Source: Euonymus europaeus (taxonomy: Eukaryota > Streptophyta > Magnoliopsida > Celastrales > Celastraceae). From it: a stretch of DNA of 64,000 nt. The stretch is from the NCBI GenBank assembly GCA_963580455.1, contig OY756957.1:27124501-27188500 (forward strand), given 5' to 3'. Under the pieces are notes generated by a model. That model was not told the DNA's origin and searched no databases. It saw only the letters and a program-made list of their open reading frames with translations. Positions 1 through 64,000 of this stretch are shown here, piece by piece. Each line of letters begins with the position of its first letter. Position 1 is the stretch's first letter. A program made the translations under genes and the position numbers.

Positions 1-226
1 TTGGCGGCCCAAGAAATATGGGCCGTTAATAAAGAGACCGCAAAATACTGAACCCCGTAGCTAAGGTTATTAAACTGTGGGCTCCCGCCTACGAGGGCAC
101 AATACATGCCAAGGCCCACATTAACTCCCTCCAACCCCGCCCGCTTTGAACTTTTACGGGGAACCCCACTCCGAGATCAACGACCATCTTTGATCGTCCA
201 ATCCCATCCTGAAGAGATCCAACCGT

Positions 227-291
227 CCACGTCATCGATCCAAGTCTCATCCAAATTAACCAATCATCTCTCAACCGCGCCTCCTATATAT
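227..291 (+). promoter_or_regulatory. Histone H2B core promoter: type I element, CCAAT, TATA
   Basis: CCACGTCATCGATCCAAG at 227-244 contains the plant histone hexamer (ACGTCA) followed directly by a degenerate octamer half (CGATCC). This hexamer-octamer pairing is the S-phase type I element of plant histone genes. A CCAAT box lies at 260-264 and a TATATATA box at about 284-291, roughly 110 bp before the ATG. Site II-like GGCCCA/TGGGCC motifs occur within the first 25 bases of the window. The layout predicts replication-coupled expression in dividing cells. The motifs are seen directly; the regulation is inferred. Confidence 0.7.
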
Positions 292-398
292 ACGAAACCT
301 CTCATCGCCAAAACCACTCTCATTGTCACACCCTCCTCGCAGATTCGAAGAATTTGTTTCCTTTTTCACTCGCAGGAATTTCCTTGAAGAAACTTTCG

Positions 399-806
399 AT
401 GGCACCAAAGGCGGACAAGAAGCTAGCTGAGAAGGCCCCAGTGGCCGAGAAGAAGCCGAGAGCGGAGAAAAAGTTGCCCAAGGAGGCGCCAGTCTCGGCT
501 GAGAAGAAGAAGAAGAAGGCCAAGAAGAGCGTGGAGACGTACAAGATCTACATCTTCAAGGTTCTGAAGCAGGTGCATCCAGATATCGGGATCTCGAGCA
601 AGGCCATGGGGATCATGAACAGCTTCGTCAATGATATCTTTGAGAAACTCGCGCAGGAGTCTTCCAGGCTCGCTCGCTACAACAAGAAGCCAACCATCAC
701 CTCTCGCGAGATTCAGACTGCTGTGAGGCTGGTGCTCCCCGGTGAACTCGCCAAGCACGCCGTCTCTGAAGGCACTAAGGCCGTCACCAAGTTTACTAGC
801 TCTTAG
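399..806 (+). CDS. Histone H2B, intronless
   Basis: This encodes the core histone H2B (135 aa), which pairs with H2A in the nucleosome. The first 45 or so residues are a plant-type Lys/Ala/Glu/Pro-rich tail (starting MAPKADKK) with a run of lysines before the fold. The histone fold then follows with the family blocks [31 protein letters not shown] and [18 protein letters not shown], and a C-terminal helix ending KAVTKFTSS. Length and absence of introns match replication-dependent plant H2B. The frame is open upstream to about 354, but MAPKA is the family start and the ATG at 399 sits just after the 5' UTR, so I chose it. The promoter carries histone-type elements. Paralogues are so similar that no H2B number can be given. 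Confidence 0.97.
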
Positions 807-1934
807 AATTTTTCGTTATGGGCATTGCGTTAGGTATTTTGCTGATCGATTTTGGAATTAGGGTTTACTGATCGTTCAATACTTCGATTAGGGATTTGAT
901 GAAATGTAAATAAGGTACAGGGCATGCATCTCATGGAAAATTAACACCGTTTCTTCCCTCATTCAATCAATGATACTTAGATTTACAATATGAATTTCGT
1001 ATGATCACTACCTTGAATGTTCAATTCAATTCTTACAGTGAAAGCGTCTTTTGATTATGCTAGTCCGATTATGCTTGCACATTAAGATGGCCTACGTAAA
1101 CGTCAGCACTATATTTCTCCACTGATTGCGCACTAAACCCAGCATCGTATTGAAGCCTAGCTAGCTAGAAAATTCTAAAAGCTTCGGAAGCCCTCGCTTG
1201 GTGTTTTTGCCGCAATTTTGCCATCAAAAGCGCGATTCATTGCTTCTCTGCAGCAAGAGCTGTCCTCTAATTAATGTTAAAATTGTTGCGGCCGGCAAGC
1301 AATGAATTGAGAGTTATTCTGGTTTGAAGATAAAGGAGAGCTTATCCATGGAAGATCAATTTGTGTTGATAGATGTACTAAAAAAAGCTTGTTAGTTTAC
1401 ACTGTTTGGACTTTGGATGTCCATTGATTAGCCAGCCATTTACTATTATCCTTAACTGTCTTCCTCTTTGGGCTTGATGAGGGTTGGTTTTGATAGATTT
1501 TTTGACATTTTGGTCAAAATCATTTAATCCATTATGGATCGATTGTGTTTATTTTTAATTTTTGATCGAATTTTTGATCATTCTAGTATAAAATATTTAA
1601 TTTTCTTTTTAAAAAAATCGATCAAATGGTTTGATTTTGATCGATTTTTTTACCGCCCTAGACTTGATGATTGATGGCCGCTTGAAGTGATGCCAAAAAA
1701 AGACCCACGCACCCTTTCCGGTCTTTGAAGTGAAATAGTATTACTTTTTTATTTTCAAGTGTTTTCTCTTCTTCTTTTTTTTCGTTGTTCTACTTTCGTT
1801 GAATGCAAACATCAATAACTTCATTAACTATTTTATTTGAGCATAAATTATATCAAACATTGCAACAATAATATACAAAAAATCACATTCTATTTCAATG
1901 CATATGAACCCAATACAAACTAAAAAACAAGATC

Positions 1935-2070
1935 ATATAAGTTTTTTATTTGAACATTCGATATGCGTCTAAACTTGAGTTATTAAACTTACACGTATGT
2001 AAAATTATCATCTGATGATATAATAAATTGGATCAAAACTCAATACATGACTACAAATATGACATGTTTG
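1935..2070. repeat. Dispersed degenerate repeat, copy A
   Basis: The core TTGAACATTCGATATGCG (from about 1949) and the downstream TGATATAATAAATTG...CATGACTACAAATATGACA resemble sequence near 24471 and 12598. The three copies are diverged, so this is an old repeat of unknown class. Confidence 0.45.
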
Positions 2071-3675
2071 TAGTCCTTCGCCACATAAAACAAAACAAAA
2101 CATGAAAAATCATACAAGAACATATATAACATTTGCAAGTTATATATGTACCATAACCATTTTTTTACGTCACACAAATTGATATTTTCCCACCACCAGA
2201 ACTAGACAACAGCAACTCCTAAGCTAAACATGTTGCATGGACCCAACCTTGGACAGTTTTTTTCTCTCATCACAATCACTCTTTCATTATCAACAACTTA
2301 GGATTCTAACACATAATATCTATAGAAACCCCAAGGAGTCGTAATGCAATGTGAATTGTCTCCCAATTATATATATATATATATATGGTCCACTATTTAT
2401 GATTTTCTTATCAACTATATATATGTGTGTATTTTCTATGTGGGTGCACATGAATGTGATGGAAAGTCGTGATTTTATGGCTTCTTGGAGATGGAGTTTT
2501 GCTAAAACCCTAGATAATGATAAGAGAGTTGTGAAAGGAGACAACATAGAAGGAGATGAAAAACATTTGAGTGATTGAGTTGAGATCGCCAAACATATCA
2601 ATACATACATATATGTATGTATGTATATCCCAATGTCTTTGTCCACATTCTTATGGACACATATCAATAATTCTCCTAATGTTATGGCTCATATCTATGC
2701 ACTTATTCATAACACATAATAGTGCACTACTTTATCTTCATAAATAAGTGCACATTTTTTTTGAACTATGTACTTTTTTGTAGTAATTTTTTTTGAATGC
2801 TATAGCTAATATTGATTTTACACAATTTATTGAGGAAATCAAGGTGACCAATAAACACAATTAGTCCATGTAACTTGGACTCATTTGTTTTAATCCTTGA
2901 GAAAATAGTGGAGTATAACCTTTGACTAATTATTTGCAAATAGCTAGGTTGCATGCATTAGCCACACTCATGATGGGTTTGCTAGTGTAGCTTTTGATAG
3001 AAGACTTTGGGCAAGTTCATATAGTTCAATTAATGGACCCACCAAACAAAGTAATTTTGGGCATGCTCATTAAATTGTGACCAATTAGAAGTAGTTTAAT
3101 CACTTGGGCTTTTAAGTTTTAAATTGCAATCCCCACTTTAATGACTTTATAGGGTGTATATTTTTATTTTTTTGACTTTAAGAGAAAGTAAGCTTTGGAG
3201 AATCTTGTTCTCCAATCACTAAATTAAAGGGAGTTGTAGTTAACTTTGTTAATTTCCTTGAAATAAAAAATAAAATAGTTGGACTAAATCATCACTAATC
3301 ACTTATACATTGCCCTATTAGTTTATTTTCAATGATTTAGCTAAAACATGAAGATAATAACAAAAGATAATCTATTAAATTAATTAAATAATGCACATTT
3401 TCTTTTATCAAAACCCTCTAGTATTCAAATTGTCTTAAAAAAAATTAAAAAGAGAAATTTAAACATCAGCATCAATGAAAGAGGCAGCCCAACATGCTTG
3501 AATGAAGCACACCCAACTCTCCTAATTACAAACATTTAAAGAACAAGACAAGGCCCCGATCTCCCTCGTGTCTTTTCGAGACATTTACCAAGTGGTCCAT
3601 CCTCCCTCACCTCAAAAGGCATCAACAAATAATAATAAAAGTTTTATTCTTTATTTATATATACATAAATTATCG

Positions 3676-4075
3676 AGTAATGACGTTTTTATTGGGGTTT
3701 ATATAAGCAACTATATGTTTAAGTTCTTAGATCTGACCAAATGACTGAGATTAAAATTAATTTAGGGTTTAAGATGTTTAGGTTTAGATTTTATAGACTT
3801 ATATCATACAAATTAAAACAAGTTAAGTTTTCGAGTTTGGAGCATGAATTTAGGGTTTATATTTTATGAATTTTAGGATTTAGAGATTGATATTTATGTT
3901 TTTTTTTAGTTTATGTTCATGTCAATTGTTCAAATGACAAACTCGATCGTCTGTTGTCATTTTCTATAAAAAAAAAGTTTAGGATTGTTTAGTCGAGTTT
4001 ATTCTCAAGTATTTTATAATTTAGAAGATTAAAAATAGATGTATTTACATAAACCTCAATAAAGACATCATTACT
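3676..4075. repeat. Degenerate inverted repeat, old MITE-like element
   Basis: The arm AGTAATGACGTTTTTATTGG plus GGTTTATATAA at 3676-3706 reappears inverted at 4045-4075, where the reverse complement reads AGTAATGATGTCTTTATTGA plus GGTTTATGTAA. About 26 of 31 positions match. The arms are about 340 bp apart, consistent with an old terminal-inverted-repeat element. True ends and target duplications are not clear. Confidence 0.45.
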
Positions 4076-5356
4076 AGAAAAAGACTCTTTATTATATATA
4101 TATATAGACAAACACACCAAATTCAAAGAACAATAGATTTGGCCTAAAAATATTAAATTTGAAGAAAATTTACAATTCAAAAAATAATTTTATTCTGAAA
4201 AATCGTTGTTTTTAATATTCATGAAGAAATTCCATTGATTTTTAAAACAATGAGTTGCAGATAAAATCATAAAATTAGAGCTGTTGAAGTAACTAATTAA
4301 GTTGAATGAGTTCTTCACATTAGGGATTATTAAATTGAAAATATTTATCATCAATTGTCTTTTCACGAACAAATTCACCATTTATATATATAACCTTAAT
4401 TGGGTGGTAAAAAATCGAAATTACTATTAAGTCCAAAAGATTGATTACGTGGGGACAAATGAGATAATGCAAATTATCCAAAAAATTAGAATTACAGAGA
4501 AACAAACAAAAATAAAAATAAAATTGTGAGTACGTGGCAGTTTTTGGTAGGTAGATTGGCGCTTCTCGCTCTCACACCCTCCCGTTTAATTAATTAGATC
4601 TGCTAAACAATTTAATTAATTAAAATAATAACAAAAAATTAGAGTTGCTAAAATGGAAGCAATGGAAATAACCTACCGCTCTCTCTCTCTCGCTCTTTCT
4701 TTCTAACGTAATTTATAAATTCTCCTATCATTCTCTGGTCTGGTCTGATCTCTCTACTTTCCTCTTCTTCTCCGAAAAATCTCTCGGCATTTTCGGTTTT
4801 TCTTTATTTTGTCCTTTCAATCCCGACACAGAAGTTAGGGTTTTCTTAGGGTCTCTTTCAAAACAAGGTACAATCAGAACAAGAGACCATCAATTCGAGA
4901 CTCTTTCAAGGTCTGTCTGTTTTATTGCGGCTGAGTTTTTCTTTAATGTTTTCCCTTTGTTTTGAATAATTTGTCAATTTTCGTTTTATTTTTGTTTGTT
5001 GCAATTCTGTGTTTTGACTTGTTTATGATTTTATATTGTCTTGTAATGTTATCAGGTGATATGAGTCGGGGCTCTATAGCAATTTAATTAAGGCGTATTT
5101 TTTTTTAGTATGATTTTTGGAATGGGCTTCGAAGTTGTTGATGGTTCGGTTTTTTGTTTTTAGAGATTGATTAATTGATTGTTTCTGTTTTTTTGTATTC
5201 AATTGAAAGATATTTCCTTTTAGAATGGTTGACAGGGTTTGGGGCGGGGCAGGATGGGGCGAGGGTAGTCAATAATGCATATTGTGTGCATTGAGAGAGG
5301 GATTTTGTACTAGCTTGTGATTTTTAGTGTGTTTGGTTTGGGTAGGTTGCGTGAGT

Positions 5357-8300
5357 ATGACTGATACTCAACAGCTACATCAAAAATCAGAATCTAATGA
5401 TGATACCTGTTTGGATTTTGAACGGGGATTGGAGGAATTGAAGCATGGGCATTTGGAAAATTGTATGCCATTTGCGTCCTGTAGCTCTCCACGTAATCCT
5501 GATGAAGAGGAAGATGAGGGCGATCAACTTGTGAGGAGGAGAAGGAGGTCTGATCTTGAGGGTGATGACTTGGCAGAGTCATCTGCGGCGAGATGGCGTC
5601 ACTCACGGATTTTGAGCAGGTGGGCTGCCCGTCAGGCACAGGAGATGATAACCACTATTGAAAGGAGAAATCGTGAGTCTGAGTTGATGGCACTTGCTGG
5701 CTTGCACACAGTTTCAATGCTTGACTCATCATTCTTGAGGGAGTCACAGTCCCCGACGTCAAGGGGGCAGGGGGCAGTGGAGAGGCCTAGCACTCAGGCA
5801 TCTACAATTTTGCAAATGTGGAGGGAGTTGGAGGATGAGCATGTGCTGAATAGGGCACGTGAGAGGGTAAGAGAGAGGTTGAGACAACGGAGGAATGTTG
5901 AATCGAATGCCAATTCGTCAATTATGAATATGTCTGAGAGTCGTGGAAGTGAGATTCAGGGAAGTTTGGGAGATGCTAGTGAGAGTGAAAATGACTATGT
6001 CACATGGGCTCATGATCATATTGGGACGCAAAATGAGCATGGGGATGATAATGGGTCTATTAGGGAACAGTCTCCTGATCTTGGCGATGTCGAGAGGGAG
6101 AGAGTAAGGCAGATTGTTCGTGGTTGGATGGACAGTGGCATTGGTGATGAAACGTCTAATGTCTCACAGTCACAGAGGAATGGTAGTCCAAGAGCGGAAT
6201 GGCTTGGTGAAAATGAGCGTGAACGGGTCAGAATTGTTAGGGAATGGGTTCAAATGACGAGTCAACAGCGAGGATCTCGTGGTGGGCAGAGAGTGGATCA
6301 ATCTGCTATAGTCAGTAGACAGGCTGATCAAGTCCGCGAAGGGTTGGTTACTGAACAGGATGAAGGGCAGCCAGAGCACATACGTAGAGACCTTCTGAGG
6401 TTGCGTGGCAGACAAGCTCTGGTTGATTTGCTTGTTAGGATTGAGAGGGAAAGGCAGAGAGAACTTCAAGGTTTATTGGAGCACCGGGCTGTCTCTGACT
6501 TTGCCCACCGTAACCGCATTCAGGTTTGTTTCCCTTGATCCCCAAAGTTTTTTCTTGGTCTTTTGATTCCCGGCTTCCTGCGCTCCTGGCCCCCACAAAG
6601 ACTCTTTGTGCGCTTAAGTGCTTTAAATTATTCCACAGTTGAAGGGATGGCAGCTTCTTTATTAATCACGTTGTTAAATAATAAGTATTGAACTTGGTCT
6701 TTGTTAACTTTTTAGTGCAGCTGATTCGCATGCTCATTTATTTTTGTTAGATTGTACAATTGGGTTGGTCCTCCAGGTTGCTTAAAAACATTTGTTACAC
6801 CCATTTGAAGGCTGAAGTTGATCTCTCTCTCTCTCTCTCCTTTTTCTTTTGTAGAAAGATACCTATCGATGTTGTTAGATGATCTTATCGGCATCTTGTT
6901 CTTCAAAGTTTTATTCACTAAAGTTGTGGTAAATGTGGAACTACAGCTACAGGAAACGGCAAAACAATGACTAGAACTTGTAAACTTGGAGGAATAAGAC
7001 TGATAGTCTATAGGATCAGAAAATTTATCAGAATATGTATTATAATTAAACAGGCTTACAAATCTTAACCACTATTTATAATAAGACCAATGTAATCCAT
7101 GCTCATTAAATGTTACATAGCCCTTGCATGACTATTTTTAAATGCAACTACTAACCTTAGACTAAACTACTAACTTCAGATTAAAATAAATGAAACTATT
7201 AAAAATAAATAAAACAGAAAATTTGTGGCAGTGCACTCTACAGTAATGGGAAGAGCAGCCTATACGCTCCTGCATGGCTGCATCGCATGAGGAGTGATAA
7301 TCTCTTAAATTCATTTGGAATAGTTGCTCATTTGCATTGCATTTTGTGGTTTGTTAAATCTGAAGCATATTTACGTGTTTCCCTTGCTGTAAAATGTAGC
7401 TTTGATGTAGCATTTTCTCTAAAATCATTTCTGTCTTTTACTTTTGTCTTTTTTTTTTGTCTTGTTTATTCCTGTGTTGTGACTGAAAAACTATTTGGGG
7501 GACCTATTTGTATAAACTGACTTGGGTAAAATAAATTGAGGTGCGCTGCGAAACTATTTGCTAATGTTTCTTGTGACTCCCTGGACTGGAGTTTTATTAC
7601 TTGTTTTATTCACTGTTCCTTGTTACAAAAATCTCTCTTCTGTAGCGTTAGAGTCAGTTGCACGCAGATCACTTCTAATGTTGTAGCAATTTTTCAGTCG
7701 TTACTGAGGGGCCGATTTTTGCGAAATGAAAGGCCTGTTGAAGAGGAGAGACGACCTTCAGTGGCTGCAAGCGAACTGGTTCAATTAAGACAACGCCACA
7801 CCGTTTCTGGTTTAAGGTTTGTAATCCTTTCTACAAGTCCCATAATTTAAGGAACATTTAAAACCCTTTTTCCCTCTGTTCAAAACTCCTTAGCAGTAGC
7901 ACTATGTTTTGTTCATGTCTTGTACGTTCCGTCAGTTTAGTGGCTTCATAGTAGTGCAATTTATTTTGGGAAACTCAGGAAAGAACTGATATCGAATGAG
8001 AATGGTTGCTTGATGCCCGATATCTTTACTAGAATAACCAGATGCTTTATTGATACAAGAATGCTAGTAACAACTAGGGGTGGTGAGTTTATTTTCCTTT
8101 ATGTTCATAGAAATTTCTCGTAACTGAATATTGAGAAATAATCTTCCGCTAAGTGCTCTGATTCAACGGGGTCCTTTCAGGTTGTGTGGGTGTCCAGACA
8201 CAGCAAGTATCATTTTTTTACAGTATTTATGGAATGGATATAAATTAGTATTCGTAGAGCAAATGCGGATGATATGGTGTTGGTGGACCTGAAAATTTTG

Positions 8301-11300
8301 TATAATAAAATCAGAGAGCATATGCTACGTGGATAATAAGCATTCTGGAAAACGTAAAAATCTGGGAGAAAAATCAGCATTCTGGGAAAGCGCAAAAATT
8401 TGACTATGGGAGTTTGAAGTGTCGCTATCTTTCTTTGGCAATGAGAGCATCAGTTAGAACTAGATGATATGGCATTGAATCTTTGTGATAAATGTTCAGT
8501 GAAAATTAGAAAAACAAAAGGTGCTATTATTAATGAATAGAAAGTTCTAGTGCACAGTATATGACCCTGTACATTATACTACATTGGAAAGAATTGCTGT
8601 TTTTTACAAGTTAAGAATTTCTGTTATTGAGAGAAAAATAATATTGAATGCGCGTAGGAACATATACGGCTGTGTCTTGATACTATTTCAAACTAGATCA
8701 GATATATTTCTGAACGTGTCAAAATTTGTATCCTTGCCACAATTGTTGTTTCTCACATATAATTATATTGAAAGATTATTAAATTATACATCTTCTCCAT
8801 GTTCTTTACAATCCTGTTCAACCCTTTGGAAAAATTGACAAGGAAGTGACTAAAGAGTGAGATTGACCTTAACCAGACTTCAGCTGGGTCTTCCTTCATT
8901 CAGTCTAGTGTTGCTTTAGTCCTGTCCCCCTCAATTTTTCTTTTCTTATATATTTCTGGCAGGCCAACTTTATGTATTGTCAGTATATATGAGCTGCACC
9001 GTTTTGTTTTCATCTTGTTTACGTTTTACCTTTTATTTATGTTATGTACAAATCTATACAAAGTACGATGAGGAGGCAAATCTAGAATTGGATTGACCCT
9101 GTCCAAGCTGTGGCTGAACATTTCTTTCCCTCTACCTGGTGCTCCTTTTGTCCTCTATCCGCTTTCTTTTCTCTTTCACGCGGTCTGTTATACACACTGT
9201 TACGCATTAATGCATTATTACTTATCAGCACATGCACATTTCATTCTTTTGTTTATATCTTCTAGCTTTTCAATTTTGGTAATGTTAGCTTGTTATCATA
9301 TTATATGTTTCTTGCTTTTGTTCTTGTAAATGTAATCAATTTTGAATTTAAGATGCATTGTTTGCTCCAGTTTGATATGGTAAAACATTGCTTTGGACCT
9401 TTGGTGTGTTGGTGTATCACTTTGCTAGAGGTGTTTATTTCTCTTGCTCATTTGAACACAAGAATCTTGACTGTTTTTGAACCATATAAAAGGAGTTGTA
9501 AATTTGTAATTGTTATTTGTTTCTAATAATTGCAAATTCCTTTGGTTTCATAGGGAAGGTTTCCACTCTGGTATAGAAACTATTGTTCGTGGTCAAGTAA
9601 CTAGTGATTCTGATTCTACATTGAACAATGATGTCAATGGTTCTAGTAATGATCAGATTCAAACAAACACTTCACAAGATGTGCAACAAGAAATTATTGT
9701 GGAGTCACAACCCCGGAGTCAGGGGACTGACATTCATCACTTGTCTGAGTCAGCAAGCAGCTCAGAAAGCAACACAATCTCTGATAACATGAATTGGCAA
9801 GAAACTGCTAATCAGCAAGATGATTGGCAGGAAGAAATCACCACTGTTGAGAGAGATAACTGGCCAGGGTCCACCTACAGTCAGTCAAATGATTGGAGAG
9901 ATGGTAATGCTGAAGCCCTCGGTGGAAATTGGCAAGAAAATTCTGTTAACAATTGGCCTCAGGAAACTCCTGGAACTGTAGACAATCGAGGTAATCTGCT
10001 GGAAGTCCGGGGGGTTTGGCGTGATAATGGCTTGCGGGTTGAAAATTGGTCAGAAGGGCCTTCCAACCCTCCAAGACCTCGATATAGAAGATTCAACAGA
10101 TTTCATCCACCTGAAGATGATAATGTGTATAGCATGGAACTTCGAGAACTTCTGAGCAGGTACCTTGTCATTTACTCATTTATAGCAGGCCTTTATGCTC
10201 TGACTGCAGAGGTCAATGCCTTAATGGAATCATTTTTATCATGTTATAGGAGAAGTGTTTCCAATCTTCTGCGTAGTGGTTTCAGAGAAAGTCTGGACCA
10301 ACTAATCCAGTCATATGTGCAAAGGCAAGGTCACGCTCCGATCGACTGGGATCTACATAGAAACATGCCAATACCAGCTCCTGCTTCACCGGAGCGGGAT
10401 GAGGAGCAGCAGAGAAATGAACAAAATGTGGTTCAACGTGATGGCATTAATAGACCTTCACTGGTGCTGCCTCCCCCACCTGTGCCTCCTCCACAGCCAC
10501 TGTGGCATCAGGATTTACATCACTCTAGTTGGTCTCGCCATAGCATTCATCGTTCAGAAATAGTGAGCCATCTTTCCTCTACAAATTTGTTAATGATTAA
10601 TGCCTTTCTTTTTCCGGGGGAAAAAAGAAGAAGAAAAAGCCATGGAACTAGTATCATGCTCTCCCACCCTCTATTCACGTGTTGTTAATTTAGCATGTAA
10701 ATGCTACTGTTAGGATTTAGATATGACTGCTTGAAGACACGAGTTCATCTGATTGGCAATGATGTAGGATGTCTTTTCTTTGTTTACTGTTATTATAGGT
10801 AGTTTGTGGTTATTTTTTAAATACAGATCCATCTGTAGTAGTTTTTCTAGTGTTTCTTTGTTTTTTTATTATTTCTTTTAGTGAAAGGTTTTGTAAACTT
10901 GTCAATACCAATATTTGTTGTCTGAAATCATTTTTGCACGTATAAAGTTGTAACTAAATTTTGATGTTGATTTTGAATAGGAGTGGGAAATGATAAACGA
11001 TCTGAGAGCAGACATGGCAAGACTTCAGCAAGGTATGAACCACATGCAAAGAATGTTGGAAGCCTGCATGGACATGCAGTTAGAGTTACAGCGTTCTGTC
11101 AGACAAGAAGTCTCTGCAGCACTGAATCGATCGGCTGGTGAAAAAGGTAGGTGATATGATTCCATTGAAAATACAAGTTGCTTTCTATGCATGTTCGAAC
11201 AGTCCACCTGAATGGATGTCTAATAGCAGCAGATTCTTCTTTAGAGGATTCCCTTTCTTGGATTCCCTTTCATTGTAGGACTATCCTTAGATTCTGTTCT

Positions 11301-11741
11301 CGTTAGTTTCTATTATTGATTTAAAGGGGAAGAGATGTTGCAGGGTCAAGTGCAGAAACATCAGATGATGGATCTAATTGGGGTCATGTGAGGAAAGGGA
11401 CATGCTGTGTTTGTTGTGATAGCCATATTGATTCTCTATTGTACAGGTACATCTCCTTGCATTGTTTGAACCTTTAATTTTACTTCTTGTTTTAACAAAA
11501 GAGGAGTATGTATCATCTTTGATGATTTATAATGGGTAGTCCAAGTGTCAAAACATATATTACATCTATTTCTCGTTATATTCTCCTTATAATCTGTTCT
11601 GACTTCATTGCCAACTTATCCAGATGTGGGCACATGTGCACTTGTTTAAAATGTGCAAGCGAATTGGTCCGTGGCGGAGGAAAGTGTCCTTTGTGTCGAG
11701 CACCAATCGTGGAAGTCATTCGAGCATACTCCATACTGTAA
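5357..11741 (+). CDS. RING-finger (C3HC4) protein, probable E3 ubiquitin ligase
   Basis: Coding exons are 5357-6523, 7698-7816, 9554-10159, 10250-10562, 10981-11146, 11344-11446 and 11624-11741, giving 863 aa. The C-terminal RING (about residues 810-855) shows CCVCC, then [10 protein letters not shown], then KCPLC, and the protein ends IRAYSIL. A helical, probably coiled-coil segment lies at about 736-785. The long middle is low-complexity, with acidic, Arg-rich and tryptophan/glutamine-rich stretches (repeats like NWQE, DDWQE) and a proline run near 710. Such proteins are expected to recruit an E2 through the RING; substrate and location are unknown. The 5' leader seems split by an intron starting at 4911 and ending near 5327, so translation starts at the ATG at 5357. 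Length and ending recall Arabidopsis AT5G04460 (from memory). Retained-intron frames at 7.3-7.8 and 9.1-9.5 kb are not genes. Confidence 0.9.
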
Positions 11742-14363
11742 AAAGTAGATAGAATTATAGAGATGAAGCAGAATGAAAGAGGTAAAGACTCAAGCCAATG
11801 TCAGTTCCTTGTAATGATCGAGAAGCGACGACTCGGGCTTTATATCTGTAGATTGTTAGAATTTTGTCACCGTGTTTCTGGTTACATGTGCAATGTTTAT
11901 GCTGTGTATAACTGGAAGAACATATGACCCCATTCATTCATGATTCTTGCGTAAATAAAGATGAATTCTTTCTCTTTTCTTGTTTCCCCGACGCCCTATA
12001 ACTTCCCTGTAAGAAATAATCAGTGATTGGAAAGACTGGCGACCAAACAAAAGAAGCCCAAGGATTGAAGTTCAAATAGCAAAATGAAGTTGGGATTTTG
12101 GTTCCCTTGGCTTTAGTGGATACGATTTGGTTGGTTCTAATCTTATCAATAAAAAATATGGTCTGTTATTGAACAAGGGGTGTTTGACAAAATTCCCCAA
12201 CTACACTCACACACTACTTATTTTCTTTCACTTTCTCGTGATTTTCTTTTTCTTTCTTTACTAGTATATCTTGCGAGGTTTTTCTGTTTCTTTCGGCAAT
12301 AAAGATAAACAAATAGGCAATGGAGACGGTGGCATTGATAATGTACTGTATGTTTATGGAAACCACATTAATTAATTAATTAAAGTCAAATAAGTTACGC
12401 GGATAACTATACATACATGTTTTAGACATATATAGCATTTATCATGTCTTTTAGCAGTACCATGTGAAAGCTGAAATGCCCTTTTATTTTTATGTCTAAC
12501 TACCATCTTTGCCAATATAATTAATTATACGGACTTAATTAATCTCTCTTAATACCCGAGAACGACACTATCACCGATTCACCATCCAAGATTGTATTTG
12601 AACATCCGATACGGACCTAAACTTGTGCCGTAACGCTCTTTCTATCTCGACTAAAGATCAAAGTATGGTATCTTATTTTGTCAAAAAATGAAGATACGAA
12701 GAGTAGCTTATAATCTAAGCTCCAACAAATAAAGCCTTGATTATCTGGCACAAACTCGTAAAAATGAAGCAACCCAATAAAGCACATGCAGTGACTACTT
12801 CTATATTACACCTCACTTTGAGTTGGTTGAGCAAGAAAGAGAGAAATCCCCGTAATAATCAATTTGATTGTCGTCTTTATTAGCTCATGCTCTCTCTCTC
12901 TCTCTATATATATATATGGTCCCTTAACAATATCAAGATTAATGTTCTAATGGTTTATCAAGGTGTTTATTATCAATAATTATAGTAGCTGGCGTGTAAC
13001 AAAATTCTCCATAATCTTGTAGGTCTCGTCTCATTCTCAAGCAATCATATATATAAACAGTTTTAAGCCGGATTTTTTTCTTATATAAATTCAATATAAT
13101 GACTATAACCATATAAAATAATTGATGGAATATTTTATTGGTTAAAAATATTCTCAAATTATTTCAATTGTGGTTTAATTAGCCCAAATATTTTTTTTCT
13201 CCTCCTTTTCTCATTCCCTTGTTTTTAGATAATTTTGGGCATAATAAATTCAAGTTTAATAGAATTAATTAAATCCAAAAGTGATGATCTTGCAAGATTT
13301 GGCCAGCCTGCCTTGTGTGTGAAAAGAAGCTGGTGTGAGTTTAATACTAAAGGGCTATCTTAAATCTGAAGTTCCAAGAGAATAATAATGCATTGTACAT
13401 GACAACATTCTCAGTTTCGTCCCTTACCTTAATCCCACCAGAAGAGACAAAATATTGTCACATTCTGACATACATTACAACCTACCATCCGATCACATTG
13501 CCTAATATTTTGTTCTCATTATACCTTCAAAGTACACATCCCCACCTCTCTATATATCCCACCACGCAACAACCCAAAAAAAAAGGGTATTCGAGGTCTG
13601 CTGTAGTCATCTTGGAGTTTAATTTTTTAAAATCATAAATGTATATTATTCGGTCTAACGAATTAAATAATATATTTTTATCACAGATAAAAAATAAATT
13701 TTACGATGATCGAAATAATGAATGTTCTAAATTTATATTGGACCGTCTATGTTGAATTTAATTTTTATTTTGAACAAAAAATATATCGTTAAATTCTTAA
13801 GTCAGAATATTATAAAAAATGTAGATCTCAAAATGCTAATACGACATTACAGCATGCCCCGCCACTTTACTCTCTATCTTGAAAAAGTAAAAAAGAAATA
13901 AAGTTTTATCAATCCCGAAGTCGTGTCAATTACTCAATAATTAGACATCAAACACCAAAACTAACATCAATAAATTAATATTAAAAATCAAAATCTACCA
14001 AATAATCAAACTTAACACAGAAAACAAGCTACCAACCTTATCTACCCCCATTGATCCTCTCTAATAATGACAATTTTGAACACTCTATTAGTAAGTAATT
14101 CAAATTAATAAAACAATAGTAAAAATCCAAGAAAAAAAAAATCAAATTACGAGAAATTAGTTGCACCAGAAGAACACAGAGTTCGTATTCATAATTCAGA
14201 TCCAAATTGTCTGGAACTAATTCATTTCCAGACCAGAAAATTTTGATAATAACGTGGTATTTAAATTTAACATTCGTGTAGTAATAATAATAAATACGTA
14301 CAACCAAGACAAATGAAATCCCAGTTCACCAAAAACAGAAAATTCAAGACGTCACCGTTTCAT
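11742..14363. other. Intergenic region between the RING and SIAMESE-related genes
   Basis: It holds the RING gene 3' UTR (to about 11.96 kb), a CT/TA microsatellite at 12889-12917, dispersed repeat copy B near 12550-12660, and the 3' side of the minus-strand SIAMESE-related gene. The open frame at 13393-13638 has no recognisable domain. No other gene is supported. Confidence 0.55.
12550..12660. repeat. Dispersed degenerate repeat, copy B
   Basis: AATACCCGAGAACGACA followed by TTGAACATCCGATACGGA matches the order seen in copy C at 24432-24570 (AATAACCGAGAATGACA, then TTGAGCATCCGATATGGA) and partly copy A. Class unknown. Confidence 0.45.
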
Positions 14364-14723
14364 TTACAAGATTTGCACCCGCTTCTTCTGCTTCTCAATT
14401 GAATCAAAACTGGATCGAAAGAAATCCTCGACCTCTTGAAAGTTATCCATCTCGAAGAACTCCAGCTTCCGCTTACACAAAACAGTACCCGTCCTCCTCG
14501 ACATCCTCGGCTTCCTCGGCGCCGGCGGACAGGATAGGATTGTCGGAATCTTGTGCTCCGCCGATGTCGGAGTCTCACAGGACTCCTCACTGCCGTCGAT
14601 TTCAGCCTGAATTATTACGCTCCCGCTCCCGCTCTCTTCCGAGCTGGATTTGAGGCTCTCGACATCAATTACGGGCAATCGGATCTTCGGCAGTTTTACG
14701 GAGAATTCGAGATCGGTGGACAT
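14364..14723 (-). CDS. SIAMESE-related cyclin-dependent kinase inhibitor
   Basis: This intronless gene encodes 119 aa. The three family blocks appear in order: TPTSAEHKIP (residues 51-60), CPPAPRKPR (65-73) and CKRKLEFFE (83-91), the last being the cyclin/CDK-binding motif shared with plant KRP inhibitors. An acidic stretch and a C-terminal helix (FQEVEDFFRSSFDSI) complete it. SIAMESE-related proteins bind and inhibit CDK-cyclin complexes, stop mitosis and promote endoreduplication, for example in trichomes. The frame continues upstream of 14723, but MSTDLEF fits the family length and the upstream part is Ser/Tyr/Ile-rich leader. A TATATAT box lies near 14896 on the minus strand. Its place between the RING and glycosyltransferase genes matches SIM in Arabidopsis (from memory), but the N-terminus is not clearly SIM itself, so I give no symbol. 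Confidence 0.88.
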   Translation of the reverse strand: MSTDLEFSVKLPKIRLPVIDVESLKSSSEESGSGSVIIQAEIDGSEESCETPTSAEHKIPTILSCPPAPRKPRMSRRTGTVLCKRKLEFFEMDNFQEVEDFFRSSFDSIEKQKKRVQIL

Positions 14724-15999
14724 GATGATCCGGATGGAATAACGAATGAAGAGATGTAAATTGAGATGTGTCTGTATATGTATAGGTGTAAATATATACG
14801 AAGGGGAGAGAGAGAGGAGAGAGGGGATCGAGCAATGGAGAATAGGGAAGGCGTGTCTGGTAAGGTAAGAGGTCGTTGGATTCCTTTTATTCTTCGATAT
14901 ATAAGTTTCACATGAAAATGACATTTTTATTTATTATATAATCTCAACTTAATTATTTTTCTCGCAACTTTTCCATCTAAGATTTGGTGATGAGTTGGTT
15001 TTCAATTAATCAGCTTTTTTAAGCTCACAGATCTACATAATAAATATATTTTCACCACATAATCACTTTCCTTAATTCAATTTTTATTTGATACGTATTT
15101 TCCAATATTATAATATTCCTAATTTTGCATGGCTCGAGAATTTACTACAAGCTTGTTTTACTTTCAGGTCTGTGAATTATTCAAGAGCTCGGCTCGTGAA
15201 TTATAGTTCTCAAACACTTTTATCACTTGATAGCTAGCTCGTTCAGTATCATCAAACTTGACACTGAGAAAATTTGTGATTCCGTCCACTTGAACCGAGT
15301 GCTACCATTATAATTACATAATGAATTTTTTAATTTTGATATAGAAATGATTTACATGAAAGTCAAATTATGAGTATAAATATCACCCCAAACGAACATA
15401 AATGAGTCGAGCTAATGTTCTCATTTGGGGTCCTAAATGAGATATTAATTAATTTTGGTGTCATTTTTAGTTATTCTGAAAGTGCAGCATTAATATTAAT
15501 AAAACAATGTACGAGAATATATGAAATATAACCAATTGAAGAAGGACACGTGTAAATTTCGATGGTTAATTTGTTTTCTAATACGAGAAAGGGAATGAGT
15601 CTCGAACTCAGATTCAAAATTACATAGACATGCAGCTCACCAAATAATTACTAAGATTCATGCGGTGGTTAAGATTAGTTTGGCAACAAATGGGATATGG
15701 GGCCACGTGTCATGTCAGTTGGTAATTTGGTATGTGATTGGACATAGAGGATAAAGTAAGTACTTATGATTGATTAAAGATGAAGATATTAATCGGCTTT
15801 GCTTTTTTACTTTACTTGCCTATCTGGAACGTAATTCTCACGTTGGTCCCTAAAAGGTTCTCAACGCTTCCTGTTTGATACTATCCCCCTTCCCCACTCG
15901 CTCTTTCCGCGCGTGACTATCATCCAACATCTGTCGAAAATGATTCCGCAATGTGTTGGGAGACAATTGGCGAAAAATGTGATTGTTCGATGGATTAAC
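14724..15999. other. Upstream region of the SIAMESE-related gene
   Basis: It contains the gene's 5' UTR and promoter (TATATAT near 14896 on the minus strand) and then AT-rich DNA without supported genes. A tRNA-B-box-like GAGTTCGAGACTC on the minus strand near 15600 has no matching A box. Confidence 0.5.
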
Positions 16000-16161
16000 G
16001 CTATGTTTGGTTTGCGATGGAAATGAGAACGAAAATTGGAATATCAATAGGAACAAGAAGAAGAACATAAATGTGAATAAAACTTTTTAGAATTTTTGTG
16101 TTTGATTAGTAAAATAATTGTAACAGGAATGAAATGAAAATAATTGATAAAAGATTATATT

Positions 16162-16580
16162 TGTTGTAAATGTTAAAAAACATTTACTTAATGTGGATGA
16201 TACACTTTACCAACTCAACCACTAATCCATCCAAATATATTAATTATGTTATACACCTAATGGACATATTTTAATAGTAGTGGATGGAGTGTTACACACC
16301 TAATAGACATGATTTAATAGTGGTGGATGAGATATTAGAATTAGTGGAGAAAATGCAATTAGCATTTATTGTATTAGTTGATTTAGGTGAGTTTTTGCAC
16401 TATAAATAGGTGCTTAAACTTCATACTTTGTACACATCAATTGAAGAAAGTATTCTCTCATTTCTATCTTATTTATATCTATTCAATTCTCTCCAAATAT
16501 TATTCTAAATATTATTCTTATAATACAATATTCCTTAATCTTGATTTTGGGAATTAGTTAATTCCTTGTTTTTCACAACA
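16162..16580 (+). repeat. 5' LTR of the Copia element
   Basis: 419 bp, starting TGTTGTAAATG and ending TTTTTCACAACA. A TATAAATAGG box near 16401 is the likely promoter. It differs from the 3' LTR at four sites: GATGAT/GATGTT, TTAGC/TTAAC, TTAGTTG/TTAATTG and TTTATAT/TTTCTAT. Confidence 0.97.
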
Positions 16581-16686
16581 CGTTATCAGCACGAGTCTCC
16601 ACCGCTGTATCAAGAGCAAGCTTTTGAGGTTGTAAGTAAGTAATCATCAATTGTTATATTTTCTAAGTTTATTATAATATTTCATT

Positions 16687-17825
16687 ATGTCGAATTTAAA
16701 AAGTTTAGATTTCACGGCACTTGATATTTCTGGAAGCAATTATCTATCTTGGGTTGTTGATGCTGAGACTCACTTGGGTGCTATGGGACTTGACAACACC
16801 ATTAAAGCGGAAAATACTGAGTCTCCACAGAATCAGGCTAAAGCAATGATTTTGCTTCGCCGCCACCTTCATGAGGAATTAAAAGCCGAATACCTCATGG
16901 AAAAGAATCCTCTTGCATTGTGGATTGATTTAAGGGAAAGGTATGAACACCAGAAGAATATCATACTCCCAAAAGCTCGTTACGACTGGATGCACCTGAG
17001 GATGCAAGACTACAAATCAGTCCGTGAGTATAATTCTGCTATGTACAAAATTATCTCACAACTTGATTTTTGTGGTGAGAAACCTACTGAGTCGGAAAAG
17101 CTCGTTACGACTGGATGCACCTGAGGATGCAAGACTACAAATCAGTCCGTGAGTATAATTCTGCTATGTACAAAATTATCTCACAACTTGATTTTTGTGG
17201 TGAGAAACCTACTGAGTCGGATAAGCTAGAAAAAACACTGTCCACATTCCATGCTTCTAATATGATATTACAGGAGCAATATCGGCAGAAAGCATATGCA
17301 AAACATTCTCATCTAGTAGGTGCTTTACTTGTGGCAGAGCAGAATAATGAGCTGCTGTTGAAAAATCATCATGCTCGCCCTACTGGCAGTACACCGTTCC
17401 CTGAAGCGAACGCTGTTGTACATAATAATCGAGGACGAGGACGTGGGCGTGGTGGAAGAAGAGGTCGAGGCCGTGGTTATGGCCATCGAAACCATGGAGG
17501 TAATTCTGGTTATAATCCATACCACCAGAAGAGGTATGATGGTGAAACAAGTCAGGCAAATAAAAGATTGCCAAATAAACCTCAGAAGGGTAATAATGAA
17601 ACTTGTTTCAGGTGTGGTGCTCAGGGGCATTGGTCACGTACCTGTCGTACGCCTAGACATTTGATAGATTTATATCAAGCCTCAATAAAAGGAAAGAGCA
17701 AGGTGGCAGAAACAAACTTCGCTAAGTTTGATAATAATGATGGCTTTGATGATCTTGAAGATCTTGGCAATTTAACACATTTGGATGTTTCAGATTTCCT
17801 AGAAAATCCTGATATATATAAATAA
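16687..17825 (+). pseudogene. Copia gag, frame broken by a 125-bp tandem duplication
   Basis: The first part (16687-17124) begins MSNLKSLDFTALDISGSNYL, a Copia-type UBN2 gag. A second frame (to 17825) continues the same domain and ends with a CCHC zinc knuckle (CFRCGAQGHWSRTC, near 17609-17650) behind an Arg/Gly-rich RNA-binding stretch. The break comes from a perfect 125-bp direct duplication at 16971-17220; 125 is not a multiple of three, so the frame shifts. Gag would form the virus-like particle in the cytoplasm. Confidence 0.9.
16971..17220 (+). repeat. Perfect 125-bp tandem duplication inside gag
   Basis: The unit starting AAAAGCTCGTTACGACTGG occurs at 16971-17095 and again, identical, at 17096-17220. 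It repeats the segment coding RYDWMHLRMQDYKSVREY and what follows. Identity of the copies shows the event is very young. The five-base AAAAG at the junction is a possible slippage or microhomology site. Confidence 0.95.
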
Positions 17826-17957
17826 GTTTATTTACTTGTTGAGTTTAATTGTTGTATTGTATTTTGATTGTAAAAGCATTTAATTGCAAGCAATAAAATT
17901 TCAGCATTTTATAAATATCATTTTGATAAGTTAAAATACTAATAATAAATAAAAAAA

Positions 17958-18056
17958 AAGTCCAGAACTGCTGACGGTGGGTTCGATCCTCGGACCTTCT
18001 TTTCTAAACTATATTTTATTGGATCTCGCCACCACTCGGCCACCAGTCCCGGACTT
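17958..18056 (-). other. 99-bp inverted-repeat insert with tRNA-like A and B boxes
   Basis: AAGTCCAGAACTG (17958-17970) faces CAGTCCCGGACTT (18044-18056), a 13-bp inverted repeat with two mismatches, both G-U pairs if transcribed. On the minus strand TGGCCGAGTGG (18042-18032) is a perfect tRNA A box of the Ser/Leu type. GGATCGAACCC (17989-17979) is a near B box about 45 bp further on. It lies in the roughly 300-bp non-coding gap between gag and pol. It may be a tRNA pseudogene, a SINE head or a tiny MITE; it does not fold as a normal tRNA. Confidence 0.5.
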
Positions 18057-18130
18057 GTCAAATTTATACGTTTAATATATTTATATGCAATCTAATATTT
18101 ATTTATATTATACTTTTGGATTAATATGTG

Positions 18131-21100
18131 ATGCAAGTTATTTTGTTTCTCTTTAGAAATATGGTCGATGAAGATATATGTTTAATTGATAGTGCAACAA
18201 CTCACACTATCCTTAAACATAAGAAATATTTTCTACACTTGACATTTCTTGAAGCAAATGTAAATACCATCTCAGGCACATCAAAAATAATTGAAGGCTC
18301 CGGAAGAGCTAATATCATATTGCCTAGAGGGACAAAAATATATATTGAGGAAGCATTATACTCTCCCAAATCAAAAAGAAACTTATTGAGTTTCAAGGAT
18401 ATTCGTCACAATGGATATCATTTTGAGTCTGGAAGAGAAGGTAATAAAGATTACCTATATATTACTTCTATCATTTCAAGCCAGAAGCTTGTACTAGAAA
18501 AGTTTGTGGCTTTTTCTTCAGGTTTATATCATGCAAGTATAAAATGGATTGAAACACATGTTGTGATGCACCAGAAGTGTTCTGATTTTAAAGAATCTAT
18601 ACTTTGGCATGATCGTCTTGGTCATCCAGGTTCTACTATGATGCGTAGAATAATTGAAAATACAAATGGACATCCATTACGAAACCAGAAGTTTCTTTTA
18701 CCTAAAGATCACTTATGTGTTGCTTGTTCACAAGGAAAATTAATTGTGAGACCATCTACCCTGAAGGTAGGCGTAGAATCTCCTAATTTTCTGCAACGTG
18801 TTCATGGAGATATATGTGGACCTATTCATCCATCATGCGGACCATTTCGTTATTTTATGGTTTTGATAGATGCATCATCTAAGTGGTCACATGTATGTTT
18901 ATTATCTACTCGAAATGTTGCATTTGCTAGATTCTTAGCTCAAATTATTCGTTTACATGCACAATTTCCAGATTATCCCATTAAGTCTGTTCGATTAGAT
19001 AATGCTGGTGAATTTACCTCTAAAGCCTTCAATGATTATTGCATGTCATTAGGTATAGATGTTGAACATCCAGTTGCACATACTCATACTCAAAATGGTT
19101 TGGCAGAATCACTAATAAAACGTCTTCAGTTGATTGCTAGACCTATGCTTTTGAAAAGTAAATTACCTTTTGATGCTTGGGGACATGCCATATTACATGC
19201 TGCATCATTAATTCGAATCAAACCATCTGCTCATCATTCATATTCACCTTTACAGCTAGTGTTAGGTTCTCAACCCAATATTTCACATCTTCGTATATTT
19301 GGTTGTGCTGTTTATGTTCCTATTTCACCTCCACAACGTACTAAGATGGGACCACAACGTCAACTTGGTATCTATGTTGGTTTTGATTCTCCTTCTATTA
19401 TTCGATATCTCGAACCACTAACTGGCGATATTTTCAAAGCTAGATTTGCAGATTGTCACTTTGATGAATCTATTTTTCCTCCTTTAGGCAACAAAGATTC
19501 TCAACATCATAAACATGATGATATCTCTTGGAACACTGTGACACAATATCATTTTGATCCACGAACAAAGCAGTGTGAACTTGAAGTTCAGAAAATTGTT
19601 CATTTACAAGGTATTGCTAATCAATTACCTGATGCATTTAATGATACTTCAAAAGTTTTGCAATCACATATTCCTGCTAGAAATTCTACTGAACGTATCA
19701 ATGTCCCTGAAGGACAAATAGCAAGTGATGAATTAAAACCACGTCAGAAACGTGGAAGACCACTGGGAGCTAAAGATAGATTTCCCCGAAAAAGAAATGT
19801 CCAAACTCCTATCAAAGCCCTAGCAGAGCATACTCCAGAAGAGCATATTTCTCCTGTAGAGATTACTCCTGAAGAGAATAAACTTATTGAATCTCAACAT
19901 TCTGAAAAAATATCTCTTGAAGAGATACAAGTACCTGATGATGAAAATAATGAGCGCTCAATAACTCATAAAGAAATTTGCATATGCAGTTGCTACAGAC
20001 ATTACCAAAAGTAATGAGGATTCTGAGCCTAAATCCGTTGATGAATGTCGACATAGAAGTGATTGGCCTAAATGGCAAGAAGCTATGAAAGCAGAACTAA
20101 ATTCTCTATCAAAAAGAGAAGTTTTTGGACCTGTAGTCCAGACACCAGAAGGTGTTCAACCAGTAGGATTCAAATGGGTGTTTGTGCGCAAGAGAAATGA
20201 GAATAATGAGATTACTCGTTATAAAGCGAGACTTGTAGCACAAGGTTTCTTGCAGAGACCAGGAATTGATTATGATGAAACATATTCTCCTGTCATGGAT
20301 GGAATTACTTTTAGATTCTTAATTGGCCTAACGGTAGCTGAACGATTGACTATGCGTCTTATGGACGTAGTGACAGCTTATTTATATGGATCATTGGATA
20401 GTGAAATTTATATGAAAATCCCTGAAGGATTTCGGTTGCCTGAAGCAAAACCTAGAGGATTGTGTTCAATCAAACTCCAGCGTTCACTATATGGATTAAA
20501 ACAATCCGGGCGCATGTGGTATAATCGATTGAGTGAATATCTTATTAGAGAAGAATTTACGAATGATCCAATTTGTCCATGCGTATTTATTAAAAAGTCA
20601 GAATCTGGATTTGTTATAATCGCTGTTTATGTTGATGACTTAAATTTAATTGGGACTCCTGAAGAGCTCACTAAAGCTGCTGATTATTTAAAAGCAGAAT
20701 TTGAGATGAAAGATCTAGGAAATACAAAATATTGTCTTGGTCTTCAGATCGAACATTTGAGTAATGGTATCTTTCTTCATCAATCTACTTATACCGAAAA
20801 AGTATTAAAGCAGTTCTACATGGATAAGGTACATCCTTTGAGTTCTCCAATGGTAGTCCGTGCACTTGATGTAAAGAAAGATCAATTTCGACCTCAAGAT
20901 GAGGGGGAGGCATTACTTGGTCCAGAAGTACCATATTTGAGTGCAATTGGATCTTTGATGTATTTAGCCAATTGTACTAGACCAGATATTGCATTTCCTG
21001 TGAATTTGTTGGCCAGATATAGTTCTACTCCTACTCGACGTCATTGGAATGGAGTTAAACATATCATGCGTTATCTGCGAGGAACAACCGACTTGGGTTT

Positions 21101-21650
21101 ATTCTACTCATCAGATCTCAAGTCTCAGTTGGTTGGATATGCAGATGCCGGTTATTTATCCGATCCTCACAATGCCAAGTCTCAGACTGGTTACGTATTT
21201 CTTTTTGGAAATACTGCTATTTCTTGGAAATCAGTTAAACAAACACTCACAGCAACTTCTTCCAATCATTCTGAGATAGTGGCGATTTACGAAGCTAGTC
21301 GGGAATGCGTATGGCTGAGAGGAATGATTTCTCATATTCAAGAGAAGTGTGGATTACAATCTGTTAAAAGTATCCCAACGGTAGTCTATGAAGACAATGC
21401 TGCTTGTATAGCTCAGCTCCGCGGAGGATACATAAAAGGTGACAGGACTAAACACATCTCCCCGAAATTCTTCAGTACACATGAGCTCCAGAAGAGTGGT
21501 GATATAGATGTTCAACAAGTTCGTTCTTGTGATAATCTAGCAGATTTATTCACTAAAGCGTTACCACCTACAACATTCAAGAAGTTGGTCTATAAGATTG
21601 GTATGCGGAAACTCCAAGATCTTCTTGCATCAGGGGGAGTAAAGACATAA
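18131..21650 (+). pseudogene. Copia pol polyprotein, interrupted by a frameshift
   Basis: The first frame (to 20014) carries the protease signature DSATTHTIL, the pre-integrase HDRLGHPG and an integrase core with GDICGP, RLDNAGEF and HTQNGLAE. The second frame (20085-21650, with its true beginning upstream of 20085) holds the reverse transcriptase (FKWVFVRK, ARLVAQGF, YVDDL) and RNase H (SWKSVKQ, EDNAACI), and ends just before the polypurine tract. A single-base shift near 19975-19979, probably an extra T in AAATTTGC, separates the frames. A pyrimidine-rich tract ending TTTAG sits directly before the pol start, so pol may have been expressed by splicing (inference). Confidence 0.92.
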
Positions 21651-21877
21651 AGACAGTGATATTGATTGTACTCTTTTTCCTTCGACCAATGGTTTTTTCC
21701 CACAGGGTTTTCCTTGGCAAGGTTTTAACGAGGCAGTCTTCTCACTGATCTCACTGAGTTGCTATACAAGAATGATGTACTCTTTTTCCTTCATTAAGGT
21801 TTTTATCCCATTGGGTTTTTCCTTAGTAAGGTTTTAATGAGGCATACTCTTTGTATACGTGATCATCCAAGGGGGAG

Positions 21878-22296
21878 TGTTGTAAATGTTAAAAAACATT
21901 TACTTAATGTGGATGTTACACTTTACCAACTCAACCACTAATCCATCCAAATATATTAATTATGTTATACACCTAATGGACATATTTTAATAGTAGTGGA
22001 TGGAGTGTTACACACCTAATAGACATGATTTAATAGTGGTGGATGAGATATTAGAATTAGTGGAGAAAATGCAATTAACATTTATTGTATTAATTGATTT
22101 AGGTGAGTTTTTGCACTATAAATAGGTGCTTAAACTTCATACTTTGTACACATCAATTGAAGAAAGTATTCTCTCATTTCTATCTTATTTCTATCTATTC
22201 AATTCTCTCCAAATATTATTCTAAATATTATTCTTATAATACAATATTCCTTAATCTTGATTTTGGGAATTAGTTAATTCCTTGTTTTTCACAACA
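21878..22296 (+). repeat. 3' LTR of the Copia element
   Basis: 419 bp, directly after the polypurine tract AAGGGGGAG, ending CACAACA and followed by the ATATT target duplication. It matches the 5' LTR at 415 of 419 positions. Confidence 0.97.
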
Positions 22297-22669
22297 ATAT
22301 TATCCTTTTTTTTTTTTTTGACAAAAATTGTATAGGTAAAAATGTAGTTATTTGAGGAGAGGGACAAAAGTATATTTGTACATGTAAAAAAAATCATTTC
22401 GTTAAGAATTTACAATTCCTAAGAAAGAGTAAGGAATGATAAATTCTGGAAAAACAAGAAATTCATCATTCCGTTCATTTGTTTTGAGGCCAACAAAACA
22501 TGAGAATTTGACTGAAATAAGAATTGAGCGTTCCCATTTCGGCCGAAATTTCCCAACCAAACATAGCATATGGGTTTTAACATTTGTCTTTCTCTACACA
22601 CACAATGAGCGAGTGGAGATGATGACATAATGAGAAGTGCACATATATACACATGAATGGGGCAAAATT

Positions 22670-23300
22670 ATATTTTACGTCATTCACTTATACACCTGAT
22701 TTTATTTTCATCACTAAACTTTTTTATCACTTTCATCCCTCACCTTTTTATGGGATTCATTTTTGTCCCTTAAGTCACCCCGGCGATGGAAAAATCTTAG
22801 TTGACATGTATTGTTGAATCAACTTCCACGTACGAGAGAGAGGAGAGAAACAACCTTAAAAATCTTAATCTTTTAAATCTCAATCTAAACCCAAATGAAA
22901 ATCTCAACAAAGCTCCTTGATTGAAATTTTCAAAATCATCCTCCAATCTCAAATCTCAATTGAGTGGCGCATGCAAAATTAAGAGTTGAATTATTTGGAG
23001 GTTTTCTTCTTTAGATGTATTGTTTTGGAGAGTTTTCTCCATGGATTATAATGCAAGTTTTTAGATCTATTGTTTTAAAGGGTTGAAATTGATTCATATG
23101 AGTTTAGGGACAAAAGGATGTAGTATATGATAGTTTAGGGACATGTCGTATAGTTGTCCAATAGGATTGCTTCGTCGTGCCATATAGGCGCCATATAGGA
23201 TTTGACCACTGATTTTCTAATTTAAGGGACATAAGTGATACTTCTTGAAAGATAAGTGACAACAAAATTAAGGACAAAAATGAAACCGGACAAATAATAT
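22670..23300. repeat. Possible non-autonomous transposon
   Basis: The left side reads CACTTATACACC...TTTCATCCCTCACC and the right side, read in reverse, TTTTGTCCTTAATTTTG...CACTTATGTCCCTTAA. Phrases such as TTTAGGGACAAAAGG and TTTAGGGACATG recur inside. These ends look like a diverged inverted-repeat element of about 0.6 kb, but borders and target duplication are not defined. Confidence 0.3.
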
Positions 23301-24431
23301 ATTATCGCCTACGTGTATGTATTACCTTAAACATAGGATGCCGTTTTAGTGTTAAATCGACAAATACCAAACTCATGCAAATACAATTAATTTATCATCA
23401 TAAAATCCAAAATGAATCTTCCCACGTGATGACGTGAAGGCTTGATTCTGTGGAGTCTCTCTCTCTCTCTCTCATCATTAATCTGCAGAGGATCGGTGCA
23501 CTTGGGATTTTTTTTTTGAAAATTAATAAATATAAAATATAAGTGATTTCAATGGTAAGATTTTAAATTCATCCGTTGGTTGATATTATCGGTTAATCGA
23601 CTTTTGAGCATATTAACAATCATCAATCGATCCACATATATTTGGACTAGTTGATATTATATGCCCGATTTTGTGAGTCGGTTGTCGGATCGATAATATT
23701 CGATCGATCATGGATCAGTTGACCTATAATGGCCGATAAAATTGATCCCATGCCTAGACCGTTTTAAAAATAATAAAATTTCTATTGACAGTGAAATTGT
23801 GAAAAAAATAGTGATATTTAATTGAATTAGGCAAAAACTGTGATATATTAATTATTTGCTCAAAAAGATCTAATAAACTCGTTACATGTGCATATATATA
23901 TATATATATAAATATATATTATTTTTAATATAATAGTAAACGACTGATATGATTTAGAATATTTAATTAAATTAATTTGACAAAATGCATGGCAAAATAT
24001 TTATCTTCTTTACATTACCACCTGTCCTCTTTCTCAAGTTTGTAGAAGGGTCAGAAGCTTCACGTACTCCGAGGTTAACATAGCAAATGAGAGTTTCAGT
24101 GAAACCAAGACAGACAGATATCAAAAAAGACATTAATTCCAAATATTCTTACCAAGTTAGTTAGTGTTTAAGTGTTAACCCACCACTTTATTCCTTCAAG
24201 TATCCTTTTACCTTTTATTCTTATTACCTTAGCCTTTAATTTAATATTGACTGTCTCCATGATACAAGAAGAGTTCATCACAAGTCTTATATATAATAAT
24301 TCAATTTATCTAATAATTAATCAACAAAAGCTGTCCATTAAAGAGGAACAAGATCGTCAGACATATCATGTTCTCTGTGACTGTTAAGCAACTAAGATGC
24401 TAATTAATCAATTGGGTTTAATTTAACATTT

Positions 24432-24570
24432 TTAATAACCGAGAATGACATATATCATACAAGTTTGACTTTGAGCATCCGATATGGATTCAAACATATA
24501 AAAAGTTGTTCACCTAACGATATAGTAAATTTGCACAAAATTTAACGCGTGACTACAATGATATCACTTT
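24432..24570. repeat. Dispersed degenerate repeat, copy C
   Basis: AATAACCGAGAATGACA, then TTGAGCATCCGATATGGA (about 24471), then ACGATATAGTAAATTTG and GCGTGACTACAATGATATCA. It matches copies A and B in the same order. Class unknown. Confidence 0.45.
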
Positions 24571-27319
24571 CTATTATTTTTAGTATAAATTGAATTCAAA
24601 GCTCTTTCGAATCATACGATCTCACGTTTTGATATAATGGTTTAATTTAGCATATATATATATATATATATACATTCAGAATAGACGTTTCACTTGATTT
24701 AGCTACAGAGTACAGACAGACACAGTGACATGCTTCCGATATTTACGTACCTAGCAGCTATTTTGTACGCATTATGAACATGTTTTTCTAGTGCTAATAA
24801 GTTTTTGTGGTAGTACAGACACACACACACATATATATACAGGTACGTGTGTATGGTTGTTCTCCAGCTGTACGTTGCATGAGATGTTTCTATACAGATC
24901 TGCATGTGCATATGTTTTTTTTTTGCTGAGCTGAAAAGGTGATATACGCATATGCATTGCTAGTTAGAACCCTAATTAGTAATATTGTATCTCACTATTG
25001 TAAGAGAACAGCTGGCCAGATTTCCTATTAATTATTGCGCAATTAATTGCATGTGTTTTTGTAATGATTATAGAAGGTATTCAAGGAGAATTGGGCATCA
25101 TTTTATTCAAAATTAATTTGTTTTCCTTCTTTTGTTTATATTTAAATACAACCAATGTGGCTCAACCACAACCACTAATTTACATTAATAAATAAATACT
25201 AACAGAAGGAAGGAAAAGAAAAACTTCAGGGGCATTAAATAAATGTATTTGTGGTTTTACTGGTATGTATATGCATGCTCTCTGTGTGTGTATATATTGT
25301 ACATTTGTACGTATACATCTATATCCATTTATGTAACTAAAAACACAAAATGTCAGCATTGAATAAAGCATGGTATAATCCTATTTTGTATGTGCAAATC
25401 GACTCTTCGTCAAACAAATATATACTTATTAAGCATATATGCATGTGAGATCACAATTTGTTTCTTCATGGAGTCTCTTCTTTAATTTTTCCATTATCGT
25501 TCATGCATATATGTGTTGTTTAGTGATATGGTTTTCCTAGCTATTTTGATGGACTATAGAGAGTATCTATGACAGAGTATAAACTGATGTAGAGAGTAAC
25601 ATCTGAATATGTCTGAGAGTATATATGTGTGTGTAAATTTCATGTAAATATTAAGATTTGCTCCAATTAATTAATTAGGCGGCTCTAAATCGGCACTAAT
25701 TCAATTTAATTTAATGGTTGAAATAGTGTAATGTTATATGTCTGAAAATTCATAATATATCACAACCCACCACAATTTGTTAATTATATGTTTTTCTTTT
25801 TGTTGTAAAATGTATTTTCTGCAGTGTTGTGCCATAAAAACACACTACCGAATCCGCCGCCAAGGGATGGGGGAAGATAATCTGGAATGGAGAAGGGTCT
25901 CTATGAATTAACTGGGAGCCTGGGCTTTAAATGCTAGGCCCCCATAAAAAAATATAATAAGCTCTCAATGAAATATTAATCAAACCCCTAATGAAATATT
26001 AACCAAGCCTCCAATGAAAACATTTACAAGTCCAGACAATTTTTTTTTTTACCAATCCCAACATTGACTCTTAAGCTCCAACCCAAGATGATCAACTCTT
26101 TGTATTATTATAAATTTTAATAATTTTTTTATGAATTGGAAGGTTGTATTAACTTAAGCATGTTCAATAATGTTAACTTAATGAACCTTTGCCTTCTAAA
26201 CGTAAGATGTTCTAATTTTTTTTTTTCAGAACATGAAAACTCATAGAGAACGATCGTGACAAATATATCTATAATATTTTATTGTTAAAATTGTTACTAG
26301 TGATTATTTTTTTGTCAAATAAATAACCCAAAAAAAATTCCGGAGGTGGCATTATTGATGACTACACAACAGAGTTCTATTGATTGATTGCACAAAAAAG
26401 AGTATACACTGTCTTAAGCAAATATTTCCAAATATCAATATGGCAAATGAAGGAAAATGTCTAGACACAACTTGAACCACAATGTATCTGCGTACAAAAC
26501 ATATTTCTACTTGAAAGTAAAGAATCATTAGCAGAGCACATCAAGACATGAGAGGGATTAACCAGCGAATGTTTTACATTCCAATTGTGAGGATCTTGCA
26601 ATCCAGACAAATCTCGATACCTCAGTAATTCCAAGACTCAATACCCCTATCAAATTTTAATCAGATAATTGGGAGGATTCTGTGGAGGAATTTTCACACA
26701 TTATATATCACTGAATTTTATCAATTTAGGCTTTTTCTGCCATCATAAACATAAAAGATCACCATATCTGAAGTTATTATATCTCCTGCAATTTGCATCC
26801 ACTATTTGCGCTAATAAAATTATTCATGCATAGCTGTCTCTAAACAGTGTGATAAAGAACCAGAAAACAAAGGGGAGGGGCCAGGAATAGAAGCCAGCTA
26901 TATTACACTACAAAAAATTGGCTCAATTATTTCTATACAATGTGAAAAATAATGTATCTATTTCCTCTTAATTGAAAATTTTGAATCGTAAAAAGAATTT
27001 TAGTTAATGTTTCTGCTACTCTTCAGAAACCTAGTACTCTCTATGCCGCTCAAAATTTCGTCTAACCATGCCACAGTGACTTGTGCCTCAAATCGCAGGG
27101 AAGCAACTTTTCCGGCTCCCCATAAGCTTATAGACGTGTTCCATGAGAAGAACTCACAATATTAGTTGGACTCAGCTGTCAGAAAGAATTAAGCCTCCCT
27201 TTATGCAGGAACCTTTCCGATTGCTAAAATTGCCAAAAACTGGATTCAGTGGTGTAATGAGTCAAAAAGACTTCCCAAGTTAGATAAGACTTCCCCATCG
27301 GTTTTCAAATTATAAGCTC

Positions 27320-30300
27320 CTATCTTAGCCCAAGTGGCTTCTGCCTGTACCCAGACAGCATCCTTTCGCGAAGTTTTTCTTTTGTTTTTCTTTTCTTGTC
27401 CATTTTTACCCTGTATCTTTCTGCCCTCTCCCTGTCGTAAATCCCTTGCCAATGCACTTCCCCCGTTAATGGCCACAACCACTTCTCTCGTGGATGGTCA
27501 TTGTCGTCAGCAGCCTCAGCTAGATCTTCATCCATACTCTTCAATAATGTAATATTGAAGTACTTTGCCCACATAAACCCCTTTCGTTGTTCAATCGGGT
27601 GCTGTTCTTCTAAAAAACCAGAGTCGGGATCCACATAAACCATCTTCCTTGCACTATGGTAGGCCCAGACATTGACCAGGAGTTCCAATATTCGACAGTA
27701 GCAATGCTTTTTCTGCAGGTAATTACACCAAAATTTAAAAGCAGAGAGAAAAAGAAGAACAGCAGTATTAATCAACTTCCATCAAAACCTGAAAAGCAAG
27801 AAAATAGAAGCTGCGCAAAGCTTACCTCAAGATCCGAGGAACCCAACAAGCAAATTCTGCCTTCACTAGAATTGCTATGCAATACATCAAGCGAATCAAC
27901 AAACATCCTTCAGTCACATCATATGATTATTTAGTCAGCGTTCAAATTAGGATTACTGTAAATTTATGCAAAATATATAAGGCAGATCTAATTATATTAG
28001 AGTCTACAATTGACTTCTTCCGCAAACTAATCAATAGCGCCTCACCGGTAAGTACTACAAGATCTCGCACCCTGGAACCTATAGGTTATGGGCGCAAGTT
28101 TGTTAAAATGGAACATTTGGTTTTCAGAGTGAAATCCCTGAGTATAGGAACGAGTGAAAAAACATGTTTTCGTGGCTGTAGAATAGCCTTCATATCGTAT
28201 TAATGTAATTAGATAAAATACTATCGTCGATGAGAATTGAGATACCTTGAAAACATTATGAACTCAAGAAAGGATGGAGTTGGCATCAACCAGCTGTGCA
28301 GGGAAGACCAATGACCACCATCATGTGGCATGGGGGGCAGAGCTTCCACACCTGATGGTAACCCATACATCTTTCGGAAGGCATCTTCAAATGCAGTTCT
28401 GGGAAGTATGTAGAAGCAAAAAGCAGTTACTTGAGAAGCAATTTATTCCCCTAAAAAAAATCAATATTTACTACCATGCAAGTTTTATGCACAAAAGCAA
28501 AGATGCAACATGAATCTGCCCCATATTTTAAGGTTCACTAAAAACAGCAAGTTCTGAAGAACATGGCACTATTATTGTTAATAATTTGGATTGAAACAAA
28601 AATTATGATGTTCTAACAGTAATCTCAGCTCATGACAGAGTAAAGATGGGAGAGGAAAAAATACAAAATCAAAATAATGAGTAGGCAAAAGATTCACCAT
28701 GGTTAAGTTTTTGTACAAACATACAACATAAGACATGACAATCGACAGATATATGTCCTACACAAATATACTACACGATAATATGAACACGAGCTACAAC
28801 ACACGAAGAAACTCATATCACAACCCATTAATCCCTGGCAATCATATTAAAAGATTTTATATAAACTACACAAATATCTACCACACCTGCAGTGTCCTCC
28901 ATTCAAGAGGTCACACATGGACCAGAATGTGAGCTCAGCACTTTCGGCAACACCATGAACCATGTCCAAGCGTGACCAAAAATAAATTACATCCCCTATG
29001 GTTTCATTTTTTATCTTCTCTTCCAGAACCTTTTCTGCTTGGATGGACAAGGAAACCTGTTTCAAATAAAAGAGGTTCAAGAACTGCTGACTTCAGAAAG
29101 CAACTATGAAATAATGTTTTAAAAACTGGATTGACTAGCAAACCAATTGCTGGCTCGATTGAACCATTTTATATAACCCGCAACACAAAATGAGAACAAT
29201 TACAACCCAAAAATCATGAAAAATATGTGGCATTTTAACAAGTCATACATTTTACAAATAAAGTAAACCTATGGAACCAGAGGTTTAAGTTTAACAGGAC
29301 AGCCAAATTTAGTCTTTCAAGCAATAATTAAACTATTCAAGAGCCAGTCAGTAACAACCAGCAAGCTTACAATTTCCACCCAATAATAAATAGCTGGTAA
29401 AAACCAGTTTTCAAAAAATTAACAGCAAATTAAAAGTGGAGAGAAAGACACCGCCTTTGATGCAAAAGGTTAGTATCTTTTTCTCCCTCCCGAGTCTTAA
29501 TTCTCTAAGCTGCTTCAAATTCAGTTACATCTTTTGTGAATTCCAATGGAGTGACAATTTTTGCTCCAATAGTAGTTTTAATTTTCTTTCTTCATGAAAA
29601 GCTAACCATTTAGTTAGGGATGAGACCACAAAACTGATCCATAAAACTACCACCCTGCTCATAAAATAAAAGATAGGTTCCCAAGAAAGTAAGAGATACC
29701 TTTCTACCAGCAGCATGCCATGATTGAAACCCAATCCAAGGTCTCTGGTGAATGGTATCCACTTTATTCGCAATAGAAAACATCCCTCCCATCTCACAAA
29801 GCATATAACGATAGAAAGTATCATTCAGAAGGGGAAGACGACCTACTGCATCCACATCATCTGATCTTGACCTTCTCGCACCTGTATTCTGGCAAATACA
29901 AGGAAAGTACCGAAAAAAAGTTATATGGGATTAAACATTGTTTTGAAGTTTATTTTCCACCTACATCCAATGGGTATGATTATGAAGATTCCATAATAAG
30001 GTTAGTTACATTAAAAAGGTCAAAAGGTCCAATACAACTCACCCCCCCCCCCCCCCCCCCCCTCCCCCCCCCCCCCAACAGGAAGAAGGCCAGTGCAAAG
30101 ACTGAATGTCTAAAGCAATGAAGGATTTAATGACTGATAATGGCATATTTCCAGGGGAGGAAGCATTACAAACAGTATTAATCTTGAAAAAATAAAGTAT
30201 TCAAACTCAAACTCAATGAAAGAGAGAGAGAGACATGCATGATGCAACATACGTTAAAAAGGAAAAGCATGTCTTCTGAAACGCAATTAGGATAAAAAAT

Positions 30301-33300
30301 GAATGAATACATATAGTCATAAAAAACTTACAAGACTCAGGCCACGGTACAAGGAACCATGGTGCAAAAATGGCCAGGCCCCTGCACCATCATATACTTC
30401 ATAAATGCATACTGGCTGGCCTGTCCTTTCCAGCTCCCCCTCATCCCTTTCATTCGCTTCAAACTTGAGCTTTTCCGATTTTCGAACATTACGATATATA
30501 TCATCCCATATACCAGGGCTTTTGTCCATTCTCTCTTCAAGCTACACATCAGAAAACAATTTTAGTTTCAGCTTTCTTAATAAAATCCTGAGAAAGAGCG
30601 AGAGGCTAAACAAAATAGAGAAAATTCCCAAAAGGTCTGAACTCGCAACGAAATACCTGTTCCATTGCTATTCTCTCATATTCTTCGTAGCTTTCCACTT
30701 CCCTCAGAAGCTCCCAATCTTCTTCAGTTGGAATATCTTGCACCACAATTTCAGATCCATTCTCAGAACTTTTCATTGGATTCACAGTATCAGATAACTC
30801 TTCCTCTAGGTCATAAACAATACTAGATTCTGTAGAATCTTCCTCGTCAATGTCTTGCACTTCATCAGTTCCCTCTTCTATCTTGTCAAACAAGTCCCAT
30901 TCCCACTCCTTTTTCTGAAGTTGACTAATAGGACCTGGCAGAAAAACACTTGATGGAAAGCTGAGCACGTTCTCCAGAAGCCTTGCATAAGCAGTAATAC
31001 ATTCGGATGCCAGTATATTCTTAGCAAGCAGCCTTCCTGAAGAAGCAACTTTTAGAGCAAATTCGGAAAGCTTCCCATTTGATATCAAGAGTGAGAAAGC
31101 CGCCATCAAAGAGCCAGGGTCTTGTTTTGGAAACAAAATTCCATCAACTCTGTCAACAACCTGAAATTGAAAGACTTAAAGAGCATAAGATTAATGCAAC
31201 TTCAGTGATAGAGAATTCAAGATAGGAAGAAAATTCCATGAACTCACAAATTTTTTAATGATAGGAATATCAGGTGCAACAACTGGTATTCCAAAGGTCA
31301 TAGCTCTTATTATTAATGGAGGAAAACCCTGTTCTTCTTGGGAAGAACTATAAACAACGATATCACCCATTAACAATACACTGTTCACATCACTATTCAA
31401 GCCATAGTGCTTCACATAACCCATAGGTAATCCTAGACGAGAAACATCCTCCTGCAAGGATAAAAAGAGGGGGGGAGGCCAAATGAGAACAATATAAGAC
31501 AATAAATTTGCACAGTTCGATGTAAAATGAAGCTTTCCCTCAGTTCATCTTCCAGGTAATTCTTAATTGTCTCTAACTGAATTTTCTCTATAACTGTCAT
31601 CTAAGAAAATAGAATGCATAAAAATATTCTTAAGAAGCTAGAAAGAATCATAAGTACCATCTTTCATTACTTTTCCCAGTCAAAATCAGATACAAATGGT
31701 AGATGAAGCAGCGTAAACACACCACAAGTAATAATCTAAAATCAAATACTTATTTATGATGACAATATGAAAGCTTAAGCATCCAAGTCTGGTATATTTC
31801 AGTAGCACATGTAATTTCTAATGGACAATGGTAAACTATTTGAGAGATCACATAAAACTAGCCAATGCAAAAATTCCCTCTAGCACTCCTATATTTTCTT
31901 TGCTGGGATCATCATTATTACAATGCTCTGTAAACATGAAGTCATGAACATCCACATCTATTAGGGAAGATTATATAGTGTGAACCTAGAATGGATTCAT
32001 TTGAAGAGCAAAGAACGGAAGGAGGACCAAATACAGTAAGCATGGAACATGATAATGCATCCATCAACAATAGACTACCTGCAGATCATGCTCATCAGTG
32101 GCATTACCACATAGGAAAACAAATTTAAATGATCCTCCTCCATTATTCCTTGCATATTTTATCAACAAAGGACGTATGGCATGCATCACAACAGAATAGT
32201 CCCATGATAGGTCATTGTAGAAGAATGGACTCCCAACAACTAGAACCACCAAATCTTCATCACTGAATCCATTTTCCTTCCTAATCTGATGTTTGTCATG
32301 GGTCCTGTTGTAGCTTTCTGCGTCCCACACATCAACTGGCGATGCAGGATTCACAAAGAAGTTTCCACTGTCAAGCATACTATATAACATCTGATACAGA
32401 AGTAACAGAAATTGAGAACTAGTGTAACAATATATATCGCAAAGCTGGAAAAATAAGATTTGAAATTAGTAAGAAAAAACTTCACCGGCAGAGTGAAATC
32501 TGGAAACACAACAACACTTGCCCTGCTAAAAGCTTTTCTCCAATGAGAAACAACATTGTCCCAGCCCTTTTCCTTATACACTGGAAGGCGATTGGAAAGG
32601 GTATCTTCATGAATTATCCATACAAGTGGTACTGAACAAAAGGGCTCCTGCATAAGGCTGCATAAAAGTGAAAGTCATTAATCACACGGTCCATCCTAAG
32701 GAGCAGATGCCAAATCTTTTGCATTTTAAGCTAACCAAAATGTTAAGAAAGGTGTTCTTCGCCTAGTGGTAGCCACTCCTCAGGATTTCAAACAGCTTGA
32801 AGGTTCAAATCCCCCCACACACTAAATTAACAAATATTAAATCAATATATGTTCATCAGAAAAAAGGGGAAAAAACCCATTCAAAATGCTGTTAATATTA
32901 GCAAGGAAATTTTAATTTAGTACTTTCAATGATTCAACTACAGTGTTTTGGTTGTAATAATTTTATGGAGGCCTTCTCTCTAGCCTCCTCATAATTCCTC
33001 TTTCGTGCTTTCTTGGAGCTTAACATATTTCTTTTTCCAAAACAAAAAAAAAGGTGTTTATTATATTTAGTTTCATTCCACTTAAAATTTTCTTTCCTGG
33101 ACTTCAATATCGCCACAATTTCACTATTGTCAAGCCTATGCCGAAAGCAATTGTAACTTTAAAGGTCAGAAGCATGAAAAATATTCAATCTACCGACCTT
33201 TTAATAGCATCTTTTGCTTCAAGAGAATCAACCAAAACACCTTCAAATCTGTAGAGAATGCAAGTATCAACCACACAAGAACAAAACATAATGAATAAGA

Positions 33301-36300
33301 AGATTGCTAAGAAAGACACTTAATGCACCAAAAAGAAACGTACATTGACCAATCAATGTGACTATACTGCTCTGGACCTAAAACTGAAACCTGAAAGCCA
33401 ATTTTCTGCCATGAAGAATAACCTGCTTTGCCATCCTCCACTAGATAAATCTGTAGGAATTGCGAAGGTGCATAAGCTTTTCTGAAGGAGCAGTCAGCAA
33501 AAACCGCTGAGTATGCAGAATAATTACTCTGCATCCAACTTTATATGCACCATACATTGCACAAGGATCCATGCATGAATTTATATTGATAGTATCCTAA
33601 CATACCTAACTATGTCAATAGACTAAAATGGTGATATAACAGCATTTGCCACTGCCCACTAGAAAGAACGAAGATCCCATACAGTCTACAGATATATTGG
33701 AGCAATTATCTATAAAGATGCAAGAGAAAACTTGCCTCAAGCGCATAATCTAGCTTTTGTAGACTCTTCATCAAAGTTATCAACATCAATGATCGCCGAT
33801 CTTTCTTCAAATCTCCTAAAACCTGACAATGATAAAAACTTGAGCAATTGGCAAATACCACCCACTAAAACCAATAAAAACATATTCAAGGATAAAACAG
33901 GATTGTACTGAATACGAAAAAAAACTAGGTAATCTAAGCTTTTGAACTATTAACATTGGATAAAACTGACTTTTTGCATGTCAAGTAACCACAAATTGCA
34001 CCTACAATGTGTTCTACACTATTCTCAAATACACTGACAAACACATAAAAAAAGTCAGTGTAAGTTTCTTAATTCTCAGACAATGAAAATGTCCATTCAA
34101 AAACATTCTCAGACAATTAAAATCCCATGCACAAGGTACATTACACCAGTACACCGTGAATATAACCACGACTTATATCATGCCAATAACTGCAAAATGT
34201 GCCTTATAAATTATGCTCTTCATTCACAGATACAGTGAACCCAAAAGCAAAAGAATCACAATTTTTAGAGACCCAAGATTTGAGTATGGAGAACCAAGTT
34301 TCAATAAAAAGATCCCTCCCTTTCTCTGTCACCTTAAAGAGTCTGTTGTTCTTTCAATCCGTAGTACATACTAACCAACAAGTGATCAAGGGAATACTTT
34401 GAAGACCATTCCCATGAGCTCTGCCTCTACATAACCCTCGACATGCTAACAATTCTACAGATATGCTGTAATTGATAGCCCAGCTTAAGCCTATTAACAT
34501 CCAGATTGTGTGCCAAATCTTGTTATTCAATGAGCAGTGCATAAAAATATGTTGAATAGACTTGGCTTCCTTTTTGAGCAGAGAGCATAAATTTTTCAGG
34601 GGAATTTCACTTCTCTGAAGACATAACAAACTTTTGAACTTGTTCACCATATTCAACATTTCGAATTAGGTTTCATTTGAGCATTCATAAAGATGTCAAA
34701 AGTTTATGAAAGCATCCAATTCCAGGTCCAACACTTCTTTAACAAAGAGCACATGCCAAATCCATTCTCCAATTTACCACATTGGGTTCCTTTCCCCAGC
34801 AAAGCTTCCTATTTCTCTCAAAAAATAAAATAAAATCAGCACATGATATTGTGGCCAGGATCGATTCCCCCTCCCTCAAAAAATTAAGAATACAACACCG
34901 AGACTTATAAAAAGAAAAGGAATAACCACACCCAGCATCATGCCAAAACTTGCTAATGATCTGATGGGTAGCTTTTCACTTTTCACTGGGAAACGGTGTT
35001 CAAATTCTTCAACAGTATTTGATCTTCTGCATTACATTTTTGTTTGAGTCTTGTAACAGTTGTCAAAAGAAATTCATTAAATTTACAACTCCTGATACAA
35101 TGCTTCCCAACTAAAAACCACATGACAATCCACTCTCCCATTGACCCCATTCATGTCCTCCCCAAAATCAAAGCTTCCTATTTCTTGGAAGACAAACAGT
35201 AATCACAAACTGAATTTCTAAGAATGAGAACTCACCTAACATCTCACCAAAACTTGATGCTCTTACCATCACCTATCTTTTAAAAGCAATATTGGAGACC
35301 CATTACAATCTTACAAATATATTCTACCAAACAACCTCACTGTGACTCTATCTCACCTTGTTAGAGCACCACCCAAAGAGATTTTCCCATATTCATGATA
35401 ACCTTCATCCATAAGTTATTAGTCTCCTTTACAAACCTCCAAGTGCGCAAGTTGAACGATTCAGGAACCCCCACCATTCATTGGTGTTTTTCACTTGATC
35501 CCAATTTACCATATGAAAGTCCATTCACACACTATAACTTCTCCATAAGAAGCTTCTACAAATTTCTTCATGTATTTTGGCAACGAAAACAGAACTTTTG
35601 AAAAAACAGTGTATTACGACAAAGTCAATAAAGTCGTTTCAAACAAAGGCAAATATTTTTTTAGCTAGAAAAAAAAACTGCAAGTACTTGCTCAAAATTT
35701 TACAAAATGCATTGGTGGCTTGGCTCCCAAAGGTGGTGTTAAGCAAGTGATAGAAAATGACCTACCTCTCAAATAGTCATATTACTAAAATAAACTCCTC
35801 GCCCCTAAGAGTATAATTCACTAGCTCTCACCAATCTAAGAATTTGATTCCCTGAAAGTAAAGCCAATCATTTCCAATTTTCCATTAATCTTTTCCCTAT
35901 CATAAATTCATAATTCCACATTAATAAAGACCTTAGATGTCCTTTCACGCCAATTCATACTTCTTTCCCATTATGGCTTTACCTGACTTTTGTCCATTTA
36001 CAGCCTCAGATATTTTTAACATCTCACAGTTTCTTAGAGCTAAACTAAACTAGTTTTATTCCTCTTTTCCCTAACTTGTCTCTCCCAGATGAAAACCGAA
36101 TGGTAATCTATTTCCAGTTCTAGACCCTTGAAAAAAAACATTAACCAACAATGCATGGCAATATGAACAAAGAAAATGTAACCAAAAAACTCACAAGTGC
36201 AAGCCTAGGTTTACGCAAGCCAATCTTCGTTGGCAAGGCCATCCCCGTCTGCAACCGTTCTCGATCAAGCCCTTCCCCATCCAATAAACTCTTCAAGACC

Positions 36301-36713
36301 CTTCCCGGCACAAATCTCAGAAAGCTCCCCTCCCTCATCGATCTATGCCTCTCACTGGGGCCCTGCCCGAACACTATCGTGATGGAGTTCTGAAGCACCA
36401 TGGATGCCATCGCGAATGCAAACACCGTAAAGAAAATCAAAAAGTAAAACAAGTAAGCGCCCCTAAACGGAAACAACGAGAGCAAGCCCTTGCGATTGAA
36501 CCGCGGATGGTGCGATTTGCGCAACGAAGGTCGATCCGAGGATGGCTTGCATCTGTCTCTGTTTTGCCCTGGGTTCCGCTTGAAAGGAAATCGGTCTCGG
36601 ATCGATTGGAACCCTAGATCATTGTCCTTATTATGGTTGAGGTTGCCACCATTGGCGATGGCGGCTTTGTCTTCCACGTCTGGAGAAGGAGGAGGAGAGG
36701 AGTTCCTCCACAT
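27320..36713 (-). CDS. Membrane-anchored GT-B fold glycosyltransferase (GT1/GT4-like), 1050 aa
   Basis: Fourteen exons: 36713-36195, 33822-33736, 33450-33344, 33248-33198, 32657-32486, 32390-32079, 31451-31248, 31160-30657, 30541-30332, 29888-29700, 29056-28887, 28398-28246, 27907-27826 and 27712-27320. A basic cytosolic N-terminus precedes one transmembrane segment (about 85-107), giving a type II Golgi-like topology. The C-terminal GT-B nucleotide-sugar half appears in exons 6-8, with VLVVGSPFFY and later EEQGFPPLIIRAM and GIPVVAPD. An acidic linker and a conserved plant-specific C-terminal part follow. Intron 2 has a GC donor (GAG|GCAAGT). Length and architecture match Arabidopsis AT5G04480/AT4G01210 (from memory), whose substrate is unknown to me. 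Intron 1 (about 2.4 kb) holds a LINE fragment, intron 4 a SINE relic and intron 9 a long C tract. Confidence 0.9.
30042..30076 (-). repeat. Long C/G homopolymer tract in a glycosyltransferase intron
   Basis: On the plus strand 21 C, one T, then 13 C. In the minus-strand transcript this is G13-A-G21 inside intron 9, able to form a G-quadruplex. Such a tract is rare in plant introns and prone to sequencing error. Confidence 0.85.
32755..32860 (+). repeat. tRNA-like SINE relic in glycosyltransferase intron 4
   Basis: TCGCCTAGTGG (about 32769) fits a pol III A box at 10 of 11 positions, and GGTTCAAATCC (about 32804) fits a B box, roughly 40 bp apart. No intact anticodon or acceptor stem is evident and no clear target duplication is seen, so a decayed tRNA-derived SINE is more likely than a tRNA gene. 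Confidence 0.5.
34354..34659 (-). mobile_element. LINE relic: reverse transcriptase zinc-binding (zf-RVT) fragment
   Basis: The minus-strand frame reads LCSLLKKEAKSIQHIFMHCS followed by NNKIWHTIWM. This is the zf-RVT pattern found after the reverse transcriptase of plant non-LTR elements (C-x2-x-x, E-s-x-x-H-x-F-x-x-C, x-x-x-W). The first zinc ligand pair is already degraded. Similar eroded sequence (AAAGCTTCCTATTTCT, near 34803 and again near 35168) suggests several nested or repeated fragments in this intron. It lies in the same strand as its host gene. Confidence 0.6.
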
Positions 36714-38821
36714 CGGAATCCGACGATTTACTTTCTCGTAAAGGAAAATTCGGGATTTAGTGAGAAAACTTTGTCGCTGTGATCTCCTGTTCCAGGAGTG
36801 TTAGAGTTGGCATTGATCGAAAAAATTAGTTCGATTTGGAAGTGGTTCGCGTGTTTGATTTTGTATTCGAGTTTTTCAACGGGAAGTGAGGGAGAGAGTT
36901 TGTTCTTTTGTGTTTCGGATTGCGTGATCGCGCTTGTGAGTTGTGATAGTGAAAGATGCACAGTAACAAACAAACAAACATGTCATTGAAAGCGCGTTCA
37001 TGTGTAATTACGTTTTTTAAATCATTCTTTTTTCCTGTCTTTTGCAACCCAATTAATTTTCGATAAATTGTATATTTTAATATTATTTTTGATTTATTTT
37101 TTTCAACTTTTGATTGTGAGTGATGAACAGAAAATTGATTCCCGATTGAATAATATACATATTTAAGAAATATTTATATGCTCCAAAAAAAATTCAATTA
37201 TATTTTCAGACGTATTTTAATTGAATATGTCTAGATTAATTTAAATCCGGATAATTAAATTGAACAAAATTCAATCAGGATTACAGTATAAATAATTAAA
37301 TTGGACAATATTTGTATGCTTTAATCTTAATCCAGTTTTAAATATGACAATTTTATTTTTTTAATCAAATTTTAGACTTTTAACTTATGTTTAAATTTCA
37401 TTTAATTTGAGTCGGACTGGATTTTCCTACCCCAACGATGATAGCTCCAAAGTTGGTTTTAATTATTGGAAAAATGGAAGAAATTAAAAAGTTGAAAATA
37501 AAGTGTAGGGTGTTAGGATTATGATTCGATGTGAAGATAAAGAACGAAAAGTAAACTTTTATTTATTTTTTTAAATTTTTTTTCAACAAAGCTAAAAAAT
37601 TGACAATTGAATTTTAATAGGATATGAGTGGATAGAGGACTTGTCCTAGTCCAAGGTAACGTCAAAACTAAGTTGATTCGAGGTGTGCAGTCTTCTGATA
37701 ACAAGCAAACGTGTATTAAATAAGAGACGTGATTCATATTAAATTGGACCATTAGGAGTATCTTTCAAGTGTACAAGGATTTGCCAACTAATGGAAATTG
37801 AAATTGAAATTGAAAAGAAGATGATAATCTCGTTGGACAAGTCAAAGTGTCAATCAATGCGATTTTGATAAATACATGATTTTATTTGCCAAAAAGTCTA
37901 TATAAGAAATAGGAAAAATAGACTAAGATTTGTCATTTGTCAAACAGCGCATTCATAGCTAAATTGCATAATTAAATTTTCAAAAGAATACAATATGTTT
38001 CTTTATCTGGAGAAAAAGACATTTGGAGGAAAAGGAAAATTGACTTTGGGGAAGGGAATCTGATTGATATCGAATAAAATTGTTAAGATGCAGTTTTCTT
38101 TTAACTATTAGTCTAGTACTGCCCCCACTCTAGAATCTTCAAATACTTTTTTAAAAATTACAATTATATTTTAATCGTTTTTTACAAATTTCACGAGATA
38201 ATTTTTGTTCAAAAAAAATCAAATTCATCGTGGAAAAAATATGTTAATTAATATTTCGATTGATTTATGAGTACGAGTAGTCCACACTTATTTTTGTAAA
38301 AAGGTTAGGCCCAAAACTGGGCTACAGCTGCTGTAGTTTTAACTAAAGCAGCTCCTGTGCATCTTATGACATCACAAACCATATCATATCCACTAAAACA
38401 CTAAAAGACATGATATTGACACAAAACATAAATTAAATTCATATAATCCTTGAGGCTTAATGGTGGTTGCGATCAAAGGTAGGTAATGGAATCTCGAACA
38501 AATACTCAGAACCAAATTTGTCTTGCAATTGAAAGCTAGCAGTCAAGGGAAACCAAATTAAGCAAGTTTAATAAGACGAACAGACTGAAGGAAGAGATAA
38601 TAGTGCAATGAAGAAATAAATTGGCAGGTGAGTTAACAGAAGACTACAACTTGCCTAATGCGTCTTATACAGCTTTTAATTATCGTTATCAGCCTATTGA
38701 TTTTTTAGGTCAAGAACTATACAGCCTTTATTATCACTTTATTAATCCTGCATTTCATCCAAGTGTAAAATGATTCATGCAATTATTAGGAACAAGTCAT
38801 TACATTTGCTGGCTTTATGTG
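36714..38821. other. Upstream region of the glycosyltransferase and 3' side of the phosphatase gene
   Basis: The first 250 bases are the likely 5' UTR and promoter of the glycosyltransferase gene. The rest is AT-rich and contains no supported gene. The segment just below 38821 is the 3' UTR of the phosphatase gene. Confidence 0.5.
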
Positions 38822-41800
38822 CTACTGCTTCATACTGGCCTGATTTGCATTCCACTCTTTATCGTCGGGAAACGTTTCAAGAAACTGTCTAATCTTCATG
38901 AGCTCATCCTTCGTAAGGTCAAGATTAACCCCAACTAACCTCTGCTGAAGGTCCGCATGCTCACCGCTCTGATCATTGAGAACCTGGTTGAATTGTAGAT
39001 TACAGCAAAAAGAGAATATTGCTCAATACAGTTCCTTTCTGTCTTGTAAAAATGCAAAATTTACCATTCTTTGCAGCATCCTAATACAAAAGCAGAAGAA
39101 AAAGGGAAGGGAGAAAAAGAGATGGGCCGGAAGCATAGACTTACTATGACATAATTGTTCATATGGCCATCTCTGTTGGGAGATGTAATAAGCTCATGTT
39201 TATTGCATGTCCATTCACCGTCAACAATGTACTTATACTCATATCGGCCTTCCTGTTAACACAAGTTAATAAATTGATCATATAACTTATATCTTATTTG
39301 TATGTGCAACTATGCATTATGCAAAATGCACCATCAACCTGGGCAACATTCTACCAAGAGCAGCAGCGATTTTGCATGAATGGTAGGTGAAGGTTTGTGG
39401 TGTCTTTGAACCAAAATTTTCATGCATTTGTTAGTAGCAACTTAATGTGGCCAAATCCAAAAGGCATTTCTCTAGAATAAAAAATTACACAATCACCAAA
39501 ATAAGGAGATGCTATGTTCAAATATCCAGCTATTAATGGACTTAAATAGTTCCATTTTAGCAAGATAACAAATATCATCAGTACCCAATAACTCTGGACA
39601 TTAATAATGATGCAATCAAGTTATTGATATATATATATATGCTCCAAACACTATAATTTATAAACTGGGTTCAGATGTCGAAGAACTGCTCAACAATGCA
39701 ACTATGCAAGTGAGAGTCCGGATAGCTAGCTTAAGTATGGGAGGCACAATAAAACACTTCGTCAAGTTGAAGACTTCTACCTCAGTTGAAACCCTCGAGC
39801 GTGAACATAACTTCTCTCATCTTTTCCCCAACTTACTTTATTGTTACCAACTAGAAAGATTAGGAAAAATATTTGGCAGCATCCACTCACTAACTTCCAT
39901 TGTTTTCCATCTTCTCCAGACACCATGTTGAATTTGTTCACAAAATAATATGCAGGTACGAGACAGTTATCAACTACATTGTTTACTTGATCCATTTCTT
40001 TAAAACAATTTTTTCACTTTCTTTCTGTGACAATGAAATAACCAAGTCCTGCAGATAGCATGATCTTGATAGTGTTCTAACTTGATGACTTCCATAGCTT
40101 TAGAAACTTGCCACTGGGAGTATGATAGCTAAGATATTTGCAAGCATTCAAAGTAAATCCAAATCAAAAGGACAGTAATATTTTAACACTCAGAATAAAC
40201 TTTGAAAAGTAGGACGAAGACACGGACATCAGTCAAGAACAACAAACATTTTGTGATTTTAAACATGAATAATAAACTTACTGGTAGTTCCCTCTTACGA
40301 ACCCATAAGCCCTGTTCCTTGTTAAGAGTTAAAGGTATTCTCTGGAAAGGTTCATGAAACAAGAACAGAAAATTGAACACGTTAGAATTGAAGTTTGAAA
40401 TGATGATACCTAGCAAGTTTGACATAGACCAAAAGAAAGAAAGAAAGAAAGAAGAAGAAAAACAAACTCCCCATTTCCAATGATGAAAATCAACGATTAT
40501 ATAATTCTGGACTACCAAATTAAAGATCAAATAGACTAGTATTTGAAGAACTAAACCCACAAGATGGTAATTACCTGGCCCCATCCAATATCGAGTCCAG
40601 AAACTTCCACCCTAGAGCAATTATTATCTTCCCAAGTCAAAGTGAAGTTTCCTTTTCTGAGGCCTGTAAGCTTTTAATGAGAAGATATGTGATGAATTAA
40701 TATTTTCTCATCTTTTATTATGTCAATAAATGGAAAGCAATAGGAAAATAAAAGAAGTTAAAGTCATAATCTTGTTCTCCTGGAAAAGATTTTTATAGCA
40801 GCATATACATTTTTTTTTTAACGAGGAACCCCTCCAAGACAAGGCCACATTGGACCTCGCCCCACCTTGTAAACTGCGGACACGCAAGTCCCTCCCTCCC
40901 ACACGCATTAGGCAATTGTAGGGCCATCAGCACATGGGGTGGCTTCAAAGAAATTCGCTGAAAATGGGAGTTGAACCTAGGACCGATTGCATTTGACAAG
41001 AGTTAATCCTGTCAACATACCACCCAGCCAACTCACTCAGAATTAGCAACATATAAACTTAAAATGAAGGTCATTCCTACCTCAAATAATTTTGAAATCC
41101 AAGATTTCATAAGCGAATAAAATGAGAGACTCTCAATCTCCATTTTCCCATTCATCTCTCGTTTTGCTTATAACTACCAGCACAAGCATGGAACAAACAA
41201 AAATAAAAAGGAACTATAGATAAGCAGAAAGGACAGAAAGTTATATGAAGCTGCTTGTTTGCCCAATCGGGATTTTCCTTTTCATAATTAAAAAAAACAA
41301 TAAAAGGAAAAAAGAGAGAAAAAAAAACACAAGGTGCTCATAGTGGTAGAAGGATTCGTGACCTTACCCTAATTGTAGAGAGGTCTCTCCAATTTATAAA
41401 ATAAAATTCTGAAAAAAATACAATATGTTATTTGCCTCAGATGAAATATGTGTCGTATACTCCTATGGTAAAACTGGCTGCCCACAGAAGGATTGAAATA
41501 GTGTCATATTGTAAAAATGGCTGTCATACTCGTCAGATAGAGAATTAACAAGTTTTATGATCATTCTATGAGCAGATCAAGAAGAAAATAGCCTTGAGCA
41601 ATAGAAAAGGAAAATAACGGACTACGTAGGGTATTATATCAATAATTATTACCAAGGATAATAACTCACAATATCAGCAGTTGCACTTTTTATGGCATCA
41701 AGATTTGGAAAGCTTGGACATTTGGACTGCAAGAAAGAAAACACTAATAAGCTTCTTTGAAAACATCTAGAGGATCCATGTTCAACATAAAAACTTAACC

Positions 41801-44800
41801 CCATCAATAAGAGATCCTAAGAAAGTTTCATTTTCACTGAATTGATTGCATTCAAAGAATTGAGCATCAGTGACAACTGAACAGTTAATAGTAACATCTC
41901 AAACTCGACACCTTCTCACATTGATATGCAAGTAAATCCCTAGAAATTAGAAAAACTCAAACAAATTTTTCAGTGTGCTGCTTTTTTTTTATTATTATAT
42001 AGGCTTGGCAATTAGCATTTTTTTTGTAGATTTATGATATGCTCAACAATTAGCAGTCTTTTTTTAAAAAAATTTGGCAAAGGATTTCAGTCGCCAATAT
42101 AAACCCTATTACCCAACATCGAGACTATTGAGATATACTAAATGATTACAGAATATACGGCCCTTGAGTACTAAAATTGTCTCTTTCTCTTCTAAATTTC
42201 TTCACATTTTCCCAAAATTTCTACTCTTCTGTTCGAAATCCTCATTTTTAATTCTAAGTACCATCCACCCATCCTATGTTATGGTTACTTTAATATGCCT
42301 GTGAAAATATAAAATTACCTGCAGCAATCTGTGAGCTTCTTCTAATTTGTAGCTCTGAACCCAAAACATGTATGCCACCTGTAATTTTTAGGAGTCTCTC
42401 AATACATACTAATAAGAAATAGTTTATGAGAAAGATCTAATTTTGACTTGTAATAAATGATATATCATTAAGAAATTGATTTCAAGCCTGAGTATCTGGA
42501 CAAAAAATACCATCTAACAACCATCAGAAGGTTCACTTGCAACCAAGTTACCATGGTAATAAAGTTTCTTATCTATAAAGTCATATGAGTATCTCCACTG
42601 AAATAACTCTCCCAAGTATTCATATTATGCTCTTTAAAACATTAACAAACTACAGGGTGGAGACGATTGGGTCAGTTCAATAACTGAAGAAACAATAGCC
42701 AGCCCAACAGCTGCTTCAGCCCATAGATTGATAATTAATCATTTTCCCACCATTCACATAGTCTTCTACTCTACTTCCTTCCTCTGTTGGCTACACTTCT
42801 ACAATGGATGCTGATGGTAATAACCAACAATAACAATTAATTGAACATGATTCAGGTTGGACACAGGCTATAAAACAGAAAATTGTTTACAATTATTGTA
42901 AGGCTACATGTCTGCTACCACATCATTATAATTTGAGATTCTAACGTATGGAAAACATTGGGGCATCTGAATTATGCGTTGATATGATATGATTATTTAA
43001 GCAAACATACTACAGCAAAAGCACCGAAGCAAATAGTTACTAGAGACCAATACCAGCAAAAAGATGCAGTTCTCAACAATTCAAAGGTCTCAGCTAAAAG
43101 TATTAGGACATAAAACAATTTTTTTTGGAAAAGTGCTTACAGCTACAGCAGGAGCTCTTCCAAGACCAGCAGTGCAATGCACATATGTAATCCCTCCATT
43201 TCGATTTATGGCCTTGTATAATTTGCTTACTACAGCGGGAAGCCTCATTCTTAAATCAAATGCATCGAAGCCCCTGCAACTTTAAGCATTAGCATGGTAT
43301 AGGAAGTGACAATCTCAATAAACAGTCAAACAAAAACAAGATTAGCATTACGAAGCAATCATGATTGCTACTGATGCTTTTACAAGCATTCCATGAGAAA
43401 ATCACACCAATGAAAAGAATCACACCTTATATCAGCACGTAAGTGTTCAATGTCATCATATGTCTTGGCATGCGCTCGTATCGAACAGATGTCTACCCCA
43501 AAATATCTTATTAAACTGGTCAAGGAACCAAAATATTTCTTATTTTCTCAAGAATTGTCTTTGACAGTTGTACCAACTGTTCCAAAAATACATATGTATT
43601 GGCTGATGACCAATATATAGGCCAGGCTTACATAAGTCGTCTATACGCTCGTGAACAATTTTTCATTTTTGTCTCAGTCTGTTTTGGCTTTCACCTCTAC
43701 CATGAACTTCTCTATCCATATAATATTTTGATAAATGCAAAACCAAATGAAGATTTCCATAATCCATGGAAACATTTCTCCAACTGACTAGAAAAAGAAA
43801 AGGTTACATGAACTTCTTGGGAGAGAGAAAGATATGGTAGGATACTCCAAATCTGTATCTTGTTGCAAGCAAAATATGGTTTTCACTCCAATATTATGGA
43901 GCTTGTCAACGTCTTCTGGAGTCTAGCAATAATAAGAAACATTTTATTTGGGGTGGGTGGGTGGGGATAAATCAAGTAATAAAATAAGAATGTATACACT
44001 TATAAACTAGAATCACCTGTAGGCAAGACCCGACAATTAAGTCTGGATGAATGAAATTGTAGTTCATGCCCAGCTCATGTCTATAAGTCAAAACTATAGA
44101 CAATAAATCAGCACAAACCATCAAGCAGTTACAAAACCAGTAAAAAAAACTATACAATAGAGCAAAGCTCAGTGGGAATACTCCCACTAATAGACTATCC
44201 AGTGTAAGGCAGACTACATACTGTAGAATGTAGATGATCCTAGAAGAGACAGCAAAAACTGAATAAGATCCAAAAACACCCATAAACTTTATCTTGTTTC
44301 TTATTGCAAACTTCTGAACCACTATTTAGCTAAAAGTCTTGAAAATTCAGTTCAATTCATTTCCATCCAGCAAAGATCATTGCTCTTCCACTATACTTCC
44401 CCTAAGCTTCCTCGTGCCTAAACCAAAATCCAATCATGATATAACTCACCAGCCCCCATAGCTTCTGTCAGATCATGACTATATGTGTCAGATTTCTCTT
44501 CCTTTCCCTCAGAACCACTCATTGCTGTGCTGGATGTAGAACCAGAAATAGCCTGTGAACATAACTGCTAACAATCTTTTATAAGAAAATACCCATCCTT
44601 GATTAACAAACAAATGCAAAAGCAGCTTGAATGTCATTCCAGAAAATACATATAATGAGCATGAGTGGTCTATTCTCAAACCAGTTGGTACAAATGGAAG
44701 TGCCATAATAAAATTAATGAACTTTTCTGGTTAATAATGATGAATTGATGATGCTTCTTCTATTTGGAACAATCATTCAAAATGTATGGCACACAGTACA

Positions 44801-45618
44801 AAAGTGATGAACATCAATATCAAACTTCAAATAGCATTGCTTCCTATGGGTTAAATTCATATACACCCCATAAAACCAAAAACATCAGAATGAATATACG
44901 GTAGCACAGAATTTCTATACATAATCGTCACAAAACCATACAGAGGAAGCCAGATTGTTATGACTGAGTTGGACATAAGTCTCCAATTTTGTTTCAAGGC
45001 AAGTCATTGTGTCCTCATCCCCCCATATTCATTGAATTGGTAAAACACAAAAACTATACAATGCAAGTCAAAGAAGATATTCCACATAAACCAATATCCA
45101 AATATGTTTTGTGGCAGAATCCAGAAGCCTATGGCATAATATAGCTCCCCAGTATTAAAAAAATTCAATCCAAATTCAAGAAAATTAAAAGACGTCTGAA
45201 AGGATTGCACGTAGTAAACAGTAAACCATCACATACTGAATTTACTAAAACATCCAGAAAATCGAACTAAAACAAGTCTCAAATCTCTACAAAAAGTTAC
45301 CTTCAAGGAAATACGTCGGTTTGCATCCCTAGAACTCATTACTCCCTGTATCACGAAATCAACCAATTTAAGAAACAATGAATCGTAATGTAAGATATAG
45401 ACCGTTTACAAAAATTTCAGAGAAAGAACAGATTACCAACTCATTGACAGGGAAAGAAAAAGAACTTTCATTGAACTTGAAGCTTTGAAAGGGCAAAGCA
45501 GACGATCTATGGAGAATATACACTCAAATCAATAAAATAAAGAATTACACAAAAATAATGATGGATTAGAAGGTATAGCAACATACACATGGCCTGGAAA
45601 ATAGTTGAGAGAATTCAT
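38822..45618 (-). CDS. SEX4: SEX4-like phosphoglucan phosphatase (DSP plus CBM48)
   Basis: Fourteen exons: 45618-45587, 45506-45437, 45345-45301, 44552-44450, 44093-44017, 43922-43846, 43506-43426, 43273-43141, 42378-42319, 41726-41670, 40670-40575, 40341-40282, 39252-39145 and 38983-38822, coding 386 aa. The Ser/Phe-rich N-terminus fits a plastid transit peptide. The dual-specificity phosphatase domain includes [40 protein letters not shown] and the catalytic loop HCTAGLGR (about 194-201; Cys195 nucleophile, Arg201). The CBM48 glycan-binding domain (about 246-334) includes [12 protein letters not shown] and [14 protein letters not shown]4 removes phosphate from starch in the chloroplast and so allows breakdown at night. 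Three acceptors end in AAG. The SEX4 C-terminal motif region is present, so length and order favour SEX4 over LSF1. Confidence 0.93.
40809..41044 (-). mobile_element. tRNA-derived SINE with target-site duplication
   Basis: Read on the minus strand it starts near 41044 with GAGTTGGCTGGGTGG (A box), has TAGGTTCAACTCCC (B box) about 45 bp later, continues with a GC-richer body and ends TTCCTCGTTAAAAAAAAA. It is flanked by AGCAGCATATA (40797-40807) and AGCAACATATA (41045-41055), an 11-bp target duplication with one mismatch. It is about 236 bp long and inserted antisense to nothing but intron, in intron 10 of the phosphatase gene (same strand). Confidence 0.82.
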
Positions 45619-46484
45619 TTGATCAGAAAAACAAAAGAATTTCTGACAAAAGAGACGAATAAGGTAGAGTAGATCTTGTTGCAGAGGAGTGATAGTGCGA
45701 GACCACCAGTTGAATGCGAATCTTCGGGTGGTTTTATAGGCGTCAGCTTCAATGAAAAGGACATCCGCCTTTTGGGGTATTATCAAAAATGCCATTTCAA
45801 TTTTCTTTTTCTGTTTTTATTCTAATAAAAAAAATCTTATTGAATAATAAAATCTGAACTCTGAATATTCTAAACTTGCCAAAAATAATAATTGAAAATC
45901 CAGATTTATGAAAGAAGTATTGCAATGACAATAAAAAAAAAAATTAAAACTTTTTAGAATTTAAGCCGGCAAATTTCATTACACATATCATTGCTCATAG
46001 GCTCATAGTATTTTGAATATTCTTTGATCGAAGCATTGCTCATAGGCCAGCTACTCTATTTTCAAATAGATCACACATCTATTATATAAAAAATCAAATT
46101 ATATATTCATTCACATAATTAAAATACATATTTCAATATAACTTTTTTATTTTTTATATATTCACCTTTTTATCATTTTATAAATATCAATGTACACAAT
46201 TCTCAATACAATTTTTCATCTTTTTAAACTCTAAAACATATTTATCAGTACAATTTTTTTTTCATTTTTTACTTATTTTCTTTTTATCATCATTTCTATA
46301 CACTTCAAAATTTTCAATATCACTACTCTCAAACGGCACTGAAATTACTCTCACAAGAAACCAGAAGATGCAAGAGATTGGAAAAGTCCTCCAAAAATGA
46401 CGTCTCAAATCAGCAACCACTCACCATAGACGACATGCAAGAGATTGGAAAATGCCACGAGAAAACATTGTCAAAGTTATGCAC

Positions 46485-47180
46485 TTATATGATACGTACA
46501 AAAAAAATTATAACAACGGAAATATCAAACAGCCACTTTATGACCAAACCTCCCCTCCGCCCCAAGCAACTGACTGGAAAAACTCTACTAAACTCTGAAT
46601 TCAACAACTTTATTTCACAAAGAAAAACCAAATTAGGCTTTAAACACCCCAAGAGATTTTTGAGAGAATGAATGATCGAGTAAGCTCCCAAACCTCGACA
46701 ATTCAGACACAAGATACTAGTTATGACCAGTGTCGGCCGATAATGACGTGTTGTCTTCCATTTCCTAAGAACCCTTGCTGGAACCATGAACCACGCCACT
46801 GTCCTGAACTTTCCTCTTCTTATCAACCAAATCCGAGACTTCCATATCTAGTATCAATACCCTTCACTGATTGTTTCGGAGATTGAATCCCAGTCCTTAT
46901 ACCGCCCTTTAGCTTTCCCTAAAGAGTACACAAGACTCTGGAATTCAAGGCCTTTCCGAAGGATTTTGCATTTCCAGCACTTGAACTTGCTGAGGCTCTG
47001 ACAGCTCCTCAACAACACAAACATCCAAACCACTAACACCAAGGCCTGTAGGGACCTGCGTGAGAAGAATCTGCGGGAAGTTCCCTTTCAAGAACATTCA
47101 TTTGACCATCAATACTCCCCTCTCGATCGAGTAGTCTTGAAAGATTGAAAGCGCTGCGCATTATCACCATTTGCATCGTG
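46485..47180 (-). mobile_element. LINE (non-LTR retrotransposon) relic: ORF1 end and endonuclease start
   Basis: The minus-strand frame at 46826-46485 contains LNCRGLGAYSIIHSLKNLLG followed by KPNLVFLCEIKL, the start of the apurinic endonuclease domain of plant LINEs (consensus WNCRGLG...PDIVFLMETKL). The frame ends soon after. Sequence up to about 47180 on the same strand looks like eroded ORF1. It is 5'-truncated or rearranged and not functional. Confidence 0.7.
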
Positions 47181-47487
47181 CATGGACCAAGTCCAGCAGT
47201 CACCCCTCCAAGTCTTCATCCATACTAACCGAAAGACACAATAGAACAAAGAAAGCGGATATGGATAGCACACAAGAACCACACAGTCGCGCGGTGGCCC
47301 TCCACCAAAACCTTGTCACGAGCAAGGACAAAAACTCACATCAGAGAGACCATAAACAGAAAAATGGGTGCATAAGTCAGTGTTGTATGGAGGGTAACAA
47401 AATTAGCTATAATAATGGGATTTTTCTTATAAATTTTTTTGATTTATCACAAACCCTATTAACCAGTTAAGATACACACATATAGCC

Positions 47488-49779
47488 ATGGAAGCTCCTC
47501 CATCATTCCAATCCTTTTGTCTTCCATGGCTACTATTTGGTCTACTCTTCATGAAATCATCTGCTTTAGGATCACCATTAAGAAATATTCCGAGACTCAG
47601 TGTGCTTGGAGGATTACTGAACCCGGAAAAGAGCGAAGAAGCATTGGCCTTGGAGGATCTAGAGACTTATTACTATGACCAAACACTTGATCACTTCAAC
47701 TATAAGCCAGAAAGTTATGGTACCTTCAAGCAAAGGTATATGGTGAGCTACAAGCACTGGCGTGGGGCACACGTCGCCGCTCCCATATTTGCATATCTTG
47801 GTGAGGAGTCGCCAGTGGATGATGATGTGAAGGCCATAGGATTTTTAACCGATAATGCACCTATGTTTGGTGCTCTTATAGTGTATATAGAGGTATGCCT
47901 AACAGACTTCCTATTATTATCTTATTTAATTTATTTTTAAGAAGGAGATACTATTGTACATTTATGTGCAGCACCGATACTATGGAAAATCAATCCCATT
48001 CGAAGGAATGCAAAACAAAACATTGAAGAATGCAACAGACCGGGGTTACTTCAACTCAGCTCAAGCTTTGGCAGATTATGCAGAAGTGCTAACTTACTTG
48101 AAACAAAAGTTATCAGCAGAGGCTTCTCCAGTTATCGTTATTGGTGGATCCTATGGAGGAAGTATGTTGTATACTTAACAATGTTTATGAGTCTTTGGCC
48201 CGGATACTTGGATCTGTTTGTATGTTTTAATTGGTTGTTTTGTTTTCAGTGTTGGCTTCGTGGTTTCGACTAAAGTATCCTCATATTGCCCTTGGAGCGC
48301 TGGCCTCTTCGTCTCCGATTCTCTATTTTGATGGCCTTACGCCACCTGAAGCATATTATAATGTTGTCACAGAGGACTTTAGAGTAAGAAAATTCAACAT
48401 TTTGGTTAAAACACAAGCTTTGATCATTAATATATTCTTAATAGCCTGGCTTGGATTGGGATTAATTAGTATTGTCTGTTGCAGGAAACTAGTGAGAGTT
48501 GCTACAACACCATAAAGAAATCTTGGTCTGAAATCGACAAAGTTGCTGCTAAACCGGATGGCCTTTCCATGCTCAGTAAAAAGTTCAAAACTTGCACGTA
48601 AATCATCCATGATTCACAAAATTCCTAGCTTTATGCTCAACTTTCAAAGAAAAACTAGGACTAAACTCTTCTTTTGCACTAAACTCTTCTTTTGTGTACG
48701 CTGTTTTCCCTTATTAGACCATTGCGCAGTGCATCCACATTGAAGGACTATTTGGACAGTATGTACACAGCAGTAGCACAATATGACAGGCCGCCTCATT
48801 ATCCGGTCAATGTGGTTTGTAATGGCATCGATGGAGAGCCAAAGGAAAGCAGCGATTTACTCGACAAGGTTGCTGCTGGAATGTTTGCATATAGAGGAGA
48901 CTTAGATTGTTATCAATTCCAGGATTTCTTTTCATCAGAAACTCTGCTGGGCTGGAGTTGGCAGGTAAATCATATCAGACTATGTACGTGTAAGTTTATC
49001 TACAATTAGAGGATAACTAATAAACTTCAACGAGATTTCTGGTTTTTGCAGGTGTGTAGTGATCTTGTGATACCAATTGGCATTGGCAACCACACTATGT
49101 TTCCACCTTCACCATTCAATATGACAGATTACGTCGAGAATTGCAAGGAGAGCTATGGAGTTGCTCCACGACCACATTGGATCACTACTTATTTCGGCGG
49201 TCATGTATGTCTATAGTCACTTTCTCATCCTCTCTGTATAATATACAACCCGATCAGCTTGAACTCTACTCCGGTAAGAGTCACTGATGCATCGTTGTAT
49301 TGCAGAGTATAAAACAAGCCCTCAAGAGGTTTGGTAGCAACATCATCTTCTCGAATGGCCTCCGCGATCCCTACAGCAGTGGAGGGTAAACTCAAATTCA
49401 TTAACAAAAAACGTCAAGATATTGCTATGAACTATTCCTATGTGTCTATAGATGTAACAAATGTTGTTTTGACTTGTTTTCGAGGGCAGGGTGTTGGAAG
49501 ACATTTCACATTCTGTTGTGGCAGTGTCTACCAAGAGAGGTAATCATGGTTTTGAGATTGAACATAACATTCTCTGCTTCTGTCAACATGTTCTTCTGCT
49601 TCAATTATATTTGAGTTGCCAGTTAACCCTATTATAAACATACAGGTGCTCATTGTCTGGACATTTTGCCAGCGAAAGAAACCGATCCAGAATGGTTGGT
49701 GATGCAGCGAAACGTAGAGCTTGAGATCATCAATGGGTGGATTCTGAAATACTATGAAGATCTGCTCAAGAGTTCATGA
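47488..49779 (+). CDS. Serine carboxypeptidase S28 (lysosomal Pro-X carboxypeptidase-like), copy 1
   Basis: Nine exons: 47488-47892, 47972-48161, 48250-48383, 48485-48597, 48718-48964, 49052-49204, 49306-49385, 49490-49539 and 49646-49779, giving 501 aa. A signal peptide ([19 protein letters not shown]) is followed by the S28 start [11 protein letters not shown]. The catalytic triad is Ser195 in GGSYGG, Asp435 in [12 protein letters not shown] and His460 in GAHCLD, all present. Residues RYYGKSIPF and several N-x-T/S sites fit a secreted or vacuolar glycoprotein. The family cleaves C-terminal residues after proline. The tandem partner at 52082 has the same exon structure. Donor 4 is weaker here (CAC|GTAAAT) than in copy 2 (CAA|GTAAGT). 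No break is seen. Confidence 0.93.
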
Positions 49780-51977
49780 AAATGGCATGTTCAAACTTCA
49801 CTGCCTCAGATTTAGGTGTCATTAGTTTATTTTCGTACACCTGAAATTATCGTCTCATGATTTTTTCTTTTGATGAGAACCCACCCAAAAACCATTGTAA
49901 GCTTGCTTAATAATATGTACAGAGGAAAGTATCATTGTTCAGTGAAACTTACCTTTGATTGGGGCAATACAAGTGCCCAGGTGTAGCCTCTTACTCCAAT
50001 GACAGATCTCTATTTTCTTAACTTCAGCTACACAGATATCTCCATATTTACTTCTCCTACCATTCAACAAAAAAGAAAGATAAATTAAAAGAATATTTCA
50101 GAGGCAAATCAGGGTCTGTTTACCGTTTTCTATTTTCCGTTTTTGTTTGCTAAGGAACATAAAATGTGCTTGGTTTAAAGGACTGATAACTGTTTTATAA
50201 AACAAAGAAGCGAAGCTCCTTGTCTATGTTGAGGCCTGATTCAGATCATATACTCTACTGCTAATATAAAATACAAATGCCACTACTGATTTCTGAAAAT
50301 TAACGGCAAGTAATTAAAACATGAGATGCAATGTTGAGATAAATTCAAAGATTCCATCAGAAATCTTTATTTTACTAAACCCAGATTCCACGACTGGTAG
50401 ATACAAGTTAGTGACTACTATTTTCATCGTAGTTTCGATCAGGTAGTGTCCTTGACAAACCAACTATACCAAGAGTGATAAATTAAAATGAACTTAAGTA
50501 GCACCTAAATCAGGATTAAGTCCTCTGCTCTTGAGCTCTCTAAACTGCTGACAAAGAGAGCAACAATGGAAACAGAGGTGGGAGACATCATATATATAAG
50601 GAGCCTCTATCAACTATATTTCTTCCTCAGCCTTGTTCAGTACTTCGATCCCATTAACCACTGAGTGCATGCACCAGGAATCATCAACGCGTAAATGAAA
50701 GTTCCTAGAAGACAAGCAGAATTCACCAGAAATTTCAACATTATTCAGAATCCATAACAAGGGTGAAATTTTGTCGACAAGATCCAGAGTGTTCGTATTT
50801 TTAACACACTTGTAATCAGACAATCATATTGTGGTTGAAATTGGTGATAAAGGTGGTGCTTTTTTATACCTGCAAGATTGCTTGAAGGATATTGGCGAGA
50901 TGGTCTTGTTGATGGACATTATGATCATCAAATTTCAACTCAATATTGAATCCAAAAGAAGGCTCTACTTGTTGAAAAACTTCTTGGAGTTGTACACACA
51001 GAAAATCTATGGAATAAGCTTATAACTGGTTATTCTTTTTAAGGTATGAAGCATACCTAGTTATCCGACCTATAAATTATCCGATTACCGTTGATACATC
51101 GGACCCGCACAATAGAGGCCCATCCAACGAGACTAAAACACTATTATGATACCATGTCATAAATTTCAAGTTTTTTCACATCAATAATATTATCAACTTT
51201 GGATTATTCGATTCTCGTGATACATCAGTCCTACACAACTTTATCCTTCCAGAGTCGTCCCAATTAATTGTAATTGAGCCCATAGAAAAAGCCTTGATGG
51301 ATGAGGAAGCTTGAATTTTTTTCTCATACATCACATCACTGGGGATTACTAAACGATGTAGTATTCTTAATGGTCCGCTTAAGATAATTTCTTATACTCA
51401 AGATTCGGATAAGGACACTTATAAAAAAAAAGAGGTAGGGATTGTCTCAGTAGTCCGAGACCGAGTTTGACTCGGTCATACTGCATTGTTTAGATTGATA
51501 TCTACATCAGTGATTGTGAATGGTCGGCAATTCGAGAAACTTTGCGTTTCAGAAGGTGTTCGACTATATTCCTGAATCAAGGAAAAGACCAGGAATCAAT
51601 AATCCACGTAAAGTTCGAAGACAACTTCAATACCAACCACTCATGTAGAAACAAAATTGACAATATTATTATGCGTTTTTTATGATGCTTATGCATACAC
51701 ATACTGACATGCAGGCCACCTAGTCTTTATCGTTATTGTTGTGATTATTGTTATTATTAACGATAATCCATGATTGATAATATAAATCTCTTCTCTTTTT
51801 TTCCATATCCAAGCTAAGCTATTACGCCTGTGTCTGTTTGTTATTATCGAAGAGATTTTAGTATTAAAAAAAACAATTAGTTATAATCATGGGATTTATT
51901 TTATAACAAATTTTGATTTATCACAAAACCTATAAATCAGTTAAGATACACACAATGGCCAAACGGGTTTTACATAT

Positions 51978-52016
<39 letters not shown>

Positions 52017-52081
52017 TGTATATATTTGGTTTTGAAGTCTAATATAGGTTTACTTTTTACTTATCTCCAAAACATATAACC
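49780..52081. other. Spacer between the two peptidase genes
   Basis: The first part to about 51000 is the 3' flank shared with copy 2. From about 51060 the sequence is unlike the other copy, with two related phrases (TTATCCGATTACCGTTGATACATCGG... and TTATTCGATTCTCGTGATACATCAG...) that suggest an eroded repeat. The (TA)n run at 51978-52008 precedes copy 2. The open frame at 50831-51025 has no recognised domain. Confidence 0.5.
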
Positions 52082-54483
52082 ATGGCAGCTCCTCCATCAC
52101 TCCAATCCTTTTGTCTTCCATGGATACTATTTGGTCTACTCTTCATGGCATCATCTGCTTCAGGATCTCCATTAGGGAAAATTCCGAGACTCGGTGTGCT
52201 TGGAGGAGTACTGAATCCGGAAAAAAGCGAAGCAGCATTGGCCTCGGAGGATCTAGAGACTTATTACTACGACCAAACACTTGATCACTTCAACTACAAG
52301 CCAGAAAGTTATGCTAATTTCAAGCAAAGGTACATGGTGAGCTACAAGCACTGGCGTGGGGCACACATCGCTGCTCCGATATTTGCATATCTTGGTGAGG
52401 AGTCATCTGTGGATGATGATGTGAAGGCCATTGGATTTTTAACTGATAATGCACCTAGGTTTGGTGCTCTTATAGTGTATATAGAGGTATGCGTTAACAC
52501 CTTCAGACTCTCCCTTTGAAGGTTATGCCTTTTTTTTAAGAGTGGGGCTGCTCCGTAGCTCCTAGTACTCGAACATTGGCTCGAGGCATTTTCTCTACCC
52601 CTTCTTACCCCGAAAAGCCGTGTGGCCTGAGATGAAGGAAAAGATGGGAATCTGTCTTTTATGACCTATTATCTGAGTTTTTTTTTAAGAAGATGATACT
52701 ATTATCCATATATATGCAGCACCGATACTATGGAAAGTCGATTCCATTCGAAGGATCGCAAAACGAAACATTGAAGAATGCAACAGAACGGGGTTACTTC
52801 AACTCAGCTCAAGCTTTGGCAGATTATGCAGAGGTGCTAACTTACTTGAAACAGAAGTTATCAGCAGAGGCTTCTCCTGTTATTGTTATTGGGGGATCCT
52901 ATGGAGGAAGTATGTTGTATACTTGACAATTTTATGCGCTTTTGGCCTGATGGATGTGTTTTGTATGTTTTAATGGGTTGTTTTGTTTTCAGTGCTGGCT
53001 TCGTGGTTCCGACTAAAGTATCCTCATATTGCCCTTGGAGCACTGGCATCTTCAGCTCCGATTCTGTACTTTGATGGTGTTACGCCACCAGAATCATATT
53101 ATAATGTTGTTACAGAGGACTTTAAAGTAAGAAAATTCCAATCTTTTAGTTAAAACACAAGCCTGGGATTGGGATTAATTAGTATTGTTCGTTGCAGGAA
53201 ACTAGTGAGAGTTGCTACAACACCATAAAGAAATCTTGGTCTGAAATCGACAAAGTTGCTGCTAAACCAGATGGTCTTTCCATCCTCAGTGAAAAGTTCA
53301 AAACTTGCAAGTAAGTCATCCATGATTCACCAAATCCCAAGCGTTATGCTCAACTTTCTAAGAAAAACTAGCACTAAACTCTGCTTTTATGCTGTTTTCC
53401 CCTATCAGACCATTGCGCAGTGCATCAGATTTGAAGAACTATTTGGACAATATGTACACAGCAGCTGCACAATATGACAGGCCTCCTCGTTATCCTGTCA
53501 ATGTGGTTTGTAATGGCATCAATGAAGAGCCAAACGAAGGCAGCGATTTACTCGACAAGATTGCCGCAGGAATGTTTGCATATAAAGGAGACCGAGATTG
53601 TTATCAATTCCAGGATTTTTTTTCATCAGAGACTCTGTTGGGCTGGGGTTGGCAGGTAAATCATATCAGACTGTAGTCTATATACATACAAGTTTACTTA
53701 CAATTAGAGGATGACTAATCAACTTCAACGAAATTTTCTGGATTTTGCAGGTGTGTAGTGATCTTGTGATACCAATTGGCATTGGCAACCACACTATGTT
53801 TCCACCGTCACCATTTAACATGACGGATTATGTCGAGTATTGCAAGGAAAGCTATGGAGTTACTCCACGTCCACATTGGATTACTACTAATTTCGGCGGT
53901 CATGTATGTCTATAGTCATCGTACTGTCTTGTCCTCTCTGTATAATATGCAACTTCATCAGCATTAAGTTTACTCCGATGAGAGTCACTGATGCGTCTGT
54001 ATTGCAGAATATAAAACAAGCCCTCAAGAGGTTTGGTAGCAACATCATCTTCTCGAATGGCCTCCGCGATCCCTACAGCAGTGGAGGGTAAACTCAAATT
54101 CATGAACATAAAAGATCAAGATTTTGCTATGAACTATTCCTATGTGTCTATAGATGTAATTAATGTTGTTTTGATTTGTTTTCGAGGACAGGGTGTTGGA
54201 AGACATTTCACATTCTGTTGTGGCAGTGTCTACCAAGAGAGGTAATCATGGTTTTGAGCTTGAACATAAAATGCTCTGCTTCTGTCAACAAGTTCTTCTG
54301 GTTCAATTCTATTAGAGTTGCCATTTAACCCGCTATTATAAACATACAGGTGCTCATTGTCTGGACATATTGCCAGCAAAAGAAACCGATCCAGAATGGT
54401 TGGTGATGCAGCGAAACGTAGAGCTCGAGATCATCAATGGGTGGATTCTGAAATACTATGAAGATCTACTCAAGAGTTCATGA
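52082..54483 (+). CDS. Serine carboxypeptidase S28 (lysosomal Pro-X carboxypeptidase-like), copy 2
   Basis: Nine exons: 52082-52486, 52720-52909, 52993-53126, 53198-53310, 53409-53655, 53751-53903, 54008-54087, 54192-54241 and 54350-54483, each the same length as in copy 1, coding 501 aa. It has the signal peptide ([19 protein letters not shown]) and an intact triad: Ser195, Asp435, His460. The copies differ by scattered substitutions (for example SLQSF for SFQSF, ESSVDDD for ESPVDDD, FKETS for FRETS) and by intron 1, which is 233 bp here and 79 bp in copy 1. Constraint on length and triad suggests both are functional. Expected substrate and compartment are as for copy 1. Confidence 0.93.
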
Positions 54484-55933
54484 AAATGACATGTTTAGAC
54501 TTCACTGTCTCGGATTTGATTGTCGTTAGTTTATTTTCGTACACCTGAAATTATCGTCTTAGTATTTTTCTTTTAATGAAAATCCACCCAAAAGCCATTG
54601 TAAGCTTTAATAAAAAATAAGCAGCAGAAAGAATTATTGTTCAGTGAAACCTGCCTTTGATTGGGGCAAAACTCTAATGTTTCAATGCATGTGCCCAGGT
54701 ATCTCCATTTTCTTAACTTCAGATGCACATATATCTCCATCTTTGCATCCTCTGCCATTCAACAAAATGATGGATAAATTAAAAGAATATATCAGAGGCA
54801 TACACACTTGTGGGTCAGTTTGGTTTCTATTTCCTACTTTCCATTTTTATCTTCTGACAAAAACATGTTTGTTGGTTTAAAGGACTGAAAACTGTTTTAT
54901 AAAACAAAGAAATGAAGCTCCTTGTCTATGTAGAGGCCTGATTCAGATCATATACTCTACTGCTAATACAAAACACAAATGGAACAGGTGATTTCGGATC
55001 ATATATACTCCACATCTTTTGTTTTCCTCATTAGTTCGTTTCCCTTTTTTCCTTCCTCTCTTTGGGAGCATAAGATAGAGTTACACAAAAACAAAGAGCA
55101 ATAAAGAGAGTTAAAACAAATTTTAGACTGAAAAACGCCATGCTTGAAGCCAGAAACCAAGCCAAGTCAAAATGAAAATTTCAACATTATTTCAACTCAA
55201 TATTGAATCCCAAAGAAGGCTTTACTTGTTGAAAAACTTCCTGGAGCAGTATCTTTCCATCTTTTGTTTTAATCATCAGTCTAAACAAACCCTAGGTTCC
55301 CATTACATTGTTTTGAACGATGAATATATGTTATAATATCATACCCCAATGATAACCACAGATAATTTAGATAACAGTTACATGTGTTATCTCATATAAG
55401 TCTCGAGTTCAAGTCTCTCTCCCCACACCCTTACCTTATATTCGGAAAAAAATAAAAAATCATGTCCCAGTAAAATTTCACCTGAAACAAACAATCTACT
55501 TAACATATATTGTAATTTCAATAAAAATGCAGAAAACAACAAATATATATATTCTCCTCCTATTATGATGCCATAAAATTTCACCTCGAACAAATAATTT
55601 CTTTACATAGTATATATATTATTTATATTTCTTTAAAAAATAATGCAATTGAAAAATATATTAAAAAACTATGGACAATAAAAATATTATTGGAAAGAAC
55701 TTTACATGTGTTTATTTAAATTTGGACAATTTTGAGTTGTATTTTTTTTGGCCCATTAAGCACCCCGTTAAATTTAAATGTTCATATGATGCTGTGTCGT
55801 TTTGACCAAAACCTTTGATAACTTAAGAAACCATAACACAGGCCCAATGCAATATAACTGACTAACTGGGCCAATGAACTGAAACAGCCCAAATAACCAA
55901 ATTAGCCCAAGCCCGCACTCCATGTATAAAAAT
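54484..55933. other. Spacer between the peptidase pair and the MULE
   Basis: The first 770 bases are the duplicated 3' flank. At 55835-55920 a cluster of GGCCCA/TGGGCC/GCCCAA site II-like motifs followed by TTTAGGGTTTT (telo-box-like) looks like a plant promoter. A B-box-like GAGTTCAAGTCTC near 55408 stands alone. No gene is supported. Confidence 0.45.
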
Positions 55934-56886
55934 TTAGGGTTTTTTGGAAAAATGACCCCCTTTTCATAATATTTGGAGATCTAACCCCACCTCTCATTCT
56001 ATCTAAAGTTTAACCCTTTTGTCAAAGGAAAAGACGCTGCTGCCCTTACACGTCTTTTGATGCACGTTCCCTCCAAGAAAACCCTAGAACCCATGAAAAC
56101 CAGCCTGCAGCTTGCTCGCCTCTTCCTCTCTCTTCCTCCATGTCTCGCACCTCTCAAGCTTCGAAGTGAGGTAGATCTCTCACCTCGTTCAGCATCTGTC
56201 TCCCAGAAAGGATCCTAACCTCTGGAACAAGGACCGAACGCAAGCTCCGTGTTCGATTGGACTAACATACCAGTGCTCAACGTCATTTCTATGTGTCCAG
56301 CACTCCATCCTTTCTCGGACTACTTATCCAAAGCTCCGAAGCTTCATCTGTCGTTGGACATCTTGTCCTCAGTTTTTGTTTGCCTTCTAATTTTGTTTTG
56401 AGGAGGAATATCACTAAACTAAGGTTAGTCTGGTGCATTTGGTTTTGAGAACTGTCATATATTACAACCGAACGATACAAAGTGAAATATTTATTTGATA
56501 AATGCATGTATTGTTCATCTAGAAGTAGTTTCGTTCAGAAAATTTTTTCGTTGACAAGTAGCTTTAACAATCGTTGACAAGTTGTTTTATTCTCGTTGAA
56601 ATGAGTTAATGTTTTCGTTGAGAAATATGTTTAAGCTTGTTTATCTGTCTTTTTTTTTCGTTGATAAATAGTTTTATTTTCGTTTATATATGTCAATTTT
56701 TTCGTTGGGAAATATGTTTGAAATTATTTTCGTTTATCCCAGATAACCATTTGGTTGATAAATATATATATACTTTTTGTTTAGAACTGTATGTATTTTT
56801 GGTTTATAATTATGTTCATGTAAGTGTTATGTTAAGGACTGTGTATAAATTTTTCGTTGACTACTTGTTATCTTTGTGATTCAGAA

Positions 56887-59620
56887 ATGGAGGAGGTTAG
56901 CATATTGGTACGCTATTGTGGCTCTTGGGAACGGGTTGGAGTCAGTTATGCGTATAAAGGTGGGAAGAGTAAGGGTTTGATCATTCCAAATGATATTTCG
57001 TATGACCAATTATTGGATATGGTGTATGAATTGACGGGAAAAGATCGTGAAACATACAATGTTCAATTGAAGTACATTTACAATGTCCATGGTCCAACTG
57101 AGCCCGTTGAGATTGAGAGTAATAAGGACGTCCGCTTCTTCGTTCGATGCAATAGCGACAGGAGCATACCTGGAACATCTCTATGTGTTACAGTCACTGA
57201 TAGAGACGTATCTGACGATGCTAATGATCTGGAATTTGATTTGAATGACTACCGATATGATATTGGGTTTACAGATTTGGTGGATGATCCGGCCGAAGTT
57301 GGATGCAGCAGGAACATGGAGGATCTTAATGATCCTCAAATACATGGATCAGAATTTAACGCAAATTATCATTCAGCTGGTGGAATCGACGCTTCTAATT
57401 CTATTAGTAAGTCACAAAGTTGTGGTAATGCGATATCCTCCAACCAACATCTTGTACTTGATGATGCATCTACCATTTTGAAAGTCGGAGAAATATTTCC
57501 AGACAAAAAGAGTCTGTTAAAAAAGTTATGCATTCATGCTCTTCATTTGCACTTTGAATTCAAAGTGCATAAATCGACAAAAATTCTTTTTGTTGTTAAA
57601 TGCAAAGTAGATGACTGCAAGTGGTGGCTTCGAGCAACCAGAGTTAAGGATACATCTTTTTTCATGATCAAGGTATTTCGGGATAGCCATTTGTCTTCCT
57701 CTTGTTTTGAATATAATAATGCTCGACAAGCGACAGGATGGGTTGTGGGAGAATGCATCAAATCTAAATATGAGGGAGTTAGCTGTATTTACAGGCCAAA
57801 GGACATTGTGAAGGATTTCGAGAGAGTGCATGGAGTTGCCATCAGTTATGATAAAGCTTGGCGGGCAAGGGAAAGTGCACTACATTCACTGCATGGTACG
57901 CCGGAACAATCTTTTGCTGAATTATCATCATTTTTTGCAAAATTGGAATCAAAAAATCCAGGTACAGTAACACATATTAAGTCTGACTCTTGCAATCGTT
58001 TCAAATATTGCTTTATGGCACTTGGTCCATCGTTAAGAGGTTTTCGTACTTGTATAAGACCTGTAATTTGCGTCGATGGAACTCATTTGAAGGGTAAATA
58101 TCGTGGAACATTATTCGTTGCCACATGTTTAGATGGAAACAACCAGGTATATCCTTTGGCTTTCGGGGTTGGTGATTCAGAAAATGATGATGCGTGGCAA
58201 TGGTTTTTTGAAAAATTGAATGCAGCTATTGGATGCATTGAATCACTTGTTTTCATTTCGGATAGAAATGGTAGTATTGAAAAAGGAATTCGTAGAGTGT
58301 TTCATGATGCCAAACATGGTATTTGCATGTATCACCTTGGTCAGAATTTGAAGGCAAGAAAATTTAGTGACTCCGTCATCCCTGTATTCTACAAGGCAGC
58401 CAAGACATACAATCAGATGGAGTTCCACCAGATTATGAACCAGATACGTAGATTTGATTCAGGTAATGTTTTCAATTATTTGACGGAAGCAGGTGTTCAC
58501 AAATGGTCTCGCGCTTATTTTCCCGGAGAACGGTATAATATCATGACTACCAACATTGCTGAATGCCTGAATGGAATATTAAGGGATGCTCGCAGCTTAC
58601 CTATTACAAGGTTGATGGATCATTTGCAATCTTTATTACAGCGATGGTTTCATGATAGACGCTTAGTAGCTGTTGAGATGAAAAGCGAGTTGACGGACTA
58701 TTATGATAAAGTATCTGAAGAAAGAAGGGACAGGTATGTAATTTTCAGATCATTATTTCATATTTTATCGTTGACAAACTCTCGTTGAAAGTACTTATCG
58801 TTGATAAATGGGTCAATTTTTGGTTGATAAGTTCGTAATTATGGTTGATATCCGAGTCAAATGCCGGACATGTCTGAAACGACCAAGTCATAAGGTTGAT
58901 AAACTCTCGTTGAAAGTACTTATCGTTGATAAATGGGTCAATTTTTGGTTGATAAGTTCGTAATTATGGCTGATATCCGAGTCACATGCCGGACATGTCT
59001 GAAACGACCAAGTCGTAAGGTTGATAAACTCTCGTTGAAAGTACTTATCGTTGATAAATGGGTCAAATTTTGGTTGATAAGTTCGTAATTATGGTTGATA
59101 TCCGAATGTTATAATTTATATAACTAAGTGTTCTTCTACTGTTATGTTGTTATAATAAATTTACAGAGCCAGAGTAATGACTGTAGAGCCTATTACTATA
59201 CATTCTTTTCTTGTGAAAGACGGTGATGTTGGAGGACAAGTAGATTTGTCCAGTAAATCGTGCACTTGCAGAGTTTTCGATCTCGATCATATGCCATGCG
59301 TCCACGCTTTTGCAGCATGTAGAGCTAGAAAGATACCAACAGTTCCCTTGTGTTCGCCTTACTACCGTACAGACATGCTTGTCCTTGCGTATGCAGAACC
59401 AGTAAACCCTGTTTTGAGTTCAGAAAATAGTGTATCGGTTGATGACGTCAGAGAGTTGCTCCCACCGAAAACTAAGAGAAAAAGCGGAAGGCCGAAGAAG
59501 AATCGAATACCGTCGTCCGGAGAGCGAAAGCCTAAAAGAAAATGCAGTCGCTGCAATCGAGATGGTCACAACCGTCAAACATGCAGTGAGCCCATTAATC
59601 TGCAATCTGGCACGTCATAA
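56887..59620 (+). CDS. MuDR-type MULE transposase with SWIM zinc finger
   Basis: Two exons, 56887-58733 and 59167-59620, coding 766 aa. The N-terminal about 90 residues form the PB1-like domain common in MULE proteins. A MuDR DNA-binding domain (about 195-270) follows, then the MULE DDE core with Asp397 in VDGTHLKGKYRGTL and Asp459 in ISDRNGSIEKGI, and CMYHLGQNLKARK. Exon 2 gives the SWIM finger C648-x-C650...C660-x-H662 and a C-terminal CCHC knuckle (742-755). It would excise and insert the element in the nucleus. The frame is open upstream of 56887, but the first in-frame ATG is there. The intron is 433 bp and consists mostly of 125-bp repeats rich in GTTGATAA. No defect is visible. Confidence 0.93.
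58769..59109 (+). repeat. 125-bp tandem repeats filling the transposase intron
   Basis: About 2.7 copies with a 125-bp period; CTCGTTGAAAGTACTTATCG starts at 58781, 58906 and 59031. Copies differ at only a few bases. Each full unit contains three GTTGATAA octamers plus near variants (GTTGATAT, CGTTGAAA). Confidence 0.93.
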
Positions 59621-59891
59621 TCTGTATTCGTATTCGTAAGTAATTATTTTAAAGGATATTTCTCCCTGGTTGATAACTAATGTTATATATATGTAGTTGA
59701 TAACTACTTTCTCGAATTTGTTATATGTATTTTCGTTGATAAAAATAGATGTGTGGGTTGAGATGTGTCGTTAAGCACATTTATTTCTCGTTGATATTTT
59801 TCTAAAACTGTCCACAATCAACACATAACATAACAGATTAACAAATCACTGTCAAATATTTTGCTTCAAATGTACATAAGCATAATCAAAA

Positions 59892-62800
59892 CTAACTACC
59901 CAACATCACATTTTTCCATGTCTCCACAGCGAATTTTTTCCTGAGAAACTGCATGTCCTGAGCCTTCAACATCGTAATGTCCTTACCAGCACTTAGAATT
60001 TCAATGATTTTAATGCAGAAAATACCACAGTCGGAACTGGAAAAATTAAAAGAAAAATAGTGGATGTTAGTTATGACGTTGGATTTTTATTGTATTTCAA
60101 ATAAAGTTACGCAACACTTACCCATTATCTTGCTGCGGAACATCAGAGGGACGCTCAACTGGCCATGGAGAGCCGTCAACGATAATACTTGCACGCACTA
60201 GAATTATAGGAATTAATTCAGATAATGGCTTCATCTCGGTGTTGAACTTCTCTTGTCTTGTGTGTTTTACAAGAGAGTCATAGCAAACAATCTTCTTCTC
60301 AGCCATATCGATGCAACCAGCAGCCCAATGATCAGAAGTAATATTTATTGGAAAATAAATCTTTTCCAACTTCGACCAGGATTCAGTTCCCCTCTTTGAT
60401 CCGTTGACAAAAGATAGAAGACGATTGTCATTGTCCCATTTTAATGGATTTGTGTCTTCTAGATATAGTTTATGTCTGATCTGGACATATGACTGGAAGT
60501 AATAGAAATTTGTCAACCAGAATAAACGAGAATGAAGTATTTTATCAACCAGAATAAACGAGAATGAAGTATTTTATCAACCAGAATAAACGAGAATAAA
60601 GTAGTTTATCAACGAGAATAAAGTAGTTTATCAACGAGAATAAAGTAGTTTTTCAACCAGAATAAAGTAGTTTTTCAACCTATATAAATGAGAATAATGA
60701 CTTACAAAGAACGTGGTATCCATAATCGCACATTTTTGTGTGAAAATATCTGCATTTCCAGCTAATCTCTTACGTATTATATCCATAGCCACATCAAGAT
60801 GCTGAAGAAAGATGTAAATCATCAGACATTTGTAATTAAAAATAGTATGACAAAATGAAGAACAATACGTACCGTATCCAATAACCATTTGCTTTGGTCC
60901 ATCACAGTATCGAACCATTCTTTCGTTGCATCACATACATTGACATCTATGGTCTTATCCTTGTTCACGGGATTCATGTAGAATTCATCCATTTCTATTT
61001 CCCATTCTTTTGGGTATTCTGAAAGTGGGTTAAATTCTAGAAATTGTTGCGGCTTTCTCTTCTTCTTTGTGGGATCAACGTACGGTGACACCTGATAGGG
61101 GCCTCTCTTTTTTATCCGTTTACCATGAACACCAGTGTTTTCAGTTGCCAAGTTTGCCAACAACTGCAATTTCTCGTCATATGTTTCTTCATCATCAACT
61201 GCTTCACCAACCTGATCCTCTGTCTTCTGAACTTCAGCAACAGATTCCTCAACCTTATCCACTGCAGATTTATCGACCTCATCAGCAGATGATTTTTGGA
61301 CCTTATCAACCTCAATACCTTCAGCAGCCTCACCATGAGCGTCTTTATCAACCTCCACACCTGTGTTATCAACCTCAATATTAGATTCATCAACCTCACC
61401 TACAGCTGCTTTATCAACATTCACAGTAGTGTTATCAACCTCAATCTTTCCTTCAGCAACCTCACCAACAGCGGCTTTATCAACCTTCACACCTGTGTTA
61501 TCAACCTCAATATTAGATTCATCAACCTCACCTACAGCTGCTTTATCAACATTCACAGTAGTGTTATCAACCTCAATCTTTCCTTCAGCAACCTCACCAA
61601 CAGCGGCTTTATCAACCTTCACACCTGTGTTATCAACCTCAAAATTTCCTTCATCAACCTCACCCACAACAGTTTTTTCAAACTCCACAGCTGTGTTATC
61701 AACCACACCCACAACGTTAACAACTTCTTTTGCATCAGACTTCTCAACCTCATCCACAGCAGAGTTTTCAACCACGTCATTGATATCTTCTTCAAATCGC
61801 TCACCCATAACAGATTTATCAATCAAATCACCAGATTCTTTATCAACCGTAGCATCGACGTCTTTATCAACCTCAGACTTCAAACTATCAACCTCGATAG
61901 TGGAGTTATCAACCTTAACAGAAGTGGTGTCAACCTCAACATTCACATTATCATCCTGATGAAACTTATCAGATGTTTTTTCCGTCTCGTACATGGCATC
62001 CTTATTCTTATCATGTGGGGCAATGTAAAATTTTCCAGAATCATCGTCAGTAGATTCAGATGATCCATCTTTTACTTGCCCAGCAATATTCGAAACTACC
62101 TTATCTAACTCTCTTTTGGAGTTCTCATCCAGCTCTTCTTTCTCCCCTCCTCTATTTTTCTCATCCCCCTGTTTGAAATCTGTATTTTTACTATATCCAG
62201 TCCTTCGCTTTTTCTCAATGTTTTGGCGCAAATTTTGTAGTGCTATGCGTTTCTTGCTCTCTAGATCCGCTGCCTCTTTTAGCGGACTCCCCTTATCCTG
62301 CATCAATCGTGTGCTCCTCCTAAGTTGTTCTGTCTGAATACCCTCCCCCCTTGGTTTCCTTACAACCTTTCTTACAGTCTTCCTCTTCTCCATTATCTTT
62401 GTCTCATCTACTTTTCCGCTGTCCTTCTTGGATGATGACCCCATGTGAGCAGATTTTGAGACAGAAATATCCCTCACAACCATCTTTTCTTTCATCTGTG
62501 AATTTTTCAACTCTAAAATTTCCTGCTCAACCTTTTCGAGTCTTACGGAGATATCATCAATCTTATTTTCGAAAATGGAAAGATTTTCCCTTACCATTCC
62601 ATTGATCAAGGCACTCACCCTCAGTCCCAGCTCCGTAGACTTCAAATCATCCACAATTTTGGCTGGATCTTCATTAGGTTCTGACCTGTTCAGTCTTTTT
62701 GCCTTATTCTTCAACATTTTTTCTTTACTCGACCTCTTCACTACAACTTCAGTGCCAACCATCAAATTACTTGTGTACTCAAGAGAGGCCTCCGCCTCTG

Positions 62801-63885
62801 TAGGAACCATATCAATCACTTCCACCTGAGTAACAAGACCTTAAGTTATCAACAAAAATCATGTATATTATCTACGGAAAATATTATACTATAAACGAAA
62901 AATACTGCATTATCAACGAGAACAACTATGTTATCAACGAGAACTACTAAGTTATCAACAAAAAATACTAACGAATCAACGAAAACCATTAAGTTACCAA
63001 CGAAATTTTTTTTACCTCTAATCCTTCAAGCAACTCAATAACAGTCTTCGATTTTGGTGCTTTTGTAGATGTCCACTTTAACATCCTCGGAATCAATGTG
63101 ACATCAACACAGTTTGCTAGATTTTCAGCAATGGAAGGAACAACCTCGTATGCCCATATCTGGAAGGCTAGAGGAAATCCTTGAAGATTGTACCACTCGA
63201 ATTCCGTTCTTGATTTCTTCAACTTGTCGGCGCGTCCAACAAGTGAATTACTAAGCTGTTCCACTGTTTTCTTGTAGCACAAAGTACCCCAAGGATACTT
63301 GTTGAAAGAGTCAAAATGCTCAACCAGCCTGAAAAAATCAACATCAACAAGCAGCTTCGAATCTCTACCCAGAAGCACAGTCTCAAGAAAGTAGACTAGT
63401 GCTAGTTTGACCACATCGTCTGGGTCATCGCATTTCATGAAAACTTTTTGTAACTCCGCACAAGATATAGAAAATCTTCCTCCAAAATATTTTTCTTGCA
63501 ACCCAACCTCAGGTTGCCCACCATACTCTTTCTCTACCATTTCTAGGAATTCAGACATCTCTGGAATGGCATGACAATTCAGGCCTGTTATCATGTTGAA
63601 TTCCCGTATGGAAAAAATAGTCTTATGTCCACCAATATTAAATATCATCCTCCCAGCCTGTTCATCCTCATCTGATTGCACCTGTCGTAAAAGTATTTGG
63701 TGAACAATCTGAGCAGCCCATTTGATGTTTTTCAAATGGATGAACTGGCCGAAGCATGATCCCTTAAACGTTGTAAGTTGATCATCGTTCAACTTACTTT
63801 TGATGTCGCTAAGGGTTTCAAAAACCCTTGCGAAAGACAAAACCTTAGCACCGAATCTCTTAGTTGGAGGAATTTTGAATTCCAT
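59892..63885 (-). CDS. DUF1985 / Ulp1-like (C48) protein of the MULE, 1144 aa
   Basis: Five exons: 63885-63016, 62825-60873, 60801-60706, 60492-60122 and 60036-59892. The N-terminal part (about 45-190) matches DUF1985 (FGQFIHLKNIKWAAQIVHQI, IREFNMITGLNC). The middle is basic, then acidic, with a predicted coiled coil and a Val-Asp repeat (VDNTGVKVDKAAVGEV and variants). The C-terminal Ulp1 peptidase keeps all catalytic residues: His1028 (DHWAAGC), Asp1045 (CYDS), Gln1094 and Cys1100 (QDNGSDCGIFC). It could remove SUMO from host proteins. DUF1985 relatives include, as I recall, the VANC anti-silencing factors of Arabidopsis VANDAL elements. Introns 1 and 3 are full of the GTTGATAA motif. The 651-codon exon 2 is fully open. 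I reject a host SUMO protease because of DUF1985 and its pairing with the transposase. Confidence 0.9.
60509..60690 (-). repeat. 32/22-bp tandem repeats in Ulp1 intron 3
   Basis: On the plus strand units begin TTTATCAACCAGAATAAACG (32 bp, about three copies) and then shorten to TTTATCAACGAGAATAAAG (22 bp, about four copies). Each unit carries TTATCAAC or the variant TTTTCAAC. They fill most of the 213-bp intron. Confidence 0.9.
61339..61644 (-). repeat. 132-bp in-frame coding tandem repeats (44 aa) in the Ulp1 protein
   Basis: Two almost identical 132-bp units (61381-61512 and 61513-61644), preceded by a partial one, encode 44 residues made of two similar 22-aa halves: IEVDNTGVKVDKAAVGEV and IEVDNTTVNVDKAAVGEV. 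Each VDN or VDK codon triplet is GTTGATAAN, the same octamer found in the introns. Four octamers fall in each unit. Confidence 0.95.
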
Positions 63886-64000
63886 TTATGAACTCTGCAT
63901 ACAAACTCATGTGGTTATGAGGCCAAAAATTAAGTTATCAACCTAAGTAAGAAAATCTATAAACCTAAAAATAAGACATTTTATCAACATAAAAATCTGT

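Follow-up and report, generated by a model that had tools for sequence, protein, structure and literature searches.

Does the transposon at the end of this 64,000-nucleotide stretch of DNA (the window) encode a protein that recognises a short word amplified in the element's own sequence? The original prediction proposed that it does, and read a DUF1985-Ulp1 protein and the octamer GTTGATAA as a system resembling the VANC proteins of Arabidopsis. A Mutator-like element (MULE) extends from 55934, a left boundary taken from that prediction, to the end of the window, its right end falling beyond, and carries two convergent genes. On the + strand, the left end of the element and the noncoding DNA 5' of the transposase ATG (55934..56886) are followed by transposase exon 1 (56887..58733), which in the splice model encodes the DBD_Tnp_Mut and MULE domains, by an intron (58734..59166), by exon 2 (59167..59620) with a SWIM zinc finger, and by noncoding DNA 3' of the stop codon (59621..59850); Pfam also gave weak matches, below cut-off, to PB1 in exon 1 and to a zinc knuckle in exon 2. 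The second gene lies on the opposite, - strand and has five exons encoding 1144 aa, with DUF1985, a repeat-rich linker and a Ulp1/C48 protease in that order. Its exon 1 (63016..63885) holds DUF1985 and is separated by intron 1 (62826..63015) from exon 2 (60873..62825), which encodes the long variable linker; exon 3 (60706..60801), intron 3 (60493..60705), exon 4 (60122..60492), matching Peptidase_C48, and exon 5 (59892..60036) complete the gene, and the noncoding DNA 5' of its start (63886..64000) ends at the window edge. The exon joins of this gene are a model drawn by eye, and all four fall within stretches that can be aligned to the Tripterygium wilfordii protein LOC120007277. The transposase is open across its two exons and the DUF1985-Ulp1 gene across its five modelled ones, in agreement with the earlier claim that both are intact. 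The evidence on motif and genes is that of one DNA copy of the element: no second copy was found in bases 1-55900 by blastn and tblastn with the element and its proteins, the sole match being a 200-base overlap common to the two sequences compared.

Other parts of the window contain unrelated features. A retrotransposon body at 17091-21647 (+ strand) has zinc knuckle, GAG-pre-integrase, integrase core and RVT_2 domains in three separate open frames, with the domain order of the Ty1/copia type. An open reading frame at 213-803 (+ strand) contains a core-histone domain (E 2.6e-21) and is probably a host histone-fold gene, and an exon-like frame at 47443-47937 (+ strand) matches the start of serine carboxypeptidase S28 (E 2.2e-9).

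The link to VANC proteins comes from the first exon of the second gene, through its likeness to VANC21, a transposon protein that binds short DNA words and reportedly lifts the silencing imposed by the host. Its DUF1985 domain matches PF09331 with an E value of 1.4e-22 (80.6 bits against a cut-off of 35.1), and the exon matches the VANC21 sequence at E 7.5e-5 alone and at 2.1e-27 with a 21-row profile. Its predicted fold also matches that of VANC21 crystallised with DNA (PDB 9lnj; the sequence of 9lnk is identical), with 19% identity in the fold alignment, so that DNA specificity cannot be read across from VANC21. A literature search found no paper on the VANC21-DNA structure. A Pfam search with E values up to 1 did not find DUF287. 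The DUF1985 exon additionally matches the plant mobile domain weakly (PF10536, E 0.001, below cut-off), and a relative, P0011, is listed with both DUF1985 and the plant mobile domain; on these matches the two families may be related.

At the other end of the protein, the His, Asp and Gln encoded in exon 4 and the Cys encoded in exon 5 (SDCGIF) align with yeast Ulp1 (1euv) at the catalytic residues of that enzyme. Weak matches to Cep192_D7 and CysA_C_terminal in exon 2 were below the Pfam cut-off and had no matched stretch of their own. LOC120007277 (P0001) shares the DUF1985-linker-Ulp1 arrangement and was the top of five matches in a relative search that scored a candidate subset sharing most words with the query; identity was 44% over 54% of the query, with both ends well aligned and the shorter linker aligning poorly. 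T. wilfordii supplied 7 of 15 matches in another search, and with that top match this suggests that the host is probably related to this plant. When the Tripterygium protein was itself used as the query at E 1e-10, it was its own sole match among the 7997 candidates scored, which were those sharing most words with it.

The octamer is in marked excess. Exact copies of GTTGATAA, counted on both strands, number 45 in the window; dinucleotide shuffling of the full window, repeated 100 times, gave a mean of 4.4 and a maximum of 10. The element, for which about 38 copies had been claimed, has 38, and the background proved to be 7 in the remaining 55.9 kb, where about four had been reported. All seven background copies lie on the - strand, a number too small to interpret. 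Within the element GTTGATAA is the most frequent 8-mer that is not of simple sequence. After the exon repeat and two of three 125-bp tandem units had been taken out, it still occurred 17 times, whereas no complex 8-mer exceeded 7 occurrences when the trimmed sequence was shuffled 200 times. In 24 overlapping 8.07-kb windows elsewhere, the top complex 8-mer was present 5-7 times.

These copies are distributed over both genes with a strict polarity. All 13 copies up to 59735 are on the + strand and all 25 from 60542 onwards are on the - strand, with the result that each of the 38 is sense to the gene that it occupies or adjoins. Twenty-three lie in 2331 bp of noncoding DNA, in one orientation per half: two upstream of the transposase (56660 and 56754, accompanied by one-mismatch versions), eight in its intron, which contains the three 125-bp units, three past its stop (59669, 59696 and 59735), four in intron 3 of the Ulp1 gene in an array spaced by 22/32 bp, four in its intron 1 (62846, 62910, 62931 and 62952) and two upstream of its start (63935 and 63981). 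The other 15 are in Ulp1 exon 2; the six remaining modelled exons and the two shortest introns (71 and 85 bp) are free of them. For every octamer-bearing noncoding segment, six in all, the observed count was reached by 0 of 2000 dinucleotide shuffles, and GTTGATAA is the sole 8-mer present in 6 of 8 segments, at least twice in each.

The reversal of orientation between the halves could also be expected if GTTGATAA were the sequence to which the transposase binds, comparable to the subterminal repeats of other DNA transposons, with the mirrored halves reflecting the symmetry of a transposition complex. The transposase does have a DBD_Tnp_Mut domain, a type related to WRKY proteins, and TTGAC is part of the W-box of those proteins. 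The right end of the element, beyond the window, could lie close to the octamers found 5' of the Ulp1 gene. The first exact octamer, however, is 726 bp inside the proposed left boundary, and arrays occupy introns and the element's central part; we regard this explanation as improbable. The uniform sense orientation would likewise suit a motif that acts in RNA, where the arrays would help to splice the transcripts of each gene or to control them. TTGAT resembles a plant branch point, and arrays fill three of the five modelled introns. Against this, the short introns are free of octamers, fifteen copies are exonic, three lie past the transposase stop and each start codon has two on its 5' side, and the spacing of 10.5 bp described below suggests a DNA ligand; a role in RNA is very improbable. 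A VANC-type protein binding the DNA remains the preferred reading of the noncoding arrays.

It is also necessary to consider whether the word was multiplied passively, by slippage and local duplication of a repeat to which nothing binds, the exonic copies merely encoding a peptide repeat. Clear tandem units of 125, 66, 32 and 22 bp are present, as this would predict. Merging copies whose flanks are at least 60% alike left 11 of the 23 noncoding octamers (14 at 70%). These eleven are spread over six segments, have flanks less than 60% alike and keep all eight bases, and they share the core together with T at position -4 (11/11) and C or G at -1 (9/11). Such retention among dissimilar flanks indicates that the word itself recurs and not merely the repeat unit that carries it. 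For this reason, and given the codon choice in the exon discussed below, little probability is attached to passive amplification.

Recognition of DNA by a protein is further suggested by the spacing of the noncoding copies. Distances of up to 130 bp between them are strongest at a 10.5-bp period, with a mean cosine of 0.57 over 35 pairs. For the 23 non-redundant noncoding pairs the mean cosine was 0.53, with P 0.003 at 10.5; when five periods between 10 and 11 were tried, the best gave P 0.013. Pairs of an exact and a one-mismatch site show a similar tendency (mean cosine 0.41 over 39 pairs, with P 0.019 at 10.5 and the best period at 10.7); among one-mismatch sites themselves the period was not seen (nine pairs, 0.12), and two noncoding segments, whose spacings are 27/39 and 46 bp, do not fit the phase. 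All these P values are generous because pairs inside one array are not independent. A 2022 EMBO Journal paper reportedly describes helical periodicity for VANC motifs.

The exonic array (61303..61913, - strand) is a separate matter. The motif had been described as spreading through coding sequence; this is true of one peptide-repeat stretch of one exon. Its 15 octamers, partly in 66-bp tandem units, are in frame and encode Val-Asp-Lys/Asn, GTT GAT being used at 15 of the 17 Val-Asp-Lys/Asn sites. When the protein was kept constant and codons were sampled according to their use elsewhere in the gene, the expected number of octamers was 5.2 (15 or more in 0 of 5000 draws), and with tandem units collapsed and codon use taken from outside the repeat the expectation is 3.4 against 9 observed (P 0.001). 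When codon use was taken from the repeat itself, the expectation was 8.2 against 15 (P 0.0004), or 5.3 against 9 with tandem units collapsed (P 0.026). This modest codon signal, which argues against passive amplification, suggests pressure on, or origin from, a DNA word beyond the peptide. On the other side, helical spacing is absent from the array (33 pairs, mean cosine 0.01), and the linker of LOC120007277 has VD repeats at 7-residue steps (VDN at 554, 561 and 568) that are fewer and vary in the third residue, as might a repeat maintained at the protein level, and selection may thus act on the peptide itself. VD[K/N] repeats were considered as a family-wide trait and this was not supported, a strong VD excess being found in 2 of the 21 proteins scanned (that of the window and P0001), many of the others being fragments without the linker. 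The proposal that a single DNA repeat both encodes the linker peptide repeat of the DUF1985-Ulp1 protein and serves as the putative target of that protein is a doubtful one. If the exonic array were truly a target, a direct mechanical link between protein repeat and DNA repeat would be suggested.

Several features can be compared with known systems. In Hosaka 2017 (PMC5735166), VANC21 binds YAGTATTAY, which occurs at high density in noncoding DNA with a single orientation; the motif is mainly noncoding, two coding-region probes being without it. The same paper links VANC6 to AGTTGTCC/AGTTGTAC, reports tandem repeats for the targets of both proteins, notes that the variable part of VANC proteins contains peptide repeats in tandem, and marks DUF287 besides DUF1985 in a comparison of VANCs. 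The present element resembles VANDAL21 (Hiun) of Arabidopsis thaliana in encoding a DUF1985 protein of the same predicted fold and in having a short, dense noncoding motif with one orientation within arrays and tandem repeats. It differs from VANDAL21 in the motif itself, in the fused Ulp1 protease, in that DUF287 was not found and in the additional arraying of the octamer in a coding exon. With VANDAL6 it shares a noncoding tandem-repeat motif and the letters GTTG, whereas the core after GTTG and the host lineage differ. The similarity to the VANC6 motifs was discarded as evidence, 20% of random 8-mers sharing some 4-mer with them on either strand.

A further parallel is with KAONASHI (KI) MULEs, a kind marked by the lack of terminal inverted repeats, and their KIU genes. 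According to a 2026 review (PMC13317346) citing the 2022 paper, KIUs are Ulp1-bearing VANC genes that act through motif recognition to cause hypomethylation of KIU elements, and Ulp1 is conserved in KIU elements across eudicots. The Ulp1 fusion, originally put forward as a departure from the known system, is therefore no departure. In passages of a grapevine survey (PMC2528002) the ULP domain of KI-MULEs is reversed, as is the gene here relative to its transposase, and both orientations are noted in other plants. Passages of a 2023 EMBO Reports paper (PMC10398659) describe RNA-directed methylation as competing with VANC over noncoding regions. The literature search found no description of GTTGATAA or of the exonic array, although a similar motif may already be catalogued in the 2022 EMBO Journal paper; among the matches listed for papers in which the octamer occurs together with 'transposable element', none is on MULEs to judge by its title.

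Taken with the motif excess, the noncoding arrays and the open frames, the match of the DUF1985 exon to VANC21 in sequence and predicted fold makes the VANC-like reading stronger than originally put, with its Ulp1 and coding-spread points corrected. The element fits the VANC-Ulp1 kind on each defining feature examined, except that DUF287 was not found. There is good support for reading it as a further VANC-Ulp1 anti-silencing MULE with GTTGATAA as its predicted target word, set apart by its motif, its exonic array and its likely host. We put at roughly 0.7 the probability that it is a MULE of the VANC-Ulp1 (KAONASHI/KIU) type whose DUF1985 binds GTTGATAA and removes silencing from its own family. 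The second gene would encode a VANC-type protein whose N-terminal DUF1985 binds GTTGATAA in the noncoding DNA of the element, dense arrays on one helix face would confer specificity, and the bound protein would remove host silencing from its own family only, allowing the transposase to be expressed. Binding is made plausible by homology to a solved protein-DNA complex, and removal of silencing, or demethylation, is presumed by analogy with the family. The lack of a DUF287 match, the 15 exonic octamers, the two octamer-free short introns, the off-phase segments and the unphased one-mismatch pairs count against this reading. If it is correct, the locus would add one more motif-protein pair to a system whose function, in the literature consulted, is shown in Arabidopsis. 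The new pair would probably come from a different plant order and would retain Ulp1. Such a pair would make both the code between DUF1985 and its DNA words and the role of the protease testable against the solved VANC21-DNA complex.
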